Assembly: GCA_902801255.1 (NCBI GenBank)
Contig: CADCHO010000009.1
Span: forward strand, 1-62,845
Reading direction: 5' to 3'
DNA: 62,845 bases
DNA from: an uncultured Eubacteriales bacterium
GTDB lineage: Bacteria; Bacillota; Clostridia; Peptostreptococcales; Anaerovoracaceae
The stretch's first letter is position 1. Each line of letters opens with the position of its first letter. The notes under the pieces are model-generated. The model was not told where the DNA came from, made no database searches, and saw only the letters and a list, made by a program, of their open reading frames with translations. Both the position numbers and the translations under genes were made by a program. Shown here piece by piece: positions 1 to 62,845 of the stretch.

Positions 1-1
1 C

Positions 2-1078
2 GGCGGATGTAACGCGATCAACCGCATGGTCGACGCCGGACTGCAGGGCGTGACCTTCATTGGTGTGAATACAGACAGACAGGCTCTCTCGAGATGTAAA
101 GCTGAGATCAAGGTACAGCTCGGTGAGAAGATCACAGGAGGCCGTGGTGCCGGAGCTAACCCTGAGGTAGGCCAGAAGGCTGCCGAGGAGAGCATCGACG
201 AGATCATCTCCAACATCCAGGATGCCGACATGGTATTCATTACTGCAGGAATGGGCGGCGGCACAGGTACAGGAGCTGCACCGATCATCGCAAAGGCGTC
301 GATGGACTGCGGAGCTCTTACAGTAGCTGTAGTCACAAAGCCATTCACATTCGAGGGAAAGAAGCGCTGGAACCGTGCCGCAAAGGGCATTCAGTATCTC
401 AGCAACTTCGTTGACTCGCTCGTCGTGATCCCTAACGACAAACTCATCGATTCGAGCGACAAGAACACATCGATGCTCGAGGCGTTCGCAATGGCAGACG
501 ACGTTCTCAGAAAGGGCGTACAGGGCATCTCAGACCTGATCTCCGAGTACGGACTCGTAAACGTCGACTTCGCAGATGTCAGAACGATCATGGAAGGCCG
601 CGGAGTGGCTCACATGGGTGTTGGTACAGGCGAAGGAGAAGACAGGATCGAACAGGCCATCACAAACGCCATCAACAGCCCGCTGCTCGAGACATCGATC
701 TCAGGCGCAAAATCCATCCTGCTCTATGTTACGGGCGGATATGACATGGGAATGCTCGACATCAATACGATCGCCGACAGAGTACAGGGCGAGGCAGATG
801 CAGATGCAAACATCATCTTCGGTGCTACTATCAGCGAGGATATGACAGACAAGATCTCCGTAACCATCATTGCTACGGACTTCGGCAGAGTCACAGAGGG
901 CATGGAAGGCATCACGATCACACCGCAGACTGAGAGAGACACTCTTGCTACAGCAAAGAGGATCACAGTTGACGGTCTCGATGCCGTTGAGGTTGAGCTC
1001 GACAAGCTCTTCGACGACAGCAATTCTGTTGCACCGCGCAGCTCCGATGATTTCGATATACCGGAATTCCTTAAGTAA
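2..1078 (+). CDS. ftsZ: Cell division protein FtsZ (5'-truncated by window edge)
   Basis: Tubulin-like GTPase that polymerises into the cytokinetic ring at midcell. The frame is open from the second base; the residues before the first ATG (position 26) read GGCNAINR, which belongs to the conserved FtsZ core, so that ATG is internal and roughly 20-30 N-terminal residues lie outside the window. Visible signatures are [15 protein letters not shown], the GTP-binding tubulin signature [10 protein letters not shown] near nt 256, and the C-terminal tail DIPEFLK, the conserved docking peptide for membrane anchors such as SepF or FtsA. zapA, encoding an FtsZ-ring stabiliser, follows two genes later. 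Identity is certain; only the start is missing. Confidence 0.97.
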
Positions 1079-1108
1079 GCCGGAAGAAATCGATCCGTAC
1101 ACGAGGCT

Positions 1109-1906
1109 ATGCTGATCAGGATAACATCAGGTGACAACAGCAGGATCAGGCTCGTCAGAAAACTCAGTACGCGCAAGGGCCGCAATACTGAGGGACGCTT
1201 TGCAGTCGAAGGCAGGAATCTGGTCGGAGAGGTCCTCGAAAGAGGCCTTGACGTCGACTTCATAATGATCCCTGCAGGAGCAGCCAATGACGCGCCGGAT
1301 TTCATAAAGGATTGCATCAAGTCTCCGGACATGACCGTCTGCGAGATACCTGAGCGCGAATTCGCCGCACTTACTGATGCGGGCGGAGGGATAGGCATGC
1401 TGGCTGTTGTAAAGCAGCAGGCCTGCGGACCGGAGCTCATTGATAGTCTAGATAAAGACGACAACCTGCTGGTGCTCGACCGTATCCAGGATCCGGGCAA
1501 CATGGGCACCCTGATAAGGACCGCGGTCGCAGCCGGCTATAAAGCCATAATCGCGATGAGCGGAACGGTGGATATATACTCACCTAAAGTGCTAAGGGCG
1601 ACGGCGGGCATGATCTTCGAGATCCCGGTAATATATGTGACGGGCGAAGACAAACTCAGAGACATCCTCAGAAAATCGGGCAGACGAATTGCCGTTACTG
1701 CAGTTGACGGAGGTGTGCCTTATTACGGGGAGGATCTCAGCAAGGGCATAGCCCTTATAATAGGCAATGAGGGAAGCGGTGTATCAGACGCCATGATAGA
1801 AATGGCAGACGTGAAGGTGACGCTTCCGATGAAGGGAAGGATCGAATCTTTAAACGCAGCTGTTGCGGCGGCCATACTGATGTATGAGGCCGTCCGGGGC
1901 AGATAA
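1109..1906 (+). CDS. TrmH/SpoU-family RNA 2'-O-methyltransferase
   Basis: 265 residues, normal for two-domain SpoU (SPOUT) enzymes that transfer a methyl group from SAM to ribose 2'-OH in rRNA or tRNA. The N-terminal third is a substrate-binding domain (AVEGRNLVGEVL, about residues 33-44). The C-terminal half has the three SpoU motifs: DRIQDPGNMGTLIRTA (about 130-145), IIGNEGSGVS (about 210-219) and LPMKGRIESLNAAVAAAIL, which form the knotted SAM site. It lies 30 nt after ftsZ and just before zapA, so it is probably co-transcribed. The exact RNA target cannot be read from the sequence; RlmB- or TsnR-like activity are both possible. Confidence 0.9.
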   Translation: MLIRITSGDNSRIRLVRKLSTRKGRNTEGRFAVEGRNLVGEVLERGLDVDFIMIPAGAANDAPDFIKDCIKSPDMTVCEIPEREFAALTDAGGGIGMLAVVKQQACGPELIDSLDKDDNLLVLDRIQDPGNMGTLIRTAVAAGYKAIIAMSGTVDIYSPKVLRATAGMIFEIPVIYVTGEDKLRDILRKSGRRIAVTAVDGGVPYYGEDLSKGIALIIGNEGSGVSDAMIEMADVKVTLPMKGRIESLNAAVAAAILMYEAVRGR

Positions 1907-1932
1907 CTACAATTTTCAATGCGAGGTTAGAA

Positions 1933-2415
1933 ATGGAAAAGAACAGAGCCGATGTAATCATTTGCGGAACCAATTATGTGCTTTCAAGCGAGAAGAGCGA
2001 GGAACGCATCAAGGATATCGCTAAGATGGTGGATGAAGAGCTCAGAGCAGTAAGCAAGGCGCTCAATGTCAATCCTAATTACAAGGCTGCGGTACTGACA
2101 GCACTTAATATCGCAGAGAAGCTCATGGATAATACAGACATGACGCTCAAGCTCCAGACAGAGAACTATCAGCTCGACAACGACGTTAAGCACTACATCC
2201 AGCTGTGGGAGCAGTCCAAGAAGCAGGTCACGGATCTTAAGGACAAGATGTCTTCTGAAGTCGACAGACAGACACAGAACACTGAGGATCAGAAAAAGCT
2301 TCAGGAGAAGCTCGTAGAGATGGAGAATGCTTACTTCGATCTTCAGATGGAAAATGTCAATCTCAGGAACGAGCTTAAATCCATCAAGAGACTGAACAGT
2401 GAAGATGAATTCTAA
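1933..2415 (+). CDS. zapA: Cell division protein ZapA
   Basis: 160-residue ZapA-family protein that bundles FtsZ filaments. The N-terminal globular domain (about residues 1-70; VIICGTNYVLSSEKSEE and the TALNIAEKLM helix) is typical, and the rest is a long charged coiled coil used for dimerisation. It is longer than minimal ZapA (about 90-110 aa) because of this coiled-coil extension. The RBS is GAGGTTAG just upstream of ATG 1933. The 3' end overlaps the start of mutS2, an arrangement common in Clostridia. Proximity to ftsZ supports the call. Confidence 0.85.
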   Translation: MEKNRADVIICGTNYVLSSEKSEERIKDIAKMVDEELRAVSKALNVNPNYKAAVLTALNIAEKLMDNTDMTLKLQTENYQLDNDVKHYIQLWEQSKKQVTDLKDKMSSEVDRQTQNTEDQKKLQEKLVEMENAYFDLQMENVNLRNELKSIKRLNSEDEF

Positions 2416-4816
2416 GATACTGACACTCCTCGAATTCAATAAAATACTTGACCTCCTGCGCGATCTGGCAGGTTCGGGACTCGCTAAGGAACGAATAGTG
2501 CAGCTCGAACCGATGACCAATATGCGCATGGCAAAGGATGCACTAACGGAAACTACTGAAGCGGTTTCCGTTATTGTTCATAAGGGAAGCATTCCGGTCG
2601 GAGAGATCGGAGACATCAGCAGCATCGTTTCGATGGCAAGAAGAGGCAGATGCCTCAGCATGAGAGAGCTGCTGCAGGTGCGCGCGAGCATAGCCTCGTC
2701 GCGTCAGGTAAAGGCTTTCCTTAAGGAAGACATGCCTGAAGGGCTGAAGATCATACCGGAGATCGCGAGTCTTCTGGATCCGGCTGTCAAGCTGGAGAAG
2801 GATATTTACGATGCCATAATCAGCGAAGACGAGATGTCGGATAACGCGTCACCGGTGCTGAAGTCCATAAGACGCGATATGCGAAACAAGAACGACCTTA
2901 TAAAGTCGCGCCTGCAGAAGATGGTAAGCTCATCCTCCGCGAAGTCGCACCTTCAGGACGCCATCGTAACCATGCGTAACGGCAGGTATGTTATACCGGT
3001 CAAGAGAGAGTATATTAGCCTGTTCCCGGGGATGGTGCACGACCAGTCCTCAACGGGAGCCACACTTTTCGTGGAGCCGCAGGCTGTGGTTACTCTCAAC
3101 AACGAGCTGAGGCAGCTGGAACTTGACGAGCAGGCAGAGATCGTAAGGATACTCGAGCTTTTCAGCAGCAGAGTGGGAGAGCACCATCAGAGCCTCCAGA
3201 ATGACCAGAGGCTGATGGCCGAGCTCGACTTCATAAATGCCAAGGGCAGGCTTTCGGTGATGATGGACGGCGCCGAGCCGCAGCTGAATGACGAAAATAT
3301 TATAGACATAAGAACGGGGCGCCATCCGCTGATCCCTGCGGACAAGGTGGTGCCTACAAACATAGAGCTCGGCCGTGACTGGACCACTCTCCTCATAACC
3401 GGGCCTAACACCGGCGGCAAGACGGTAACGCTCAAGACCATCGGGCTTCTGTGCCTGATGGCTCAGAGCGGCCTGCATGTTCCTGCAGATGAAAGGACCA
3501 GCCTGCCGGTGCTTAAGGAAATATTCGCCGACATAGGCGATGAACAGAGCATAGAACAGAGCCTCAGCACTTTCTCGTCTCACATGAAGAACATCATAGA
3601 GATCTTCAGGAACGCGGGAGAGGGAAGCCTGGTGCTTCTCGATGAGCTCGGAGCCGGCACGGATCCGCTTGAAGGTGCCGCGCTCGGAATAGCTGAGCTC
3701 GAGAGACTGAAAGAGGCAGGCGCACTGGTAGCGGCAACGACGCATTACACGGAGCTGAAAAAGTACGCGCTTTCGACTCCGGGAGTCGAGAACGCTTCGA
3801 TGGAATTCAACGTTGAGACTCTTTCGCCGACTTACAAGCTCAGGGTCGGACTTCCGGGCAAATCCAACGCTTTCGAGATTTCCGAAAAGCTCGGTCTTGA
3901 TAAGTCAATTATCGAGCGGGCGGCGGAGCTCATGGGCGAGGAGCAGCTTGAATTCGAAGAGGCTGTAAGCAGGGTCGAGGCCGACCAGGCGGCAGCTGAA
4001 GCCAGGCTGGCAGAGGCCGGCAGAGAAAGAGAAGCTGCGCAGGAGGCCATGAGCGAAGCCGAAAAGGAACTCGCGAAAGCGAGAGCTGAGGCGGCGAAGA
4101 TCGTGGAAGATGCCCGCAAGAAGGCCGGCGTGATGCTGAGGGACGCTCAGGGAACGATTGATGAGATCGCGAGCGAGCTCAGAGACATACAGCATAAAAA
4201 GAAGAACGCCGGATTCAACGAAGGCCATATAGCCGGAGGAGCCGCCGAAAGCCGCAGAAAGCTCAGACAGGCGGAATCCGCTCTCAAGCCTGCGGATGCT
4301 CCTAAGGTGGAGACCATACAGACCGGCAAGATGCCTGATCCTGAAGATCTTAAGATCGGCATGAGGGTCAAGTATACAAAGCTCGATCAGACCGGAGACG
4401 TGGAGAGCCTTCCTGACTCAAGGGGCAACTTCAAAATAAGGCTGGGATCGATACACATGACTGTCAACGTAAAAGACGTCGTGATCGCCGAGTCCGAGCC
4501 GCAGGGCAACAAAGAGAAGAAAAAAGCCAAATACGGCAATATGTCGTTCGGAAAAGCCAAGACAGTAAGCACCGAGATCAACCTCATAGGCATGAACCTC
4601 GACGATGCCACTGACAAAATGAATAAGTACATCGACGATGCCTTCCTGGCGGGGCTCAAGACCGTCAACATCATTCACGGCAGAGGCTCCGGCATCCTGA
4701 GGAAAGGCCTCAGGGCAGAGCTGAGACGCAACAAGCATGTTGAGTCTTATAAATCGGCACCGTATGACCAGGGCGGAGAGGGCAACACCATAGTCACGCT
4801 CGTCGACCGTACATAA
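2405..4816 (+). CDS. mutS2: Endonuclease MutS2 with Smr domain
   Basis: About 803 residues, the usual length for MutS2, an ATPase that in Firmicutes acts in recombination control and in rescue of collided ribosomes. Visible: core/clamp domains (residues about 1-300), Walker A GPNTGGKT near nt 3400, Walker B LVLLDELGAGTD near nt 3630, a long charged coiled coil (about 510-630), a KOW-like region, and a C-terminal Smr domain with LIGMNLDDA and the HGRGSG nuclease motif near nt 4675. I prefer ATG 2405 (MNSKILTLLEFNKIL, like family N termini) over GTG 2399, which adds two residues. It overlaps the end of zapA, implying translational coupling. Confidence 0.95.
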   Translation: MNSKILTLLEFNKILDLLRDLAGSGLAKERIVQLEPMTNMRMAKDALTETTEAVSVIVHKGSIPVGEIGDISSIVSMARRGRCLSMRELLQVRASIASSRQVKAFLKEDMPEGLKIIPEIASLLDPAVKLEKDIYDAIISEDEMSDNASPVLKSIRRDMRNKNDLIKSRLQKMVSSSSAKSHLQDAIVTMRNGRYVIPVKREYISLFPGMVHDQSSTGATLFVEPQAVVTLNNELRQLELDEQAEIVRILELFSSRVGEHHQSLQNDQRLMAELDFINAKGRLSVMMDGAEPQLNDENIIDIRTGRHPLIPADKVVPTNIELGRDWTTLLITGPNTGGKTVTLKTIGLLCLMAQSGLHVPADERTSLPVLKEIFADIGDEQSIEQSLSTFSSHMKNIIEIFRNAGEGSLVLLDELGAGTDPLEGAALGIAELERLKEAGALVAATTHYTELKKYALSTPGVENASMEFNVETLSPTYKLRVGLPGKSNAFEISEKLGLDKSIIERAAELMGEEQLEFEEAVSRVEADQAAAEARLAEAGREREAAQEAMSEAEKELAKARAEAAKIVEDARKKAGVMLRDAQGTIDEIASELRDIQHKKKNAGFNEGHIAGGAAESRRKLRQAESALKPADAPKVETIQTGKMPDPEDLKIGMRVKYTKLDQTGDVESLPDSRGNFKIRLGSIHMTVNVKDVVIAESEPQGNKEKKKAKYGNMSFGKAKTVSTEINLIGMNLDDATDKMNKYIDDAFLAGLKTVNIIHGRGSGILRKGLRAELRRNKHVESYKSAPYDQGGEGNTIVTLVDRT

Positions 4817-4860
4817 CTGCCAATAATCGCCAAAAATAACTAAGAAAAGAGCAAACAGAT

Positions 4861-5391
4861 ATGTTTATAGTGAGCAGGTGCCTCCTTGGATTTGACTGCA
4901 AATACAATGGCGGCAATAACAAAAATGATGATGTCATAGAGTTCTGCAAAACTCATGATTATGTTACAATATGCCCTGAGACAGCCGCAGGATTGCCTGT
5001 GCCGCGCGAACCGGCAGAGATCGTTCCGATAGATGACGAGTACTTCAAGGTACTTGATAAGTCCGGAAACGATCTCACAAGAGCATTCGACGAGGGAGCG
5101 CAGCTTTCCCTGAATTCGGTGCTCGTTGAGCACGGATCGAGAAAGCACGGCACATGCAAGATAGAAGGCGCAATACTCAAGGCAAACAGCCCGTCGTGCG
5201 GATCCGGCGTCATATATGACGGAACGTTCAGCGGCAAACTCACAGGCGGAAACGGCATGTTTACGGACAAGCTGATAGATGCCTGCCTTGAAGAGAGGGC
5301 AAATGCGGCAATAGAAGCTGAAAACAGAGTGTTCGCAGACGACTTCAGGATCTGCGACGAAAATCATTTCATGAAAGTGTTTGGGAAATAA
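4861..5391 (+). CDS. DUF523 / TudS-like [4Fe-4S] protein
   Basis: 176-residue DUF523 protein. The family includes 2-thiouracil desulfurase (TudS), which removes sulfur from thiouracil using a [4Fe-4S] cluster held by three cysteines. Family motifs are present: SRCLLGFDCKYNGGNNKN at residues 4-21 and CPETAAGLPVPREPAEI at about 38-54, with KANSPSCGSG near residues 100-110. Candidate cluster cysteines are in CLLG..C, CPE and SPSCG. It ends 2 nt before the argS start codon, so the two genes are likely co-translated. The substrate here is unknown. Confidence 0.85.
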   Translation: MFIVSRCLLGFDCKYNGGNNKNDDVIEFCKTHDYVTICPETAAGLPVPREPAEIVPIDDEYFKVLDKSGNDLTRAFDEGAQLSLNSVLVEHGSRKHGTCKIEGAILKANSPSCGSGVIYDGTFSGKLTGGNGMFTDKLIDACLEERANAAIEAENRVFADDFRICDENHFMKVFGK

Positions 5392-5393
5392 AA

Positions 5394-7121
5394 ATGGTAG
5401 ATTTCAAAGAACTCATAGCAGATTCAATTTACAGTGAAGAACTCGGACTTACGAATGATGAGATCATGAACATGATCGAGATCCCTGCCGACGAGAAGAT
5501 GGGAGACTATGCTTTCCCATGCTTCAGGCTTGCGAAGGCACTTCGCAAGGCTCCGCAGCTGATCGCTGCGGACATCGCCGCCAAGGCCGGCGATGCTGAA
5601 GCATTCGCCAAGGTCGAGAACGTCAACGCTTACGTTAACTTCTTTATCGACAGAGCATTTTTCGCTGCTGAGGTCATCGAAGAAGTAGACAGGCTCGGCG
5701 CGGATTACGGCAAGTCTGACGGAGGTGCAGGGCGCAAGGTCATCGTCGAGTACTCCTCGCCTAATATCGCTAAGCCGTTCCACATCGGTCACATCAGGAG
5801 CACGGTCATAGGAAACGCGCTCTATAAGCTTTACGATGCAGTAGGCTTTGATGTCGTAAGGATCAACCACCTCGGCGACTACGGCACACAGTTCGGCAAG
5901 ATGATCGTGGCATACCGCAAGTGGGGCAGCGAAGAAGAGCTCGCAAAGGAGCCTATCAAGGCGCTTCTCGGCTACTATACAAAATTCCACGAAGAGGCTA
6001 AGGAGCATCCTGAGCTCGAAGACGAAGCCAGAGAGACATTCGTAAGACTCGAGGCCGGAGAGCCTGCAGAGCTCGAGCTCTGGGAGAAGTTCAGAACGCT
6101 GAGTCTTGAAGAGTTCAACCGCGTATACGACATGCTGGGGATCACGTTCGACTCCTATGCAGGCGAGAGCTTCTACTCGGACAAGATGCCTAGATTCATT
6201 CAGGAGCTCAAGGACAAGGGGCTCCTCATCGAATCCCAGGGCGCACAGATCGTAGATCTCGAGCCATACGGACTCGGAGCGGCAATGATCACAAAATCCG
6301 ACGGTTCCAGTCTCTATGTAACAAGAGACATCGCAGCCGCCGTATATCGCAAGGAGCACTACGATTTCTATAAGTGCATCTATGTAGTTGCGTCGCAGCA
6401 GAATCTCCACTTCAAGCAGTGGAAGAAGGTCCTCCAGCTCATGGGCTATGAGTGGGAGAAGGACTGCATCCACGTCCCGTTCGGACTGGTAAGCCTCTCG
6501 GACGGAGACGACATCAAGATGATGTCGACGCGTGAGGGCAGAGTCGTATTCCTCGAGGACGTTCTTAACACAGCTGTTGCCAAGACAGCGGAGATCATGC
6601 GCGAGAAGGACGCTCAGGGCGTAGACATCGACGAAGTCTCGAAGGAAGTCGGCATCGGAGCCGTTATATTCCAGGAGCTCTCAAACAACAAGATCAAGGA
6701 CTACGTGTTCTCCTGGGACAAGGTCCTCAACTTCGACGGCGAGACCGGTCCGTACGTTCAGTACACGCACGCGAGAGCATCGAGCGTACTCCGCAAGGCA
6801 GAGGAAGCCGGAGTAAACGTGAACGATCTCGGAAGCATAGATACAGCATATCTCGGCAGCGACAGCGCTTACACCCTCGCCAAGCTCATTTACAGAGTGC
6901 CTGAGGTGGTAGTCGAGGCTGCTGAAAAGTATGAGCCGTCCATAGTGACACGCCACCTGGTAGATATAGCACAGTCATTCAATAAGTTCTATCATGATGA
7001 GCACATCCTGGTCGATGATGAGGCCGAAAGGAATACAAAGCTGGCTCTCGTGAAGGCTTCAAAGACAGTCATTGCAAATTGTCTGGGACTGCTGGGCATA
7101 GCAGCGCCGGAAAGGATGTAA
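5394..7121 (+). CDS. argS: Arginyl-tRNA synthetase
   Basis: 575-residue class I synthetase charging tRNA-Arg, cytoplasmic. Visible: N-terminal additional domain (about 1-110), class I HIGH motif in SSPNIAKPFHIGHIRST (about residues 120-137), catalytic Rossmann fold, the KMSKS-equivalent MMSTREGRVV (about residue 378), and a C-terminal DALR anticodon-binding domain ending in GLLGIAAPERM. Replacement of KMSKS by a degenerate MSTR-type loop is normal in ArgRS. The length is typical and there are no disruptions. Confidence 0.97.
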   Translation: MVDFKELIADSIYSEELGLTNDEIMNMIEIPADEKMGDYAFPCFRLAKALRKAPQLIAADIAAKAGDAEAFAKVENVNAYVNFFIDRAFFAAEVIEEVDRLGADYGKSDGGAGRKVIVEYSSPNIAKPFHIGHIRSTVIGNALYKLYDAVGFDVVRINHLGDYGTQFGKMIVAYRKWGSEEELAKEPIKALLGYYTKFHEEAKEHPELEDEARETFVRLEAGEPAELELWEKFRTLSLEEFNRVYDMLGITFDSYAGESFYSDKMPRFIQELKDKGLLIESQGAQIVDLEPYGLGAAMITKSDGSSLYVTRDIAAAVYRKEHYDFYKCIYVVASQQNLHFKQWKKVLQLMGYEWEKDCIHVPFGLVSLSDGDDIKMMSTREGRVVFLEDVLNTAVAKTAEIMREKDAQGVDIDEVSKEVGIGAVIFQELSNNKIKDYVFSWDKVLNFDGETGPYVQYTHARASSVLRKAEEAGVNVNDLGSIDTAYLGSDSAYTLAKLIYRVPEVVVEAAEKYEPSIVTRHLVDIAQSFNKFYHDEHILVDDEAERNTKLALVKASKTVIANCLGLLGIAAPERM

Positions 7122-7197
7122 GCATTTAGGGCTCCTTCGATAGAAGCTTTCCGGTAAAGTATTGGGCATATGGTAAGATCATGCGGGGTATACAGAT

Positions 7198-8718
7198 ATG
7201 AAATTACTGTTAACTACAATCAAAAGCGACTGCAAACAGACCGATCTGGCTCTCAAGTCCATTTACAACGTCGTTGCCGACTCTTCACTGGACGTACAGC
7301 TGAAGACTTTCGGGCGCAACGAGCTGTATATAGACATATTCGAGTGTATCGCGACCGGTCAGTACAACATCGTTTACTTCCACGCTGACAGCTGCAATAT
7401 ACGGCAGCTGTGCCATGTCGCGGATATGGTCAAGAAGGCCATCCCGAGCATAGCAATCATCTTCGGCGGCATGGAGGTGTCGTTCGAGACCCGCTCATTC
7501 ATAAAGAACAACGATTTTGTTGACTACGTCATAAGAGGCGAAGGTGAGAGCGTGCTCTTCAACTTCCTCAAGTCGGTGCTCGATTACGAATTCGATTTTG
7601 AAAACATCGGCGGACTTGCCTACAGGGAGGGCGATCAGGTGGTAGTCAACCCGTATGATGCTCCGGTCGAGATGGAATCACTGCCGTTCCCGTACGAGAG
7701 ATTCGAAGTGGGCAAGGGCACAGTCTATTATGAGTCCATCAGGGGAACATCCGACAGGACCGTATATTCGCAGTTCCTTCCTAACGCAAGAGTCAGAGCA
7801 CTCAGCCTGAGCAGAGTATGCACCGAGCTGAGATACTTCCTTGCCAACGAAGTCGAGCGCGTCGTATTCCTCGACAAATGGTTCAACTTCAACAGCGAGA
7901 GGGCATACAGGATCTTCGAGTACATCATCAACAATGACAACGGCATTACATCGTTCGAGTTCAATATCGACGGAGACATTCTCGATGAGGAAACCATAAG
8001 ACTTCTGTCGGAAGCCAGGGAAGGCCAGATCATCTTCAACATGGATATCGCAAGCACCAACGCAGAGGTGCTCGCAGCATGCGGCAGGGGCGAGAATATC
8101 TACCGCCTCATGTACAACACCACAAAGCTGCTCCAGAGCGGCAAGGTGCGCACGGATATACATATCAAGGCAGGACTTCCGCATGAGACCGAGGCCATGT
8201 TTGCCCGCTCCTTCAACAAGGCATACGGAATGGCAGAGGGCATGCCTGTGCACATAGACAACCTATACATGAGCAAGGGCACCATGCTCAGGGCAAAGGC
8301 ACATGATTTCGGCTACATTTATGCAGCCGATGCTCCTTACGAGGTGATCGCGACGGGCAACATGACTTCAGATGAACTCTTGCGCATAAGAGCCATCGGA
8401 CGTGTTGTCGAAAGCTATATCGGGGACGGAGGCTTCAAAAAGTCGATCCCGAGGATCCTGAACGATACCGGCCTGAAGCCTTACGACCTCTTCAGCAGGC
8501 TGACTTCATACATAACGAAGAACGATCTTGCCGGCAAGACCCGCAAAAAGGAGCACCTGGCACGGATCCTTTACGCATACACGGACGGGCTCTATGCAGA
8601 CCTTGCCGATTCCGTGAAGCACGAGATACTGAAAGACGTCATCTACGCCGACCTCGAGACCATGATAGGCGAAGATGCCATGAAGAAATTCGACAGAAAA
8701 GGCTGGGATTTAGATTGA
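7198..8718 (+). CDS. B12-binding/radical SAM (DUF4080-type) protein lacking the cluster cysteines
   Basis: 506 residues resembling the cobalamin-binding radical SAM proteins with a C-terminal DUF4080 region. The N-terminal 130 residues look like the B12-binding Rossmann domain (MKLLLTTIKSD, IIFGGMEVSF, YVIRGEGESVLF). The radical SAM barrel should begin at YYESIRG (residue 177), where relatives have RGCPFxCxYC. Here it reads RGTSDRTVYS, so the three [4Fe-4S] ligands are Thr184, Thr188 and Ser191. Downstream barrel motifs (VVFLDKWFNFN, HIKAGLPHETE) are kept and the frame is intact, so this looks like a maintained pseudoenzyme rather than a decayed gene. The next gene starts inside its stop codon. 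Role unknown. Confidence 0.8.
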   Translation: MKLLLTTIKSDCKQTDLALKSIYNVVADSSLDVQLKTFGRNELYIDIFECIATGQYNIVYFHADSCNIRQLCHVADMVKKAIPSIAIIFGGMEVSFETRSFIKNNDFVDYVIRGEGESVLFNFLKSVLDYEFDFENIGGLAYREGDQVVVNPYDAPVEMESLPFPYERFEVGKGTVYYESIRGTSDRTVYSQFLPNARVRALSLSRVCTELRYFLANEVERVVFLDKWFNFNSERAYRIFEYIINNDNGITSFEFNIDGDILDEETIRLLSEAREGQIIFNMDIASTNAEVLAACGRGENIYRLMYNTTKLLQSGKVRTDIHIKAGLPHETEAMFARSFNKAYGMAEGMPVHIDNLYMSKGTMLRAKAHDFGYIYAADAPYEVIATGNMTSDELLRIRAIGRVVESYIGDGGFKKSIPRILNDTGLKPYDLFSRLTSYITKNDLAGKTRKKEHLARILYAYTDGLYADLADSVKHEILKDVIYADLETMIGEDAMKKFDRKGWDLD

Positions 8719-9773
8719 GCGAAGTTAAAAACGAAGACAGAATAAGCAAATACCTCTCTCCGCGAATTCAGAATATGATGTTCGCGGAGCTTTCGCCTGA
8801 CTATCTTTCGCGGACGGGCGCCCTTGAGATCCTCTCGGGGATCCCGGTACCGGTGGGCATAGAAGGCAGCGACGCCAAGGGAGAGATCGATCTTAAAAAC
8901 ATCGTGCTCAACATGGGCAGGGTGATAGGAGGCGATCCGTACTTTGTGTTTGCGGAAAAGTATGTGGAATTCATAAAGCATGCGACCGGCGACAACGCTG
9001 CGCCGATGCTTGTGTCCGAAGGCGCTCATTCCGCTGACATGGGTGACTTTGAGGATGCGTGCATACTCCTGAGAGGAGCGCTCCGTCTCGAGCCTAAGTC
9101 GAAAGAGGCTCTTTACCTTTATGCCAGAGTCTGCAAGGAGATTTACGAAGCTGAAGCTCAGGACGGCCTGGGCGACGAGGAAAAGACAGGACTGTTCAAG
9201 GCAGAGTCATCCGAGACCTTTGAGCTCCTCACGATGATCCACCCGGACTTCGCGATGGGCTACTACTTTCTCGGATATGCTTACCTCAACATGGGCCTCT
9301 ATCTTAAGGCAAAGCTTACATGGCAGGACTTCCTGAAGTATTCGGCAGGCAGCGAGATGGAGACCTACGAGATGGACGATGACCTGCTCGCGTCGCTCAG
9401 AGATGAGATATCGGCGCGTGTCGAAGAACTCGAAGAGCCGGTCGAGATCGAGCTGGGCTGCAACAAGATAATGGGCGGTGACTTCGCAGGCGGCAGGGAC
9501 ACACTTGCGCGCTTCAAGGAGGGCAGATACTCCGAGTGGTGGCCGCTATGGTATTACCTCGGCATCGCTGAGTCATCGCTCGCAAACCCTGATGCAGCGA
9601 TCGAAGCATTCAAAAGAGTGCTCAGGCTCTCGCCTAGCAACATCGACGCAATGGATGAACTCGTACACCTCTACGAGGCTGTGGGCGATACCGCCAACGC
9701 TGCCAAGTACAGAAACAAGATCGGTATTATCAACAGAAATCTTGAAGAAGAGAAGTCCGACAACCTATCATGA
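8715..9773 (+). CDS. TPR-repeat protein
   Basis: 352-residue soluble protein with tetratricopeptide-like helical repeats. The clearest are around residues 105-135 (GDFEDACILLRGALRLEPKS), 175-200 (FAMGYYFLGYAYLNMGLYLK) and 285-330 (DAAIEAFKRVLRLSPSN). It has no signal peptide. The start is inferred as TTG 8715 overlapping the upstream TGA; the first usable ATG lies about 20 codons in. The 3' end overlaps the next ATG in an ATGA arrangement. It probably acts as a scaffold for its operon partners, which is inference from context only. Confidence 0.75.
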   Translation: MSEVKNEDRISKYLSPRIQNMMFAELSPDYLSRTGALEILSGIPVPVGIEGSDAKGEIDLKNIVLNMGRVIGGDPYFVFAEKYVEFIKHATGDNAAPMLVSEGAHSADMGDFEDACILLRGALRLEPKSKEALYLYARVCKEIYEAEAQDGLGDEEKTGLFKAESSETFELLTMIHPDFAMGYYFLGYAYLNMGLYLKAKLTWQDFLKYSAGSEMETYEMDDDLLASLRDEISARVEELEEPVEIELGCNKIMGGDFAGGRDTLARFKEGRYSEWWPLWYYLGIAESSLANPDAAIEAFKRVLRLSPSNIDAMDELVHLYEAVGDTANAAKYRNKIGIINRNLEEEKSDNLS

Positions 9774-10753
9774 GATGTTTCGACGCACACAGTGACATCT
9801 GGGCAGATGTCACCAACAAAAGAATGAGGGGAGAAACAAACGTCTTCCACAACCGCCATTTTGAGAACATCAGAAAGGGCGGAGTGGAAGGCTCCGTTTT
9901 AGTTGTGTGGGTCGATACTCTCGGCAAAAGAGATGTCGAGACGAGAACACACGACATTTTCCGCTGTGTAAAAGATGAGATCGCAGAGACCAAAGATTTC
10001 CGCATTGTAAAGACCTACGATGAGATGCTGAAGGCCAGGGAAGAAGGTATATTCTATATCTTCATCGGCGTTGAGGGCATGGCATATGCTTCCAATGATC
10101 CGTCTCTCGCAAGGCTCGACGAGTACTATGACTTCGGCGCAAGGCACGGCATCCTGACATGGAACGAGGAGAACGGCTTCGGCCACAGCGCAGCATCCGG
10201 CAGTACTGAAGGACTCAGCAGCCTCGGAAAGAGGGCAGTGCTTCACATGATCGAAAAGAAGATGATAGTAGACACTTCACACCTCAACGAGGCGGGATTC
10301 TGGGATATCGCGCGCATAATGGACGGAAGGCCGTTCATCGCTTCGCATTCCAACTGCAGGGTGTTCAGCGACCATCCGCGCAACCTGACTGACGACCAAC
10401 TCAAGGCTATAAAGGATGCAAACGGCTGCGTCGGACTCAACACGTGGAATGAGTTTGTAGATCCTGACCGCAGAAAGGCAAACGTACAAAGACTAGCCGA
10501 TCACTGTGAGCATATGATAGACGTAATGGGCATCGATCATGTGGGGTGCGGATTCGACTTCTGCGACTACATCGAAGACCCGGACGATTCGGAAGGCTCG
10601 GACTTTTCGAGTGGTGCGGTAACAGGTCTTGAGGATCCGTCAAAGATACCGGCGTTCTTCGATATCCTCAGAGAAAGGGGAATGCGCGAGGACGAGCTGG
10701 CAAAGATCGCATATGGCAACTTCCACAGGATCATAAAGGACGTGCTTGGTTAA
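9770..10753 (+). CDS. Membrane dipeptidase, peptidase M19 family
   Basis: 327-residue renal-dipeptidase-like zinc enzyme hydrolysing dipeptides, often including D-amino-acid-containing ones. Visible metal and active-site motifs: DAHSD at the N terminus (HxD), the bridging Glu in GVEGMAY near residue 85, HSNCRVF (about residue 187) and DHVGCGFDF (about residue 253). There is no signal peptide, so it is cytoplasmic. The ATG overlaps the stop of the TPR gene, making it the third member of a tightly coupled operon with the degenerate radical SAM protein. Confidence 0.9.
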   Translation: MRCFDAHSDIWADVTNKRMRGETNVFHNRHFENIRKGGVEGSVLVVWVDTLGKRDVETRTHDIFRCVKDEIAETKDFRIVKTYDEMLKAREEGIFYIFIGVEGMAYASNDPSLARLDEYYDFGARHGILTWNEENGFGHSAASGSTEGLSSLGKRAVLHMIEKKMIVDTSHLNEAGFWDIARIMDGRPFIASHSNCRVFSDHPRNLTDDQLKAIKDANGCVGLNTWNEFVDPDRRKANVQRLADHCEHMIDVMGIDHVGCGFDFCDYIEDPDDSEGSDFSSGAVTGLEDPSKIPAFFDILRERGMREDELAKIAYGNFHRIIKDVLG

Positions 10754-10781
10754 ACATACTTAAAAAAGCTTGATTTAGGTG

Positions 10782-10810
10782 TTGACACGGCACCCTGTGT
10801 AAACTATAAT
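10782..10810 (+). promoter_or_regulatory. Sigma-70-type promoter of the tRNA operon
   Basis: Perfect consensus boxes: TTGACA at 10782-10787, a 17-bp spacer, and TATAAT at 10805-10810. The first tRNA base lies 28 nt after the -10 box, consistent with a stable-RNA promoter. Confidence 0.93.
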
Positions 10811-10837
10811 AATCAAGTCGCATAAAGCGGCAGACGT

Positions 10838-10912
10838 TCCGAGGTAGCTCAATGGCAGAGCAACCGGCTGTTAACCGGTAGGTTGTGGGTTCGAGCCCCA
10901 CCCTCGGAGCCA
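10838..10912 (+). tRNA. tRNA-Asn (GUU)
   Basis: 75-nt cloverleaf. Acceptor arms TCCGAGG and CCTCGGA pair fully, the D-arm is GCTC/GAGC, the anticodon loop CTGTTAA carries GTT, and the T-arm is GTGGG-TTCGAGC-CCCAC. The 3' CCA is encoded. Confidence 0.97.
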
Positions 10913-10927
10913 TTTTTAACCCAATAT

Positions 10928-11016
10928 GCCGGAGTGGTGGAATTGGTAGACACCTGGGACTTAAAATCCTATGAGAAGTGATTCTCGTACCGGTTCGAGT
11001 CCGGTCTCCGGTACCA
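10928..11016 (+). tRNA. tRNA-Leu (UAA)
   Basis: 89-nt class II tRNA with a long variable arm. The acceptor is GCCGGAG/CTCCGGT (first pair G-U), the anticodon loop CTTAAAA carries TAA, the T-arm contains GGTTCGAGTCC, and CCA is encoded. It lies 15 nt after tRNA-Asn. Confidence 0.96.
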
Positions 11017-11041
11017 CCTTCCATAATACTTAATACGATGA

Positions 11042-11117
<76 letters not shown>

Positions 11118-11126
11118 AGTAATTGC

Positions 11127-11158
11127 AAGGCTTTCAGAGATTCTGAGAGCCTTTTGCT
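11127..11158 (+). terminator. Rho-independent terminator of the tRNA operon
   Basis: Arms AAGGCTTTCAGA and TCTGAGAGCCTT pair over 12 positions with one G-U, followed by a T-rich stretch. Confidence 0.85.
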
Positions 11159-11799
11159 TTGCCCGGATTTGCTCCTGATTCGTGCTTCTATGCCTATAAA
11201 TACACCAGGGACACGAAGAAATTCGTACCCCGTAACCAATATTCCCATGTGCATAACGAATCGGGATTTTAAGCATCCGGTCGAGAGACGTTATTCTGAA
11301 AGTATATTCATAATTGTGAATATTACACTATTCAGTTTTTTATTTTATATGAGTTGGATCAAATGTAAACAGGATTCGGTGTGCTATCTGCATCAAAAGA
11401 TGCCGGATTTGTACCTGGCACATATTTTACATGGCTGGACTGATAGAACAGAGTTAGTTATTGTGATACCGAAAACGAAAGGCATATACGAAAAAAATCG
11501 TGTCTCATGTACGATATCGCGAGATGGGGCACGAACTCATTTTATGCATGCCTATACATTGGTCAAGAATGATGACAAAAGGTAGATGGCAGGATGCACT
11601 GACAGGAAGGCGTAAGGCAGTCACAGAGCGACATCAAATATGATATATTTATGGTGTCGCAGTACATAGCGACAAATCGCAATTTTGTTTCGGATTTGTA
11701 TATCGTTGTGCCTGAGGGGGGTCAACATATAACAACAAACAGATTGACAAGTTTCCGTTTGTGAATATATCACAAGTATTTATAACAAGAGGAGCAACA
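11159..11799. other. Low-GC region without convincing genes
   Basis: About 640 bp, A+T-rich. A 143-codon open frame (11154-11585) has no ribosome binding site and no recognisable family, so I do not call it. A small imperfect hairpin lies at about 11630-11663 (GCGACATC against GGTGTCGC, one G-U). TTGACA at 11744-11749 with TATATC 16 bp downstream could be the promoter of the following small gene. Confidence 0.5.
11744..11771 (+). promoter_or_regulatory. Possible promoter for the small acidic protein gene
   Basis: TTGACA at 11744-11749, a 16-bp spacer, and TATATC at 11766-11771. It lies 28 bp upstream of start codon 11800, so the transcript would have a short leader containing the ribosome binding site. 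Confidence 0.45.
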
Positions 11800-12045
11800 A
11801 TGTGTGACATTGAAATGATACCGAGCAAGCCTTCACAAGAGACTGTCAAATTTGAGGAGTTGACACTAACGCCTTCTTCGTCTGTTGTTCAGCCAGAGAG
11901 TGTCGATTTGGTCTTGGAAGCCGGAGACATTTTTAAGGCTGAAGAAATTACCTTTGAGGGCGAGGAAGAATCAGAGAAAAGGATCGCAGAGGCCATGTCA
12001 GCTTATGACAAAGCTATGGATCAGGCTGCGGACATAAAATATTAA
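11800..12045 (+). CDS. Small acidic protein of unknown function
   Basis: 81 residues beginning MCDIEMIPSKPSQ, rich in Glu, Ser and Thr, with a probably helical C terminus (KRIAEAMSAYDKAMDQ). I do not recognise a family. The upstream in-frame GTG (11761) is rejected because AGAGGAG at 11788-11794 sits 5 nt before ATG 11800. No signal peptide or membrane segment. It precedes the cyclase-family gene by 32 nt and could be in the same operon. Confidence 0.6.
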   Translation: MCDIEMIPSKPSQETVKFEELTLTPSSSVVQPESVDLVLEAGDIFKAEEITFEGEEESEKRIAEAMSAYDKAMDQAADIKY

Positions 12046-12077
12046 AAGCTCTGATGCAAATTTGTGGAGGATGAGCA

Positions 12078-12686
12078 ATGATAATCTACGATATTTCTCA
12101 GGAAGTATTCAGCTGTCAGGTATATCCCGGCGATCCGGCTCCGGAAAAAACGGTGATTAGTTCAATGGAGAACGGTGACTCATATAACCTGTCGGCATTC
12201 AGCATGTGCGCTCACAACGGCACACATATAGACGCACCGTTTCATTTCATCAAAGACGGGAAGACTGTGGATGAAATATCCTTAGACGCATTTGTGGGAA
12301 TGGCTTATGTTGCAGAACATCAGGGAATCGTCTCCGGTGAAGATGCCGTAGAAATCCTTAAAAAGGCGAAAGCACAGAACCCTGAAGCGGCAAAGAGAAT
12401 TCTTATTAAGGGAGCCGCCGAAGTATCTTCAGAAGCGGCAAAGGTATTTGCATCCTCAGGAATTTTACTGCTTGGCAATGAATCCCAGACCGTCGGACAT
12501 GAAGACGAGCCGATGGAAGTGCATGTCATACTGTTAGGTGCCGGTGTTATATTGCTTGAAGGAATCCGGCTGGAAGATGTCTCAGAAGGTGTTTATCTTT
12601 TAAATGCAGTACCGCTGAATATGTCCGGTGCGGACGGTTCACCATGCAGAGCTGTATTGATAAATGTAGATTGGTATAAGCAATGA
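12078..12686 (+). CDS. Cyclase family / kynurenine formamidase-like hydrolase
   Basis: 202-residue member of the metal-dependent cyclase/arylformamidase family, which hydrolyses formamides or cyclic imides. The metal-binding motif HNGTHIDAPFHF (about residues 53-64) matches HxGTHxDxPxHF. GGATGAGCAATG gives a good start context at 12078. It is followed by the remains of an alpha/beta hydrolase and by an amidohydrolase, suggesting a small catabolic cluster for an N-containing ring or amide compound. The substrate cannot be read from sequence. Confidence 0.85.
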   Translation: MIIYDISQEVFSCQVYPGDPAPEKTVISSMENGDSYNLSAFSMCAHNGTHIDAPFHFIKDGKTVDEISLDAFVGMAYVAEHQGIVSGEDAVEILKKAKAQNPEAAKRILIKGAAEVSSEAAKVFASSGILLLGNESQTVGHEDEPMEVHVILLGAGVILLEGIRLEDVSEGVYLLNAVPLNMSGADGSPCRAVLINVDWYKQ

Positions 12687-13279
12687 CAAAGACCGTTATA
12701 GTCAACGATCATAAGATGTCTGTTTTCGAAGCCGGTGAAAAAAAACCCAAAACTTGTGTTTATGTCAGCTTCAGGGACAGTCTCGCCCATTTATGATTTC
12801 AGGATTTTGTATGAAAAGCTGATCCCTGATTTCAGAATAATTGTAGTTGAAAAGTTCGGTTATGGTTATTCAGATCTGTATGAAGGACCATGTGATATAG
12901 ATTCAATAGTATCTTTTCAAAGACAGGCACTGGAGCAAGCCGGCGAGGAAGGGCCGTTTATTCTCTTGCCGCATTCAATGTCCGGGCTTGAAGCGATAAG
13001 GTGGGCACAGCTATACCCTGAAGAGGTCGAAGCCATCATAGGCCTTGATATGGCTGCACCGCAGACATATAAAGAGTGGAGCTCCGATCAGGTTGCCAAA
13101 CGTATTCGCCTTATGTGATGTTCATCTCTGATGGCAAACAGGTATCTTCCAATTGGATCAACAATGAAAATAAATTCGCTGATCTAATGAATGCTGAAAC
13201 GGTTTTTCTTGATTGCGGACACTATATCCACTATTACGAAAGTGATCTGATCAGCAGAAAAATAAAGGAATGGGATTAG
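12683..13279 (+). pseudogene. Broken alpha/beta hydrolase gene
   Basis: Three pieces in different frames reconstruct one alpha/beta-fold hydrolase. The first starts at ATG 12683 (MTKTVIVNDHKMSVFEAGE) and loses frame at an eight-A run (12738-12745). The second continues as KLVFMSASGTVSPIYDF with the nucleophile motif HSMSGLEA and stops at 13118. The third resumes in another frame as MFISDGKQV...LDCGHYIHYYES, the conserved C-terminal His region, ending at 13279. The lid region expected between the second and third pieces is largely missing, so there is a deletion as well as frameshifts. Any product would be inactive. Confidence 0.8.
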
Positions 13280-13287
13280 GGGATTGT

Positions 13288-14631
13288 ATGAAAAAGTATG
13301 ATCTTGTTATTGAAAATGCAGCCATCCTGACGATGGATGCCAATGAGACGATCATTAAGAACGGAGTCATTGGTGTTAAGGATGGAGTCATATCGCTTCT
13401 GGAAGAACAGACACCGGATTTCTGCTGCCGGGCCGAAAAGCGTATTGATGCGCAGGGAATGCTGGCTCTTCCGGGCTTTGTGAATACACATTTTCATTGC
13501 TTTCAGTCACTGCTCAAAGGGCTTGGCGCGGACAAGCCTCTCATTGACTGGCTGAACAGTTCGGTGCAGCCGTTTGGTGTCAGAGTGACCCATCGTCAGC
13601 AGGAGCTCGCTGCGCTCGTTGCGTGCCTTGAAGCTCTGAAGAGCGGGTGCACGACTCTGTGTGAATTCTTCTATACGAACCAGGATCCTGAGCTCGCAGA
13701 CGTGTGTATAGAAACGATGCGAAAGACAGGCATCCGAAGTGTTCTGATGCGTACTTTTCAGGATTACGGCGAAGAGTATAATGTCCCGGACGTCTACGTC
13801 GAACCGGTAGAAAAAGCGATAGAGGAGGTAGAACGTCTGAGGAAAAAATACGATTCAGATGACATGATCTCCATCTGGACAGGTCCTGACGTAACATGGG
13901 CAACAACGCGAAAGGGCTACGAGACGATACTGGAGTACTGTCTTGACCGGAAGGTACGCTACACCATGCATCTCAATGAGACGCGTGAAGACAACGATAT
14001 GTGCCGCCGGCATTACGGCAAAAGCATTGTGGATCTCCTTGATGAGATCGGTTTCCTGACAGATCAGTTCCTTGCGGTGCATTGCGTACACCTTACACAG
14101 AACGAAATAAAGCTTCTTGCTGAAAGGGGCGTCTCGATAAGCCATAACCCTGCAGCAAATCTGTACCTCGGCTCCGGAATTGCACCGGTACCGGATTGCC
14201 TTCGGGCAGGTATCAATATATCGCTGGGAACCGATGGTGCCGCAAGCAATAATACGACTGACATGCTCGATACGATGAGGCTGGCCGCTCTGATACATAA
14301 AGGAGCCTGCTGCGATGCAACGGCCATGAGTGCTGAAAAGGTTGTCAGAATGGCGACACTCGGAGGCGCAAAAGCACTCGGAATGGAAAAGACAGTCGGA
14401 ACTCTTGAGATAGGGAAGAAGGCCGATATCATTCTGTTTGATCCGGCGAGGATAAGATCTGTTCCTATGCATGATCCGCTGGCCACACTTGTGTATTCGG
14501 CATCTGCTGAAAACATTGATACCACTATCGTAAATGGGGAAGTTGTATACAGCAAAGGCGTCTTTTCCTGCGGTATTGATGAAGAACAGCTATACCATCA
14601 GGTGATGAGTGAGCTGCAGAAATATGACTAA
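13288..14631 (+). CDS. Amidohydrolase family protein (TRZ/ATZ/SsnA-like deaminase)
   Basis: 447-residue zinc amidohydrolase of the cytosine deaminase/atrazine chlorohydrolase branch, whose members deaminate or hydrolyse ring nitrogens (for example S-adenosylhomocysteine, guanine or 8-oxoguanine). Metal and catalytic motifs: NTHFHCFQSLLKG (HxH), YTMHLNETR (His plus catalytic Glu-type region), AVHCVHL, SHNPAANLYLGSG and LGTDGAASNN (metal Asp). I start at ATG 13288 (MKKYDLVIENA), preceded by AGGGG with 5-nt spacing, rather than at the in-frame ATG 13270. Substrate unknown. Confidence 0.9.
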   Translation: MKKYDLVIENAAILTMDANETIIKNGVIGVKDGVISLLEEQTPDFCCRAEKRIDAQGMLALPGFVNTHFHCFQSLLKGLGADKPLIDWLNSSVQPFGVRVTHRQQELAALVACLEALKSGCTTLCEFFYTNQDPELADVCIETMRKTGIRSVLMRTFQDYGEEYNVPDVYVEPVEKAIEEVERLRKKYDSDDMISIWTGPDVTWATTRKGYETILEYCLDRKVRYTMHLNETREDNDMCRRHYGKSIVDLLDEIGFLTDQFLAVHCVHLTQNEIKLLAERGVSISHNPAANLYLGSGIAPVPDCLRAGINISLGTDGAASNNTTDMLDTMRLAALIHKGACCDATAMSAEKVVRMATLGGAKALGMEKTVGTLEIGKKADIILFDPARIRSVPMHDPLATLVYSASAENIDTTIVNGEVVYSKGVFSCGIDEEQLYHQVMSELQKYD

Positions 14632-14720
14632 AAGGAATAGAAATCAGATGAATAATATGATACAGAAGCGATGAGGTTCTGCGGAAGCGATGGCTGTTAA
14701 ATACGGAAGTGGCAGTAATT

Positions 14721-15197
14721 ATGGATAAACTGGAAAACTGGATCCGGAATAATCACTTAAATGACCGTGACGATATCGATGCGCTGCTGGAAACAGCCGA
14801 TCTTGTCAGACAGCTCATACGTGACGATAATTATGTAGGGGTAAACAGAGTGATCAGCTACACCATAGAAAACAGCTTATACGAAGCGTTTTCATGGGTC
14901 ATGGCTCTGCTGCAGGAAGAGTTCGAAAAAGACGATGATTATTGTTTAGATTCGTTTACATGCAGCCTCGGCAGATCGATTCCGGACTATGATGAGCTCA
15001 CGAAAAGACTGCAGGTCGAGTTCGATGTACAAAAGAACGATGTTGAGAGTGTATATGACGAGCACGGAGAGGTGGAGTCCTTCTTTAACACTTTCACATA
15101 CAGGACAAAGTATAAAAACATATACTTTATATCGTCAGAAAACTTTGACACAAAAGATAACGATTATATCCAGTACAAACTGCTGTTCAGCAGATGA
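14721..15197 (+). CDS. Hypothetical protein
   Basis: About 158 residues, acidic, no signal peptide, no membrane helix, no family I recognise. Sequence runs such as MDKLENWIRNNHLND and IYFISSENFDTKDNDY suggest a folded alpha/beta protein. The start is uncertain: ATG 14721 has GGAAG 11 nt upstream, while GTG 14709 lacks a clear binding site. The end overlaps the region where the next gene's translation could begin. Confidence 0.6.
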   Translation: MDKLENWIRNNHLNDRDDIDALLETADLVRQLIRDDNYVGVNRVISYTIENSLYEAFSWVMALLQEEFEKDDDYCLDSFTCSLGRSIPDYDELTKRLQVEFDVQKNDVESVYDEHGEVESFFNTFTYRTKYKNIYFISSENFDTKDNDYIQYKLLFSR

Positions 15198-15223
15198 TGG
15201 ACCAGGGAGAGGCAACTGAAAAA

Positions 15224-16006
15224 ATGATACCGAGAACAATACTAAGACGCAGGATAAGCTTTATATTCGCTTTGCTGATTGGGATTAGCATGTGTTTTTC
15301 CGCATGCGGCAGCACGGACAATGAAGCGGAATCCGTAGAACCTGCAGCAACTGAAACTGCTGAATACGGGTCTGCAGCAGATCTTGAAGTGGACAAGGAT
15401 AGTGCTCAGGCAAGAAGGGAAGAAATGTGGAAGTACAGAGATGATGACAAGGTGAATCAGATCCTGTTTGTGACACATACTGAGGGAACTCAGGCAACAG
15501 CGGAATTCTATGTGAAAGTTCCCGAAGAGAACAATGCTTGGGTGATGGATTTCAGTACGGATGCTTATATAGGAATCGACCAGATGGGTGTGCCGAATGA
15601 GCAATCCGGATATACGCCCTTGGGTGATTATGGCATAGGAAATGCTTTCGGGATACGCAATAATCCGGGAACTTCGCTCAATTACATCGATGTCACGCCG
15701 ACTACTTTTGCCTGCGACGAAGACTGCGAGTATTACAATCAGATAATTGACATCAAGGAGACCGGTCACGACTGCAAGGGCGAGGAGATGTTTAAATACT
15801 CGCCGGAGTATAATTACGGACTCCAGACAGCTACAAATCCTGCCAATGAGTATAACAAAGGGTCGAACCTGTTCATCCATTGCAAAGGCGCCAAGCCGTT
15901 TACAATGGGCTGTGTGGCTCTTGATGAGGAATCTATGATAACTGTATTGAAGAAGGCCGATCCTGGTATGAGAGTATTCTACAGTGAAATGTACATGCCG
16001 CAATGA
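15224..16006 (+). CDS. L,D-transpeptidase (YkuD-like) lipoprotein
   Basis: 260-residue exported protein. The N terminus has a lipoprotein signal (basic MIPRTILRRRISF, hydrophobic stretch, SMCFSACGS lipobox). The C-terminal domain carries a YkuD-type active site: LFIHCKGAKPFTMGCVALDE (about residues 223-242) gives His and the catalytic Cys in MGCV. Such enzymes cross-link or modify peptidoglycan, or catalyse related transpeptidation, outside the membrane. Ser before GC is replaced by Met (TMGC), so the motif is slightly divergent. Start 15224 gives a proper signal peptide; the in-frame ATG 15194 would add 10 polar residues. Confidence 0.75.
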   Translation: MIPRTILRRRISFIFALLIGISMCFSACGSTDNEAESVEPAATETAEYGSAADLEVDKDSAQARREEMWKYRDDDKVNQILFVTHTEGTQATAEFYVKVPEENNAWVMDFSTDAYIGIDQMGVPNEQSGYTPLGDYGIGNAFGIRNNPGTSLNYIDVTPTTFACDEDCEYYNQIIDIKETGHDCKGEEMFKYSPEYNYGLQTATNPANEYNKGSNLFIHCKGAKPFTMGCVALDEESMITVLKKADPGMRVFYSEMYMPQ

Positions 16007-16041
16007 GAATAGTGAAGAAAGTGAAATGTACATGCCGCAAT
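15983..16041 (+). repeat. 22-bp direct duplication at the 3' end of the transpeptidase gene
   Basis: AGTGAAATGTACATGCCGCA plus AT occurs at 15983-16004 and again at 16020-16041. The first copy encodes the last residues (SEMYMPQ) and the second lies just past the stop codon. It looks like a short slippage duplication. Confidence 0.8.
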
Positions 16042-16064
16042 AAGGAAAGTGGAGGAGTAGTGCT

Positions 16065-16529
16065 ATGGGCAGACTGAAGGATCTTCGGGCATACGTGAAT
16101 GCCGAACTGAATAAAATGGAAAATGAGGATAAGCGAACCGGCGCGATCGTGCATCTTTACGGCGTTTCGCTTGCGGCGACCATGATAGCAAAAAAGCGCG
16201 GCCTCGACTGGGAAATCGCGTCGATGGCAGCTATGCTTCATGATCTGCATGCGTATAAGAGCGGGTCATATGATGACCATGCGCATAAGGGCGCAGACCT
16301 TGCGAGGGAGATCCTGGGCGAGCTGAACCTGACAACTGAGGAAGAGACGGAGACTATATGCTCCGCCATCTATCATCATGACGATAAGCTCGTTACAGAT
16401 GGACCAATGGACGAGGTCCTTAAAGACGCAGACGTCATACATCACTGCATGAACGATCTGTCAAAAGCCATTAAAGAGAAGGAGCAGGAGCGCTTTGACA
16501 AACTGTGCAGGGAATTCGGCCTCCGTTAA
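16065..16529 (+). CDS. HD-domain phosphohydrolase family protein
   Basis: 154 residues, a minimal HD-domain protein. Metal-binding motif positions: H in AIVHLYGVSLA (about residue 29), MLHDLHAYKSG (HD, about residue 58), IYHHDDKL (about residue 105) and DADVIHH. Family members hydrolyse nucleotides or other phosphoesters. GTGGAGGAGTAGTG before ATG 16065 gives a strong RBS. No partner domain. Substrate unknown. Confidence 0.85.
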   Translation: MGRLKDLRAYVNAELNKMENEDKRTGAIVHLYGVSLAATMIAKKRGLDWEIASMAAMLHDLHAYKSGSYDDHAHKGADLAREILGELNLTTEEETETICSAIYHHDDKLVTDGPMDEVLKDADVIHHCMNDLSKAIKEKEQERFDKLCREFGLR

Positions 16530-17029
16530 TTATAAGGCTCTCATTATAAGGCTCGCAGGGATTTCTGATATTATCATCTTCAGCACTTACATAGAATGCT
16601 TCGGAATATAAAAATAGCATCCTCAGACTGCGCATACGGCCTGTTATACCGAACTCCTATGCGCAATCACGAGTTTGCTTGCGCACAGCATTGAGAATAA
16701 TCTGTCCTTATGCGCAGTTTTGTCATCCTTATATATCCATTCGCTTATCACTAACCTAATTTATGGCTTAAAATAGGTATTTTTTATCTAATTCCTATGG
16801 GTAAAGGGCCATATCAAACAGAAAAAGTCGGGATAAACCTTCTCAGATAAAAAAGATTGCGCATACGCCCTTGTTTTTAGGATGGCCATGCTCAATCTTT
16901 ACAGAATACACCTATTGATACTGATTGATATTGAGATTCAGGATCTGCTAAGCACATCTTTGCCATAAATTGCACCCTTCGTGCATGCCGCAAAAAAAAC
17001 TGCGCAGAGTATCTTGGTCTCCCTCGTGA
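16530..17029. other. Intergenic region with clustered TGCGCA palindromes
   Basis: About 500 bp, A+T-rich, no credible ORF. The self-complementary hexamer TGCGCA occurs at 16629, 16660, 16680, 16711, 16858 and 17001, four of these as TGCGCATA or its complement. ATTATAAGGCTC is repeated near 16530 and 16544. I see no terminator or gene that explains these. Confidence 0.6.
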
Positions 17030-17035
17030 TATACT
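17027..17035 (+). promoter_or_regulatory. Extended -10 promoter upstream of the zinc-ribbon/radical SAM operon
   Basis: TGATATACT contains the TGN extension and a TATACT -10 box. No good -35 is visible. Transcription from here would give a leader of about 165 nt ending in the terminator hairpin just before the first gene. Confidence 0.45.
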
Positions 17036-17152
17036 ATAGACAACGTGTAGATATATGCGCCTGAGCAAAAGCCGGTGCACTGATATTTACTGTAGAGAGA
17101 GGAGAGAGCTGGTACCGGAAAGCTTGCCAGATAATTACTTATAAGTGAGCAG

Positions 17153-17189
17153 GAGCCGGAATTCTGAACAGCGGGATTCCGGCTCTTTT
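17153..17189 (+). terminator. Terminator hairpin in the operon leader (candidate attenuator)
   Basis: Arms GAGCCGGAAT (17153-17162) and ATTCCGGCTC (17176-17185) pair perfectly over 10 bp, followed by TTTTC. It sits 18 nt before start codon 17208. Upstream, CTGGTA/TGCCAG (about 17109-17130) can form another hairpin. No gene ends just upstream that would need this terminator, so it may control read-through into the operon. Confidence 0.7.
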
Positions 17190-17207
17190 CAGGAAGGGAG
17201 GTCGTGG

Positions 17208-17471
17208 ATGGAATTACCAATGCGTAAGGTATGCGCTAACTGCAAGAATACCTACAGAGAAGGCGATAAATACTGCCGCTACTGCGGTTCACCGCTTGGG
17301 AAACCGGGCTTCATCGAAGAAGAATTTGCATGTATTTACGGACCGCCTCCGGTACAAAGAACTCATAAATGCAAGAAGTGCGGATTCTCATGGCAAACAT
17401 CACTTATGATAGACGATGAGAAGTGGTGCCCTGAGTGCGGCGGCGAGGCTCCGGTAACAGGCGGCAAGTGA
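17208..17471 (+). CDS. Small double zinc-ribbon protein
   Basis: 87 residues with two zinc ribbons: CANC...CRYCGSPLG (about residues 8-30) and CKKCGFSW...CPECGG (about 52-80), eight metal-ligand cysteines in all. The start is ATG 17208, with GGAAGGGAGG ending 6 nt upstream; the longer in-frame upstream start runs through the terminator stem and is rejected. Its stop codon overlaps the next gene's ATG (ATGA), so it is translationally coupled to the radical SAM gene and may bring it a substrate or partner. Function unknown. Confidence 0.8.
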   Translation: MELPMRKVCANCKNTYREGDKYCRYCGSPLGKPGFIEEEFACIYGPPPVQRTHKCKKCGFSWQTSLMIDDEKWCPECGGEAPVTGGK

Positions 17472-18556
17472 TGCAGGTCTCAGAGCTGAAGCGTTCTCAG
17501 CTTGAAACCGTTGCCTTACATCGTGACAGTTTAAAAACGTCACCTCACTTAAGGTGGCTGTTTTTTGAGATAACGGATCGATGCAATCTCGAGTGCAGAC
17601 ACTGCGGAAGCAATTGCTCTGCGGAAGGGCAGAACCTCACCTTAGGTGATATAGAAAAAACGCTTGGAACGATCGGGCCTGACAAGCCGATGATCTGCCT
17701 GACCGGCGGAGAGCCTATGATGCATCCGGACTTCTTTGACATAGCTGAATGCATCAGGAATATGGGCTTTTCATGGGGAATGACGACAAATGCGACCCTG
17801 ATAGACGATGAAACCGCATTGAAACTCAGAGATGCAGGAATGTCTACAGTGTCGGTAAGTCTGGATGGAATGGAGCGTTCCCATGACGAGCTCAGACAGC
17901 GGAAAGGAGCCTGGCAGCTCGCTTTGCGTGGGATCAAAGCATTGCAGAATGCGGGCTTTCAGCCGCAGATAACGACAGTTCTGCATCAGGGTAATTATGG
18001 GGAGCTGGAGTCCGTGTATAAGCTGACCTGTGATATGGGAATCACAAGCTGGAGGCCTATAAACGTAGAGCCTATAGGAAGAGCATGCGAATCCGGCGAC
18101 ATGCTGCTGACTCACGAACAGTTTGCAGATCTGCTGGCATTTATACGCGAAAAACGCTTTGACCCGGACTGCGACATGGAGGTCACATTCGGGTGCTCGC
18201 ATTATCTGGGCACGGAATATGAGCGCATGGTACGCGACCATTATTTCCTGTGCGGTGCAGGGATACTTACTGCAAGCATATGCAGCAACGGAGACATCTG
18301 CGCCTGCCTGGATATAGAAAACAGACCCGAGCTCGTACAGGGAAACATCAGGACAGACAATTTCATGGATGTGTGGAATAATAGATTCAGGCCGTTCAGA
18401 ACAGATCGGACTGAGGGCTGCAGTGAATGCCTGGAGTGCTCAGAGCGCTTTATCTGCGGCGGGGACTCGACACATACCTGGGATTTTGAACACAGTAAGC
18501 CACTTCTCTGTTACAAAGATTTTAAGAAGTCTTTGAGGATAGGAATTGAACAATAA
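17471..18556 (+). CDS. Radical SAM protein with SPASM-like C-terminal domain
   Basis: 361 residues. The radical SAM [4Fe-4S] motif CNLECRHC (Cys38, Cys42, Cys45) follows FFEITDRC. LTGGEPMMHPDF is the SAM-binding GGE motif. The C-terminal 120 residues hold many cysteines (FLCGAG, SICSNGDICACLD, GCSECLECSERFICGGD, LLCYKDF), typical of a SPASM/Twitch domain with auxiliary clusters. Such enzymes often modify peptides or proteins. I start at ATG 17471, overlapping the zinc-ribbon stop. The next gene (EamA) starts inside its last codons. The target is unknown; a coupled zinc-ribbon protein is an unusual neighbour. Confidence 0.88.
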   Translation: MQVSELKRSQLETVALHRDSLKTSPHLRWLFFEITDRCNLECRHCGSNCSAEGQNLTLGDIEKTLGTIGPDKPMICLTGGEPMMHPDFFDIAECIRNMGFSWGMTTNATLIDDETALKLRDAGMSTVSVSLDGMERSHDELRQRKGAWQLALRGIKALQNAGFQPQITTVLHQGNYGELESVYKLTCDMGITSWRPINVEPIGRACESGDMLLTHEQFADLLAFIREKRFDPDCDMEVTFGCSHYLGTEYERMVRDHYFLCGAGILTASICSNGDICACLDIENRPELVQGNIRTDNFMDVWNNRFRPFRTDRTEGCSECLECSERFICGGDSTHTWDFEHSKPLLCYKDFKKSLRIGIEQ

Positions 18557-19397
18557 AACCAAAGGAATAATCTGCATAATAGCATCAGCTTTTTTCTTTT
18601 CGCTGATGTCACTGTTTGTAAGGATGGCAGGAGATCTGCCTACAATGGAGAAGGCGTTCTTCAGAAATGCGATAGCGGCTATGTTTGCCATCGTGATACT
18701 TTCACGTACGCCGGAGAAGTTCTATATAAAGAAAGAGAGCTGGCCCGATCTTATACGCCGGTCGCTGTACGGCACGATGGGCGTGATCCTGAACTTCTGG
18801 GCAATCGATCATATAACGATCGCAGATGCCAGCGTGCTCAACAAGATGTCGCCGTTTTTCGCGATAATCATGTCGGCGATCATTCTAAAGGAGAAAGCGA
18901 CGAGGAAGGAATGGGCCATCGTAGCGATCGCGTTCTTCGGAGCCGTGCTCGTAATCAAGCCGACTGCCGGGATCGCAAGCTTTCCGGCTTTTGCAGGACT
19001 GTTGTCGGGATTTGGCGCCGGAGCAGCTTACACATATGTGCGCAAACTGGGCATTAGCGGAGAGCGCGGACCGGTCATAATAATGGTGTTTTCGCTGTTC
19101 TCATGCATCGTATGCCTTCCGTTTATGATATTCGACTTTCATCCGATGACATTGACGCAGCTTCTGATACTGCTCGGGGCAGGAATGTCGGCGATGGGAG
19201 GCCAGCTGACGATAACCGCAGCATATACTTTTGCGCCTGCCAGAGAGATCTCTGTATATGACTATACAAACATACTGTTCACATCTGCCTGGGGGCTGAT
19301 AGCTTTTGGCGAAATACCTGATGCCCTGAGCATCTGCGGATACATAATCATAATTTCCATGGCCATACTGAAATGGCATCAGAACCTGAATTCATAG
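18546..19397 (+). CDS. EamA/DMT-family transporter
   Basis: 283 residues, ten predicted membrane helices in two EamA halves (ICIIASAFFFSLMSLFVRMA opens the first; the second begins near residue 145, GLLSGFGAGAAYTYVRKL). The family exports metabolites or amino-acid derivatives. TTG 18546 is taken as start because it overlaps the upstream gene, has AGGA nearby and keeps the first helix intact; starting at the later ATG would delete it. Likely exports or imports a compound linked to the radical SAM operon, which is inference. Confidence 0.85.
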   Translation: MNNKTKGIICIIASAFFFSLMSLFVRMAGDLPTMEKAFFRNAIAAMFAIVILSRTPEKFYIKKESWPDLIRRSLYGTMGVILNFWAIDHITIADASVLNKMSPFFAIIMSAIILKEKATRKEWAIVAIAFFGAVLVIKPTAGIASFPAFAGLLSGFGAGAAYTYVRKLGISGERGPVIIMVFSLFSCIVCLPFMIFDFHPMTLTQLLILLGAGMSAMGGQLTITAAYTFAPAREISVYDYTNILFTSAWGLIAFGEIPDALSICGYIIIISMAILKWHQNLNS

Positions 19398-19425
19398 GGC
19401 ATGCTCAAATGGGGAAGGGACATAA

Positions 19426-20406
19426 ATGAAAGAAGAAAAACTGAAATATTTAGTAATAGGCGCAGGAGGCACGGGCGGAGCGATAGGCTCTCACATGGCT
19501 AATGCCGAGCATGATGTTACATTCATAGCACGCGGACGTCATCTTGCGGCTATGAGAGAGAATGGCCTCAAAGTGAGCCGCCCGGACGGAGAATTTGTCA
19601 TAGATCCGGTCAAAGCATTTACAACGGAAGAGTTCACAGAGCTCTGTGTAAAGTCAAAGAAGGAGGGCGAAGGCTTAAGTCCGGACGTTATATTCGTTTG
19701 CGTCAAAGGATATTCTATAAAAGACACGATTCCGTTCATAAAAGCTGTTGCTGGTCCGGATACCATAGTGATCCCGATCCTCAACATATTCGGCACAGGT
19801 TCACAGATGCAGAAGGAGCTCCCGGGCATAACGGTGACAGACGGCTGCATCTATGTCGCATCAGAAATAAGTGAGCCCGGTCACATCCTGATGAAAGGCA
19901 CCATCCTGCGAGTGGTATTCGGCCTGAGAAAGGATCAGAAACAGCTCAGCGAAAAGCTCATGCCGATCCTGGAAAGGATACGTGACGACCTGTGCAGCAG
20001 CCGCATCGAGGGCATCCTGTCGGACAACATAGAAAGAGATACATTGAGGAAGTTTTCATATGTATCTCCGCAGGGAGCCTGCGGCCTTTACTACGATGTC
20101 CCGGTAGGGGCGGTTCAGAAACCCGGAGAGATCAGAGACTGCTTTGCCGGGCTTATCAGAGAGATATCCGATCTGGCTGACGCCATGGGCATTGGGTTCG
20201 GCGAGGATATAGTCCCGGTAAATCTGGACATAACAGCCGGACTTTCACCTGACATGACTACTTCGCTGCAGCGCGATGTGGCTGCGGGCAAAGACTCAGA
20301 GATAGACGGACTTATCTATGAAGTAGTGAGAATGGGGGAGAAATACGGCGTCAGCACACCGCTTTACGAAAAAATCTCTGCCGATTTGCGCAGAAAAATT
20401 CAATAG
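19426..20406 (+). CDS. Ketopantoate reductase family (ApbA/PanE-like) oxidoreductase
   Basis: 326 residues. The N-terminal NADP-binding Rossmann motif is VIGAGGTGGAIGSHMA. The ApbA region FVCVKGYSIKDTIPFIK and a C-terminal helical domain (SPDMTTSLQRDVAAGKDSEID) match 2-dehydropantoate 2-reductases, which reduce 2-dehydropantoate to pantoate for CoA synthesis. Many paralogues use other 2-keto acids, so panE is not assigned. Last gene before a terminator, in the operon beginning with the zinc-ribbon gene. Confidence 0.85.
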   Translation: MKEEKLKYLVIGAGGTGGAIGSHMANAEHDVTFIARGRHLAAMRENGLKVSRPDGEFVIDPVKAFTTEEFTELCVKSKKEGEGLSPDVIFVCVKGYSIKDTIPFIKAVAGPDTIVIPILNIFGTGSQMQKELPGITVTDGCIYVASEISEPGHILMKGTILRVVFGLRKDQKQLSEKLMPILERIRDDLCSSRIEGILSDNIERDTLRKFSYVSPQGACGLYYDVPVGAVQKPGEIRDCFAGLIREISDLADAMGIGFGEDIVPVNLDITAGLSPDMTTSLQRDVAAGKDSEIDGLIYEVVRMGEKYGVSTPLYEKISADLRRKIQ

Positions 20407-20430
20407 CAGAACGATATCCAAAGAACATCA

Positions 20431-20458
20431 GTGACCGTCAATGTGGCGGTCACTTTTT
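20431..20458 (+). terminator. Rho-independent terminator
   Basis: GTGACCG and CGGTCAC (20447-20453) form a 7-bp stem with a 9-nt loop, followed by TTTTT. It closes the radical SAM operon. Confidence 0.88.
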
Positions 20459-20468
20459 CTTGCTTTAT

Positions 20469-20496
20469 TTGGAAATGTAACTTGAGATGGTATAAT
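20469..20496 (+). promoter_or_regulatory. Promoter of the GNAT gene
   Basis: TTGGAA at 20469-20474, a 16-bp spacer, and TATAAT at 20491-20496. It would produce a leader of about 140 nt. Confidence 0.6.
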
Positions 20497-20531
20497 TACA
20501 CTAATCATTGAAATACAAAGGAGAGTGCTTT

Positions 20532-20567
20532 TTGAAAAAGAACTACACACTGGAGATTGTCGGCTGA
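20532..20567 (+). CDS. Putative leader peptide (uORF)
   Basis: An 11-codon ORF starting at TTG and reading MKKNYTLEIVG. AAAGGAG at 20517-20523 lies 8 nt upstream, an excellent ribosome binding site. Its last codons form the 5' strand of the outer helix of the leader structure, so its translation should alter folding ahead of the downstream acetyltransferase gene. No independent function is suggested. Confidence 0.5.
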   Translation: MKKNYTLEIVG

Positions 20568-20638
20568 CCGGGAGGTTTGCAGGCATTCTTACAAACCTCC
20601 CGCTGAAAGGCAATTGCAGTCGACAATTTTCAGGAGGT
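20556..20638 (+). promoter_or_regulatory. Structured leader with mutually exclusive pairings at the GNAT ribosome binding site
   Basis: Outer helix: ATTGTCG-G-CTG (20556-20566) pairs with CAG-T-CGACAAT (20617-20627). Inner hairpin: GGGAGGTTTG (20570-20579) with CAAACCTCCC (20592-20601), 10 bp. The ACCTCC in the 3' arm is also complementary to the GGAGGT ribosome binding site (20633-20638) of the next gene, so two alternative folds are possible. Confidence 0.6.
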
Positions 20639-20644
20639 AAAACA

Positions 20645-21274
20645 ATGAATAAAAACGACGTAACAATACGTTGCGAAAATAAAGGCGAATACAGAGAGGT
20701 CGAGAACCTTATAAGGGAGTCGTTCTGGAACGTCTATCGCCCGGGATGCAGCGAGCACTACGTGATCCATGTGCTGCGTAATGATCCGGCGTTCGTGAAG
20801 GAGCTTGATTTCGTGATGGAAAAAGACGGTCAGCTGATCGGACAGAACATGTTCATGAGGACAGTGATCAATGCTGATGACGGCAGGGACGTAGAGGTGC
20901 TGACTATGGGACCGATCTGCATCACACCTGCGCTCAAACGCAAGGGATATGGCAAGATCCTGCTCGACTATTCGCTCAAAAAGGCGGCTGAGCTGGGCTT
21001 CGGAGCAGTCCTGTTTGAAGGAAACATAGATTTCTACGGAAAGAGCGGATTTGACTTTGCCCACAGGTTTGGTATAAGGTATCACGATCTGCCGGAGGGC
21101 GCTGATGACTCATTCTTCCTTTGCAGGGAGCTGATCCCGGGATTTCTCGATGACGTGACCGGGGTCTATCAGACGCCGGCCGGATACTATGTGGATGATA
21201 CAGAGGTCGAGGAGTTCGACAAAGGCTTCCCGCCGAAGGAGAAGCTGAAGCTGCCGGGACAGATTTTTGGATAG
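20645..21274 (+). CDS. GNAT-family N-acetyltransferase
   Basis: 209 residues. The GNAT acetyl-CoA-binding region is MGPICITPALKRKGYG (about residues 88-103; RxxGxG as KRKGYG), preceded by beta strands and followed by YSLKKAAELGFGAVLFEG and FYGKSGF. The start is ATG 20645 because AGGAGG lies 7 nt upstream; the longer frame from GTG 20525 runs through the leader hairpin. Cytoplasmic. The substrate (small molecule or protein amine) is unknown; a regulated leader would fit an inducible resistance or stress role, which is inference. Confidence 0.85.
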   Translation: MNKNDVTIRCENKGEYREVENLIRESFWNVYRPGCSEHYVIHVLRNDPAFVKELDFVMEKDGQLIGQNMFMRTVINADDGRDVEVLTMGPICITPALKRKGYGKILLDYSLKKAAELGFGAVLFEGNIDFYGKSGFDFAHRFGIRYHDLPEGADDSFFLCRELIPGFLDDVTGVYQTPAGYYVDDTEVEEFDKGFPPKEKLKLPGQIFG

Positions 21275-21305
21275 ACAGGGCGTTTTTCATAGGGTGACGG
21301 GGTAG

Positions 21306-22451
21306 ATGGTATATATCGACGATGTTGTAACAGGTCTGATAGTGTTTCCGTTCATAGCGGCTTTGTTTACGTTCCCGTATGTGATGATTCAGTATCACAG
21401 ATACGGATCGGTCTCTAAGTACAGGTCTCTTATCATCTACAGCTTCATCCTGTACATGCTTATAGCTTACTTCATGGTGATCCTGCCGCTGCCTGACAGG
21501 GCATCGACCGTCGGCAATACGCTGCAGGATCACCTCAATCTCATACCGTTCAGGCAGATATGGCTGTACTGGCACAACAGGGTGGTCAGCTGGACGACTC
21601 TGAAAGAATACATGTCGAGCATGGCGCTCTGGCAGCTCCTGTTCAACATACTGCTTACGGTCCCGTTCGGCATATACATGCACTATTACTTCAATAAAAG
21701 TTTTAAGCGCACGATCCTGCTGTCATTCCTGCTGAGCCTCTTTTACGAGCTGAGCCAGATGACAGCTCTTTTCGGGATCTACCCGGGCCCTTACAGACTC
21801 GCTGATGTAGAGGATCTGATCTGCAACACGCTGGGCGGAGCGCTCGGTTTTCAGATCGCGTATCTGTTCAAAGGAATACTTCCGAGCAGAAAAGAGATCG
21901 ACGAGAATTGCCGTAAAGAAGGAAAGATCGTTACGGGAATGCGCAGAGTCTGGGCTGCACTGTTTGACTATGTTGGCGTCTCGATACTGCTTGTATTTCT
22001 GAATGGCGTATTGTATGTTGTGATGCCGGGATACAAGAACTATTCCATCAACACTCTGGTGTATCACTGGACGTTTTTCTGCGTCTGTTCACTGTTGCAG
22101 GTGCTGCTGACCAAGGGCTACACTCTGGGGCATGCGGTCTGCAGGATGATCCTGGTATCGAGGGACGGAAGCGCCGCAAGCCCAGGTCAGCTCATAAAGC
22201 GCTACTTCTATCTCTGGCTTTTTACGGACCTTCCGCTTATCCTTGTCGGATTGCTGACGGGCGGGCAGTTCGGAGATATCAATGATATTTTAACTATAGT
22301 TTTATTTCTTGCTTCAAGGACCTATTTCGTGATCTATTTCGTAAAGGAAGCTGTTCTGAGAGGCGAGAGACCGATGGCGCATGACAGGCTCAGCGGCACG
22401 GTTTACATGGCAGTTGAGATCCCGCAAAAGAACCGGGCCAAAAATAATTAA
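21306..22451 (+). CDS. VanZ-like / RDD-domain membrane protein
   Basis: 381 residues. The N-terminal half (about 1-190) is a VanZ-like domain: several helices with HLNLIPFRQIW, FNILLTVPFGIYM and YELSQMTALFGIYP...ADVEDLICNTLGG, the latter a VanZ hallmark. The C-terminal part (about 210-350) is an RDD domain (RRVWAALFDYVGVSILL, with CRMILVSRDG). VanZ-RDD fusions are known in Firmicutes; VanZ proteins can lower teicoplanin susceptibility, but the function of most is unknown. It follows the GNAT gene by 31 nt. Confidence 0.85.
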   Translation: MVYIDDVVTGLIVFPFIAALFTFPYVMIQYHRYGSVSKYRSLIIYSFILYMLIAYFMVILPLPDRASTVGNTLQDHLNLIPFRQIWLYWHNRVVSWTTLKEYMSSMALWQLLFNILLTVPFGIYMHYYFNKSFKRTILLSFLLSLFYELSQMTALFGIYPGPYRLADVEDLICNTLGGALGFQIAYLFKGILPSRKEIDENCRKEGKIVTGMRRVWAALFDYVGVSILLVFLNGVLYVVMPGYKNYSINTLVYHWTFFCVCSLLQVLLTKGYTLGHAVCRMILVSRDGSAASPGQLIKRYFYLWLFTDLPLILVGLLTGGQFGDINDILTIVLFLASRTYFVIYFVKEAVLRGERPMAHDRLSGTVYMAVEIPQKNRAKNN

Positions 22452-22484
22452 TCAAAGAAAAAAAACTGTTCAGGAGGACAGGTA

Positions 22485-23312
22485 ATGAATCATAAACTTA
22501 TATTTCTGGATGTCGATGGCACACTGACACCGCCGGGCAGCTATTTACCGCCGGAAAGCGCTATAAGAGCTGTCAAACAAGCTCAGGAGCTGGGCCATAA
22601 GGTGTTTCTGTGCTCAGGACGAAACTACAATATGCTTGAACCTTTCCATAAGTACGGATTTGACGGCGGCATCGCCAGCTGCGGGGGCTACGTTTACGAA
22701 GGAAATGATGTGCTGTACGACTGCCCGCTTACAGAAGAACAGAAAGAAACGCTCATAACACTGTTATCGGGCGAAGGCGTAGCCATCTCGATCGAGGCGA
22801 GAGATACTATTTACAGCGATGAGGTGGGAAAGGTGTTCCTTGAACAAAGCGATTCCAGAAACACCTATCTGATCAACATGATAAGGGCTGTCTGGGCCGG
22901 AACTGCCGCAACGCCTATTTCGGAATATGACGGCTGCCCGATCTATAAGATCGTATTCGCGTGCGAAAACAGGGAGCAGCTGACTCCCGCAATAGATGCG
23001 CTTGGGGACGAATTCAGATTTATTGTTCACGATTTTTCGGAGCCGGGCTGTCTGTTCGGCGAGATAATCAACCGCAAGTTCGATAAGGGAAGCGCCGTAC
23101 GCATCGCGGCAGATGCGTTGGGATTTGATATCGCTGACACTATCGGATTCGGCGACAGTCAGATCGACATCGAAATGATAGAAGCCGTGGGCACCAGTGT
23201 CTGCATGGAAGACGGAAGCGATTTTCTTAAAGAACACAGTGACCTTATCTGCCCGTCGACTGATGATGACGGGATCGAGTGGGCATTTAAAAAACTCGGG
23301 CTCATTGAATAA
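22485..23312 (+). CDS. HAD-superfamily (Cof-type) hydrolase
   Basis: 275 residues. HAD motif I LDVDGTLTPPG (residues about 8-18), motif II CSGRN (about 41), a C2-type cap domain in the middle, motif III Lys in RKFDKGSAV and motif IV GFGDSQIDIEM (about 224). Members dephosphorylate sugar phosphates, nucleotides or cofactors such as FMN and PLP. CAGGAGGACAG precedes the start. Specificity cannot be told. Confidence 0.9.
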   Translation: MNHKLIFLDVDGTLTPPGSYLPPESAIRAVKQAQELGHKVFLCSGRNYNMLEPFHKYGFDGGIASCGGYVYEGNDVLYDCPLTEEQKETLITLLSGEGVAISIEARDTIYSDEVGKVFLEQSDSRNTYLINMIRAVWAGTAATPISEYDGCPIYKIVFACENREQLTPAIDALGDEFRFIVHDFSEPGCLFGEIINRKFDKGSAVRIAADALGFDIADTIGFGDSQIDIEMIEAVGTSVCMEDGSDFLKEHSDLICPSTDDDGIEWAFKKLGLIE

Positions 23313-23333
23313 ATAAAAAGGATTATGCAAATT

Positions 23334-23804
23334 ATGAAAGCATGTGTTTTTTCTGATTCACACGGCCTTGTCGGCCATATGATGTCAGTTATAGAGATGG
23401 AGAAGCCGGATTTCTGCTTCTTCCTTGGAGACGGCGAGAGGGATCTCGCAAGACTTGAGAAAAAGTTCCCCGATCTTCCGATCTATGCGGTAAGGGGAAA
23501 CTGCGACTTCAGAACAGATCTGCAGAAGCTGATCATATGCGAAGTAGAAGGCGTTAGAATATTTGCTACCCATGGTCATCTGTCCAACGTAAAGTACGAG
23601 GATGATCTGCGGACCCTGACTTATCAGGCGAAGGAGGCCGGGGCGGATATCGCGCTTTTCGGACACACACATTACCAGCATCTCTCCGAGAACGATGGCG
23701 TCACACTGCTGAACCCGGGAACGGTCGGCTATGGATACTATCCGGGTTATGCAGTTCTGAACATCGAAAACGGAACATTCAGCGCAGAGCTCAGATCCAT
23801 CTGA
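23334..23804 (+). CDS. YfcE/MJ0936-type metallophosphoesterase
   Basis: 156 residues with calcineurin-like phosphoesterase motifs: VFSDSHG (DxH), FLGDGERD (GD), VRGNCDF (GNCD), ATHGHLSNV and LFGHTHYQ (GHxH). This is the short one-domain phosphodiesterase family. ATG 23334 gives the family N terminus MKACVFSDSHG; an in-frame ATG at 23325 has only 2-3 nt to the Shine-Dalgarno sequence. It follows the HAD gene by 21 nt. Confidence 0.9.
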   Translation: MKACVFSDSHGLVGHMMSVIEMEKPDFCFFLGDGERDLARLEKKFPDLPIYAVRGNCDFRTDLQKLIICEVEGVRIFATHGHLSNVKYEDDLRTLTYQAKEAGADIALFGHTHYQHLSENDGVTLLNPGTVGYGYYPGYAVLNIENGTFSAELRSI

Positions 23805-23813
23805 TATCAAACA

Positions 23814-24368
23814 ATGAAAAAACTGTTCTCAGAGATACCGTACATAGAGGGAAATGGCATCATTCTGCGGAAGATCACGCAGGACGATGCTGATTCGCTG
23901 CGCGAACTCACGGAAAGCGAAGCTGTCTACAGATATCTTCCGACCTTTCTTTTCGAAAAGAAGTATGACAGCATCGAATATGTGATCGATCATCTTTATG
24001 ATGAGTGCTTCCGCGAATCGATAATCCTGGGGATATACGTCAAAGCAGACGAAAAAGAAGACGACGCGCGAGTGTTTTGCGGAATCGCAGAGATGTACGG
24101 GTTCCGCGACGAGATCCACAAGATCAGTGTGGGATACCGGCTCCTTGAGCGCTTCTGGGGGCAGGGCATCGCAACGAAAGCACTTGGCCTGATGATCGAT
24201 TATCTTTACAACGAGACAGACATCGAGATCATAACAGCAAGTACCATGGTCGAAAACCTGGGCTCAGCAAGAGTTCTTGAAAAAAACGGATTCGATCTTG
24301 TAGTTCATGCAGTGCCGGAAGACTGGGGGTACGACACGCCAACCATAACAGACAAATGGATACGTTGA
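23814..24368 (+). CDS. GNAT acetyltransferase (RimJ/RimL type)
   Basis: 184 residues of the Acetyltransf_3 type, which acetylates protein N termini, spermidine or antibiotics. Motifs: NGIILRKITQDDADSLREL at the N terminus, VGYRLLERFWGQGIATKAL (acetyl-CoA site, QGIA) and NLGSARVLEKNGF, the classic NxxSxxVLEKxGF signature. It starts 9 nt after the phosphodiesterase stop codon. Substrate unknown. Confidence 0.9.
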   Translation: MKKLFSEIPYIEGNGIILRKITQDDADSLRELTESEAVYRYLPTFLFEKKYDSIEYVIDHLYDECFRESIILGIYVKADEKEDDARVFCGIAEMYGFRDEIHKISVGYRLLERFWGQGIATKALGLMIDYLYNETDIEIITASTMVENLGSARVLEKNGFDLVVHAVPEDWGYDTPTITDKWIR

Positions 24369-24455
24369 TTTTGTAAATAGGATAAAACAGATGCATCGAT
24401 CTTATAAATGGGTCGAATAGATTCGCAAATCATGTAAATACTTGCGCTGACCCTC

Positions 24456-24593
24456 TTTTTTTCAAGATTTGAATTGAATAACTGGTCGCTCTTGGGGAAA
24501 AGGTTGTAAATCAGAACTCTTTTTGACGAATTTTCAAGATTTATCCCGATAAGTCTTGAAAAACTGTGGGAAATAATCTGATCTTTCAAGATT
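24456..24593. repeat. TCTTGAAAA/TTTTCAAGA half-site cluster (locus 1)
   Basis: Half-sites in alternating orientation: TTTTTTTCAAGATTT at 24456-24470, TTTTCAAGATT at 24531-24541, TCTTGAAAA at 24554-24562 and CTTTCAAGATT at 24583-24593. The same element forms a larger array at 34031-34248. Intergenic, A+T-rich, no ORF. Confidence 0.7.
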
Positions 24594-24674
24594 GCTCGGA
24601 AAAAGAGCATTAAATTTACCGGCAAAAGTGAAAAATATTGAAAAAACAACTCGTAACGCGGTATTTTTCAACCT

Positions 24675-24782
24675 AGATTCGCACTCAGATTCGATCACTA
24701 ATTTGCATTCGGATCCGCTTATGAATCCGCTCCAGATTCGCTCCGAAATGTTCGCTCTGATTCGCTCACAGATCCATTCCTA
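24675..24782. repeat. Degenerate 12-bp tandem repeat
   Basis: Reading in 12-mers from 24675 gives agattcgcactc, agattcgatcac, taatttgcattc, ggatccgcttat, gaatccgctcca, gattcgctccga, aatgttcgctct, gattcgctcaca and so on: about nine decayed copies of a unit near GATTCGCTCACA. An open frame of 66 codons crosses it (24592-24792) but has no RBS. Confidence 0.65.
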
Positions 24783-24979
24783 TCGGGTTTAAATTGCAGA
24801 CAACGGGCTTAAAGATGATCAGGATGACAATGCTTACGATTGTTCAGTTGCAGTAGCCTTTTTCACCAATTGAACGCAAATGTCTTAGCCGCATGGAGTA
24901 TAATAATAAACTGTAAGGGTTGAATAAATGGCACGCAAAAAGTGGTATCATTTGACTCTGGACAACGGAGGGTATCAAG

Positions 24980-25531
24980 ATGACTATTGAGATAAAAGAG
25001 AAAGGAACCAGGCAGTTTTACAAGGAGGTTGTCAATGTACAAACCCAGTACAGACAGCTTCTGTATAGGCCGCAGGATAAGCTGAGAGACAACTTCACAA
25101 GATATATCTTTCTTACGGTCGCTATGGTGCTCATTTTTCTCATGAATATTTACGGAGGCATCACAGCGTCATTCAATGCGACCAAGATCCTTGTGACAGT
25201 ATTCTCCGCGGCGGCAGCGGCAGCAACCGTAGTCATCCTCCTCAGAATGAATAAGATGGTAGACGGATATCTGGCAGACGACCGTCCGTCCGTTGTTACA
25301 CTCGATGAGAATGGAGTCGAGATCGAAAAGGTAGGCTCGGAATCCGTCAGACTGGCATGGGACAATGTGGCATTTGTCAGATCCTTCGTTGAATCCACCT
25401 GCTTCTTCTCAAAAGATCTGAGCGGGATCGTCCTCTCGGTAGACAACGATTACAGGAAGCAGATAATGGAATACATCAAAAGCAACAACATAGATGTTCA
25501 GGTAGTAAATGTAGTTAATAAAGTAAGGTAG
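24980..25531 (+). CDS. Membrane protein with two helices and a YcxB-like C-terminal domain
   Basis: 183 residues. There are two hydrophobic segments (about residues 42-64 and 70-92) followed by a soluble C-terminal domain (VVTLDENGVEIEKVGSESVR...WDNVAFV...SGIVLS) resembling YcxB-like domains, with the family's pattern of an IEL-type strand, a W-x-V strand and a helix. GGAGGG lies 7 nt before the ATG. Role unknown; no enzymatic motif. The gene after it is about 45 nt away and may be co-transcribed. Confidence 0.65.
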   Translation: MTIEIKEKGTRQFYKEVVNVQTQYRQLLYRPQDKLRDNFTRYIFLTVAMVLIFLMNIYGGITASFNATKILVTVFSAAAAAATVVILLRMNKMVDGYLADDRPSVVTLDENGVEIEKVGSESVRLAWDNVAFVRSFVESTCFFSKDLSGIVLSVDNDYRKQIMEYIKSNNIDVQVVNVVNKVR

Positions 25532-25575
25532 GGTGCGGAAAGCACGTTTTGAATATAGATCAAGAGGTTATTGAA

Positions 25576-25950
25576 ATGGACAAAAAGACTTTTAACGAGA
25601 AAGATTTTGAATATACGATCGTAATGGACGCCAGCTATATTGGCCCTGACGTCAATGATTTCAGAAAGCCTGAAGAAGGCGCGGATAAGGCCAATGATCC
25701 GAACGCGGAGGCTGAGCTGCTTTATCACGACTATGAGAGGATGATTCTCAGGGATCCTACCGTGCTCGACAAGGACGACGCGTATCCTCGTTCATATCAG
25801 TGGAGAGTGGGCGACAGATACGATCCGGCCAAGCTCGCGGCTGTCGAGGAAGCTATTAATAACAGATGCAGAATATCTGATACGCAGGCATATAGAAAAT
25901 TTATTGATGAAATGAAAGACCGCAAGTTCAAACCTGAATCGTGGGATTGA
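25576..25950 (+). CDS. Hypothetical protein
   Basis: 124 residues, strongly acidic/charged, no membrane segment and no family recognised. Contains YDPAKLAAVEEAIN and ISDTQAYRKFIDEM helices. Start chosen at ATG 25576, which has AAGAGG 8 nt upstream; an in-frame TTG at 25549 would add nine residues. A terminator follows. Confidence 0.6.
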   Translation: MDKKTFNEKDFEYTIVMDASYIGPDVNDFRKPEEGADKANDPNAEAELLYHDYERMILRDPTVLDKDDAYPRSYQWRVGDRYDPAKLAAVEEAINNRCRISDTQAYRKFIDEMKDRKFKPESWD

Positions 25951-25995
25951 CACTGCGGGCCACTTAAGATAACATTCAATACGGATTCAGACAGG

Positions 25996-26027
25996 GTCTC
26001 CGGTGACCTCAACCGGGGACGCTTTTT
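25996..26027 (+). terminator. Rho-independent terminator
   Basis: GTCTCCGG (25996-26003) pairs with CCGGGGAC (26013-26020) with one G-U pair, followed by GC and TTTTT. Confidence 0.75.
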
Positions 26028-26074
26028 ATGCTGAATCGACAAAACAACTATCACTGAAAGGAGTCATTAAAAGA

Positions 26075-27307
26075 ATGACAGATCTTGAAAAACTTAAAAG
26101 GGACTATGCAGAACTGGTTATCAAATCAGGTGTAAATATTCAGAAAGGGCAGAGATTGCAGATCACCAGCGAGATCGAGTGCGTGGACTTTGCAAGGCTT
26201 TGCGCAGAAGCCGCATACGATGCAGGATGTAAGGAGGTCCTGTTCCGCTGGACTGACGATGAGCTGACACGCATGAAGTATCTGAAAGCCGATGATGAGG
26301 TGTTTGACAAAGTCGACTCGTGGGTCGTAGAACGCTCCAACAGCCTGGCTGATGAGGGATGTGCATTCCTCACGATCTTTGCGGAAGATCCTGAATGCCT
26401 CAAGGGAGTCGATCCTGACCGCATCAAGAGAGCTCAGATCAGCAGCGGAAAAGCTCTTGTACATTACCGCCAGAAGCTGATGAGCAGCGAGGTTCCATGG
26501 AGCATCTGCTCAATACCATCGAAGGCATGGTCGCGCCTGGTGTTCCCTGATCTCAGCGAAGAGGAAGCTGTCGCAAAGATGTGGGAAGAGATCCTTGCGT
26601 GCTGCAGAGTTGACGGCGGCAATGCGATTCAGAACTGGCAGGATCACATCGACGAGCTCAAGAAGCATGTCGATATCCTGAATGATTATAACTTCAAGAC
26701 TTTGAGATATAAGAACGCTGCAGGCACAGACGTTACTGTTGATCTTCCTGAAGGTCACTATTGGGAAGGCGGCTCGGAGAAGGCAGGCACAGGAATCATC
26801 TTCTCGCCAAATCTCCCGACCGAAGAAGTGTTCACACTTCCTGACAGGAACAGCATGAACGGCACTATCGTGTCCACGAAGCCGCTCAGCCACAACGGTA
26901 CAGTCATCGAAGGCATCGTTTTCAAAGTGGAGAACGGAAAGATCGTTGAAGCGCATGCAGACAAGGGCGAAGACATCCTCAAGGATGCTATCTCGGTCGA
27001 TGAGGGCGCTTCGTACTTCGGAGAGGTAGCGCTCGTTCCGTATGATTCGCCGATCTCCAACAGCGGTGTACTGTTCTACAACACGCTGTTCGATGAAAAC
27101 GCATCATGCCACTTCGCTTTCGGTGAAGCGTATCCGCTGGTCAAGGGAGCAGAGAACATGACCAAGGAAGAGCTCAAGGCGCTGGGAGCAAATACATCGA
27201 TGACACACGTTGATTTTATGGTCGGATCCGAAGATCTCGAGATCACCGGAATCACACACGACGGTAAAGAGATCCAGGTATTCGTAAACGGCAATTTCGC
27301 GTTTTAA
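26075..27307 (+). CDS. M29-family aminopeptidase (PepS/AmpS-like)
   Basis: 410 residues, the typical size of M29 cobalt/zinc aminopeptidases that release N-terminal residues from peptides. Family landmarks include YAELVIKSGVNIQKGQRL at the N terminus, PEGHYWEGGSEKAGTG and FSPNLPTEEVFTLPD in the middle (metal ligand Glu), ISNSGVLFYNTLFDENASCH and THVDFMVGSEDLEI at the C terminus. The start is ATG 26075 (MTDLEKLKRDYAEL); the longer frame from 26003 passes through the upstream terminator. AAAGGAG lies 11 nt upstream. Confidence 0.93.
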   Translation: MTDLEKLKRDYAELVIKSGVNIQKGQRLQITSEIECVDFARLCAEAAYDAGCKEVLFRWTDDELTRMKYLKADDEVFDKVDSWVVERSNSLADEGCAFLTIFAEDPECLKGVDPDRIKRAQISSGKALVHYRQKLMSSEVPWSICSIPSKAWSRLVFPDLSEEEAVAKMWEEILACCRVDGGNAIQNWQDHIDELKKHVDILNDYNFKTLRYKNAAGTDVTVDLPEGHYWEGGSEKAGTGIIFSPNLPTEEVFTLPDRNSMNGTIVSTKPLSHNGTVIEGIVFKVENGKIVEAHADKGEDILKDAISVDEGASYFGEVALVPYDSPISNSGVLFYNTLFDENASCHFAFGEAYPLVKGAENMTKEELKALGANTSMTHVDFMVGSEDLEITGITHDGKEIQVFVNGNFAF

Positions 27308-27359
27308 CGGCAGCCCGGACCGTACATTCTGAAACAGGCATTCCGAAACAGAAATCACA

Positions 27360-27390
27360 TAGCCTCTGATCATTAAGGTCAGAGGCTTTT
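27360..27390 (+). terminator. Rho-independent terminator
   Basis: AGCCTCTGA (27361-27369) and TCAGAGGCT (27379-27387) form a perfect 9-bp stem followed by TTT. Confidence 0.8.
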
Positions 27391-27467
27391 CTGTGTTCTA
27401 ATATAAGTACATATGATACAATCATTGATGAAGGACAAGGTCTTTATGAAGAAAGGGGTAGAGAATC

Positions 27468-28319
27468 ATGACTTATCTGCTTTACAATCCATTGGCCAAT
27501 AATTCAAAGGGCAAACAGGATGCCGGGCAATGGGCGGAAGACAACAAAGTCGAATGTGAATTCAAGAGCCTGCTGGAGATCAGTGACATGAAAGGCTTCT
27601 TAGACAGCCTTGGTGAGGGCGATGAAGTCATCCTGACAGGCGGTGACGGCACAATGAACCGCTTCGCCAATGATGTATACGGCTATGAGTTCAAAAATGC
27701 GGTATATTACGTAAAATGTGGAAGTGGCAATGATTTTTACCGTGACAACGAAAAATACGCTGTAAACGGAAGAATCGACCTCAGACCGTTCCTTAAGAAC
27801 CTGCCACTGGTCACAGTCAAGGGCATAAAGAGGAGATTCGTCAACGGAATAGGCTACGGCATCGACGGCGAGACCTGCAGGATAGGAGACATCCAGAGGG
27901 CTACTTCTGACAAGCCGGTCAGCTATTCGAAAATCGCCATCCGGCTCCTCCTTGGCAGCTACAAGCTCAAGAAGGCGACTGTTGATGTCGACGGCAAAGT
28001 GAGCAAATTCGAGAACGTCTGGATGGCTTCAACCATGAAAGGCCGTTTCTACGGCGGAGGCATGATGGTAGCTCCGGCACAGGACCGCTTCAACGAGGAA
28101 GGCACTGTATCGGTCGTTACTCTGTACAAGAAAAACAGGCTCGTGACGCTGATGCGATTCCCGTCGCTCAACAAGGGCGAGCACGTCCTGAAGAAAGACT
28201 GGGTCACTGTGCAGACCGGTAAGAAGGTCACGGTATCGTTTGATCAGCTATGCGCGCTGCAGATAGACGGCGACGTCATAGAAGATGTTCTGACTTACAC
28301 AGTCGAGACAGGCGTATAG
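27468..28319 (+). CDS. Diacylglycerol kinase-family lipid kinase
   Basis: 283 residues. The catalytic domain motif GGDGTMNRFAND (about residues 62-73) is the DAGK/sphingosine kinase nucleotide-binding signature, and GSGNDFYR (about 87-94) is the second conserved loop. The C-terminal beta-rich domain includes GGGMMVAPAQDRFNEEG, typical of DgkB/YegS proteins. It phosphorylates a lipid such as diacylglycerol at the membrane. AAAGGGG lies upstream of the ATG. The flavin oxidoreductase gene follows 12 nt later. Confidence 0.9.
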   Translation: MTYLLYNPLANNSKGKQDAGQWAEDNKVECEFKSLLEISDMKGFLDSLGEGDEVILTGGDGTMNRFANDVYGYEFKNAVYYVKCGSGNDFYRDNEKYAVNGRIDLRPFLKNLPLVTVKGIKRRFVNGIGYGIDGETCRIGDIQRATSDKPVSYSKIAIRLLLGSYKLKKATVDVDGKVSKFENVWMASTMKGRFYGGGMMVAPAQDRFNEEGTVSVVTLYKKNRLVTLMRFPSLNKGEHVLKKDWVTVQTGKKVTVSFDQLCALQIDGDVIEDVLTYTVETGV

Positions 28320-28331
28320 CAGGAGCATGCC

Positions 28332-29864
28332 ATGGACAAATATGACGTGATAGTAATAGGAGCCGGCAACGGCGGCCTCGGAGCTGCCTGCCGTGTCCTC
28401 AACGCGGGTAAGACCTGCCTGGTGTGCGAAAAGCACAATATACCGGGCGGCTTTGCCACGAGTTTCGTGCGCGGGAGATTCGAGTTTGAGGCCTCGCTCC
28501 ACGAATTCAACGGCATAGGCACGCCTGAAGAACCCGGAAGCACGCGCATTCTGTTTGAGCAGCTGGGAGTTGCTGACAAAATCGAGTGGATCCAGCTCAA
28601 GGACGCATACCATCTGATATCAGAAGCAGAAGGATATGACTTTGTGATGCCTTTCGGATGGGAAGCCTTCGCTAAGGCCAATAATCAGCTGCACCCGGAC
28701 GGCGAGAAGTACATTAACGAATTCTTTGAGCTGTGCCAGCAGATCAGAGATGCTATGGGATATATCGGTGAGATGAAGGGCAAGCCTGATCCGCAGGTGA
28801 TGATGGAGAAGTATCCGGATTACTTTGCTTGCGGGTCGTATTCGGTCAACGAGGCCTTCGAGGCACTTGGCTATCCGAAAGAGATAGTCGATAACCTGAA
28901 TACGTACTGGTGCTACCTTGGCGCAGACGGGAACAACCTCAGTTTCCTGCACTACGCCAACATGATATACAGCTACTTCTCTAAGGGAGCTGCCATCCCG
29001 AAATACCGCTCACACGAGCTTTCACTTGCGTTCGAGGAGCGCATACACGAGCTCGGAGGCGATATATGGTTCAACAGCGAGGTCGTGAAGATCCTTACGG
29101 ATGAAGAGGGGCATGTCTGCGGCGTCAGGCTGAAAGACGGAAGAGAGATCAAGAGCAGGCATGTTATAGCCAACTGCTCACCGCATGTAGTTTACGGAAA
29201 GCTGCTCGACAGCGATGCAGTGCCTGAAAGAGCACTTAAGCTCACCAACTTCAGGAAGCTCGCGGGCAGGGGGTTCACGGTATTCCTTGGAATCAGCAAG
29301 TCCGTTGAGGAGCTGGGGCTTAAGGACCACAACTACTTCGTATACGACACTTCGGACAACGTTAAGCAGTACGAGTCCATGAAGACGATAGGCAACACAG
29401 CAGCGCAGGCGACCGTCTGCCTCAATAACGCGGATCCTGACTGCTCACCTGAAGGCACATGCATCATCTATATGACGACACTGTTCACGGATGACGCATG
29501 GAGCTCCGTAAGCAAAGAGGATTATTTCAAGGTGAAAAACAAGGTGGCCGCGAGCATGATCGAGAGATTCGAGAAAGCGACCGGCACCAACATCCACGAC
29601 TATATAGAAGAGATCGCTATTGCTACCCCTGAGACATATGCCAGATACTGCGGACATCCGCAAGGCACGGTCTACGGCTACGAATCGCAGTACTACGACG
29701 GCCTGATGAACAGGATCCAGATGGTAGAAGAAGACAGATTCGTGCCGGGTCTCAGGATAGGCGGAGGCTACGGAGAGAGACTGCTTGGGTTCCCGAGCAG
29801 CTATAAATCCGGTGTCAACGAAGCCGGCCGCACCCTTAGAGACATTGAAAAGGAGGGCAGGTAG
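28332..29864 (+). CDS. NAD(P)/FAD-dependent oxidoreductase (phytoene desaturase/CrtI-like superfamily)
   Basis: 510 residues. An N-terminal FAD-binding GxGxxG motif, VIVIGAGNGGLGAACRVL, is followed by the CrtI-type PGGFATSF. The C terminus holds a second FAD contact region, LRIGGGYGERLLGFPSS. Relatives include phytoene desaturases and anaerobic fatty acid or bile acid oxidoreductases; no carotenoid gene is near. Its stop codon is 1 nt before the start of a reductase with a ferredoxin domain, a likely electron donor or acceptor. Substrate unknown. Confidence 0.85.
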   Translation: MDKYDVIVIGAGNGGLGAACRVLNAGKTCLVCEKHNIPGGFATSFVRGRFEFEASLHEFNGIGTPEEPGSTRILFEQLGVADKIEWIQLKDAYHLISEAEGYDFVMPFGWEAFAKANNQLHPDGEKYINEFFELCQQIRDAMGYIGEMKGKPDPQVMMEKYPDYFACGSYSVNEAFEALGYPKEIVDNLNTYWCYLGADGNNLSFLHYANMIYSYFSKGAAIPKYRSHELSLAFEERIHELGGDIWFNSEVVKILTDEEGHVCGVRLKDGREIKSRHVIANCSPHVVYGKLLDSDAVPERALKLTNFRKLAGRGFTVFLGISKSVEELGLKDHNYFVYDTSDNVKQYESMKTIGNTAAQATVCLNNADPDCSPEGTCIIYMTTLFTDDAWSSVSKEDYFKVKNKVAASMIERFEKATGTNIHDYIEEIAIATPETYARYCGHPQGTVYGYESQYYDGLMNRIQMVEEDRFVPGLRIGGGYGERLLGFPSSYKSGVNEAGRTLRDIEKEGR

Positions 29865-29865
29865 A

Positions 29866-31020
29866 ATGGCTTTCAAAAGAAGTGATATTCCGGGCGAAGA
29901 CATCAGGCTCGCCATGGGAATGGCGGCGAAGCGCCGTCAGCTGATAGACGAAACGCCTGCGACTCCCCTCGTATATGAGTATGGAGTTAACCGTCTGGCT
30001 AAGGCGCTGCATCCGGGCTTTGTAAAGGCCGTGATAGCAGAGAAGACTCCATGCAGCGCCGACTGCTGGCGGATCAGGCTGGAGCCGGCGGGCGGCGGGG
30101 AGTTCCCGTATTTCAGGGCCGGCCAGTTCATTACACTGAGCTGCAGGGCCGGCCAATCGTTCCTGAGCCGCCCGTATTCGATAGTCTCCTCGCCAAAAGA
30201 GGCTCTGGAAGGCAAGCTGGAGATAATGGTGCAAAAAAAGGGCATATTCTCGACTTTCCTGATTGAGAAAGCTCCTGCAGGCACTGAATTATGGATGGGC
30301 GAGCCATCTGGCGATTTCTATCACGACAGCATCCGCGACAGGAGCCATATTCTCGCAATAGCGGGAGGCAGCGGAGTCACACCTTTCCTCTCAATGATGA
30401 AAGCTATCCGCGAGGGAAGCGAGGATTTCAGGCTGACTCTCATCTATGGAGCCAGGACCAAAGCCCACATCCCGTTCGATCCCGAAGAGCTTGCGGGTGA
30501 AGGCGTTGAGGTAGTCGTGGTGCTCTCCGAAGAGGAAGCTGAAGGCTACAGGCACGGCTTCATAACCGCTGATCTGCTGAAAGAATACATCGACGATGAC
30601 ACAAGCGTATTCATGTGCGGACCTGACGCGATGTACAGATTCGTTCGCAAAGAGCTTGAACGTCTGAGATTCGATGCGACTAAGATCCGGCAGGAGAGAA
30701 ACTCAGTCGGAGACCGTGAGGTCAGTGAAATCAAGGCGTTCAGGCTTACCGTGCATATCCGCGACACGATTTATGAGCTGGAAGCGGCGAATAATGAGAC
30801 CCTGATCACCGCTCTTGAGCGTGCGGGAATACCTGCAGTAGTCAGATGCCGCAACGGAGTATGCGGATTCTGCCACAGCAGAGTGCTTAACGGAGAATAT
30901 TTTATCGCCAAAGAGAACGACTTCCGCCGTGCAGCGGACAAAAAGTTCAATTACATCCATCCTTGCTCCACATATCCGGAGTCAGACATGGAGATAGACA
31001 TTCCGATAATGAATCCGTAG
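29866..31020 (+). CDS. Ferredoxin reductase-type oxidoreductase with C-terminal 2Fe-2S ferredoxin domain
   Basis: 384 residues. After an N-terminal extension of about 50 residues comes an FAD domain (RPYSIVSSPKEAL, RxYS flavin motif), an NAD(P)-binding domain (AGGSGVTPFLSMMKAI and FMCGPDAMY), and a plant-type ferredoxin domain with CRNGVCGFCHSRVLNG and a distant HPCSTYPES (Cx4CxxC...C; note CRNGVC, then C, then C). The start is ATG 29866, with AAGGAGGG 8 nt upstream. Probably passes electrons between NAD(P)H and the preceding flavoprotein. Confidence 0.9.
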   Translation: MAFKRSDIPGEDIRLAMGMAAKRRQLIDETPATPLVYEYGVNRLAKALHPGFVKAVIAEKTPCSADCWRIRLEPAGGGEFPYFRAGQFITLSCRAGQSFLSRPYSIVSSPKEALEGKLEIMVQKKGIFSTFLIEKAPAGTELWMGEPSGDFYHDSIRDRSHILAIAGGSGVTPFLSMMKAIREGSEDFRLTLIYGARTKAHIPFDPEELAGEGVEVVVVLSEEEAEGYRHGFITADLLKEYIDDDTSVFMCGPDAMYRFVRKELERLRFDATKIRQERNSVGDREVSEIKAFRLTVHIRDTIYELEAANNETLITALERAGIPAVVRCRNGVCGFCHSRVLNGEYFIAKENDFRRAADKKFNYIHPCSTYPESDMEIDIPIMNP

Positions 31021-31053
31021 TAGTTTTTAGCGGTTTTTAGAGGTTTTAGAAAA

Positions 31054-31722
31054 ATGATTATATTCATAGCTGTTTATCTGATCGCTCTGTGCTGTTACTT
31101 CAAGACCAGAACGTCGGGCAACATCAGGCACAGAGCCATCAACAAGTACTTCATGGCCACCATGTATCTGGTCCTGGCCTTCGTGACATTCTTCAACAAG
31201 TATGAGTTCGCGAGCTACCAGCTCCTGCTCATGGCGGCTCTGATACTCGCGTGGCTGGGAGACATCTTCCTCGTGTTCGATTTCAACCGTGGAGGCGACT
31301 TCTTCCTCGCGGGCAACATATGCTTTACGCTGTACGAACAGGCAGTGCTTATAGACAAAGGCGGCTACTGGTTCAACGACTTCGCGTGGACATATGTGGT
31401 GGTCGCTCTGATGCTGGCTGTAGTGATATTCGCCAGCGGCCGCTGGCCTGAAAGGATCAGAATGGGCAAGATGCGCTGGCCGATGATATTCTATCTGTCA
31501 TCGATATTCATGCACGGAATCACAGGACTTGCCCTGATGATAAAGATGCCGGGCACCAACTATGCGATGCTTGGTCTCGGATCATTCCTTTTCATGATCT
31601 CGGATATCGACCTGAACGTGTACAGATTCATTATGAACAACAACAAATGGCTCATCAGGTTCAACAGCCTCACATACTTTGTTGGCTTGCTGCTTATAGT
31701 GCTGAGCACGGTCTATGTATAA
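31054..31722 (+). CDS. YhhN-family membrane protein (lysoplasmalogenase-like)
   Basis: 222 residues, about eight membrane helices. Conserved YhhN/TMEM86 features: LAWLGDIFLVF (about residues 62-72), with the conserved GD, and FLFMISDIDLNVYRF (SD motif). Eukaryotic TMEM86B and some bacterial members hydrolyse the vinyl-ether bond of lysoplasmalogens, fitting anaerobic Clostridia, which make plasmalogens. The RBS is weak (AGAGG). A second YhhN paralogue is at 34485-35147. Confidence 0.8.
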   Translation: MIIFIAVYLIALCCYFKTRTSGNIRHRAINKYFMATMYLVLAFVTFFNKYEFASYQLLLMAALILAWLGDIFLVFDFNRGGDFFLAGNICFTLYEQAVLIDKGGYWFNDFAWTYVVVALMLAVVIFASGRWPERIRMGKMRWPMIFYLSSIFMHGITGLALMIKMPGTNYAMLGLGSFLFMISDIDLNVYRFIMNNNKWLIRFNSLTYFVGLLLIVLSTVYV

Positions 31723-31763
31723 AAGCGGCGTGAAAAACCGGTAAATCCGGCAAGGAGTTTCAG

Positions 31764-32699
31764 ATGTACAGAGAGAAAGTTGTTATAGGTAAGGGGACAG
31801 AATATCCGCTCAACGGCTTGCTGACGATCCCGGACGGTGCATCCGGACCGGTTCCGGCAGTAGTTATGGTGCATGGTTCAGGCGCGAGCAACATGGACGA
31901 AAAGGTCATCAAGCTGACGCCGTTCAAGGACCTGGCGGACGGACTCGCTGCGCACGGCATAGCCTCGCTGAGATACGACAAGCGTACTTTTGTGCACGGG
32001 CGCAAGATGATGAAAAACAACGCCGCAGGCATGACTGTTCGCGAAGAGACTATAGAAGACGTCCTGCTGGCGCTCGCTATGCTCAGGAACGACAAACGTA
32101 TCGACAGCGATAGTATCTTCATTCTCGGACACAGCATGGGAGCAATGCTCGCGCCGCGTATCGACGCTGAAGGCGGAAACGTGAAAGGCCTCATTATGAT
32201 GGCCGGAACACCGTACCGTCTCGAGGAAATCGTGATACGGCAGCTGAATCAGAGCCGCAAAGGTGGAGGCAATCCTGTTCTCAGATTCGTAACAGGCATG
32301 GAATGCAAGTATTTTGCGAAGAAGTTCAGTGTCATGTACGACTTGAGCGACGAGGAAGCGAAAAAGAAGAAATTCGCGGGCAATGTTTCTCTTTACTACT
32401 TTAAGGAGATGGGGCAGAAGACAGCAGCGGATTATCTGCTTGAAAGCGATAAGCCTGCGCTGATAATGCAGGGCGGCAGAGACTTCCAGGTGCTTGCAGA
32501 CGATGATTTCAAGGCTTTCAAGGAGCAGCTCGCAGGCCGCGACAACGTAACCTATAAGCTGTATCCGGAGCTGAATCACTGCTTCGTCACCGCCATTTAC
32601 GACGACATACTCAAAGCTACAAAGGAGTACAGCGTTGAACGCCACATAGGCGAGGACGTGATCGCCGACATCGCGGAATTCATATACGCGCAAAAGTAA
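31764..32699 (+). CDS. Alpha/beta hydrolase (dienelactone hydrolase-like)
   Basis: 311 residues with alpha/beta hydrolase landmarks: VVMVHGSGASNMD (oxyanion HGSG), ILGHSMGAMLAPR (nucleophile Ser in GHSMG, about residue 127), QGGRDFQV (acid Asp) and ELNHCFV (catalytic His). No signal peptide. GGAGTTTCAG before ATG 31764 is a good RBS. It is an esterase or acyl hydrolase of unknown substrate. Confidence 0.9.
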   Translation: MYREKVVIGKGTEYPLNGLLTIPDGASGPVPAVVMVHGSGASNMDEKVIKLTPFKDLADGLAAHGIASLRYDKRTFVHGRKMMKNNAAGMTVREETIEDVLLALAMLRNDKRIDSDSIFILGHSMGAMLAPRIDAEGGNVKGLIMMAGTPYRLEEIVIRQLNQSRKGGGNPVLRFVTGMECKYFAKKFSVMYDLSDEEAKKKKFAGNVSLYYFKEMGQKTAADYLLESDKPALIMQGGRDFQVLADDDFKAFKEQLAGRDNVTYKLYPELNHCFVTAIYDDILKATKEYSVERHIGEDVIADIAEFIYAQK

Positions 32700-33067
32700 A
32701 AAACGAACCCCGGATCTGACTGAACTTCCTACATCAGTCAACTCCGCAATGTCATTGAGTTAATGGCAAAAAGAATCAACTGGGAGCTGCAGAATATGTG
32801 GACCCCCAGTTTTTATTGTGGATAATGACATTGGACAAAACGGTCATAATAAACCAGTAAACCCGAGGATCGACTTCCGTCCCAAACGGTGAAAACGGGC
32901 TTCAGGGACGGAAGTCAGCAAGCCACGATGAATAATAACATCTCTCACTATTCGCTTAATGACAATGTCAGGCTACAGGGCTTCTTTATTATTGTATAGG
33001 TTGAAGATGTTCTTCCGTAAGTTAATATATACTTTTAGAGTATTAAAACATAAGGAGATACAAGCCA
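32700..33067. other. Intergenic region with a single REP-like hairpin
   Basis: About 370 bp. It holds one copy of the inverted repeat that is amplified at 52247-52484 (see 32873-32915). No ORF and no clear terminator. TTGAAG at 33001 with TATACT at 33028 has a spacer too long for a convincing promoter. Confidence 0.6.
32873..32915. repeat. Single copy of the ACTTCCGT...ACGGAAGT hairpin
   Basis: ACTTCCGTCCC (32873-32883) and GGGACGGAAGT (32905-32915) are perfectly complementary and enclose an AAACGGTGAAAACGGGCTTCA-like loop region. The unit is the same as the tandem array at 52 kb, and both are followed by ATGATGAATAA-type sequence. Confidence 0.85.
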
Positions 33068-33790
33068 ATGAAGAAATTTGCGACCAAGTCACCGATCATC
33101 TTTGAAATAGTACTGATCGTTGCAGCATTTGTGCTGGCTCTGGCGTTCGGATTAGCCAGCCAGATCATCGGCTTTGATAACGAGCTGGCCATGGCGGTCG
33201 GCAGGATCCTGGCAGGGCTGGTACTTCTGATCATTTTCAGAAGCTGCCTGAAAAACGGGAAGCAGTTTTCGGGATTCCTGATCATGCTGCCGGCGCTCGG
33301 CTTTGCGCTATGGAACGTCGCCAATCACTTCCTTACAAAAGGCGATTTCAACCCGCTCACAACGGAAATACTGATCCTCGGACTCGCGCCGGCTATCTTT
33401 GAAGAAGTCGTATTCCGCGGCATATTCATAGATAATCTCAAAAAGAGCGGCAAGAGCGACATGGCTGCGCTGCTGATCTCAGCGCTGTTCTTCGGCCTTA
33501 TACACATGACAAATGCCGTAAATGGGAACATCCCGCAGGCACTGGTGCAGACCGGCTATTCCATTGTGGTAGGACTTGTATTCGGCGCCATCTACATCAG
33601 GACGGGAGACCTTCTTTCCGTAATGATCGCACATGCAGCGATAGACATCACCAACCAGATATTCGCGGCAGCCAGCAATACACCGGTCCCGCTGATCATC
33701 GCATTCATTGTGGTTCTCGCAGCTGAGGCAGCATACGCATTCGTGCTCGTATCCAAGGGAAAGCCGGCGGAAGAGAGTGATCCCGACTGA
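33068..33790 (+). CDS. CPBP-family intramembrane metalloprotease
   Basis: 240 residues with about seven to eight helices. CPBP/Abi motifs: FEEVVFRGIF (EExxxR, about residues 112-121), FFGLIHMTN (FxxxH) and HAAIDITNQ (HxxxN/D). These are glutamic-type intramembrane proteases related to CAAX processing enzymes; some act in bacteriocin self-immunity. AAGGAGATACAAGCC precedes the ATG. Isolated gene; substrate unknown. Confidence 0.88.
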   Translation: MKKFATKSPIIFEIVLIVAAFVLALAFGLASQIIGFDNELAMAVGRILAGLVLLIIFRSCLKNGKQFSGFLIMLPALGFALWNVANHFLTKGDFNPLTTEILILGLAPAIFEEVVFRGIFIDNLKKSGKSDMAALLISALFFGLIHMTNAVNGNIPQALVQTGYSIVVGLVFGAIYIRTGDLLSVMIAHAAIDITNQIFAAASNTPVPLIIAFIVVLAAEAAYAFVLVSKGKPAEESDPD

Positions 33791-33843
33791 AAACTGCACC
33801 TCACAAGGCAGGTGAAACGATTAGAAATCAGATTCGGATAAGG

Positions 33844-33900
33844 ACAAATAAAGGCAAACAAATACAAATAAAGATAAACAAATCAAATAAAGGCAAATAT
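33844..33900. repeat. 20-bp A-rich tandem repeat, about 2.9 copies
   Basis: ACAAATAAAGGCAAACAAAT (33844-33863) is followed by ACAAATAAAGATAAACAAAT (33864-33883) and a partial third copy to 33900. It is a low-complexity slippage repeat just after the CPBP gene. Confidence 0.8.
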
Positions 33901-33902
33901 AG

Positions 33903-33940
33903 AAAAAGCCTCAGATCATCATAATCAAAGGCTTTTTTTT
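33903..33940 (+). terminator. Rho-independent terminator
   Basis: AAAAGCCT (33904-33911) pairs with AGGCTTTT (33929-33936), followed by a T run. It ends the CPBP transcript. Confidence 0.75.
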
Positions 33941-34030
33941 CATTTAAGAAATGGCTGCAGATCCTGTCTGTAACGAAATAATACCTGCTTGGAACGGAAT
34001 AATAGCTGCTTGATGGGGTTATTTATTTAA

Positions 34031-34248
34031 ATCTTGAAAACTAGTATCAAACCTGAGCAGTTTTTCAAGATTTGGACAACAAAATGATTGGCTTTGATTA
34101 GCAATCTTGAAAATACATATGTTGGAGAAATTGATTTTCAAGATTTTTTTCAGTCTATCTTGAAAATCGGTGGGCAAAACCATTTTGATTCAAGATTTCT
34201 CTAAATAACAGGCAAAAATCAAAGTAGAAAAGCAATGAATCTTGAAAA
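34031..34248. repeat. Array of three TCTTGAAAA inverted-repeat hairpins plus a half-site (locus 2)
   Basis: Half-sites alternate in orientation: ATCTTGAAAA at 34031, TTTTTCAAGAT at 34061, AATCTTGAAAAT at 34103, ATTTTCAAGATT at 34134, ATCTTGAAAAT at 34157, TTCAAGATTT at 34189 and AATCTTGAAAA at 34238. The offset within each pair is 30-32 bp, so three similar hairpins of about 42 nt can form. Intervening sequences are unrelated. The same element is at 24456-24593. Confidence 0.75.
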
Positions 34249-34315
34249 CTTGCCATAAAAAACGACAGATTTACAAGATAGGCAGCTCATACCACGGCAC
34301 CATGGCTGCTGCTTT

Positions 34316-34353
34316 TTTATACACTGGCTGAATGGTAAAATATAGTGTATAAA
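34316..34353. repeat. Inverted repeat upstream of the second YhhN gene
   Basis: TTTATACACT (34316-34325) and AGTGTATAAA (34344-34353) are perfect 10-bp arms separated by 18 bp that include TAAAAT and TATAGT, so this may be an operator around a promoter. Confidence 0.5.
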
Positions 34354-34484
34354 CAAGGGCTTTTGACAAGCTGTATTCGCAGGCAAAAACGCAGAACATG
34401 TAATGCACGATACAAATAATAATCGTAGTGCATGTTATAAGGGATTGGAAACAACTGAGAATTCAATTAGAAGGGGGACTGGAT

Positions 34485-35147
34485 ATGTTGTTTGTTCTGA
34501 TAATTCTATGCGCAGTCCTGGCGCGTATATTTCTCGTCACGGAGAGCAAAGAGGAGTACGTAAAGGCTGTGATCCTGAAAGGTTTGGCGTCGCTGTGCTT
34601 CGTGATTATTGGATTTATCTGCAATCCGGGCAATCACGTTTCGAATCTGATAGTCGCGGGACTTGTGATTGGATGCATCGCTGACGTGATGCTTAACCTC
34701 AGGATGGTGTTCAAGGAGAAAGGACAGCTGATTTTCCTGGTAGGGATCCTGGTATTCCTGACCGGACATATCATGTATCTCGCGGCTGTGCTGCCGCTGT
34801 GCGCATATAAGCTTGTGTGTATTATAGCCGGGCTGGTACTGACAGCACTTCTGATGGTATGGATATTCCAGCGCATCACAGCAAAGCCGGCTTTCAAGAT
34901 CTTCGGTGTGGTATATATAGGCGCCATAATGCTGCTCAATTGTGTGGCGATAGGCAACGTAATAGCGGCGCAGTCTCCGTTCAACATTGTGTTTGCCATA
35001 GGAGCTGTGCTCTTCCTGGTGAGCGACATCGTGCTCATACTGAATACGTTCGGAAGTGAATTCAAACAGAGCCTGCGCAATACAAATATATCGCTGTACT
35101 ACGCCGGCCAACTGCTGATTGCGCTCAGCCTGATGCTATTAGCGTAG
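34485..35147 (+). CDS. YhhN-family membrane protein (second copy)
   Basis: 220 residues, about eight helices. It shares YhhN landmarks with the protein at 31054-31722 (conserved region GCIADVMLNL around residue 65 and LFLVSDIVLILN near residue 180). Putative lysoplasmalogenase-type enzyme. Start ATG 34485 has AAGGGGGA 6 nt upstream; the longer frame from 34428 lacks an RBS. The transcript converges with a small RNA gene on the opposite strand. Confidence 0.75.
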   Translation: MLFVLIILCAVLARIFLVTESKEEYVKAVILKGLASLCFVIIGFICNPGNHVSNLIVAGLVIGCIADVMLNLRMVFKEKGQLIFLVGILVFLTGHIMYLAAVLPLCAYKLVCIIAGLVLTALLMVWIFQRITAKPAFKIFGVVYIGAIMLLNCVAIGNVIAAQSPFNIVFAIGAVLFLVSDIVLILNTFGSEFKQSLRNTNISLYYAGQLLIALSLMLLA

Positions 35148-35194
35148 TTACAGTAACGTTTAGTCCACGGACTATGCGGGTAACTATTAGCATT

Positions 35195-35271
35195 AAAAAA
35201 GCCGCCAGTTCACGTAACTAGGCGGCAACCCACAAAGGTTGAGTTAGTCGTTGACGAACGACGCTCTTCCT
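35195..35271 (-). ncRNA. Small antisense-oriented RNA, resembling a type I antitoxin RNA
   Basis: On the minus strand, TTGCGG (35301-35306), a 17-bp spacer and TATAAT (35278-35283) make a good promoter. About 7 nt downstream begins a transcript of about 77 nt. It contains a hairpin GTCGTT-cgtc-AACGAC, a small AACC/GGTT stem, and ends in GCCGCC...GGCGGC (35221-35226 with 35201-35206) followed by TTTTTT, a complete terminator. The layout resembles antitoxin RNAs of holin-like type I modules, but no toxin ORF is visible beside it. Confidence 0.6.
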
Positions 35272-35277
35272 GACCAA

Positions 35278-35306
35278 ATTATAATCTTCACTCAGATGGG
35301 CCGCAA
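35278..35306 (-). promoter_or_regulatory. Promoter of the small RNA
   Basis: Minus-strand TTGCGG, a 17-bp spacer and a perfect TATAAT. Confidence 0.65.
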
Positions 35307-35316
35307 GGCCTTTTTA
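35297..35316 (+). terminator. Short GCAA-loop terminator
   Basis: GGCC-GCAA-GGCC followed by TTTTT. The same GGGCCGCAAGGCCTTTTT design recurs at 37812-37832. Confidence 0.6.
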
Positions 35317-35460
35317 CTTGTCTTCTTCGCCATTAATCACCGTTCTTCGTCATTCTTCATCAGGAAGCGCTGAGTGCTATTTCTCACTACGGCGATATTG
35401 AAAGTAAGCCGTGCACTCGTTACAATGTGAGTAATGATTTGAGTAGAGGAAATGTTGCAT

Positions 35461-36132
35461 ATGATAAAGATTTGTATTTTTGACCTTGATGGAACTTTGG
35501 CTGCAACACAGGAGTCTATCGCCAGACCCGTGAATATGACTCTGGCTGTTTATGACCTTCCTGCGCAGCCTGTAGAAGCTTTTAACTACTTTGCCGGGGA
35601 CGGCATCAAAAATGCGCTAAAAAGGGCTATGATCGCCGCCGGCGATACATCAGCATCTTATCTGGAGGAGGGACTGCCTCTCTGCCGTGCATGGATGCAG
35701 GAGGATCCGGCTTATCACGTGGTTCCTTATGATCACATGGTGTGGGCCCTTGAGGAGCTCAAGAGGAACGGCGTGAAGATCGCAGTTTTCAGCAACAAAC
35801 CGCACGAAAGCGCCATAGGAGTTGTTGAGACTGTGTTCGGCAAAGGATTATTCGATCACATCCAGGGCCAGACAGACCTTATTCCTATAAAACCTGATCC
35901 TGTTGGAGTGTTTGAGATACTTGAGAAGTTCGGGGCGGAGAAGGACGAGTGCCTGTATTTCGGCGATACCAATACTGACATGCTGACAGCACACAACGCA
36001 GGGGTCACTGCGGTAGGAGTTACCTGGGGATTCAGGCCGAGGTCGGAGCTTGAGGAATATGGCGCTGATATTATAATCGACAGCGCAGCGGAGATCCCGG
36101 GACTGGCGGGAATAGATGCAGCCGCACAGTAA
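35461..36132 (+). CDS. HAD-family phosphatase (phosphoglycolate phosphatase-like)
   Basis: 223 residues. Motif I FDLDGTLAATQESIARP, C1-type helical cap, motif II VFSNKPH (about residue 107), motif III Lys in IPIKPDPVG (about 142), motif IV YFGDTNTDMLTAHNAG. Similar to Gph/PpaX-type phosphatases. ATG 35461 is chosen because AGAGGA lies 10 nt upstream; the in-frame ATG 35452 is only 1 nt from it. Confidence 0.9.
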   Translation: MIKICIFDLDGTLAATQESIARPVNMTLAVYDLPAQPVEAFNYFAGDGIKNALKRAMIAAGDTSASYLEEGLPLCRAWMQEDPAYHVVPYDHMVWALEELKRNGVKIAVFSNKPHESAIGVVETVFGKGLFDHIQGQTDLIPIKPDPVGVFEILEKFGAEKDECLYFGDTNTDMLTAHNAGVTAVGVTWGFRPRSELEEYGADIIIDSAAEIPGLAGIDAAAQ

Positions 36133-36188
36133 AAATGTGCCGAGGCCAGATGCGGCCGCCGCATAAACACTAGAAAGGGGAACTGGAG

Positions 36189-36851
36189 ATGACACTAATG
36201 GAAGCGATAGATGCCAGGCATTCGGTGCGGGCATATAAGGATATGCCGATCCCTCAGGAGGTTCGCGATCAGCTGGATGCGTTCGTGAAAACCTGCAACG
36301 ATGAGAGCGGACTGAACATCACCATCAGCTATGATGATCCGGCCGGATTTGACTCAAGGCTGGCGCATTATGGCAGTTTCAGCAATGTCCGCAACTACAT
36401 CATCCTGAAGGGAAGCAAACGTGCGGACTTCGACTTCGTATGTGGCTATTACGGCGAAAAGATCGTGCTTTGCGCACAGCAGCTGGGGCTCAACACCTGC
36501 TGGACGGCGCTCACATTCAACAAGAAGAAGGTGAAAGAGCTGGTTCCGGCCGGGGAGAAACTGTGCATGGTTATATCGCTCGGCTACGGCGAGACGCAGG
36601 GTAACGCGCATAAGAGCAAGAGCATGTTTGATGTCATAGACGTAAAGGGCGGTATGCCGGAGTGGTTCGTGGCAGGAGTCGAGTCTGCACTAAAAGCACC
36701 GACCGCTATGAATCAGCAGAAGTTCTGCTTCATGCTTGAAAATGACGAACCGTCGGTAAAAATCAAAGGCCTGGGCACCTATACCAAAGTAGATCTGGGC
36801 ATTGTGGCATATCATTTTGAGGCCGCGACCGGCAGAAAGGTTAAAGCATAA
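36189..36851 (+). CDS. Nitroreductase-family protein
   Basis: 220-residue flavin enzyme. N-terminal ARHSVRAYKDMPIP is the family FMN-binding motif; LGLNTCWTALTFNKKK and APTAMNQQKFCF (about residue 175) complete the FMN site. The arrangement, with the flavin motif APTAMNQQ near the C terminus, is typical of Clostridial TM1586-like nitroreductases. AGAAAGGGGAACTGG precedes the ATG. The physiological substrate is unknown. Confidence 0.88.
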   Translation: MTLMEAIDARHSVRAYKDMPIPQEVRDQLDAFVKTCNDESGLNITISYDDPAGFDSRLAHYGSFSNVRNYIILKGSKRADFDFVCGYYGEKIVLCAQQLGLNTCWTALTFNKKKVKELVPAGEKLCMVISLGYGETQGNAHKSKSMFDVIDVKGGMPEWFVAGVESALKAPTAMNQQKFCFMLENDEPSVKIKGLGTYTKVDLGIVAYHFEAATGRKVKA

Positions 36852-36931
36852 TAGAGCGATATTACAAGCCAAAAATACCAGCGAAATATGTACCAACGAA
36901 TACTCGCCATATACCAATGTACCAACCAGAT

Positions 36932-36955
36932 GGCGCTCGCAGGGGCGCCTTTTTT
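36932..36955 (+). terminator. Rho-independent terminator
   Basis: GGCGC and GCGCC arms (GGCGCTCGCAGGGGCGCC) followed by TTTTTT. Confidence 0.8.
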
Positions 36956-37057
36956 ACTGTCCGGTTTTCGGGACTCCTGGTGCGCTACACTGTAGATGTC
37001 AAAACACACTTAAGCAAACAGAAGGAGAGGATGCAGTAAAACAAGGAGGTCCGAGCG

Positions 37058-37144
37058 ATGAAAACCTACAACCTTACAAGACACCTGACCACAATAATAA
37101 CGGTATTTGCAGCAATCTTTTTCTTAGCAAGCAGCAGTATTTAA
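37058..37144 (+). CDS. 28-residue membrane mini-protein or leader peptide
   Basis: The ORF reads MKTYNLTRHLTTIITVFAAI then FFLASSSI and stops at TAA 37142-37144. AAGGAGG lies 8 nt before ATG, the best binding site in this stretch. One hydrophobic helix (about residues 11-25). The downstream hydrolase ATG (37147) is only 2 nt after the stop and has no RBS of its own, so translation of the mini-ORF is probably needed to start the larger gene. Confidence 0.6.
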   Translation: MKTYNLTRHLTTIITVFAAIFFLASSSI

Positions 37145-37146
37145 TT

Positions 37147-37773
37147 ATGTTAGCAAAAGCTCATATTGCAGTCGGGATGGCTGCGGCATTTTCAATAGTG
37201 AGACCCGGGACGGTCGCCGAGGCTCTGCCTGTCATCGCAGGCGGAGCTTTGGGCTGCCTGATCTGCGATCTGGACTGCGAGAACAAATCTGAAAAGAGCG
37301 ACTCGTCGCACTGGCGGGTCGTGATGGCATTGGTGGCCGCAGCCGCACTTATCGAAGACCATCTGCTGGATGCCGGAATGTGGAGATCGATCGGTCATGG
37401 CGGAGATTTTCTGTGGGGCTCGTCAGGCCAGATCGGCCAGTATCTGTGGTTCGCAGGACTTGCAGGATTTGTGATCACATGCGTATTCGCCAGTGGGTCC
37501 GGCCACCGCGGCTTCTCACACTCGCTGCTTGCAATGGCATTGGAGACGGTATGCCTGTGGCTGATATTCCCGGCGGTGGCCGTACCATTCGCGATCGCGT
37601 TCACATCACACGTGCTTCTCGACATGATGAATAAGCGGTCAGTACGGCTGCTGTATCCGGCAAAGAAGGGGATTTGCCTTGGCTGGTTCTATGCGGACAG
37701 ACTGGCAAACAAAGTGGTTGCCGCATGTGGGACCGTTTGGCTGATTGTCGCGATTATAATCTGCCGCCGCTGA
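37147..37773 (+). CDS. DUF457/YdjM-family membrane-bound metal-dependent hydrolase
   Basis: 208 residues, about five to six membrane helices. Family motifs with metal-binding residues: KAHIAVGMAAA at the N terminus, HRGFSHSLLAMAL (about residues 120-132) and FTSHVLLDMMN (about 157-167). The family includes E. coli YdjM. Start ATG 37147 gives the family N terminus. No Shine-Dalgarno sequence is present; it follows the mini-ORF stop by 2 nt, indicating coupling. The in-frame extension upstream to 36802 is non-coding in character. Confidence 0.8.
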   Translation: MLAKAHIAVGMAAAFSIVRPGTVAEALPVIAGGALGCLICDLDCENKSEKSDSSHWRVVMALVAAAALIEDHLLDAGMWRSIGHGGDFLWGSSGQIGQYLWFAGLAGFVITCVFASGSGHRGFSHSLLAMALETVCLWLIFPAVAVPFAIAFTSHVLLDMMNKRSVRLLYPAKKGICLGWFYADRLANKVVAACGTVWLIVAIIICRR

Positions 37774-37811
37774 TTACTATGGATCGTCATGGAGCACCAT
37801 GAAGTACTCTG

Positions 37812-37832
37812 AAGGGCCGCAAGGCCTTTTTT
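37812..37832 (+). terminator. GCAA-loop terminator
   Basis: AAGGGCC-GCAA-GGCCTTT stem followed by TTTT. Ends the hydrolase transcript. Confidence 0.75.
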
Positions 37833-37940
37833 ATTGCAAAAAATCTGTAACGTCACAAAGGTCCTAACAAGAAAGCTTTCTACATAGAAGATTTTTATAA
37901 GAAAAACTCGATTAGTCCTTTTGTGGAAAAAGAGTGTGAA

Positions 37941-38003
37941 AAGTACGAAAAAAATCGTTCCTGATAATAGATATTTTAAGTTGAAGGACGAATTCTTTAT
38001 TTA
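37941..38003. repeat. Dispersed AGTACGA/AAGGACGAA element, copy A
   Basis: AAGTACGAAAAAAATCGTTC (37941-37960) is an imperfect palindrome, and 43 bp after its start comes AAGGACGAATTCTTTATTTA (37984-38003). Two further copies with the same layout are at 47427 and 47679. Confidence 0.6.
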
Positions 38004-38346
38004 GCACATAACTTAAAATGGTTTATTTACATAAATATTCACAGAAAAGATTATTCTTTAGTGCGAAATTACCCTACGCTTAGAAAATTGCATTTGTGAT
38101 CGTCAATATGCCGTTTTTCCGTGTGGATATGAGGCTCAAAATAAAGAAGTGATTAGTCTTTCACCTCGTGATTTCTTGGCTGGAGAACGACTTTCTTCGT
38201 GCATCACGGTCGATTTTGACACATCATGTACGAACTTGCACATTGAATAAAAGTGTATATATGGTAAGAAAGATTGATTCTTGTATCCAAGGTGTCAAAT
38301 CAAGTAGTTTTTTCTGATACTGGGAAAAAATAGGTTGCGGAACTGG
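38004..38346. other. A+T-rich intergenic region upstream of tetR
   Basis: No ORF of note. It contains GAACGACTTTCTTCGTGC near 38187 and GTACGAACTTGC near 38229, possibly degenerate relatives of the AGTACGA element. Promoter and operators for the TetR gene begin at 38347. Confidence 0.45.
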
Positions 38347-38375
38347 TTGACACGGTGTCAGCGCAGTGCTACAAT
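38347..38375 (+). promoter_or_regulatory. Promoter of the tetR/redox operon
   Basis: TTGACA at 38347-38352, a 17-bp spacer, and TACAAT at 38370-38375. The -35 box is embedded in the first operator palindrome. Confidence 0.85.
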
Positions 38376-38449
38376 TCAATTGTTGACACGGTGTCAACCG
38401 ACATTTCTAAGCGGTGTCAACCGACATTTCTAAGCGGTGTCAACCGACA
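38347..38449 (+). promoter_or_regulatory. TetR operator palindromes and 23-bp half-site repeats
   Basis: TTGACACGGTGTCA (38347-38360) and the perfect 15-bp palindrome TTGACACGGTGTCAA (38383-38397) have centres 36 bp apart. Then GGTGTCAACCGACA recurs at 38390, 38413 and 38436, an exact 23-bp period. One operator overlaps the -35 and the other the start of the transcript, the arrangement expected for autorepression by the TetR protein encoded directly downstream. Confidence 0.8.
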
Positions 38450-38462
38450 GAGAGGAGAAATT

Positions 38463-39086
38463 ATGTTCAAGGGAACCCCTGAGATCGTCGCGCAGAGGAG
38501 AGAAGAGATCGTCAATGCATGCGAGAAGCTGTATCAGACGAAGAGCTTCAAGGAGATCAATCTTAAGGAAATCGGTGAAGTAACATCATTCTCACGCCCG
38601 ACGATCTACAACTATTTCCATACAAAAGAGGAGATATTCCTTGCACTTTTTGAGCGTGAATATGACAGATGGAACGCCGAGCTCGAGACCATCCTGAACA
38701 GTGATCAGAGCTGCACCAGAAAACAGCTGGCTGATAAGATAGCCGGGTCTCTCGAGAGAAGAGCACAGCTCCTCAGGCTTCTTTCAATGAACAATTTCGA
38801 TATGGAGGAGAACAGCCGTGAGGAAATGCTCGCGTCTTTCAAGCGTGCATACGGAAGGTCGCTGGATCTTTTCAGGAGCATCCTCGATAAATACTGTCCG
38901 GAGATGTCTGCAGAAGAGGCGAAGGCAGTCATGTACGTCTTCTTCCCGTTCATGTTCGGCATCTACCCGTACGCGGAAGTGACGGAAAAGCAGAAAAAAG
39001 CGATGGAAGACGCTGAGGTCGAATACATCTATCATTCAATTTATGAAATCACATACAACTGTCTGATCGGGCTTCTGGACAAGTGA
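38463..39086 (+). CDS. TetR-family transcriptional regulator
   Basis: 207 residues. N-terminal TetR helix-turn-helix: REEIVNACEKLYQTKSFKEI then LKEIGEVTSFSRPTIYNYF with HTKEEIFLAL (residues about 10-65); the rest is a helical ligand-binding domain. Start ATG 38463 with AGAGGAG 6 nt upstream; the longer frame from 38355 runs through the operators. It probably represses its own promoter and the flavodoxin-aldo/keto reductase cluster behind it. The inducer is unknown. Confidence 0.92.
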   Translation: MFKGTPEIVAQRREEIVNACEKLYQTKSFKEINLKEIGEVTSFSRPTIYNYFHTKEEIFLALFEREYDRWNAELETILNSDQSCTRKQLADKIAGSLERRAQLLRLLSMNNFDMEENSREEMLASFKRAYGRSLDLFRSILDKYCPEMSAEEAKAVMYVFFPFMFGIYPYAEVTEKQKKAMEDAEVEYIYHSIYEITYNCLIGLLDK

Positions 39087-39174
39087 CTTGGGGACCTGGA
39101 AAGGTGACCCGGACATATGAATTGGGTTTGAAATCCCGGCAGACAGAATCGATAAATACCAAGGAGGAATATAA

Positions 39175-39654
39175 ATGGCGAATAAAGTATTGGTTGCTGT
39201 TTTTTCAGCAAGTGGCGTGACTAAACGTGTCGGACAGGAGATAGCAAGGATCAGCGGCGGCGACTTCTTTGAGATCGTCCCTGCAGAGAAATATACGAGT
39301 GACGACCTTAACTATATGAACAGCAGGAGCCGCAGCAGTGTAGAGATGAACGATCCATCCGTGAGACCGGAGATCGCAAACCGCGTCAGCGATATGGACT
39401 CGTACGACACGGTGATCATAGGGTTCCCGATCTGGTGGGGCGTAGCTCCGAGGATCATCGAGACATTCCTCGAAAGCTATGACTTTGGCGGAAAAACGAT
39501 CATCCCGTTCTGCACATCGGGCGGAAGCGGCGTCGGCAGAAGCGATACAGAACTTCACAAGAACGTCAGCGGCGATGTTAAGTGGGGAAAAGGCGTTCAG
39601 ATCAACCGTCCGAACGAATCTACGATCAGAAACTGGCTGGAAAAGGCACTATAA
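39175..39654 (+). CDS. Flavodoxin (cytoplasmic)
   Basis: 159-residue flavodoxin-fold protein that binds FMN and carries electrons. VAVFSASGVTKRVGQEIA is the phosphate-binding loop (normally T/SxTGNT; here SASGVTK), and FPIWWGVAPRIIETFLESYD and PFCTSGGSGVG match the Flavodoxin_4 type. It is closely related to the lipoprotein flavodoxin at 41601 (shared NDPSVRPEI and GFPIWWG). AAGGAGG precedes the ATG. First structural gene after tetR. Confidence 0.9.
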   Translation: MANKVLVAVFSASGVTKRVGQEIARISGGDFFEIVPAEKYTSDDLNYMNSRSRSSVEMNDPSVRPEIANRVSDMDSYDTVIIGFPIWWGVAPRIIETFLESYDFGGKTIIPFCTSGGSGVGRSDTELHKNVSGDVKWGKGVQINRPNESTIRNWLEKAL

Positions 39655-39688
39655 GGCGCACATGCACAGCCAACAGGAGGAAAACAAT

Positions 39689-40021
39689 ATGAGTATTATT
39701 GTAAATCTGTATTATAAAGGCCACGACGGAAGCGCAAAAAGCTTTGCGCAGGAGATGGAGTCCCGCGGGATCGCTGATGCCATCAGGGAAGAGGATGGAA
39801 ACGAGAGATACGAGTACTTTCAGCCTATCAACGATCCTGAGACCGTGCTCCTCATAGACTGCTGGCGCGACCAGGAGTCACTCGACAGGCACCACGCATC
39901 GCCTATGATGGCTAAAATAGCGGAATTACGTGAAAAATACGATCTGCATATGGCAGTGGAGCGCTACGTATCCGACTCGGAAGGAGTACCGGAAAAGGAC
40001 AAGGCGTTTATCAGAAAATAG
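39689..40021 (+). CDS. Antibiotic biosynthesis monooxygenase (ABM)-domain protein
   Basis: 110 residues, ferredoxin-like ABM fold as in quinol monooxygenase YgiN. Landmarks: MSIIVNLYYKG strand, SFAQEMESRGIADAIREEDG and YEYFQPINDPETVLLIDCW, then a helix ending ERYVSD. Start ATG 39689 (AGGAGG 8 nt upstream); the longer upstream frame overlaps the flavodoxin gene. Such small proteins are cofactor-free oxidases or quinone-modifying enzymes; here it sits in a redox operon. Confidence 0.85.
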   Translation: MSIIVNLYYKGHDGSAKSFAQEMESRGIADAIREEDGNERYEYFQPINDPETVLLIDCWRDQESLDRHHASPMMAKIAELREKYDLHMAVERYVSDSEGVPEKDKAFIRK

Positions 40022-40060
40022 TTTCAGGCATTATGACAATAGTCGAGGAGGAATATAGAA

Positions 40061-40384
40061 ATGAGTGAGAAAATCGTACAGACAGCAGGAAGGGACCAGC
40101 TTGGAGAATTCGCGCCGATGTTTGCGCACCTGAATGATGATGTGCTGTTCGGCGAAGTGTGGAATGAGGAAGCGATCGATGTGAAAACCAAGTGCATCAT
40201 CACGGTCGTATCCCTCATGGCATCAGGCATCACGGATTCGTCGCTCACATATCATCTGCAGAACGCCAAAGCGCATGGTGTAACTAAAGAAGAGATTGCG
40301 GCCATCATCACACATGCTACAATGTATGTAGGCTGGCCGAAGGGCTGGGCGGTATTTCGCCTGGCAAAGGAAGTATGGAGCTAA
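40061..40384 (+). CDS. Carboxymuconolactone decarboxylase-family (CMD/AhpD-like) protein
   Basis: 107 residues, all-helical CMD family. Conserved: NDDVLFGEVW, KTKCIITVVSLMASG, YHLQNAKAHGVTKEEIAAII and HATMYVGWPKGWAVF. The AhpD CxxC pair is absent, as in other gamma-CMD-like members, so peroxidase-type disulfide chemistry is not expected. The 3' end overlaps upstream of the aldo/keto reductase. Probably a small redox or tautomerase-like enzyme; substrate unknown. Confidence 0.88.
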   Translation: MSEKIVQTAGRDQLGEFAPMFAHLNDDVLFGEVWNEEAIDVKTKCIITVVSLMASGITDSSLTYHLQNAKAHGVTKEEIAAIITHATMYVGWPKGWAVFRLAKEVWS

Positions 40385-40425
40385 GCAATAAGTTTAACTA
40401 TTTGGTTCGTGAAAGGAGAGGGTTC

Positions 40426-41565
40426 ATGAAGAATTTAGGTTTCGGCATGATGAGGCTTCCGGTTATTTCCGGTCCGACTGATTTTGATTATAAGCAGCTG
40501 AATGACATGGTAGATGCTTTTCTGGAAGCAGGATATACGTACTTTGATACGAGCTATGTTTATCACGACGGCAAAAGTGAAGAGGCGACCCGCAAGGCAC
40601 TTGTCGAGCGTCATCCAAGAGACAGCTATACAGTCGCGACAAAGTTCCCGACTTTCCTGATGGTTCCGGAGGATAAGATCGAGGAGATCTTCCAGAGTCA
40701 GCTGGAGCATCTGGGTGTAGACTATGTGGACTATTACCTCCTTCATAATATCCAGAATGTTTATTATGACGGTTATGACGGAAAGGGCGGCATCGTAAAA
40801 ACGACGCATCTGTTTGATCACGCTAAAAAGTGGAAAGAGGACGGAAAGATCCGCCATCTCGGAATTTCATTCCATTCGTCCGCAAAGCTGCTGGACCGCG
40901 TTCTGACGGAGCATCCTGAGATCGAGTTTGTACAGATCGCGCTGAATCCGATCGACTGGGACAGTGAGCTTGTTCAGGCCGGACTCTGCTACGATGTGAT
41001 CCGTAAACACGGACGCAAGGTGGTCATCATGGAGGCGGTAAAAGGCGGCGGTCTTGCGAAGCTTCCGGAAGAAGCTGAAAAGCTGCTGAAGGCAGCACAT
41101 CCTGACTGGTCGATAGCATCCTGGTCCGTGCGTTTCTGCCTTGATCTGGACGATGTGATCACAGTCCTTTCAGGAATGAGCACGCTTGAGCAGGTAAAAG
41201 ACAATACGGCCACTAGCAACGCAGCTGAAAAACTGACGGACGAGGACCGCAAGGTGCTTGCTGAAGCCATGCGCATTTACAGGGAAAGCGCGCCGATCAA
41301 GCAGAGTGAGATCGAGGAGTACAAGGATATTATGTACCACGGCGTTCCTGTCAGTGCGATCCTTCAGGCTTACAGCATATGCCAGATCCAGCCGGATCCG
41401 GGTTTCTCCGATGATAATAACTACCTGAAGAACGCGTTCGCAGAGGCGGAGCATGTCGACTTCAATAACGGACTGTCAAAGCAGAGAGTATTCACGGAGG
41501 ATGGCAGAGACATTACGGATATGGTAAAGAAAGCAGTTGAATGGCTGACAGAGAACAGCTTCTGA
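40426..41565 (+). CDS. Aldo/keto reductase with cysteine-less C-terminal extension
   Basis: 379 residues. NADPH-dependent aldo/keto reductase barrel with catalytic D-Y-K-H set: YFDTSYVYHDG (Asp, Tyr), VATKFPTF (Lys), DYYLLHNI (His). The region after residue about 285 lines up with the position where the relative at 45992 has ferredoxin cysteines, but here has only one Cys (SICQ), so the iron-sulfur module is lost or replaced. Start ATG 40426 with AAAGGAGAGG upstream; the in-frame ATG 40375 is inside the previous gene. Confidence 0.85.
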   Translation: MKNLGFGMMRLPVISGPTDFDYKQLNDMVDAFLEAGYTYFDTSYVYHDGKSEEATRKALVERHPRDSYTVATKFPTFLMVPEDKIEEIFQSQLEHLGVDYVDYYLLHNIQNVYYDGYDGKGGIVKTTHLFDHAKKWKEDGKIRHLGISFHSSAKLLDRVLTEHPEIEFVQIALNPIDWDSELVQAGLCYDVIRKHGRKVVIMEAVKGGGLAKLPEEAEKLLKAAHPDWSIASWSVRFCLDLDDVITVLSGMSTLEQVKDNTATSNAAEKLTDEDRKVLAEAMRIYRESAPIKQSEIEEYKDIMYHGVPVSAILQAYSICQIQPDPGFSDDNNYLKNAFAEAEHVDFNNGLSKQRVFTEDGRDITDMVKKAVEWLTENSF

Positions 41566-41600
41566 TATATATGTAAAATTTGGTAAAAAGGAGACGGACA

Positions 41601-42233
41601 ATGAGACGGATATTTGCTTTGCTGATAGCGTGCCTGATGATATTCGGGCTGACAGCGTGCGGCGGAGGAAACAGCACGGAAAGTGTTGAGGACAGCGCAG
41701 CTGAGGCTCCGGCGGAAAGCTCATCTGAAGAGGCCGCAGCAGAGGATACACAGAATGCAAGTGACATTCTGGTAGTGTATTTCTCCGCGACCGGAACAAC
41801 GAAGGGCGTTGCCGAGAAGATCGCATCGATCACAGGCGCAGACATCTATGAGATCAATGCGGCTCAGGAATATACAAGTGAAGATCTTGACTGGAATGAT
41901 TCGGACAGCCGTACGACTCACGAGCAGAACGACCCGTCGGTCCGTCCTGAGATAGGCAGCGACCCGGTCTCACTTGACGGCTATTCGACTGTTTACATCG
42001 GATTCCCGATCTGGTGGGGCGAGGAACCGCGCATAATGGACACATTCGTGGAAAGCTATAACTTCGACGGCATCACAATGATTCCGTTCTGCACATCAAG
42101 CAGCAGCGGCATAGGCATGAGCGGTAAGAACCTCGAATCCAATGCAGGAAGCGGCAACTGGCTCGACGGAGAGCGCTTCGGAGGAGGCGTATCTGAAGAA
42201 GAACTTCAGACGTGGATAGACGGTCTGCAGTAA
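41601..42233 (+). CDS. Flavodoxin-domain lipoprotein
   Basis: 210 residues. Signal peptide MRRIFALLIACLMIFGLTAC with lipobox LTAC, then an acidic linker (about residues 21-55), then a flavodoxin domain: VVYFSATGTTKGVAEKIA (FMN phosphate loop TGTT), IGFPIWWGEEPRIMDTF and PFCTSSSSGIG. The protein should be anchored on the outer face of the membrane with a bound flavin. AAAGGAG lies 7 nt upstream of ATG 41601. The DUF4405 membrane protein follows directly and could reduce it. Confidence 0.9.
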   Translation: MRRIFALLIACLMIFGLTACGGGNSTESVEDSAAEAPAESSSEEAAAEDTQNASDILVVYFSATGTTKGVAEKIASITGADIYEINAAQEYTSEDLDWNDSDSRTTHEQNDPSVRPEIGSDPVSLDGYSTVYIGFPIWWGEEPRIMDTFVESYNFDGITMIPFCTSSSSGIGMSGKNLESNAGSGNWLDGERFGGGVSEEELQTWIDGLQ

Positions 42234-42249
42234 AACCGGGAGATAAGTT

Positions 42250-42924
42250 ATGCAGGAGAAGCATAATAACAATGTGGCGAGAAGAGTCATAGATATGTGC
42301 ATGACTCTTCTTCTGCTCTTCCTGATGGCCTACCAGGTCACGGGGGAGACGCTGCATGAATGGATCGGAATAGGAATGACCGTGCTTGTGATCATCCATC
42401 AGATCCTGAACAGAAAGTGGTATGGTGCGCTATTTAAGGGCAAATACCGCCCATACAGAATCGTAACAACAGCAGTAAACATACTGCTGTTGTTGTCATT
42501 CGCGCTGACGGCATTCTGCGGGATGTCGATGAGTGGTCACGCGGTGCCGTTCCTGTACGGCATTGCGCCTATCACATTTGCAAGGCGGATGCACTTGTCC
42601 ATGTCGCACTGGTCATTCGTATTGATGGGGCTCCATCTCGGACTGCACATCCCGGCGATGACTGCAAAGATGAAGATCGAAGGCAGGAAAAAGACTCTTG
42701 TTTCCGCTGTATTCTGCTGCATCGCGGGTATTGGCCTGTGGCTCTTCCTGCGGAACAACATGACAGACTACCTGTTCTTCCGCGTTCCGTTCGCATTCCT
42801 GGACTACGAAAAAGCCGGAGCTCTTGTGATCCTCGAAAATATCGTGATGCTGCTGTTCTGGGCGTTTATTGGTGTGCAGTGCAGCCTGCTGTGCATGAGT
42901 TCCGGCAGAAAGGCAGATCAATAG
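42250..42924 (+). CDS. DUF4405 membrane protein (flavinylation-associated cytochrome type)
   Basis: 224 residues with about five to six helices. Histidines lie within or beside helices: ETLHEWIGIGMTVLVIIHQ (about residues 33-51), MHLSMSHWSFVLMGLHLGLH (about 117-136), suitable as heme b ligands. Members of DUF4405 are linked to extracytoplasmic flavin electron transfer. It directly follows the flavodoxin lipoprotein (16-nt gap), so it likely moves electrons across the membrane to that protein. Heme binding is inferred, not shown. Confidence 0.75.
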   Translation: MQEKHNNNVARRVIDMCMTLLLLFLMAYQVTGETLHEWIGIGMTVLVIIHQILNRKWYGALFKGKYRPYRIVTTAVNILLLLSFALTAFCGMSMSGHAVPFLYGIAPITFARRMHLSMSHWSFVLMGLHLGLHIPAMTAKMKIEGRKKTLVSAVFCCIAGIGLWLFLRNNMTDYLFFRVPFAFLDYEKAGALVILENIVMLLFWAFIGVQCSLLCMSSGRKADQ

Positions 42925-42977
42925 GCTGAACAGCGGACTGCCGCTGCTCAGGCAAACATTGGGGGACTGGAATCATA

Positions 42978-43955
42978 ATGAAAAAAGAAGATCTTAAACA
43001 ATATCTTGCTACGAGGCGAATGGGCTGGCCGTATGAAGACAGCTATCATGTGGACCATATGGGAGGACATCGTTTTGTCGCGAAGATCGGCGATGAGCTC
43101 GCCGGTCTTTCTTATGCCGAGGTAAGTGATGACGGCAAAGCGGCAGTGATGAAGATGAACCTCAAGGGCCAATATGCTGAATATGGCATAGGCACCGAGC
43201 TGCTTGAGCTCCTGATGGAAGAACTTCAGAACTCGGGACTTGAGACCATAAGATACGAGATACCGCATGAACGCTACGCATTCCAGATATACAGGAATCT
43301 CGGCTTCACCGTTGAAAGTCAGGACGAAGAGACCGTAAGGTTTATCTGGCGTAGGACAATACTCGTTACAGCGTTTGAGCCATTTGGAGGAGAGACTCTT
43401 AATCCGACAGCAGAGGTTCTTGGGATGCTGCCTGATGAAACCAGCGGTTATGCCATCCGAAAGCTTTTGTTGCCGGTGGAGTACGGCAGATCTGCAGATA
43501 TTGCGATTTCAGAGTATGACAGGCTGAGGCCGTCAGCCGTAATAATGCTTGGCCAGGCAGGAGGACGCAGCGCAATCACACCGGAAAAAACTGCCAGAAA
43601 CCTCATGGATTGCGAAAAGCCGGACAATGCAGGCCGCATCGCAGACCACTTACGGATTGCCGAAAACGGGCCGGAAACAATGAGCTCCACATTACCCATC
43701 GGAAAAATTGTCGATGCGCTCACAATGCGGGGCATATGCTGTGAGGTATCGGAGGATGCAGGCGAATTCGTATGCAACTCTCTGTTTTACAGCATGCTCA
43801 AGCACAGCGGAGGTGAGGTCCCGACTGGTTTCATCCACGTGCCGTACATAAAGGAGCAAGGTCACGCGGACGAACCATTCATGGAAATCAGCGACATTTG
43901 TACAGCAGCAGAGGTTATAATAGAGACAGTATTAACAAACGGAGAGATCGGATAA
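42978..43955 (+). CDS. GNAT acetyltransferase - pyroglutamyl peptidase (C15) fusion
   Basis: 325 residues in one uninterrupted frame. Residues about 1-120 form a GNAT domain (MKMNLKGQYAEYGIGTELLE acetyl-CoA region; AFQIYRNLGFTVES). Residues about 125-325 form a pyrrolidone carboxyl peptidase: ILVTAFEPFGGETLNPTAEV, ITPEKTARN (Glu203), AGEFVCNSLFY (Cys266) and GFIHVPY (His287), the complete Glu-Cys-His catalytic set. Pcp removes N-terminal pyroglutamate from peptides. The fusion is unusual. The stop codon overlaps the next ATG. Confidence 0.88.
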   Translation: MKKEDLKQYLATRRMGWPYEDSYHVDHMGGHRFVAKIGDELAGLSYAEVSDDGKAAVMKMNLKGQYAEYGIGTELLELLMEELQNSGLETIRYEIPHERYAFQIYRNLGFTVESQDEETVRFIWRRTILVTAFEPFGGETLNPTAEVLGMLPDETSGYAIRKLLLPVEYGRSADIAISEYDRLRPSAVIMLGQAGGRSAITPEKTARNLMDCEKPDNAGRIADHLRIAENGPETMSSTLPIGKIVDALTMRGICCEVSEDAGEFVCNSLFYSMLKHSGGEVPTGFIHVPYIKEQGHADEPFMEISDICTAAEVIIETVLTNGEIG

Positions 43956-44536
43956 TGAGAAAAACGATTATATATGTACTATGTCTTATGCTTGCATTCA
44001 CAGCAGCTGCGTGCTCAGGGACATCTTCAGTGACATCAGATGGAGGAGATGAGTCCGGCTATCACAGGGACACGGGCGTGACAGGATCCGGGTATGAATA
44101 CACCGCTTCCGTCGATCAGGAAAGCCTCACATGTTCTGTGGAGTATGAGGGCACAAGCGTCGACATAGATGAAGGCGAGTTTGTGGTGGATGACGACGAG
44201 GAGTTCTTCGTCCTGCATATGACATTCTCAAATGATCTTAACCTCATAACACAGGACAGCAGCGTTGATGATCCCATGAATCAGGACGCGCTTGACAGGT
44301 CGTACGTCATACAGGCTGTTCAGGGAGATGATGTGATATACCCGCGAGGCGAGATAGAGGCGGAGACTGTTGAGGAAGACAATGCGTATGAAATGATAGA
44401 CGCAGGCAGTATGATCAACTGTGATTACTGGTTCCCTGTGGATGCCTCACAGCCGGTGACGATACAGATCCTGAATATTGACGGAGAAGACACGGTCATG
44501 GCTGAGCTGACATTCCCCGTGAGCCGGGAGGATTAA
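43955..44536 (+). CDS. Hypothetical lipoprotein
   Basis: 193 residues. Lipoprotein signal MRKTIIYVLCLMLAFTAAAC followed by a Ser/Thr/Gly-rich linker and an acidic beta-rich domain (VDIDEGEFVVDDDEEFFVLHM, ending VMAELTFPVS). No family recognised with certainty; it resembles extracellular domains that bind ligands at the surface. Start ATG 43955 overlaps the upstream stop (TAATG). Confidence 0.75.
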   Translation: MRKTIIYVLCLMLAFTAAACSGTSSVTSDGGDESGYHRDTGVTGSGYEYTASVDQESLTCSVEYEGTSVDIDEGEFVVDDDEEFFVLHMTFSNDLNLITQDSSVDDPMNQDALDRSYVIQAVQGDDVIYPRGEIEAETVEEDNAYEMIDAGSMINCDYWFPVDASQPVTIQILNIDGEDTVMAELTFPVSRED

Positions 44537-44548
44537 GCATATTTAGAG

Positions 44549-45226
44549 ATGACGATCAATGATCTTTACATACGAACAATAGACGATCTGGAGAATGCGG
44601 TCATGGAGCTCGGCATCCTGCCGTTTTTCATGAACTCGATTCGCGGATTCTCGATCGATGAGCATGTCGACCCTGGGATCTGGTTCACGGGCGAGGATGG
44701 TCCGTGGGAGTGGAAGGGACCTGTTATCAACGAGCTGGGTTGCGCCTACGGCAAGTTTTTCGAAAAGAAGGCGGCGTACATAAGCCCGGAGTGGTTCCTG
44801 CACTTTGCGAACTACCGTCGTGATGGCTATGACTTCGATGCGAGATTCGAGGACGGCTTGGTTTATCATGGCGACAAAATGGTGTACGACCTGATAGACA
44901 ACCATGCACCGATTCTGTCGAAGCGCCTGAAGCAGCTCGGCAACTATCGCAAGGGCGGCAACAAGGGCTTTGACACGATCATCAACAGGCTTCAGGCGCA
45001 GGGCTATGTGATAATCAGCGACTTCAGGTACATGCTCGACAAAGACGGAAGGGAGTACGGCTGGGGAGTAGCGGAATACTCCACACCGGAGCACTTCATG
45101 GGCGACATCTTCAGGCAGAACGTTTATCAGTGTACACCGCAGGAATCTTATGAGATCCTGTTTGAGCATCTAAGGAACATCCTGCCCGGAGCAGATGAAA
45201 CAGCCATAAGAAAATTCCTGAAGTGA
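44549..45226 (+). CDS. AlkZ-related conserved protein
   Basis: 225 residues. The pattern GILPFFMNSIRGFSIDE, WFTGEDGPWEWKGPVI, YGKFFEKKAAYIS, NYRRDGYDFDARFEDG and KGFDTIINRLQAQGYVII belongs to a conserved Firmicute family usually labelled AlkZ-related, with winged-helix-like architecture similar to DNA glycosylase AlkZ. The catalytic motif of AlkZ is not obvious. The RBS is weak. A terminator follows. Function unknown; DNA binding is possible. Confidence 0.6.
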   Translation: MTINDLYIRTIDDLENAVMELGILPFFMNSIRGFSIDEHVDPGIWFTGEDGPWEWKGPVINELGCAYGKFFEKKAAYISPEWFLHFANYRRDGYDFDARFEDGLVYHGDKMVYDLIDNHAPILSKRLKQLGNYRKGGNKGFDTIINRLQAQGYVIISDFRYMLDKDGREYGWGVAEYSTPEHFMGDIFRQNVYQCTPQESYEILFEHLRNILPGADETAIRKFLK

Positions 45227-45274
45227 GCGGCAAAATACCCATAAGAAAATCCTGGAAATGAACTGCAAATAATA

Positions 45275-45327
45275 CCCCGGACGTAGTGATATCCGCATTT
45301 ATGCGGTAGACGGTCCGGGGCTTTTTT
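45275..45327 (+). terminator. Rho-independent terminator with nested hairpin
   Basis: CCCCGGAC (45275-45282) and GTCCGGGG (45313-45320) enclose an inner CCGCAT/ATGCGG hairpin; CTTTTTT follows. Confidence 0.9.
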
Positions 45328-45493
45328 AGTTTTCGTATAAAACAGCAAATTGACATGCCCGTATACATATGGGAAAATACTTGCAATAGTGGGTTAACAA
45401 TGCTTGAAATGCGCATTTCGACAAAGCTTTATGCAGCGCATAAAAACGCATAAAAGCGCTAAAAAAGAGAAAGGGTATAAAGGGTATAAAGAC

Positions 45494-45955
45494 ATGAAGT
45501 TTATAAAAGATTTGAAGAAGGAGCCGGACTATTCGCTGTTTACAGCTGCTGCAGAAGCCGGTATAACGATGGATCAGATGAATGCTCTCGTCACTGCTCA
45601 GCAGGGTGAAGAAGACGCAGTCTACATGTACGAGCAGCTGGCCAAGGTGGTTCGCGATGAGGCTGACCGCGCGGCATTCCAGAGACTTGCCGGAGATGAG
45701 GCAAGGCATGCGGGAGTGTTCAAGAAGTACACAAACCAGGATTTAAAGCCAAATCCGACAAAAGGAATAGCTGTGCCGCTGATGTACAGAGTGCTCGGAA
45801 AGAAGAAGGTCTATCCGATTATCGCAAAGGGCGAGTACGATGCAGCTGAAAAGTATAAGCACATCATAGACGACTTCCCGGAAGTAGTAGAGGTAATGAA
45901 CGACGAGGTGCATCACGGCGATGCAGTGCTGGGACTTCTGAAAACTAATGAGTAA
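45494..45955 (+). CDS. Rubrerythrin-like ferritin-fold diiron protein (no rubredoxin domain)
   Basis: 153 residues. Two ferritin-type ExxH elements are visible: TAQQGEEDAVYMYEQLAK with DEARHAGVFKKY, and KGEYDAAEKYKHI with NDEVHHGDAV, giving a four-helix diiron site. There is no rubredoxin CxxC domain, unlike classical rubrerythrin. Probably reduces peroxide or buffers iron in an anaerobe. Start ATG 45494; the upstream in-frame extension (45404) is low-complexity Lys-rich sequence. AAGGG 9 nt upstream. Confidence 0.8.
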   Translation: MKFIKDLKKEPDYSLFTAAAEAGITMDQMNALVTAQQGEEDAVYMYEQLAKVVRDEADRAAFQRLAGDEARHAGVFKKYTNQDLKPNPTKGIAVPLMYRVLGKKKVYPIIAKGEYDAAEKYKHIIDDFPEVVEVMNDEVHHGDAVLGLLKTNE

Positions 45956-45991
45956 GCTCATCATAGCTATGCAGAAGGGGTCTTACCAAAA

Positions 45992-47170
45992 ATGAAATAC
46001 AGAAAAGACAAATACGGAAATGAGCTGTCGCAGCTTGGTTACGGCTGCATGAGGTTCACAAGCAAGGGCGGAAAGATCGACTACGAGAAAGCTGAACGCG
46101 AGATCATGCGCGCAGTAGAAATGGGCGTAAACTATTTCGATACTGCTTATGCGTATGGCGGCAGTGAGGAGTGCCTCGGAAGGATCCTCGAAGAAAACAA
46201 GGTTCGCGACAAGGTCAACATAGCGACGAAGCTTCCGCAGTATATGTTGAGATCCATGAAGTCGATCGATAAGACTTTCCACGAGGAGCTCTCGCGCCTC
46301 CGCACAGATCACGTCGATTACTACCTGATGCACATGTTCACAGACATCTCTGAGTGGGAGCGGCTGAAATCATACGGCATCGAGGAGTGGATCGCCGCGC
46401 GCAAAGCCGACGGCAGTATCAGACAGATAGGCTTTTCGTATCACGGTGATACGGAGATGTTCCTGCAGATCCTCGACGCATATGACTGGGACTTCTGCCA
46501 GGTGCAGTACAACTACCTCGATGAGACCAGCCAGGCCGGAAGGCGCGGCGTCGAGACCGCTGAGAAGAAGGGCATACCTGTCGTCATCATGGAGCCGCTC
46601 CGTGGCGGCAAGCTCGTGAATCTGCCGGTCAAGGCGAAGCGTGAACTTGCGGACAGTGGCAAAAGTTACACAGCTGCCGAGCTCGGTCTGAGATGGCTCT
46701 GGAACCAGAGCGGGGTGACTGTAGTGCTCTCGGGCATGAACTCTCTCGAGATGGTTGACGAGAACATAAGGATCGCATCGGACGCGGAGCCTGGAAGCTT
46801 CGACGAAAGCGACTTTGCTCTCATAGACAGCGTCAAAAAGATCATCAAGGAGAAGGAAAAAGTCGGTTGCACGGGCTGCAGATATTGCATGCCTTGCCCG
46901 AGCGGCGTGGACATCCCGGCAAACTTCCATCACTGGAACCTCATGCACATAGAGGGTAAGAAGAACGCGGTAAGATTTGAATTCGCGCGCAACGTTGGTC
47001 TGCAGGGGAAGCCGGGCTTTGCGAGTCAGTGCGTAGGATGCGGCAAATGCGAGACTCACTGCCCGCAGCATATCCAGATCAGAGAGATGCTTAAGAAGGC
47101 AGACAAGGAGCTCAGACCGCTGCCATACAGGATTGCAATGCCTGTGGTCAGAAAGCTCATGTCAAGGTAA
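45992..47170 (+). CDS. Aldo/keto reductase with C-terminal 2x[4Fe-4S] ferredoxin module
   Basis: 392 residues. AKR catalytic residues: YFDTAYAYGGSEE (Asp, Tyr), IATKLPQY (Lys), YYLMHMF (His). C-terminal cysteines CTGCRYCMPCPSG (about residues 292-304) and CVGCGKCETHCPQH (about 349-362) form two cluster sites. This type of enzyme is common in anaerobes and transfers electrons from ferredoxin-like clusters or NADPH to aldehydes/ketones. It follows the rubrerythrin-like gene by 36 nt. Confidence 0.93.
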   Translation: MKYRKDKYGNELSQLGYGCMRFTSKGGKIDYEKAEREIMRAVEMGVNYFDTAYAYGGSEECLGRILEENKVRDKVNIATKLPQYMLRSMKSIDKTFHEELSRLRTDHVDYYLMHMFTDISEWERLKSYGIEEWIAARKADGSIRQIGFSYHGDTEMFLQILDAYDWDFCQVQYNYLDETSQAGRRGVETAEKKGIPVVIMEPLRGGKLVNLPVKAKRELADSGKSYTAAELGLRWLWNQSGVTVVLSGMNSLEMVDENIRIASDAEPGSFDESDFALIDSVKKIIKEKEKVGCTGCRYCMPCPSGVDIPANFHHWNLMHIEGKKNAVRFEFARNVGLQGKPGFASQCVGCGKCETHCPQHIQIREMLKKADKELRPLPYRIAMPVVRKLMSR

Positions 47171-47275
47171 GTCTACCCGGACCACAAAGAGGCACCGGAA
47201 AAGCTGAAGACAGTCATCAGACATCCACCCAAAATGCAAAACGATTAGATAAGAGGGACTCATAGCTTTTGAAGG

Positions 47276-47302
47276 CGCCTCCAATGTGAGGCGTCTTATT
47301 TT
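47276..47302 (+). terminator. Probable rho-independent terminator
   Basis: CGCCTC (47276-47281) with GAGGCG (47288-47293), then TCTTATTTTG. Confidence 0.6.
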
Positions 47303-47426
47303 GTACAAAAGCTGACTGTAGGTAAGGCCCTATGGTAGGGATATTGCTTCCAGGATCCGGTTTCACTTTATGCAGGACATCTACTCACAAATGGCGTTCG
47401 TCTTTCTATGCGTTTCAATGAGAAAA

Positions 47427-47488
47427 AGCACGAACATTTTCGTACTTCAAGACCATTATTCTAATAGGAAGGACGAAATTATATTTAA
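47427..47488. repeat. Dispersed AGTACGA/AAGGACGAA element, copy B
   Basis: AGCACGAACATTTTCGTACT (47427-47446) is palindromic at its ends; AAGGACGAAATTATATTTAA follows at 47469, 42 bp from the start of the palindrome. Confidence 0.6.
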
Positions 47489-47678
47489 GAGGTTATGAAA
47501 AATAGTTGATTAAGCTCATTTTTTGAATAGTTATGCATTACAATGACTAATTCATTATACGAATTGTTAAGATTATCAGTTTTTCAACTAGAGCGTTATG
47601 AAAAAGAATATTGTTGAGAACCTACAGCTGAAAAATTTAGAAAAAACTTCGTACTTTTAATGCTAATATAGCGACTCA

Positions 47679-47738
47679 AAGACGAAAAAGATCGTACTCA
47701 AGGTTGGTTTTGGTGTAATAAGGACGAACTTTAATATA
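47679..47738. repeat. Dispersed AGTACGA/AAGGACGAA element, copy C
   Basis: AAGACGAAAAAGATCGTACT (47679-47698), then AAGGACGAACTTTAATATA at 47720, 41 bp from the start. Same layout as copies A and B. Confidence 0.6.
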
Positions 47739-47772
47739 CTCATTCTTATGCAAAACGCTCATTTAATGCGTA

Positions 47773-47789
47773 TTCAAGTTCAACTTGAA
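47773..47789. promoter_or_regulatory. 17-bp palindrome, candidate operator
   Basis: TTCAAGTTCAACTTGAA is a perfect palindrome around a central base. It lies 8 bp upstream of the -35 box at 47797 and a related TTGAAAGTTCAA overlaps that -35. Confidence 0.5.
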
Positions 47790-47796
47790 TTTTGGA

Positions 47797-47825
47797 TTGA
47801 AAGTTCAAATTCCACTCGCTACAAT
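47797..47825 (+). promoter_or_regulatory. Promoter of the 47893 gene
   Basis: TTGAAA at 47797-47802, a 17-bp spacer, and TACAAT at 47820-47825. Confidence 0.75.
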
Positions 47826-47892
47826 AATTGTGTAAGGCCTTCTATCATAAGCATGTAAGGATCATGCTTATGAAAACGGAAAGGAGGCTGTC

Positions 47893-48183
47893 ATGATAAA
47901 GGGAACATTCTGGCTGGAGGAGAAGCCTGAGGGCGGTGTGACGATCTGGATCGAGGATTATGAGGTCGAATCCTTTGGAGGAGCTGATTATGAGTGGTGT
48001 TACTCGTTCGATCCGGCGAATACAAGGAAGTTGACCGATATCCTGTCGAGGTCAAATAGCGGCTCGCTCAAGCAGATGATCGAAGCAGAGTTCGGGATAC
48101 ACCTCGATAAGAAGAGTGCGAAGCTGTGGCTGGACGAAAATGGGGTGAAATACGAGTTTTTCTCCTGGGTCCACTATAACTGA
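47893..48183 (+). CDS. Hypothetical protein
   Basis: 96 residues, acidic with many aromatic residues (GTFWLEEKPEGGVTIWIED, WCYSFDP, KLWLDENGVKYEFFSW). No family recognised. AAAGGAGGCTGTC before the ATG is a strong RBS and a good promoter lies upstream, so the gene is probably real. It precedes the XRE-HD gene by 77 nt and may share its transcript. Confidence 0.7.
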   Translation: MIKGTFWLEEKPEGGVTIWIEDYEVESFGGADYEWCYSFDPANTRKLTDILSRSNSGSLKQMIEAEFGIHLDKKSAKLWLDENGVKYEFFSWVHYN

Positions 48184-48260
48184 ACCCGGACACAGAGGAT
48201 TGAACACTGAAAACAGACCAAAGTATACAGGCTAAGGAATGCTATTAAGGAGAATTTGCT

Positions 48261-49076
48261 ATGAGCATTGGAACAAATATAAGACGGCTGAGGGAGGATA
48301 AGAAACTTACACAGGAAAAGCTGGCTGAGAAGCTTGGCGTGACCTTTCAGGCGGTGTCGTCCTGGGAGCGTGATGAGTATCTGCCTGAAACGGCTAATCT
48401 GCTGAAGCTTGCCGAGGTGTTTGACGTCCCGGCGTCAGCGATCCTAGAAGACAAAAGAGGCACGTTCAAGACGAAAGAAACGATCTATAACTGGGAGCAC
48501 ATGAAGACTTACGTAAAGACGACAGCATCGGCCCTCGGTATGCACAATGCGTACAAGGCAGTCGACTATGCGGTCGAAGCACATGAGGGGCAGAAGCGCA
48601 AGAAGTCGGAGATACCGTATATTTACCATCCGCTCAACATGGCCTGCCATGCGCTCTCGATGGGCATCAGGGAGGATGAGATAATTGCAGCCATCTTGCT
48701 CCACGACGTGGTGGAGGACTGCGGAAAGACAGTTGAAGAGCTGCCTGTCAACGACGGGGCCAAGGAACTCGTGAAGCTCATGACAAAAGATAAGTCTAAG
48801 GGGAGCCATAATCCGGAAACGCTCGAAAAATATTATGGCGAGCTTGCGACAAATCCGAAAGCCGCGCTGATCAAGTGCATAGACCGCTGCAACAACATCA
48901 CAACGATGTCATGGGGTCTGAGCCGTGACGGTATTTATCGCTATATAGAGGAGACCGAGAAGTATTTCCCGGAGCTGCTCAGGGTCGTCAAGGAGACGCC
49001 TGAATATACCAGCGCGTCGTGGCTGCTGAAATACCATATCGAGAGCATGCTCGACATCTACAAGCGCCTGATGTGA
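48261..49076 (+). CDS. XRE helix-turn-helix fused to an HD domain of the (p)ppGpp-hydrolase type
   Basis: 271 residues. Residues about 1-65 are a Cro/CI helix-turn-helix (IGTNIRRLREDKKLTQEKLA, KLGVTFQAVSSWERDEYLP). Residues about 95-250 are an HD domain like the hydrolase of RelA/SpoT and small alarmone hydrolases: HEGQKRKKSEIPYIYHPLN, AAILLHDVVEDCGKTVEEL (HDxxED) and IKCIDRCNN. A DNA-binding domain joined to an alarmone-hydrolase-like domain suggests a regulator that senses or removes (p)ppGpp-type nucleotides. TAAGGAGAATTTGCT precedes the ATG. Confidence 0.85.
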   Translation: MSIGTNIRRLREDKKLTQEKLAEKLGVTFQAVSSWERDEYLPETANLLKLAEVFDVPASAILEDKRGTFKTKETIYNWEHMKTYVKTTASALGMHNAYKAVDYAVEAHEGQKRKKSEIPYIYHPLNMACHALSMGIREDEIIAAILLHDVVEDCGKTVEELPVNDGAKELVKLMTKDKSKGSHNPETLEKYYGELATNPKAALIKCIDRCNNITTMSWGLSRDGIYRYIEETEKYFPELLRVVKETPEYTSASWLLKYHIESMLDIYKRLM

Positions 49077-49188
49077 TGCTGATGTGATATTATTGAACAA
49101 ATAAGCGGTTTTTAGCGAATGACTCTGAAATCAGCGGAAAGCGCATAAAACCAGTGGATGATTATAAAAAATGAGGGACGGAGTAATG

Positions 49189-49959
49189 ATGAACAAGCTT
49201 AGGGACGCCATAGAAAAGAAACAGTATGCAGTCGGCACCTTCCTCGGAGCTGCCAATCCTTCTATTGTGGAGATCATGGGATACACAGGGCTGGACTTTG
49301 TGGTTATCGATACGGAGCATGGTCCATATGACACGATGCCGATGAGCGATCTTATTCAGGCAGCGGAAAGCAAAGGACTGTCGCCGCTCGTAAGGATCGC
49401 AGACATCACACACAAGGAGATGCAGAGAGCCCTCGATAATGGCGCTGAAGGCATCATCATCCCGTGCCTTAAAAGCATGGACGACTTCAGGAAGGTCGTG
49501 GATCTGGGCAAATTCGCCCCGCTTGGAAACAGAGGATTCATAAAGGGGCGGGGCAGCGGCTTCGGCAACGAACCATGGGCGTCGGGTACACTGACGGAGT
49601 ACATGCAGAACAGCAACGATAAGGTGCTGCTCCTGCCGCAGTGCGAGACAAAGGAAGCGTTGGACAATATTGAGGAGATAGTGCAGATAGAAGGCATCGA
49701 CGGCATTTTCATAGGGCCGTTCGACCTCTCGATATGCATGGGAATACCCGGTCAGTTCGACGCTCCGGAATTCAAGGAAGCAGTCGATAGGATACTCCGG
49801 GCGTGCAAACAGGCCGGCAAACTCTGCATGACGTTCACAAGCACCCCTGAGGAAGCGAGGATGTACATAGAAAAGGGATTCGACGCTGTCGCAAACAGCA
49901 TAGATACGATCACGATCGGTCAGGCGTATAAAGCCATGGTCGAAGAGATCCGCGGGTAA
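49189..49959 (+). CDS. HpcH/HpaI-family aldolase
   Basis: 256 residues, class II pyruvate aldolase family (like 4-hydroxy-2-oxo-heptanedioate and 2-keto-3-deoxy-rhamnonate aldolases). Motifs: GLDFVVIDTEHGPYD (base His), GAEGIIIPCLKSMDD, NRGFIKGRGSGFG, PQCETKEALDNIEEI (metal-binding Glu) and GIFIGPFDLSICMG (metal Asp). Start at ATG 49189, 5 nt after GGAG; in-frame ATGs at 49171 and 49186 are alternatives. A catabolic lyase; precise substrate unknown. Confidence 0.9.
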   Translation: MNKLRDAIEKKQYAVGTFLGAANPSIVEIMGYTGLDFVVIDTEHGPYDTMPMSDLIQAAESKGLSPLVRIADITHKEMQRALDNGAEGIIIPCLKSMDDFRKVVDLGKFAPLGNRGFIKGRGSGFGNEPWASGTLTEYMQNSNDKVLLLPQCETKEALDNIEEIVQIEGIDGIFIGPFDLSICMGIPGQFDAPEFKEAVDRILRACKQAGKLCMTFTSTPEEARMYIEKGFDAVANSIDTITIGQAYKAMVEEIRG

Positions 49960-49986
49960 AAAAGAAAGGGATGATGGAGGTGGATC

Positions 49987-50484
49987 ATGAGCAGGATAGT
50001 TAACGAGGCAAAAGTAAAAAATCCGCTTATTGTTGGTATTCGAGAGCAGCTGGAGCACCGCGCGCTGTGGATGTATCTTCTGTGTGACGAGGCGGAAAAG
50101 CACGGACTCAAGGCTGAGGACTTTGCTCCTGACGCGATCAAGAGATGCGGATTGTATCAGGGAAAGAATCTCGTGGAGAAAGGCAAGAAGGGTCAGTCGC
50201 TGAAAGGCCTGAAGAAAGCCCTGTTTGGTTTCTTCGCGCAGAAGGTGTTCGAGATGGATATCCTCCGCTGCGATGACGATCACCTGGATATAGATTTCCA
50301 CTATTGTCCGCTTGTCAAAGCCTGGCAGAAGCAGGGCTGCAGCGATGAGCAGATAGCGATTATGTGCGATCATGCCATGTGCGGTGACAGAGGGATAGGA
50401 GAGTGCTTTGGCGTGGAGCTGGATCTTCCGGGAACGATAGCAAAAGGCGACCCGACATGCCAGCTGAGATACGTAAGAAGATAG
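49987..50484 (+). CDS. L-2-amino-thiazoline-4-carboxylic acid hydrolase-like protein
   Basis: 165 residues resembling the ATC hydrolase family that opens the thiazoline ring to give S-carbamoyl-cysteine. The conserved C-terminal half is visible: FHYCPLVKAWQKQGCSDEQI (about residues 103-122), MCDHAMCGDRGIGECFG and GTIAKGDPTCQLRY. The N-terminal half is helical. GGAGGTGGATC precedes the ATG. It lies in a series with aldolase, DUF1801, Nudix genes with short gaps. Real substrate unproven. Confidence 0.75.
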   Translation: MSRIVNEAKVKNPLIVGIREQLEHRALWMYLLCDEAEKHGLKAEDFAPDAIKRCGLYQGKNLVEKGKKGQSLKGLKKALFGFFAQKVFEMDILRCDDDHLDIDFHYCPLVKAWQKQGCSDEQIAIMCDHAMCGDRGIGECFGVELDLPGTIAKGDPTCQLRYVRR

Positions 50485-50499
50485 CCATAGGAGAATAAT

Positions 50500-50904
50500 A
50501 TGTGGAAGTGTCCTAAATGCGGCCGTAGTTTCAGCAGGGAAGGTCAGCACCATTTCTGCGGCAAAATCGAAACCATAGATCAATACATTGATGAGCAGGA
50601 TGAAACGGTCAGGCCGTATCTGAACGAAGTGAGGCAGGTTATCCGCGAGGCTATCCCCGAAGCGAAAGAGAAGATATCCTGGAGCATGCCGACTTTCTGG
50701 AAGGGTGTCAATATCATCCATTTCGCAGCATCGAAAAAGCACTTGGGTCTGTATCCGGGAGGAGAAGCAACTACGGTGTTTGCGGATAAGCTGAAAGGCT
50801 ATGATGTGAGCAAAGGAACGATCCGCTTGCCTTATGATAAACCGCTCCCAAAAGAGCTGATAGCCGAAATCGCGGAGTGGTGCTATGACCAATATGCAAA
50901 GTGA
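50500..50904 (+). CDS. DUF1801-domain protein with N-terminal zinc-finger-like motif
   Basis: 134 residues. Starts CPKCGRSFSREGQHHFCG, a small C2HC-like zinc motif, followed by a DUF1801/YdhG domain (IDEQDETVRPYLNEVRQVI, EKISWSMPTFWKGVNIIHFA, HLGLYPGG). DUF1801 proteins include Fra/YdhG, a frataxin-like iron chaperone in Bacillus. GGAGAATAAT gives the RBS. The end overlaps the beginning of possible upstream starts of the Nudix gene. Confidence 0.85.
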   Translation: MWKCPKCGRSFSREGQHHFCGKIETIDQYIDEQDETVRPYLNEVRQVIREAIPEAKEKISWSMPTFWKGVNIIHFAASKKHLGLYPGGEATTVFADKLKGYDVSKGTIRLPYDKPLPKELIAEIAEWCYDQYAK

Positions 50905-50917
50905 AGGAAGTGAAATA

Positions 50918-51439
50918 ATGGCTGAGCTAATAGATCTTTATGATGTTGACCGTCAGCTGACGGGAAAGACTGCAAAGCGTGGAGATAAACTTGAAAACGG
51001 CACATACCGGTTGGTAATCCATGTCTGCATCTTCAACAGCAAAGGCGAAATGCTGATACAGAGAAGGGCCGACGATATAGTCCGCTGGCCTTCGTATTGG
51101 GATGTAAGCGTCGGCGGAGGTGCAAGCGCCGGAGATACCAGCCGTATTGCTGCAGAGCGTGAGACAGCTGAGGAGCTTGGACTTCATATCGACTTCAGCG
51201 ACAGGCGACCTGTTATCTCAGTCAACTTCTCAGATGGCTTCGATGATTTCTACACTATAGAGATGGATATATCACTCGACGATGTGCATCTTCAAACGGA
51301 AGAAGTTGCTGAGGCAAAATGGGCGAGCCAGAGCGAAATCGAAGAAATGGTCGATGACGGCCGCTTCATACCTTATCAGAAAGACCTGATCGGATATCTC
51401 TTTTTCGCCAGAGAAAGAAGGGGAACGTGGGACTTTTGA
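50918..51439 (+). CDS. Nudix hydrolase
   Basis: 173 residues of the IPP-isomerase-like/YfcD Nudix type. Nudix box GGGASAGDTSRIAAERETAE-ELG (about residues 66-88) with REUxEExG intact; N-terminal part VHVCIFNSKGEMLIQRRADD and WDVSVGG. It likely hydrolyses a nucleoside diphosphate derivative or acts on isoprenoid diphosphates. Start ATG 50918 (AAGGAAG 8 nt upstream) is preferred to ATG 50885. Its stop overlaps the next gene's initial codons. Confidence 0.9.
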   Translation: MAELIDLYDVDRQLTGKTAKRGDKLENGTYRLVIHVCIFNSKGEMLIQRRADDIVRWPSYWDVSVGGGASAGDTSRIAAERETAEELGLHIDFSDRRPVISVNFSDGFDDFYTIEMDISLDDVHLQTEEVAEAKWASQSEIEEMVDDGRFIPYQKDLIGYLFFARERRGTWDF

Positions 51440-52167
51440 AGAAGATAGTAAGGATCCGCACAGGAGGACAGAGCGGTGTCGATAGGGCGGCAATGGATTT
51501 CGCCAGAGAGCATGAAATTCCACTGTGCGGATGGTGTCCTAAAAACGGTTGGGCAGAGGATTATCCCGATGCTCCAGGGCTTCTTGCGGATTATCCGGAA
51601 CTAACGGAGACTCCTTCAGAAGACACTGAGCAGCGGACGAAATGGAATATGCGTGACAGCGATGCGATCCTTACGATCATACCTGAAGGCTCCAAATCTT
51701 CGCCTGGAACTGAAACAGGCTTGGCAGAAGGAGAAGCGCTCGGCAAGCCTATGTATACTGCTGTAGGCACGGACGATATTCTTGATATCGTCAAGTGGGT
51801 CAAAAGCCTTCCGGATGGAACAGAACTCTGCATAGGAGGTCCTCGTGCAAGTGAATGCCCGGAGGCTTATGACGTTGCAAAGGCTATACTTGAGGCATTA
51901 TTTGAGCATATAGGCAGTAATGACAAGAAGCATTACGTTTATATCCTAAAATGCGCTGATAATACCTTCTATACTGGCTATACCACTGATCCGGAGCGAA
52001 GGGCAAAAGTGCACAATTCCGGCAAAGGGGCTAAGTACACAAGGTCACGCAGACCAGTGGAGCTGATATATACCGAAGAATTCGATGATAAAAGGGAAGC
52101 TCAGAGACGCGAATATGCAATAAAGCAGTTGACTCGCGCAGAAAAAGAAAAGCTTATAAGGTGTTGA
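51427..52167 (+). CDS. Fusion: SLOG-like (putative molybdenum carrier/YpsA-type) domain + GIY-YIG nuclease domain
   Basis: 246 residues in one frame. Residues about 6-160 match the putative molybdenum carrier family of the SLOG superfamily: RTGGQSGVDRAAMDFAREHE, GWCPKNGWAED, QRTKWNMRDSDAILTI and a GTE-rich loop. Residues about 169-246 are a UPF0213-type GIY-YIG domain: HYVYILKCADNTFYTGYTT, DPERRAKVHNSGKGAKYTRS and EAQRREYAIKQL. Start GTG 51427 is tentative (AAGGGGA is close); TTG 51436 overlapping the upstream stop is an alternative. A nucleotide-sensing domain joined to a nuclease suggests a ligand-controlled enzyme. Confidence 0.85.
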   Translation: MGLLKKIVRIRTGGQSGVDRAAMDFAREHEIPLCGWCPKNGWAEDYPDAPGLLADYPELTETPSEDTEQRTKWNMRDSDAILTIIPEGSKSSPGTETGLAEGEALGKPMYTAVGTDDILDIVKWVKSLPDGTELCIGGPRASECPEAYDVAKAILEALFEHIGSNDKKHYVYILKCADNTFYTGYTTDPERRAKVHNSGKGAKYTRSRRPVELIYTEEFDDKREAQRREYAIKQLTRAEKEKLIRC

Positions 52168-52246
52168 TGTCAGAGAAAACTGAATAGTGAACGATGAACC
52201 CGTTGAAATCAACGGGTTTTGAATTTTTTGTGAGTCTGTGCAATGA

Positions 52247-52484
52247 ACTTCCGTCCCAAACGCCGAAAAGGGGCCTCAAATACGGAAGTCAGCGAGCAAA
52301 CAGGAAGAGAAACTTCCGTATCAAACACCGAAAACGGGCTTCAGATACGGAAGTCAGCGAGCAAACAGGGGGTGAAACTTCCGTATCAAACGCTGAAAAC
52401 GGGCCTCAGATACGGAAGTCAGCAAGTGAACAGGGGGTGAAACTTCCGTATCAAACGCCGTAAACAGGCCCCGGGACGGAAGTC
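52247..52484. repeat. Tandem array of four 65-bp hairpin units
   Basis: ACTTCCGT starts at 52247, 52312, 52377 and 52442, an exact 65-bp period. Each unit has an inverted repeat of about 43 bp (ACTTCCGTATC with GATACGGAAGT) plus a linker of about 22 bp (CAGCGAGCAAACAGG type). Unit 2 and 3 stems use TATC/GATA. The first left arm has TCCC and the last right arm GGGA, so the outer ends of the array match the single copy at 32873. Not a CRISPR: there are no unique spacers. Confidence 0.9.
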
Positions 52485-52645
52485 AGCGAACTATGATGAA
52501 TAAAAGCGTCTTTTTTACTGCATTAACTCGTAGAACAGATTCGCAAAAATTACAACGCCTATCATAAGAAACATTGTTCTTATGACGAGGTGCTGTGCAG
52601 AAAAGAGGTGTAAATACAAGCGGTTAAAGTGTTTCAAATATGGCA

Positions 52646-52676
52646 TTGACCTCGTCGTTACAACGAGATGTATAGT
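52646..52676 (+). promoter_or_regulatory. MerR-type promoter with 19-bp spacer and dyad
   Basis: TTGACC (52646-52651), a 19-bp spacer, and TATAGT (52671-52676). The spacer holds the near-palindrome CTCGTCGTTACAACGAG (52651-52667). A long spacer with a dyad inside is the hallmark of promoters activated by MerR proteins through DNA untwisting. Confidence 0.8.
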
Positions 52677-52694
52677 TGAAAAGAGAGGTATGCA

Positions 52695-53102
52695 ATGTCA
52701 CTGAATACGATCCGGGAAGTCACTGAAATAACAGGAATTACAGTGAATGCATTAAGATACTACGACAGTAAAGGGTTGCTGCATCCTACAGTACGAAACT
52801 CTGAGGGGCGAAAAGAGTGGCTGTATGATGACGAGGCTGTAAGAAGGGCTAAGAGAATACTGCTTCTGAGAAGGATAGGGATACCTGTTGAGAGCATAGC
52901 AATAGTGATAGAAAAAGCGGACAAAATGGATGAAGTCATACTCAGATCCCGGCTCGAAGAACTGCGTGAGGAGCGGCAATTCCTGGATGAACAGATATCA
53001 ATAGCTGGCATGCTGCTGTTGCTTGATGAGATCTCTTCGGATGCGGAGGTCAAGGAAGAGCTGCTGGATAAGATGTTTGAGAAAACATGCCTTGATGAAT
53101 GA
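52695..53102 (+). CDS. MerR-family transcriptional regulator
   Basis: 135 residues. MerR winged helix at the N terminus (IREVTEITGITVNALRYYDS, KGLLHPTVRNSEGRKEWLYD) and a dimerisation coiled coil (about residues 80-115). The C terminus has one Cys (KTCLDE), so metal sensing of the MerR/CueR kind is not indicated. It probably controls its own 19-bp-spacer promoter and the lipoprotein gene 38 nt downstream. AGAGAGGTATGCA gives the RBS. Confidence 0.92.
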   Translation: MSLNTIREVTEITGITVNALRYYDSKGLLHPTVRNSEGRKEWLYDDEAVRRAKRILLLRRIGIPVESIAIVIEKADKMDEVILRSRLEELREERQFLDEQISIAGMLLLLDEISSDAEVKEELLDKMFEKTCLDE

Positions 53103-53140
53103 AACATGGATCAGGGCAGTTTGTAAATGGAGGTGTAAAG

Positions 53141-53590
53141 GTGAAGAAATACTTAGTGATCATAATTGCACTTATACTTGTTCTTGCTCTGTTTGGATGC
53201 GGAAAAGATAAGACAACAACTGTAGAAAATGATACCGGAACAGTTGAAAACTACGATACTGTCGAAGAAGAAGCGGAATCAGCAGAGACATCGAGCTCAG
53301 ACGAGGAATCTTCTGAATCTGATTCGGGATTGCTCTCACCGGAGTTTAAGAAGACGATGGACGATTATGAAGCCTGGTTCGATCACTACTGTGATGTTAT
53401 GCAGCGATATAAGGAAGATTCTTCAAATCTGGAACTCCTGAGTGAGATGACAGATCTTCTGACTGAAGAAACAAAAATGCTTGAAGAACTTGAAAACATG
53501 GATCAGTCAGAGATGAATAATGCAGAGCTTGCGTATTACATAGATGTAACTGCCAGAATAGAGAAAAAACTTCTCGAAGTTGCTTACTAG
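53141..53590 (+). CDS. DUF6591-like lipoprotein
   Basis: 149 residues. Start GTG 53141 with GGAGG 7 nt upstream gives a clean signal MKKYLVIIIALILVLALFGC with lipobox. Then an acidic Ser/Glu linker (residues about 30-65) and a helical domain (LLSPEFKKTMDDYEAWFDHY, KMLEELENMDQSEMNNAELA) that matches the DUF6591 pattern. Anchored outside the membrane; function unknown. Likely in the MerR regulon as it follows merR directly and precedes a strong terminator. Confidence 0.8.
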   Translation: MKKYLVIIIALILVLALFGCGKDKTTTVENDTGTVENYDTVEEEAESAETSSSDEESSESDSGLLSPEFKKTMDDYEAWFDHYCDVMQRYKEDSSNLELLSEMTDLLTEETKMLEELENMDQSEMNNAELAYYIDVTARIEKKLLEVAY

Positions 53591-53611
53591 AAAGCACCTT
53601 TGCAGAATCCG

Positions 53612-53663
53612 AAAAAGTCCTATGACAAACGCAAAATTCTTGCGAATGACATAGGACTTTTAA
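53612..53663. terminator. Strong bidirectional terminator
   Basis: AAAAGTCCTATG (53613-53624) and CATAGGACTTTT (53650-53661) form a perfect 12-bp stem with an inner GCAA...TTGC hairpin. Confidence 0.9.
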
Positions 53664-53804
53664 TCTTGGATGTATAGTATAATCAATACATGAGCTGCAA
53701 AAACTAGAAATCTCATTAAAACATCTACATAGCAGTACGAAAAAGAAAATAAAACAAGGGAATAATCACTGAGTTTTACACTCAAGTGTGTTCTGGAGGA
53801 TGTC

Positions 53805-54293
53805 ATGAATATTTACATTGAAGTAAGAAACAATTTGGGACTATCTAGAGAAAAAGCTAGCGAACTACTTGAAACAATTTCCCCTGAAAAATTGGAGAGA
53901 ATTGAGAATGAGAAACAGTTGCCAAATCCTGATGATGTCATGATTATGGCTGACAAATACTCTGAACCAAACATTCGCAATTTCTACTGTGCTAATCAGT
54001 GTCCTATGGGGCAACACTATGTACCAAGGATTATGTTTAATGATCTTGAGAAGACAGTGTTAAAGTTATTGGCCTCGCTAAACTCAATGCATGGGAAACA
54101 GGAAAAACTGATAGAAATAGCAGAAGATGGCAAAATATCAGACGAAGAGCTGGTGGATTTTATCAACATACAAAAGACTTTGGAGAGAGTTTCTTTGGCT
54201 GTAGATGCCTTGGAACTGTGGACTGACAAAATGATATCTAGCGGTAAAATAAATATGGATCGTTATAACGAGCTTATCAATGCACATAAGTAG
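53805..54293 (+). CDS. XRE-like helix-turn-helix protein
   Basis: 162 residues. N-terminal helix-turn-helix similar to XRE regulators but short (RNNLGLSREKASELLETISP, LERIENEKQLPNPDDVMIMA). Then FYCANQCPMG with two cysteines, and a C-terminal helical domain (KQEKLIEIAEDGKISDEELV). GGAGGATGTC before ATG 53805. The gene is much more A+T-rich than those to the left and marks the start of the apparently acquired region. Probably a regulator; target unknown. Confidence 0.75.
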   Translation: MNIYIEVRNNLGLSREKASELLETISPEKLERIENEKQLPNPDDVMIMADKYSEPNIRNFYCANQCPMGQHYVPRIMFNDLEKTVLKLLASLNSMHGKQEKLIEIAEDGKISDEELVDFINIQKTLERVSLAVDALELWTDKMISSGKINMDRYNELINAHK

Positions 54294-54510
54294 ATATATG
54301 CTTTTTATGAAAACTGGGCGCTGAAATATGCGCCTTATTTTTTTGCAAATAATGATAAAAATGATCCCAGTATTCTTCAATTCATGTCATGGTGAGATGA
54401 CATTACTGCTAATAAAATATAGGTACAAACAAGAGATAAGAAGCATTCGGAGGATAAAGAAAAATATTCAACTCACCTTTCACACAATCATATAAAAAGG
54501 AGGTTCAAAA

Positions 54511-54738
54511 ATGCCAAAGAAACTGTACACAACAAGAGAATGGGATGGATATGGAAAACAGAACTACTATCACAATGAGTATAGGCAAGAAGGAGATATC
54601 ATTGAAAAAGTAAAATGCCATCGTCAAAAATTCTTTGATGGGCATGAAAACGAGTGGTGCCATGATGAATACGTTGTAGATTCGTGGCATAAAGATGATC
54701 CAAGCATGCCGGATTGGTTGAAAAAGTATATCGATTAG
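54511..54738 (+). CDS. Small hypothetical protein
   Basis: 75 residues, charged and rich in Tyr, Trp, His and Asp (KKLYTTREWDGYGKQNYYHN, DSWHKDDPSMPDWLKKYI). No family recognised. AAAAAGGAGGTTCAAAAATG is an excellent start context, which supports translation. It lies alone in A+T-rich sequence between the XRE gene and the NERD cassette. Confidence 0.65.
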   Translation: MPKKLYTTREWDGYGKQNYYHNEYRQEGDIIEKVKCHRQKFFDGHENEWCHDEYVVDSWHKDDPSMPDWLKKYID

Positions 54739-55092
54739 TGCATCCTTCAGCACTATAGAAATGAATTAGGGAATTGTGAAATAAGGAAGAAAAACTAACA
54801 ATTTAGCATTAGGCCGGGTTTACCCGGCTTAATAATTGATTGTATTGTGAAAATTTTGCTTTTACAGAAAATAATTGGGAATACGCAACATAATTAACAC
54901 GGACACATAATTGAATAAATGCACATATTCAACCATACTAGGGCATTTGCAAAAAGTGCTCTGTTTTTTTGCACACAGTGTCATATATAGGTAGGTGATT
55001 CTGTAATCGTTGTCATGGTGTGTGTATGTACTCTTTTCTACAATATAGTCAAGAAACAAGAAAGCTTATATAGCAGAAAGGAGTTGGTACCA
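54739..55092. other. A+T-rich intergenic region
   Basis: About 350 bp. GCCGGGT-TT-ACCCGGC (54812-54827) is a strong hairpin with a poor T tract, perhaps a terminator. TTGAATA (54911-54917) pairs with TATTCAA (54926-54932). No ORF with a ribosome binding site. Confidence 0.55.
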
Positions 55093-55296
55093 ATGAATGT
55101 AAAACAAAGGGTGCTAGCAGCCAGGTTAGCCGAAAAGGGTAGAAAGAATAGAGAATATTTAAAAGAACTAGGAATTGATATTTTTTACGAAGATCACACA
55201 GATATTAAAGGAGACAGGAACGATGAAAAAGAATGCAATTACAGAAATCTTGAGACAGTCAGATGTTCTCATGTCAAAGGAAACTACATTTACTGA
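55093..55296 (+). CDS. Small basic hypothetical protein overlapping the NERD gene
   Basis: 67 residues starting MNVKQRVLAARLAEKGRKNR and continuing EYLKELGIDIFYE. AAAGGAG lies 9 nt before ATG 55093. The last 24 codons overlap the next gene in another frame. The N-terminal part looks like a real small helical protein, while the C-terminal part is probably shaped by the overlapping gene. May be a leader that couples translation to the NERD protein. Unknown function. Confidence 0.5.
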   Translation: MNVKQRVLAARLAEKGRKNREYLKELGIDIFYEDHTDIKGDRNDEKECNYRNLETVRCSHVKGNYIY

Positions 55297-56326
55297 ATAT
55301 ACAGATGATCTGCTTAAGCTCCAGGATCTGATTGTTCCAATAGTTATGGGGAAAGATTATATTCCGGGAATGAGGGTAGAAGAAGCAATATTCAGGATGG
55401 AAAGTGAGGCTAGAGAAAGAGGCCTTGGTGGAGATCCAACGGTAAGACGAGGAATCAACGCTTTAAAAACCGTGAACAAAGAACTGCATATATGTATGGC
55501 AGGCAGAAAAGGAGAAAACCTAGTAGCAAGAACTCTGGAATATGTTAACAGACCAGAAGCGAAAGTGTATAGAAATGTTTATCTTACCGATGGGAAAGAA
55601 GAAACAGAATTGGATGCAGTAGTGCTTACTGATTCCGGAGTAATAATCCTCGAAATCAAGAAGTCAAAAGACGACTTAACTATTACCGAAGAAGGTAGAT
55701 TGGTACATTCAGGGGATGAATGCTATGAGAAAAGATCACTTGGCACAAAAATGGGGATTAAGCGTAAACTGCTGAAGGAAAGACTTGATCTTGAATGTGC
55801 AAGAAGAGGTTTTACAACACCAGTTACAGTAGAGAGCTATATCGTCTTTGTAACTCCAAAGGGAGTCAGAATCAATGTCGATGACAAGTATCACTGTGAG
55901 AAGTGGTGCTTTAGAACAAGCTTGAACCACAAAATAGCTTCGTATACATCGAACTCTTACTACAGGGAAGAACAGTTTGAAGCCTTAGAGGATATCATGG
56001 AAACTATAGAACAGAACAGAAAAAGTTTCACCAGCGACATTGATTATGAAGAAATCAGAGAAAACTTTGCGGAGGCGCTGGAAGTGCTGACATCTGGAAA
56101 AGGAGAAAGCAAAAAGAGCTTGAAAGAAAAGATTGCTGAAACAGCTAAGGAATTCAACAACAGTGAAGCTGGAAAGTACCTGAAAAAAGCTGCACCGTGG
56201 ATCATTGCGGAAGCGATCGGTCCTGCAGCAGGAATGATTGGGAAGGTAGCACCAAAGGCAGCTCCATATGCGGCAAGAGTCGCAAGTAGCATAAAGGTTG
56301 CAATGACACGTGTATCTATTGCATAG
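55223..56326 (+). CDS. NERD-domain (nuclease-related) protein
   Basis: 367 residues. The N-terminal 95 residues are helical. A NERD domain (PD-(D/E)xK-like fold) spans about residues 95-215: GRKGENLVARTLEYV, ETELDAVVLTDSGVIILEIK (acidic Asp and ExK active-site-type residues) and a late VTVESYIVFVTPKG strand. The C terminus (about 320-367) is Ala/Gly-rich and hydrophobic (APWIIAEAIGPAAGMIGKVA), which could touch membranes. Start ATG 55223 with AAAGGAG 9 nt upstream. First large gene of the candidate system. Confidence 0.82.
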   Translation: MKKNAITEILRQSDVLMSKETTFTEYTDDLLKLQDLIVPIVMGKDYIPGMRVEEAIFRMESEARERGLGGDPTVRRGINALKTVNKELHICMAGRKGENLVARTLEYVNRPEAKVYRNVYLTDGKEETELDAVVLTDSGVIILEIKKSKDDLTITEEGRLVHSGDECYEKRSLGTKMGIKRKLLKERLDLECARRGFTTPVTVESYIVFVTPKGVRINVDDKYHCEKWCFRTSLNHKIASYTSNSYYREEQFEALEDIMETIEQNRKSFTSDIDYEEIRENFAEALEVLTSGKGESKKSLKEKIAETAKEFNNSEAGKYLKKAAPWIIAEAIGPAAGMIGKVAPKAAPYAARVASSIKVAMTRVSIA

Positions 56327-56403
56327 GCGATGAATAAACAGCCAGACACTGATCTAGAAAAGTGAGATATAAAAAGCAAATGAAGAAAAAATGGAGGTAC
56401 GAG

Positions 56404-57567
56404 ATGGATAATAGAGTTTTTAAGATAGAAGACATGGCCAGTAAGTGTTGCAAAGAAATCAGAGAAAGAATAGAAGGCCTTACAGAGCTGAACATCATAG
56501 TTATGGGAAAGTCAGGTGTTGGCAAAGGCACATTGATAAATAGTTTCTTTAGGGATAAACCGGCAGAGACGGGAATTGGCCGACCTGTCACAAGGGATAT
56601 TAAAGAAATAAGAAGAAAAGGATATCCACTGCACATTTACGACACACCGGGCCTGGAACTTGGAGCAGAGCAGCAGGCACGAGTAAAGAATAAGATTATG
56701 GAAATAATCGAGGACGGCATCGCTTCCAATGATATCAATAAAGCGATTCACTGCATATGGTACTGCATCAACGTTGCAGGAAATAGATTTGAAGATGCTG
56801 AGTTAAACTGGCTTAGAGAGCTCACCGATGCTGCATCAAGGACACATGTTCCGGTAATAGTGGTACTGACTCAGGGATATCAAAGAACGAAAGCAATTGA
56901 TATGAAGCTTATGCTGGAACATGAGAATCTGAATGTTGCAAGTGTCGTACCGGTATTGGCACAGGATCTGGATATTGAAGGAGAATTTACAATACCAGCA
57001 TATGGGTTAGATACACTTATAAATGTAATGACTAGTGCTTTACCTGATGAGCTTCAGAACACATTACAGAATCTTCAGATTGCAGATATGGATTTAAAAA
57101 GAAGGCACGCCAGAAAGATAGTTGCGGCAAGTGTAACGATAGCCTTTGGAGAAGGTTTCACTCCCGTGCCTTTCTCAGACGCAGCCTTGCTAGTTCCTAC
57201 TCAGATCTCAATGATAGCTGGAATTACGAGTGTATACGGTGTCGATATAAATACAGGTTCATTGGTTGCAATAATCTCCTCGACAATTGGAGGTGCAGGA
57301 ACAACGATCCTAGGAAAAACACTAGTCGCCAATATTATAAAAATGATTCCGGGAGTCGGTTCAGTGGCGGGTGGCATGATAAGTGGTGGTATTGCAGCAA
57401 CTCTTACTGCGGCTCTAGGGGAAGCTTACATTCGAGTAATGGATATGGTTTGCAGAGAAAATGTTGATCTCTCATTTGTCTCATCAGATGAAGGCATGGA
57501 GACGATAAAGAAAATATTTGAGGGCGAGCTTAGGAACCCTGCGAATATCTCGTTGTCTTCCATCTAG
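56404..57567 (+). CDS. GTPase with C-terminal DUF697-like hydrophobic domain
   Basis: 387 residues. G-domain: G1 VMGKSGVGKGTLINSFF (about residues 37-53), G2 Thr in GRPVTRDI, G3 YDTPGLELG (about 83-91). G4 reads VLTQGYQRTK where TKxD/NKxD is expected, so guanine recognition is non-canonical. From about residue 245 the protein resembles DUF697: AFGEGFTPVPFSDAALLVPT, ISMIAGITSVYGVD, then Gly-rich hydrophobic segments. ATG 56404 has GGAGG 5 nt upstream. It follows the NERD gene by 77 nt. Confidence 0.85.
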   Translation: MDNRVFKIEDMASKCCKEIRERIEGLTELNIIVMGKSGVGKGTLINSFFRDKPAETGIGRPVTRDIKEIRRKGYPLHIYDTPGLELGAEQQARVKNKIMEIIEDGIASNDINKAIHCIWYCINVAGNRFEDAELNWLRELTDAASRTHVPVIVVLTQGYQRTKAIDMKLMLEHENLNVASVVPVLAQDLDIEGEFTIPAYGLDTLINVMTSALPDELQNTLQNLQIADMDLKRRHARKIVAASVTIAFGEGFTPVPFSDAALLVPTQISMIAGITSVYGVDINTGSLVAIISSTIGGAGTTILGKTLVANIIKMIPGVGSVAGGMISGGIAATLTAALGEAYIRVMDMVCRENVDLSFVSSDEGMETIKKIFEGELRNPANISLSSI

Positions 57568-57624
57568 TGAATGCTCCAATGCCAAAAGCCATAAAATGAA
57601 TCGTCATGAACAATACTACCCTGA

Positions 57625-57630
57625 TATAAT
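57625..57630 (+). promoter_or_regulatory. Possible extended -10 promoter
   Basis: TGATATAAT upstream of the 57667 gene has a TGN extension and a perfect TATAAT, but no clear -35. Confidence 0.4.
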
Positions 57631-57666
57631 TGTACTAATAAAGATCACGATAAAAGGAGAACAGCT

Positions 57667-58833
57667 ATGGGTAATGAAATAATCAAAGCGGCTATGGCAG
57701 AATCGCTTGCAAATATCGAATTATACCCTGAACTCATAGATAACAATGTATCTTTGTCAAAGTTCGATAAAGTACCAGTAACTCAGATGGCATCGATGGG
57801 CTCGGCTTTCGAGCCCATTGCAAAAGCCTTTCAACAGTATATTGGGAGTTCAGGAGAAGAAATAACTCAACTGTGTAGGGTTACAATACCCAAAGGGACT
57901 CATCTTGCATACTCTGCTGAAAAAGGTGCCAGTATTGGAGCGGTGGTTACAGACGGAATTGGTGTAACTGGACAAGCAGCAATTAATCCGGTCAATCCAA
58001 TGGTGTGCAATCCGGCAACAATATGTGTAGCCATAGCACTAGCAGGAATAGATAAAAAACTTGATGGAATCCAGAAAATTCAGACCGAGATCCTTGAAAC
58101 AATGGAACAGGATAAACGCTCTGAGCTAAACGGTGATTTGAATTTCCTGAATGAAGTTATTGCAAACTACAAGCATAACTGGAACAACGATGCTTATAAG
58201 AGTAGCACTGCAACAACGGTCCAGGGAATCAGGCGTGAGGCAGAACAGAAGATAGATAATTATAGGGCAACTATTCATAGAAAAATGAGAGATAAATCTC
58301 TGCTTGAAACTGAGTCAGATGTTAAGAAGAAAGTAAGATCTCTACTTACTTCGTTCAGAGACTATGAACTTGCAAGATATGTTCACGCTTTTTCTTTCTT
58401 CGCGGAAACACTTTTACAGGAAAATTATAATGAAGCATACATTAACAATATCATTAGCAAGATAGAAAATTATTCCTATGATTACAGAGCCTTGTTTACT
58501 AAATGCTACGATGAGATAGAGCATAAAGCGGGGAAAGCTGTTGAAGCACAATTGCTCGGAGCGGTTGCGTCTACCGGAAAGGCATTAAGCAAAGCAGCCG
58601 GTAATACTCCACTAATAGGAAAAACACCTATTAAAGACGTGTTTGGAGATGCTGCACATAGTGTTAAAAAAGCGAAGAGCAGAACTGTAAATCATGCGAT
58701 TAGAAGAATGAGAGATAATAGGCAGGACATTGTAGCACCATTCATATCCGGCCTTACCACAATCAGACGCATATACAATGAAGAAAACGTTCTCTATTTT
58801 GATAAGAATGATGTATATATGCTAAAAGGGTAG
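57667..58833 (+). CDS. Unknown 388-residue protein of the NERD/GTPase cassette
   Basis: 388 residues, no family recognised. Features: SFDKVPVTQMASMGSAFEPI-like N terminus, a Gly-rich hydrophobic segment (NPATICVAIALAGIDKKLDG, about residues 117-136) followed by long helical/coiled-coil stretches (about 136-300, many Lys/Glu), and a basic C-terminal tail (KKAKSRTVNHAIRRMRDNRQ). It could be a membrane-associated or effector partner of the GTPase. AAAAGGAGAACAGCT precedes the ATG. Composition matches its A+T-rich neighbours. Confidence 0.75.
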   Translation: MGNEIIKAAMAESLANIELYPELIDNNVSLSKFDKVPVTQMASMGSAFEPIAKAFQQYIGSSGEEITQLCRVTIPKGTHLAYSAEKGASIGAVVTDGIGVTGQAAINPVNPMVCNPATICVAIALAGIDKKLDGIQKIQTEILETMEQDKRSELNGDLNFLNEVIANYKHNWNNDAYKSSTATTVQGIRREAEQKIDNYRATIHRKMRDKSLLETESDVKKKVRSLLTSFRDYELARYVHAFSFFAETLLQENYNEAYINNIISKIENYSYDYRALFTKCYDEIEHKAGKAVEAQLLGAVASTGKALSKAAGNTPLIGKTPIKDVFGDAAHSVKKAKSRTVNHAIRRMRDNRQDIVAPFISGLTTIRRIYNEENVLYFDKNDVYMLKG

Positions 58834-58846
58834 GGAGATATTCATA

Positions 58847-59428
58847 ATGAATATAACGCTTGAGAAATATCTGATTATAGTCAATGTGGCAGGTTTCATA
58901 TTATTTGGGATCAACACATTGCTCTATACGTTCACTGAGGAGGGACAAATAGATAAGGTCCTCACTTTAGTTGCTATAGCTGGAGGCTCCCTAGGCATAG
59001 TGATATCAATATTACTTTTTAGCCGGAAAGCGGTGAAAGAGAACATGATGTCAAGAGTGTTTGTCTTCAGTGTTCTTGCCATTCAGATCATAGTCGTGCT
59101 ATGGATAAAAGGGATTCATGGGGACAAAATACAATTGGCATTCTGGTCATTCTTTGCAGCGCATAAAGGTATTATTTATTACCTTATAGCAATCAATGTA
59201 CTGACATTTGCTATATATGCTTGGGACAAGCTGGCCGCCATAGAAGGAAGATCCAGGATAAGGATTGTAACACTTTTATTACTCGCTGGAGCTGGGGGCT
59301 CAATAGGTGCTTTGATAGCAATGTATACTTTGAGACATAAGATTCAAAAGGATTATTTCACAGTTGGAGTTCCATTGATTATTCTTGCTCAAGTATTTCT
59401 ACTGTTCTTTGCTATGAATGCCGCTTAA
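58847..59428 (+). CDS. DUF1294-type membrane protein, apparently duplicated
   Basis: 193 residues, about six helices. The C-terminal half is a full DUF1294 domain: YYLIAINVLTFAIYAWDKLA, RIRIVTLLLLAGAGGSIGAL and MYTLRHKIQKDYF. The N-terminal half repeats the plan in worn form: YLIIVNVAGFILFGINTLLY and LTLVAIAGGSLGIVISILLF, without the DK and RHK motifs. So it looks like a tandem duplication with one degenerate copy. Starts 13 nt after the previous gene. Role of DUF1294 is unknown. Confidence 0.8.
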   Translation: MNITLEKYLIIVNVAGFILFGINTLLYTFTEEGQIDKVLTLVAIAGGSLGIVISILLFSRKAVKENMMSRVFVFSVLAIQIIVVLWIKGIHGDKIQLAFWSFFAAHKGIIYYLIAINVLTFAIYAWDKLAAIEGRSRIRIVTLLLLAGAGGSIGALIAMYTLRHKIQKDYFTVGVPLIILAQVFLLFFAMNAA

Positions 59429-59439
59429 GGAGGCGGACG

Positions 59440-60759
59440 ATGATGAATGAAGAATACTATTGCCCAAATTGCAATGCTGTTCTAAACGATCAGGACGGAT
59501 TTGATCCTGATTTAGGGGCATGGACATGCACTGAATGCGGAGAAACTCTGTATGGGGATGATGTTGAAAACACAATGGATCAATTTGGTGGCGTTGTCTG
59601 GTACTGTGATGAGTGTAATGCCATTTTAAATACTCAGAGCGGTTTTAATGATTCGTGTGGTACATGGTACTGCACGAAGTGCGGCCATGAAAATTCCATT
59701 TCAGAGGATGAAATTTACGAGTCAGCGGAGGAATATGAAAATAGGAATAAACATAGATGTCCAGAATGTGGAGACATTTTAGAGGACCAGTATTCATTCT
59801 ATGAGTATGAAGACACTCACACATGCACAAACTGTGATACTGAACTATTCCATGAGGATGATGAATATAAAGTTTTATACAGATGTCCTAACTGTGACGA
59901 GATCCTTAACCAACAAATTGGATTCTACGATTATTATTCTGAATGGGAGTGTGAAAACTGCGGCAAAACATTAGTCAAAGAATATGATGGATATCATATT
60001 GAAAATGAAGATGAAGACGACAATGAAGATTACAATTATGAACCTTTGGATAAAACTTCATATACGGTACAAAGTAGAAAAGAAGAGCAAAGAAGATTAC
60101 TGGAAGCAGAGGAAATAGTAAAAAAAGAGAAAGAGAAAGAAAGAAGAGAGAAAAGGAGAAGATTCTATAAAAAACATTGGAAAGGTCTTCTGCTATTGAT
60201 TTCTGTTCTTTGTGTAGGATGCTTTGGCGGATATAAGTACTATCAGTATCAGAGAAGTATTACGGTAGGGATATCATCGGAGGAACTGGCAGGCCAAAAC
60301 TATGAGGAAGTAATTGCGATATTAGAAAAGGCAGGCTTTACAAAAGTTTCGTCAAAACCAAAATATGATATTGGTATTAATGAAGTGGACATAGAGGGAA
60401 CGGTTGAAAGTGTTAGTATAGATGGGAATAAATCGTTTAATGCAAGCAAAAGGTATCAATTCGATGCTGATGTAATAGTTTTGTATCATAAAATTAAAGA
60501 TGTAAATGTTCCGCTCTCGGCTAAGGATGCTAAAAAAATGCAGTATGAGGCTCTTGCTAAGCAACTGAGTGATGCAGGGTTTGTTAATATAACTTTTGAG
60601 CCAGAATACGATTTGATAAAGGGATGGCTAAAAAAGAAAGGTAAAGTAAAGGAAATTACAATTAATGGAGATTCGTCGTTCAAGGCAAACACATCATATA
60701 GACCTGATGTTGAGGTTGTTATCAAATATCATGAATTAAGAAAAAATAAAACTGACTGA
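59440..60759 (+). CDS. Four zinc ribbons + membrane helix + two PASTA-like repeats
   Basis: 439 residues. Four N-terminal CxxC...CxxC ribbons of about 30 residues each (about 8-35, 56-83, 106-133, 148-175) share the core C-x2-C-x(6-9)-GF/Y...W-x-C-x2-CG. Then an acidic linker and a Lys/Glu/Arg-rich coil (about 205-245), a membrane helix (GLLLLISVLCVGCFGG, about 248-266) and two C-terminal PASTA-like repeats (NYEEVIAILEKAGFTKVSS and QYEALAKQLSDAGFVNITFE). Topology predicts ribbons inside and PASTA outside. AAGGAGG precedes the ATG. Last gene of the cassette. Confidence 0.82.
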   Translation: MMNEEYYCPNCNAVLNDQDGFDPDLGAWTCTECGETLYGDDVENTMDQFGGVVWYCDECNAILNTQSGFNDSCGTWYCTKCGHENSISEDEIYESAEEYENRNKHRCPECGDILEDQYSFYEYEDTHTCTNCDTELFHEDDEYKVLYRCPNCDEILNQQIGFYDYYSEWECENCGKTLVKEYDGYHIENEDEDDNEDYNYEPLDKTSYTVQSRKEEQRRLLEAEEIVKKEKEKERREKRRRFYKKHWKGLLLLISVLCVGCFGGYKYYQYQRSITVGISSEELAGQNYEEVIAILEKAGFTKVSSKPKYDIGINEVDIEGTVESVSIDGNKSFNASKRYQFDADVIVLYHKIKDVNVPLSAKDAKKMQYEALAKQLSDAGFVNITFEPEYDLIKGWLKKKGKVKEITINGDSSFKANTSYRPDVEVVIKYHELRKNKTD

Positions 60760-60803
60760 GAGAGTCTCTTTTTACCTATGAAATATGTGTGGAGTAACAA
60801 TAA

Positions 60804-60929
60804 TTAGATACTATTATAGGTGCTTTCGCATTTCCATCTGATTTCATTAATTTACTTGAACCTATAAATGGTGATGAAATAATTGAGGACGATAATTTTT
60901 GGGTTGATGAACTGAAAAATATCGACTAA
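60804..60929 (+). pseudogene. C-terminal gene remnant
   Basis: An open stretch without start codon or RBS reads GAFAFPSDFINLLEPINGDE and ends in WVDELKNID then TAA 60927-60929. The composition looks like true coding sequence (acidic, with a plausible C terminus), about 41 codons. Probably the tail of a gene lost by deletion after the zinc-ribbon gene. Family unknown. Confidence 0.45.
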
Positions 60930-61181
60930 ATTCTGGATGATTGAAATAAGGCAAAATCGGGAAATCTCGGTTTTTAATAAATGGATTATGTGGAAGAGCA
61001 AGAAAAAACTGACATATAATTAATAAAGTAAAACTGTATAAATTGGCACAATAGCGCCTTTTGGCGCTTTTTTAGTGGGTGCTTTTCGGTACACATGCGC
61101 CTGTAAAATATAAATGTCAGAAACAAGCAAAGGTGTTCTGAAAGATGCATAGATGAGAAGAACTAGGAAAGGCGGACAAGA
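60930..61181. other. Intergenic region after the cassette
   Basis: About 250 bp, A+T-rich, containing a terminator (61053-61074). The repeat-free sequence shows no ORF before 61182. Confidence 0.6.
61053..61074 (+). terminator. Rho-independent terminator
   Basis: AGCGCC-TTTT-GGCGCT followed by TTTTT. It closes the A+T-rich cassette on the right. Confidence 0.85.
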
Positions 61182-61424
61182 ATGAGTAATCAAATAGCAG
61201 TGAAGGGCAGATCCAAGGATGATTATCGGAAGCTTGTAGCCTTTCTCAAAGAAAGAGGCTACAAATTGAGTGAATCTTTGGAATCATTGAAAGACTATGA
61301 TCAGATAAAAGCAGTCATGATTGACCATGATACAAAGTCTGCGCATATACCATCAACAATGATAATGGCTTGTTATGTTACTTGTAGGAAAAAGGTTTTT
61401 AGTGTAGAAGAGTATTGTCAATAG
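61182..61424 (+). CDS. Small hypothetical protein
   Basis: 80 residues: KGRSKDDYRKLVAFLKERGY, HIPSTMIMACYVTCRKKVFS. No family recognised, soluble, slightly basic. GGAAAGGCGG lies 7 nt before the ATG. It precedes the ADP-ribosylglycohydrolase by 33 nt and could be co-transcribed. Confidence 0.6.
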   Translation: MSNQIAVKGRSKDDYRKLVAFLKERGYKLSESLESLKDYDQIKAVMIDHDTKSAHIPSTMIMACYVTCRKKVFSVEEYCQ

Positions 61425-61457
61425 ACATGGGCAAGATTTGAAATGGAGGTGCTGTAG

Positions 61458-62711
61458 ATGTACGGTGCGATACTTGGAGATATAATAGGCAGCCCATATG
61501 AGTGGCATAATAAAAAGAGCAAGGATTTCCCACTGTTCAGCAAGTTTTCGCGGTTTACAGATGACACCGCGATGACTCTTGCAGTCGCAGCAGGGTTCAT
61601 GTCAGTTTTCAACGATCCGGACAATCAGATCGAGAACGGAGACGATGTGAACGATGACAATAAGGCTTTGGTTGAGGAGTCAATCATCAGGAGCATGAAG
61701 ACACTTGGCCTCAGATATCCGAATGCGGGGTATGGCGGGCGTTTCAGAGATTGGCTTGAAAACGGGTCGGAACCATACAACAGTTGGGGAAATGGATCCG
61801 CGATGAGAGTCTCTCCGGTGGCATGGATCTGCAGTTCCATAGATAAGGCGAGGGAGCTGGCCAGACTTCAGGCTGCTGTCACGCATAACCATCCGGAAGG
61901 AATAAAGGGAGCAGAGGCACTGGCATCATCGATTTTCATAGCGAGAGCCGGCGGCACAAAAGATGATATCAGAGCATATGTTACCGATGAATTCGGTTAT
62001 GACCTTGCCAGAACCTGCGACAGCATACGTCCGGGCTACAGATTTGATGTTTCATGCCAGGGTAGCGTTCCGGAAGCCATCATAGCTTTTCTCGACAGTA
62101 TGGATTTTGAAGACGCTATCAGAAACGCCATCTCTCTTGGTGGTGACAGCGATACAATCGGTGCTATGGCAGGATCCATCGCAGAAGCTTTCTATGGTGT
62201 GCCTGATGAGCTGAAGAAAAAGTGCGAGAACATACTGCCTTCTGATCTCGGGGAAATCCTGAAAAACTTTGCAAGAGATTATCTGCCGGATGATTTGCCG
62301 CCGCTGAACGGTAAAGTCGCTGAAAAAGACGATTGGAAAACCACGGAGATGCCGGAGGAGCAGGAACGCTTTATTCTGCCGAGACATTTCAGCGATCTTC
62401 AGATGGAGGCGCTCCGACGCGGACATATCCCTGAAGAGATGGAGGACAAGTGGTTCTGGTACATGGAAGGTGACACCTTGTTCGCTCATCGCAGCTGGAC
62501 TGGTTTCTGCATATACAGAATTGATTTCAAACCGGACGACAGGCATTTAGTTACAGTCAGCCGTGATGAAGAACAGTATTCATGCACGAGTATCGAAGAG
62601 GATGCCCGTAAAATCAATAATCTGCTTAACTGGTGGTCGCAGAGCACGTATGATTATTACAATGAGTGGCTGGCAGAAACAGTAGATATGTTGGAAAAAG
62701 CGGACAGATAA
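61458..62711 (+). CDS. ADP-ribosylglycohydrolase (DraG-like) with C-terminal accessory domain
   Basis: 417 residues. The N-terminal 275 residues form a DraG-type fold: GAILGDIIGSPYEWHNKKSK, FTDDTAMTLAVAAG (metal-binding TDDT), HNHPEGIKGAEALA and GGDSDTIGAMAGSIAE (second metal motif GGDSDT). It removes ADP-ribose from proteins or small targets. The last 135 residues (from about 285; LQMEALRRGHIPEEMEDKWF, LFAHRSWTGFCIYRI) form a separate domain I cannot name. AAATGGAGGTGCTGTAG gives the RBS. Composition is back to the chromosomal norm. Confidence 0.9.
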   Translation: MYGAILGDIIGSPYEWHNKKSKDFPLFSKFSRFTDDTAMTLAVAAGFMSVFNDPDNQIENGDDVNDDNKALVEESIIRSMKTLGLRYPNAGYGGRFRDWLENGSEPYNSWGNGSAMRVSPVAWICSSIDKARELARLQAAVTHNHPEGIKGAEALASSIFIARAGGTKDDIRAYVTDEFGYDLARTCDSIRPGYRFDVSCQGSVPEAIIAFLDSMDFEDAIRNAISLGGDSDTIGAMAGSIAEAFYGVPDELKKKCENILPSDLGEILKNFARDYLPDDLPPLNGKVAEKDDWKTTEMPEEQERFILPRHFSDLQMEALRRGHIPEEMEDKWFWYMEGDTLFAHRSWTGFCIYRIDFKPDDRHLVTVSRDEEQYSCTSIEEDARKINNLLNWWSQSTYDYYNEWLAETVDMLEKADR

Positions 62712-62802
62712 AAGAGTAACCCTAACAAAACAACACAAATTAGTAACGTTGAATGTATAAGTAGTTATGTGATGGAAAAGGTGCCCATCACGGAGCTGCA
62801 TA

Positions 62803-62839
62803 AAAGTGTCTCGTATTTTGAGATATGAGGCACTTTTTT
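62803..62839 (+). terminator. Rho-independent terminator
   Basis: AAAGTGTCTC (62803-62812) pairs with GAGGCACTTT (62827-62836) with one G-U, then T run. Ends the ADP-ribosylglycohydrolase transcript. Confidence 0.85.
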
Positions 62840-62845
62840 ACGAAT

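Follow-up and report, generated by a model that had tools for sequence, protein, structure and literature searches.

We analyzed a window of 62,845 nucleotides (the whole stretch of DNA under study) and found that five genes, A–E, lie in a block of approximately 6.6 kb whose status as acquired or variable DNA is well supported by sequence comparison. The block is probably a composite, defence-type island of separately mobile modules, a function that we infer from context: since relatives of the genes recur separately, often near anti-virus genes, the block appears to be a stack of modules and not one machine. The modules would be (o67)–NERD, the GTPase with DUF697, C as a helical protein, and D–E as a membrane pair, placed beside an XRE gene in a hypervariable site. 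The features are as follows.

53805–54293, + strand: XRE-type regulator, left of the insert, present here in some congeners
54435–61049, no strand: inserted block, approximate extent
54511–54738, + strand: S75, orphan ORF of 75 aa
55093–55296, + strand: o67, ORF of 67 aa (compared by phmmer), overlapping the start of A
55223–56326, + strand: A, NERD protein, candidate PD-(D/E)XK nuclease
56404–57567, + strand: B, septin/AIG1-like G domain and DUF697 (alternative GTG start at 56362)
57667–58833, + strand: C, member of an unnamed family, predominantly helical, with no Pfam, PHROG or PADLOC match for the window protein
58847–59428, + strand: D, six predicted transmembrane (TM) segments, its second half matching DUF1294
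59440–60759, + strand: E, one TM segment, with four CxxC...CxxC zinc-ribbon units in tandem and two repeats of PASTA type
61050–61182, + strand: terminator (61053–61068) and truncated gene remnant at the right edge, in DNA common to congeners

The block and its chromosomal site

The site is that of Mogibacterium relatives (Anaerovoracaceae), and chromosome common to congeners lies on both sides of the block. When the window was compared with congener loci by blastn, alignment of the flanking DNA stopped at 54434 and restarted at 61050, positions that mark where the alignment ends and not exact junctions. Fifteen stretches bearing a flank were fetched from congeners, and in none was there a relative of A–E; in one genome (G306) both flanks were found on one contig with approximately 16 kb of other genes in between. 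The flank junctions and the congeners devoid of A–E relatives bear out the sequence-only reading, which had proposed an acquired block. The site is hypervariable, with other genes in each congener. By eye, many of the genes that congeners have here are of non-defence kinds, among them lipoprotein, NUDIX, and ADP-ribosylglycohydrolase genes.

The GC content of the A–E region was 0.392, as against a mean of 0.489 (S.D. 0.018, minimum 0.448) in windows of 5,667 bp over 1–53.5 kb, so that the A+T enrichment seen earlier held (39% GC versus 49 ± 2%). Low GC is by itself no marker of the insert, since the A+T-rich zone begins upstream of the block, near 53.6 kb, and takes in the XRE gene that some congeners possess. 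Orthologues of this gene follow DUF6591 in L265/L273 (G246), L272, and L274, and positions 53795–54434 matched L265/L273 DNA at 71% (blastn). The single S75 homologue among the fetched loci (L077 in G230, 3e-26) adjoins a stretch that matches the zinc-ribbon DNA of E.

The gene remnant and terminator noted earlier to the right were found in DNA shared with congeners. The remnant reads 'MSETSKGVLKDA*' in frame 0, and its DNA was 79–89% identical over 77–135 bp to four congener loci, in three of which a gene starting MSE...GVLKE occupies its position. Terminator-like hairpins on the + strand were located at 54316, 54808, 54939, and 61053, and none within A–E; their number on both strands (6, versus 3.7 ± 1.8 in shuffles) was not clearly above chance. 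A repeat search of 53.5–61.46 kb for boundary repeats gave short imperfect pairs only, and Rfam had no match in 52–62.8 kb.

XRE loci were drawn from named records, as the best 80 of 166 confirmed. In 9 of these 80, o67-like small ORFs were found near the XRE gene (phmmer, E 0.01 or better), downstream on the same strand in seven and divergent from it in L332 and L343. The order XRE–small ORF–NERD was repeated once, in Mogibacterium kristiansenii (L085, the same as L310), where the o67-like ORF was the only one that a motif search detected. A specific control of the cassette by the XRE gene was rejected, as a relative of A occurred only in L310 among the best 80 of 166 XRE loci. The same 80 contained C-type genes in two cases (L276 and L317), a single D match (L328, a DUF1294-only protein of 95 aa), and no relatives of B or E.

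Five genes and their families

The ORFs confirmed five large co-oriented genes with small gaps (A–B 77 bp, B–C 99 bp, C–D 13 bp, D–E 11 bp). Of the limits given earlier for the cassette, the end of E at 60759 stood, whereas 55093 is the start of the 67-codon o67 and not that of the NERD gene, which starts at 55223. An extended −10-like site lies between B and C (57601–57630); it is weak evidence for a promoter, because promoter-like sites overall numbered 21, not above the 25.5 ± 5.0 of shuffles.

Judged by its Pfam match (NERD, 2.2e-10; 41.5 bits against a cut-off of 22.1) and its acidic and lysine residues, A is a member of the NERD family. D131 and E144-x-K146 were invariant in the alignment of three relatives, and we take these residues to be the NERD active site, the activity being predicted. 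The C-terminal end appears hydrophobic by eye, and no segment exceeded the threshold of the TM scan. A survey of the same 296 genomes, window included, was made for all five families. A was matched in seven, namely the window, G032, G190, and four with weak matches covering part of the NERD region; tblastn found none in plasmids. At the M. kristiansenii locus, a VirD4 remnant lies approximately 475 bp upstream of the XRE gene (tblastn, 1e-14).

B consists of a P-loop GTPase domain (MMR_HSR1, 1.6e-10) followed by DUF697 (6.9e-10) and is, on these Pfam matches, a DUF697 GTPase. Its profile matched septins in PDB, and G35, G38, G40, K41, T56, D80, and G83 were invariant among ten aligned members. 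A simple scan detected no TM-like segment in B, and membrane attachment would follow only if DUF697 behaves as we presume. Matches occurred in 54 of the 296 genomes (20 of them, the window apart, with E values of 1.2e-7 or better). Since B-type GTPases of L091 and L094 lie near the same MerR–DUF6591 genes as in the window, B may be a resident of the variable chromosomal region.

C was matched in 16 of the 296 genomes. Its best PADLOC value was 0.025, no real family match, and its structure model (pLDDT 65) gave only one strong fold match, to an uncharacterised Siphoviridae protein (Foldseek, E 4.3e-13). Two names for C were rejected: pore-forming toxin, because the ClyA/AhlB/MakA Foldseek matches all had E > 0.001 and TM < 0.3 on this model, and PDC-S07, because what it matches is an in-frame NUDIX part of L026. 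Single other members matched single PHROGs, the best besides NUDIX being a portal protein (1.7e-06, 1/14 members), and these matches were set aside.

DUF1294 in D was matched at 3.6e-23 (Pfam). D was found in 112 of the 296 genomes (the window and G172 being the only ones with a full-length match) and E in 14; the best PADLOC value was 0.064 for D, with none for E. E matched zf-Sec23_Sec24 (3.4e-07) and PASTA (4.6e-05; 23.7 bits, cut-off 23.2) in Pfam, and Foldseek aligned it with PknB PASTA domains (E 1.1e-06). Its four zinc-ribbon units were read from the sequence, and the TM segment is predicted at residues 247–265. D–E adjacency was repeated once elsewhere, in G172 (L098), where the E relative is without zinc ribbons. 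Neither D nor E was detected in plasmids by tblastn.

These surveys bear on whether the five genes are one system, in which the PASTA/zinc-ribbon protein E would sense an envelope event, the GTPase would switch, and the NERD nuclease would act. Such a linked system had been proposed earlier, and the co-orientation of A–E, the lack of a terminator-like site inside, and the C–D–E gaps of 11–13 bp speak for it, as does a likeness in theme to published GTPase/zinc-ribbon/membrane conflict systems (PMC7159879). However, the predicted joint recurrence was seen for D–E only; homologues of A, B, and C were scattered and had no conserved adjacency in the 296 genomes, so that the single-system reading does not hold for A, B, or C and is left standing for D–E alone. 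The 77 bp A–B gap and the 99 bp B–C gap with its weak extended −10-like site also stand against it, and we consider one system of five genes very unlikely.

Neighbours of C and the VirD4–VirB6 slot

The 14 C loci, some of them cut by contig ends, exclude short weak C matches of G108 and G245. At 7 or more of the 14, and thus at least half, a model-named defence gene lay within 5 kb: BrxL/PglZ, AbiD, DUF262-type, AbiU, mREase_IV, and McrBC twice. At 1e-15, PADLOC matched neither the AAA proteins of L030 and L031 nor the second gene of L024; the count includes L030 and L031 by way of Pfam McrBC and leaves out the mad8/HerA match of L024. The mREase_IV call in L026 was made from the PADLOC scan (two members) and 60% identity to the L019 protein. 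The 123 C neighbours scanned matched 140 PADLOC families (the best 25 of 140 were listed, and selected neighbours were named individually), as against 53 for 123 control ORFs; these counts are of families, not proteins, and the controls were taken from XRE loci, not position-matched, with the XRE gene itself making up 2 of 123. No relative of A, B, D, or E occurred at any of the 14 loci. By tblastn, plasmids and phages gave one partial C match each, with brxL/pglZ near the one on a Mesobacillus plasmid, and C lies inside an IMG/VR provirus (L352) that is the same element as L021.

Relatives of the other genes were found between VirD4 and VirB6 genes of conjugative elements, at one locus each: a NERD protein (L086), a B-type GTPase (L093, which came from the B search and was absent from the VirB6 search), and D–E (L098). 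Several slot loci share a genome. Six other filled intervals, chosen because they looked interesting, were tested, and five had PADLOC matches: AbiLi (L174), AbiLi/AriA-like (L189), AbiEi/AbiEii (L191), retron type VI (L169), and PDC-S25/ThsA-like (L182); L167 had none. The genes in these five are thus of AbiE, AbiL-like, retron, or SIR2 type. The slot is not defence-only, since several of the seven remaining filled intervals (L170, L176, L179, L183, L187, L192, L193) contain genes that by eye look lipoprotein- or transferase-like. The cargo is dispensable, as 11 of the 27 elements had an interval no longer than 531 bp. Together, the C loci and the slot place separate families in defence-type contexts, as the sequence-only reading had anticipated for homologues near defence genes.

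The slot also raises the possibility that the modules serve conjugation or exclusion, as ICE envelope functions of donor or recipient, and that the island is leftover ICE cargo. This would fit the position of A, B, and D–E relatives in the slot, the six and one predicted TM segments of D and E, and a further E-type PASTA protein elsewhere in the L182 element (1.9e-07). Against it, the tested intervals hold AbiE, retron, and other non-conjugation genes, the slot cargo is dispensable, none of the 27 measured intervals has a C relative, and in the window, where the contig ends at 62,845, tblastn with one VirD4 and one VirB6 gave nothing below E 2.6. With no T4SS trace in the window, the block as an intact ICE was rejected, and we regard a conjugation role as distinctly unlikely.

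Alternatively, the hypervariable site could have collected, by chance, unrelated accessory or envelope-stress genes without a defence role. The differing, often non-defence genes of the congeners and the B-type GTPases of L091 and L094 in the same neighbourhood agree with this. However, the sharing of one slot with defence genes by A, B, and D–E relatives, and the position of C beside BREX/McrBC/Abi genes at several loci, are hard to obtain by chance, and the explanation is unlikely.

The probable defence island and known systems

In the composite island that we favour, each module would most likely have its own anti-phage or anti-mobile-element function: A may cut foreign DNA, B may be a GTP switch, membrane-attached if DUF697 so behaves, in D–E a PASTA sensor on the outside may be coupled to a membrane protein, and C may act alone. 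The C family is patchy over several Clostridia families, and a provirus carries it. We put forward, tentatively and as a possibility short of even chances, that C forms a single-gene anti-phage family not described so far, that D–E is an undescribed two-gene defence module (a DUF1294 six-helix protein with a TM/PASTA sensor), and that the slot could yield more systems. If right, this would give two candidate defence families (C; D–E) to which neither PADLOC nor Pfam gives a system label, as well as a conjugative-element slot with recognised defence cargo that can be mined for further systems. It would also caution against taking every compact A+T-rich cassette of co-oriented genes for one machine, as some can be stacks of modules that are independent.

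The window genes had no good PADLOC family match, in line with the earlier remark that no named system is known to have this exact set; at the system level the best was the G domain of LeoBC. B is similar to LeoBC/LeoA in this domain (LeoBC, 2.1e-11), but the matches span only 51–175 of 601 (LeoBC) and 37–156 of 559 (LeoA), short of the full-length PADLOC models. A shares with PglW, MAD6, and MkoA a NERD domain of the PD-(D/E)XK clan, PglW being described as a NERD-containing defence protein in PMC9009780. Unlike these, A has no kinase or helicase part (Pfam), and its profile matches to MkoA (6.8e-04) and MAD6 (0.048) were weak. E and the PknB-type PASTA kinases both have a TM segment followed by PASTA repeats, but in E four zinc-ribbon units take the place of the kinase domain, of which Pfam and NCBIfam found none (PknB_PASTA_kin, 286–489 of 563, 25.8 bits versus a cut-off of 450).

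The DO-GTPase/GAP1 conflict systems (PMC7159879) bring together in a single neighbourhood a GTPase, zinc ribbons, wall-binding domains, and membrane segments, a combination that the block shares. B differs in being DUF697/septin-like and without a zinc ribbon. The Pfam matches of the window genes included no GAP1 or DO-GTPase name, models that we take Pfam to hold.

Defence islands and ICE hotspots, such as those of SXT-type ICEs, carry exchangeable anti-phage genes. The block differs from these in being chromosomal, without conjugation genes, and with no gene that our searches assigned to a named system; it resembles them in its exchangeable cargo and its stack of unrelated modules.

Gene content of the block

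The interval 55223-60759 holds five ORFs in one orientation, separated by gaps of 77, 99, 13, and 11 bp (domain names from Pfam):

55223-56326: A, NERD protein
56404-57567: B, GTPase with a G domain and DUF697
57667-58833: C, helical protein without any Pfam match
58847-59428: D, DUF1294 protein
59440-60759: E, protein with zinc ribbons and PASTA

The sequence-only reading had started the cassette at 55093; this is the coordinate of a 67-codon ORF (o67) overlapping the start of A. When three sequences were aligned, the three acidic/Lys positions of A expected of a PD-(D/E)XK site were invariant, and these would form its putative active site. B grouped with septin/AIG1-like G domains and, judging from DUF697, is presumably attached to the membrane. 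By a simple hydropathy scan, D has six TM-like segments and E has one (247-265); A, B, and C gave no such segment. In E, four tandem CxxC...CxxC units precede the TM segment, and the C-terminal part of the predicted model (pLDDT 61 overall, 80-90 across most of this part) matched the PASTA domains of PknB (E 1.1e-06).

The insert and its chromosomal site

The GC content of the block was 0.392 vs. 0.489 ± 0.018 in same-size windows further left. In the window's genus, which lies near Mogibacterium in the family Anaerovoracaceae, the left-flank DNA (MerR-DUF6591) was matched in 22 of 47 genomes, some only partially, and the right-flank protein, an ADP-ribosylglycohydrolase, in 27 of 47, own genome included in both counts; six genomes besides the window's matched the latter near full length (83-89%). 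A single contig of G306 (L257) carries both flanks with ~16 kb between them, and DUF6591 was followed by an XRE gene in L272, L273 (G246), and L274. Since blastn alignment to congeners stopped at 54434 and resumed at 61050, the site of a truncated gene and a terminator, the alignments place the insert at about 54,435-61,049. No relatives of A-E were detected at E 1e-3 in 15 stretches fetched around the flanks in congeners. This lack of relatives and the alignment breaks strongly support the earlier proposal that the block was acquired.

Genome-wide, the 20 congeners listed contained a C relative elsewhere in two (G196, G288), a B relative in one (G283), and no relatives of A or E. B-type GTPases were located near MerR and DUF6591 genes of the window's kind in L091 (G243, 32%) and L094 (G283, 26%), suggesting that B may be a resident of the variable region that is not tied to the other genes of the insert.

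A gene pair of unknown function (~325-344 and 286-306 aa, matched by eye) recurred in L257, L265, L272-L274, L091, and L096, which places it in the genus's variable chromosomal region as well as in two further genomes.

Recurrence of the families and contexts of C

We surveyed the five families in 296 genomes of the Anaerovoracaceae, window included. A was matched in seven (G032 at 48%, G190 at 25%, four more weak); B in 54, including 20 genomes other than the window's with an E-value no higher than 1.2e-7, and many others as short G-domain matches; C in 16; D in 112, of which the window and G172 alone have full-length matches, the remaining listed ones beginning at residue 75 or later; and E in 14, mostly partially. 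The sequence-only reading had regarded the five genes as one multi-component system. None of A, B, D, or E was found around 14 C loci, and the surroundings of 20 loci with A, B, or E relatives showed a single adjacency, that of D-E in L098 (G172), where the relative of E is without zinc ribbons. Because the families recur apart, with D-E alone adjacent, their distribution argues for separate modules instead of a single system. The 80 XRE loci taken from named records included one with A, two with C, and none with B or E; the order XRE, small ORF, NERD was repeated in Mogibacterium kristiansenii (L085 = L310). The orphan 75-aa ORF at 54511-54738 has a homologue in G230 (L077:1571-1990) that adjoins a stretch matching the zinc-ribbon DNA of E (59598-59675).

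Of 167 genomes from the class, seven matched the C profile, the window's own among them, each belonging to a different genus and family; the six others comprise two weak matches (G460, G473) and one partial (G361). In at least seven of 14 C loci, a defence gene named by a model lies no more than 5 kb away.

Neighbours of C (DUF262 is our reading of proteins that PADLOC labels HEC-05 and HEC-06/Orf5)
L019: BrxL/PglZ; type IV enzyme
L020: AbiD; DUF262-type protein
L022: DUF262-type protein
L026: type IV enzyme; NUDIX part in frame with C
L028: AbiU
L030 and L031: McrBC

A Mesobacillus plasmid also carries a partial match (29% over 39% of C) near brxL and pglZ. C is adjoined by AAA_15 and DUF3226 in L317, and lies near a ResIII-type protein in L362 and an integrase-like gene (by eye) in L360; the provirus contig L352, the same element as L021, carries it too. 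Against a special link of C to defence genes, control ORFs were likewise PADLOC-positive: neighbours of C matched 140 PADLOC families and 123 control ORFs from XRE loci 53, counts of families, not of positive proteins, that give no enrichment figure.

Matches of C to pore-toxin-like folds were weak and not significant, and we rejected this assignment. A single open frame, L026:8929-10557, encodes both a NUDIX domain (matching PADLOC PDC-S07) and a C-family protein and adjoins a type IV-enzyme-like gene; both fusion and stop loss are possible. A similar-looking gene pair (~1,010 and 520 aa, by eye) accompanies a B-type GTPase in L094:751-8469 and C in L024:2053-10070, where the larger protein has a mad8/HerA-like match.

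Conjugative elements and known systems

The slot between VirD4-like and VirB6-like genes of conjugative elements holds a NERD relative in L086 (25%), a B-type GTPase in L093 (27%), and D-E in L098. Searching with VirB6 gave matches in 42 of 247 family genomes and also recovered L086 and L098, not L093. Slots were measured at 33 loci, 27 with both genes present; 11 of these slots spanned at most 531 bp and the other 16 more than 1 kb, the 27 not being independent (several copies per genome, some near-identical). We ran PADLOC on ten proteins from six further filled slots, picked as promising-looking. Five of the six gave defence-family matches (AbiLi; AbiLi/AriA-like; AbiEi+AbiEii; retron type VI HTH+RT; PDC-S25/ThsA-like) and L167 none; of the seven remaining filled intervals, several look by eye as if they carry lipoprotein or other non-defence cargo. 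In L085, the locus of the other good NERD relative, a 40-residue VirD4 remnant (67.5%, E 1e-14) precedes the XRE gene by ~475 bp, and in L022/L276 XRE-o67 is followed by a VirB6 fragment. Because VirB6 copies sit on four separate contigs (C55, C56, C64, C67; L192, L177, L176, L193), the window's own genome probably bears several such elements. In another conjugative element, an E-type PASTA protein (L182:1371-2222, 1.9e-07) is found downstream of VirB6, outside the slot.

We lean slightly towards a composite accessory island whose modules are independent and probably act against phages or mobile elements. The hand-picked slot sample and the B-type GTPases at this site weigh somewhat against this reading and slightly favour its rivals. 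Alongside the directly observed insert, separate recurrence, and contexts, we infer the module functions: A would act as a nuclease, B would serve as a switch, D-E would sense the envelope, and C would act stand-alone.

Neither DUF697 nor Tn1549 was found linked to phage defense in the literature covered, which mostly lacked subscription papers, so that absence means little. PglW contains NERD (PMC9009780), and a NERD gene lies within a phage-association cluster (PMC12409351). The nearest published theme is that of the DO-GTPase/GAP1 systems (PMC7159879).
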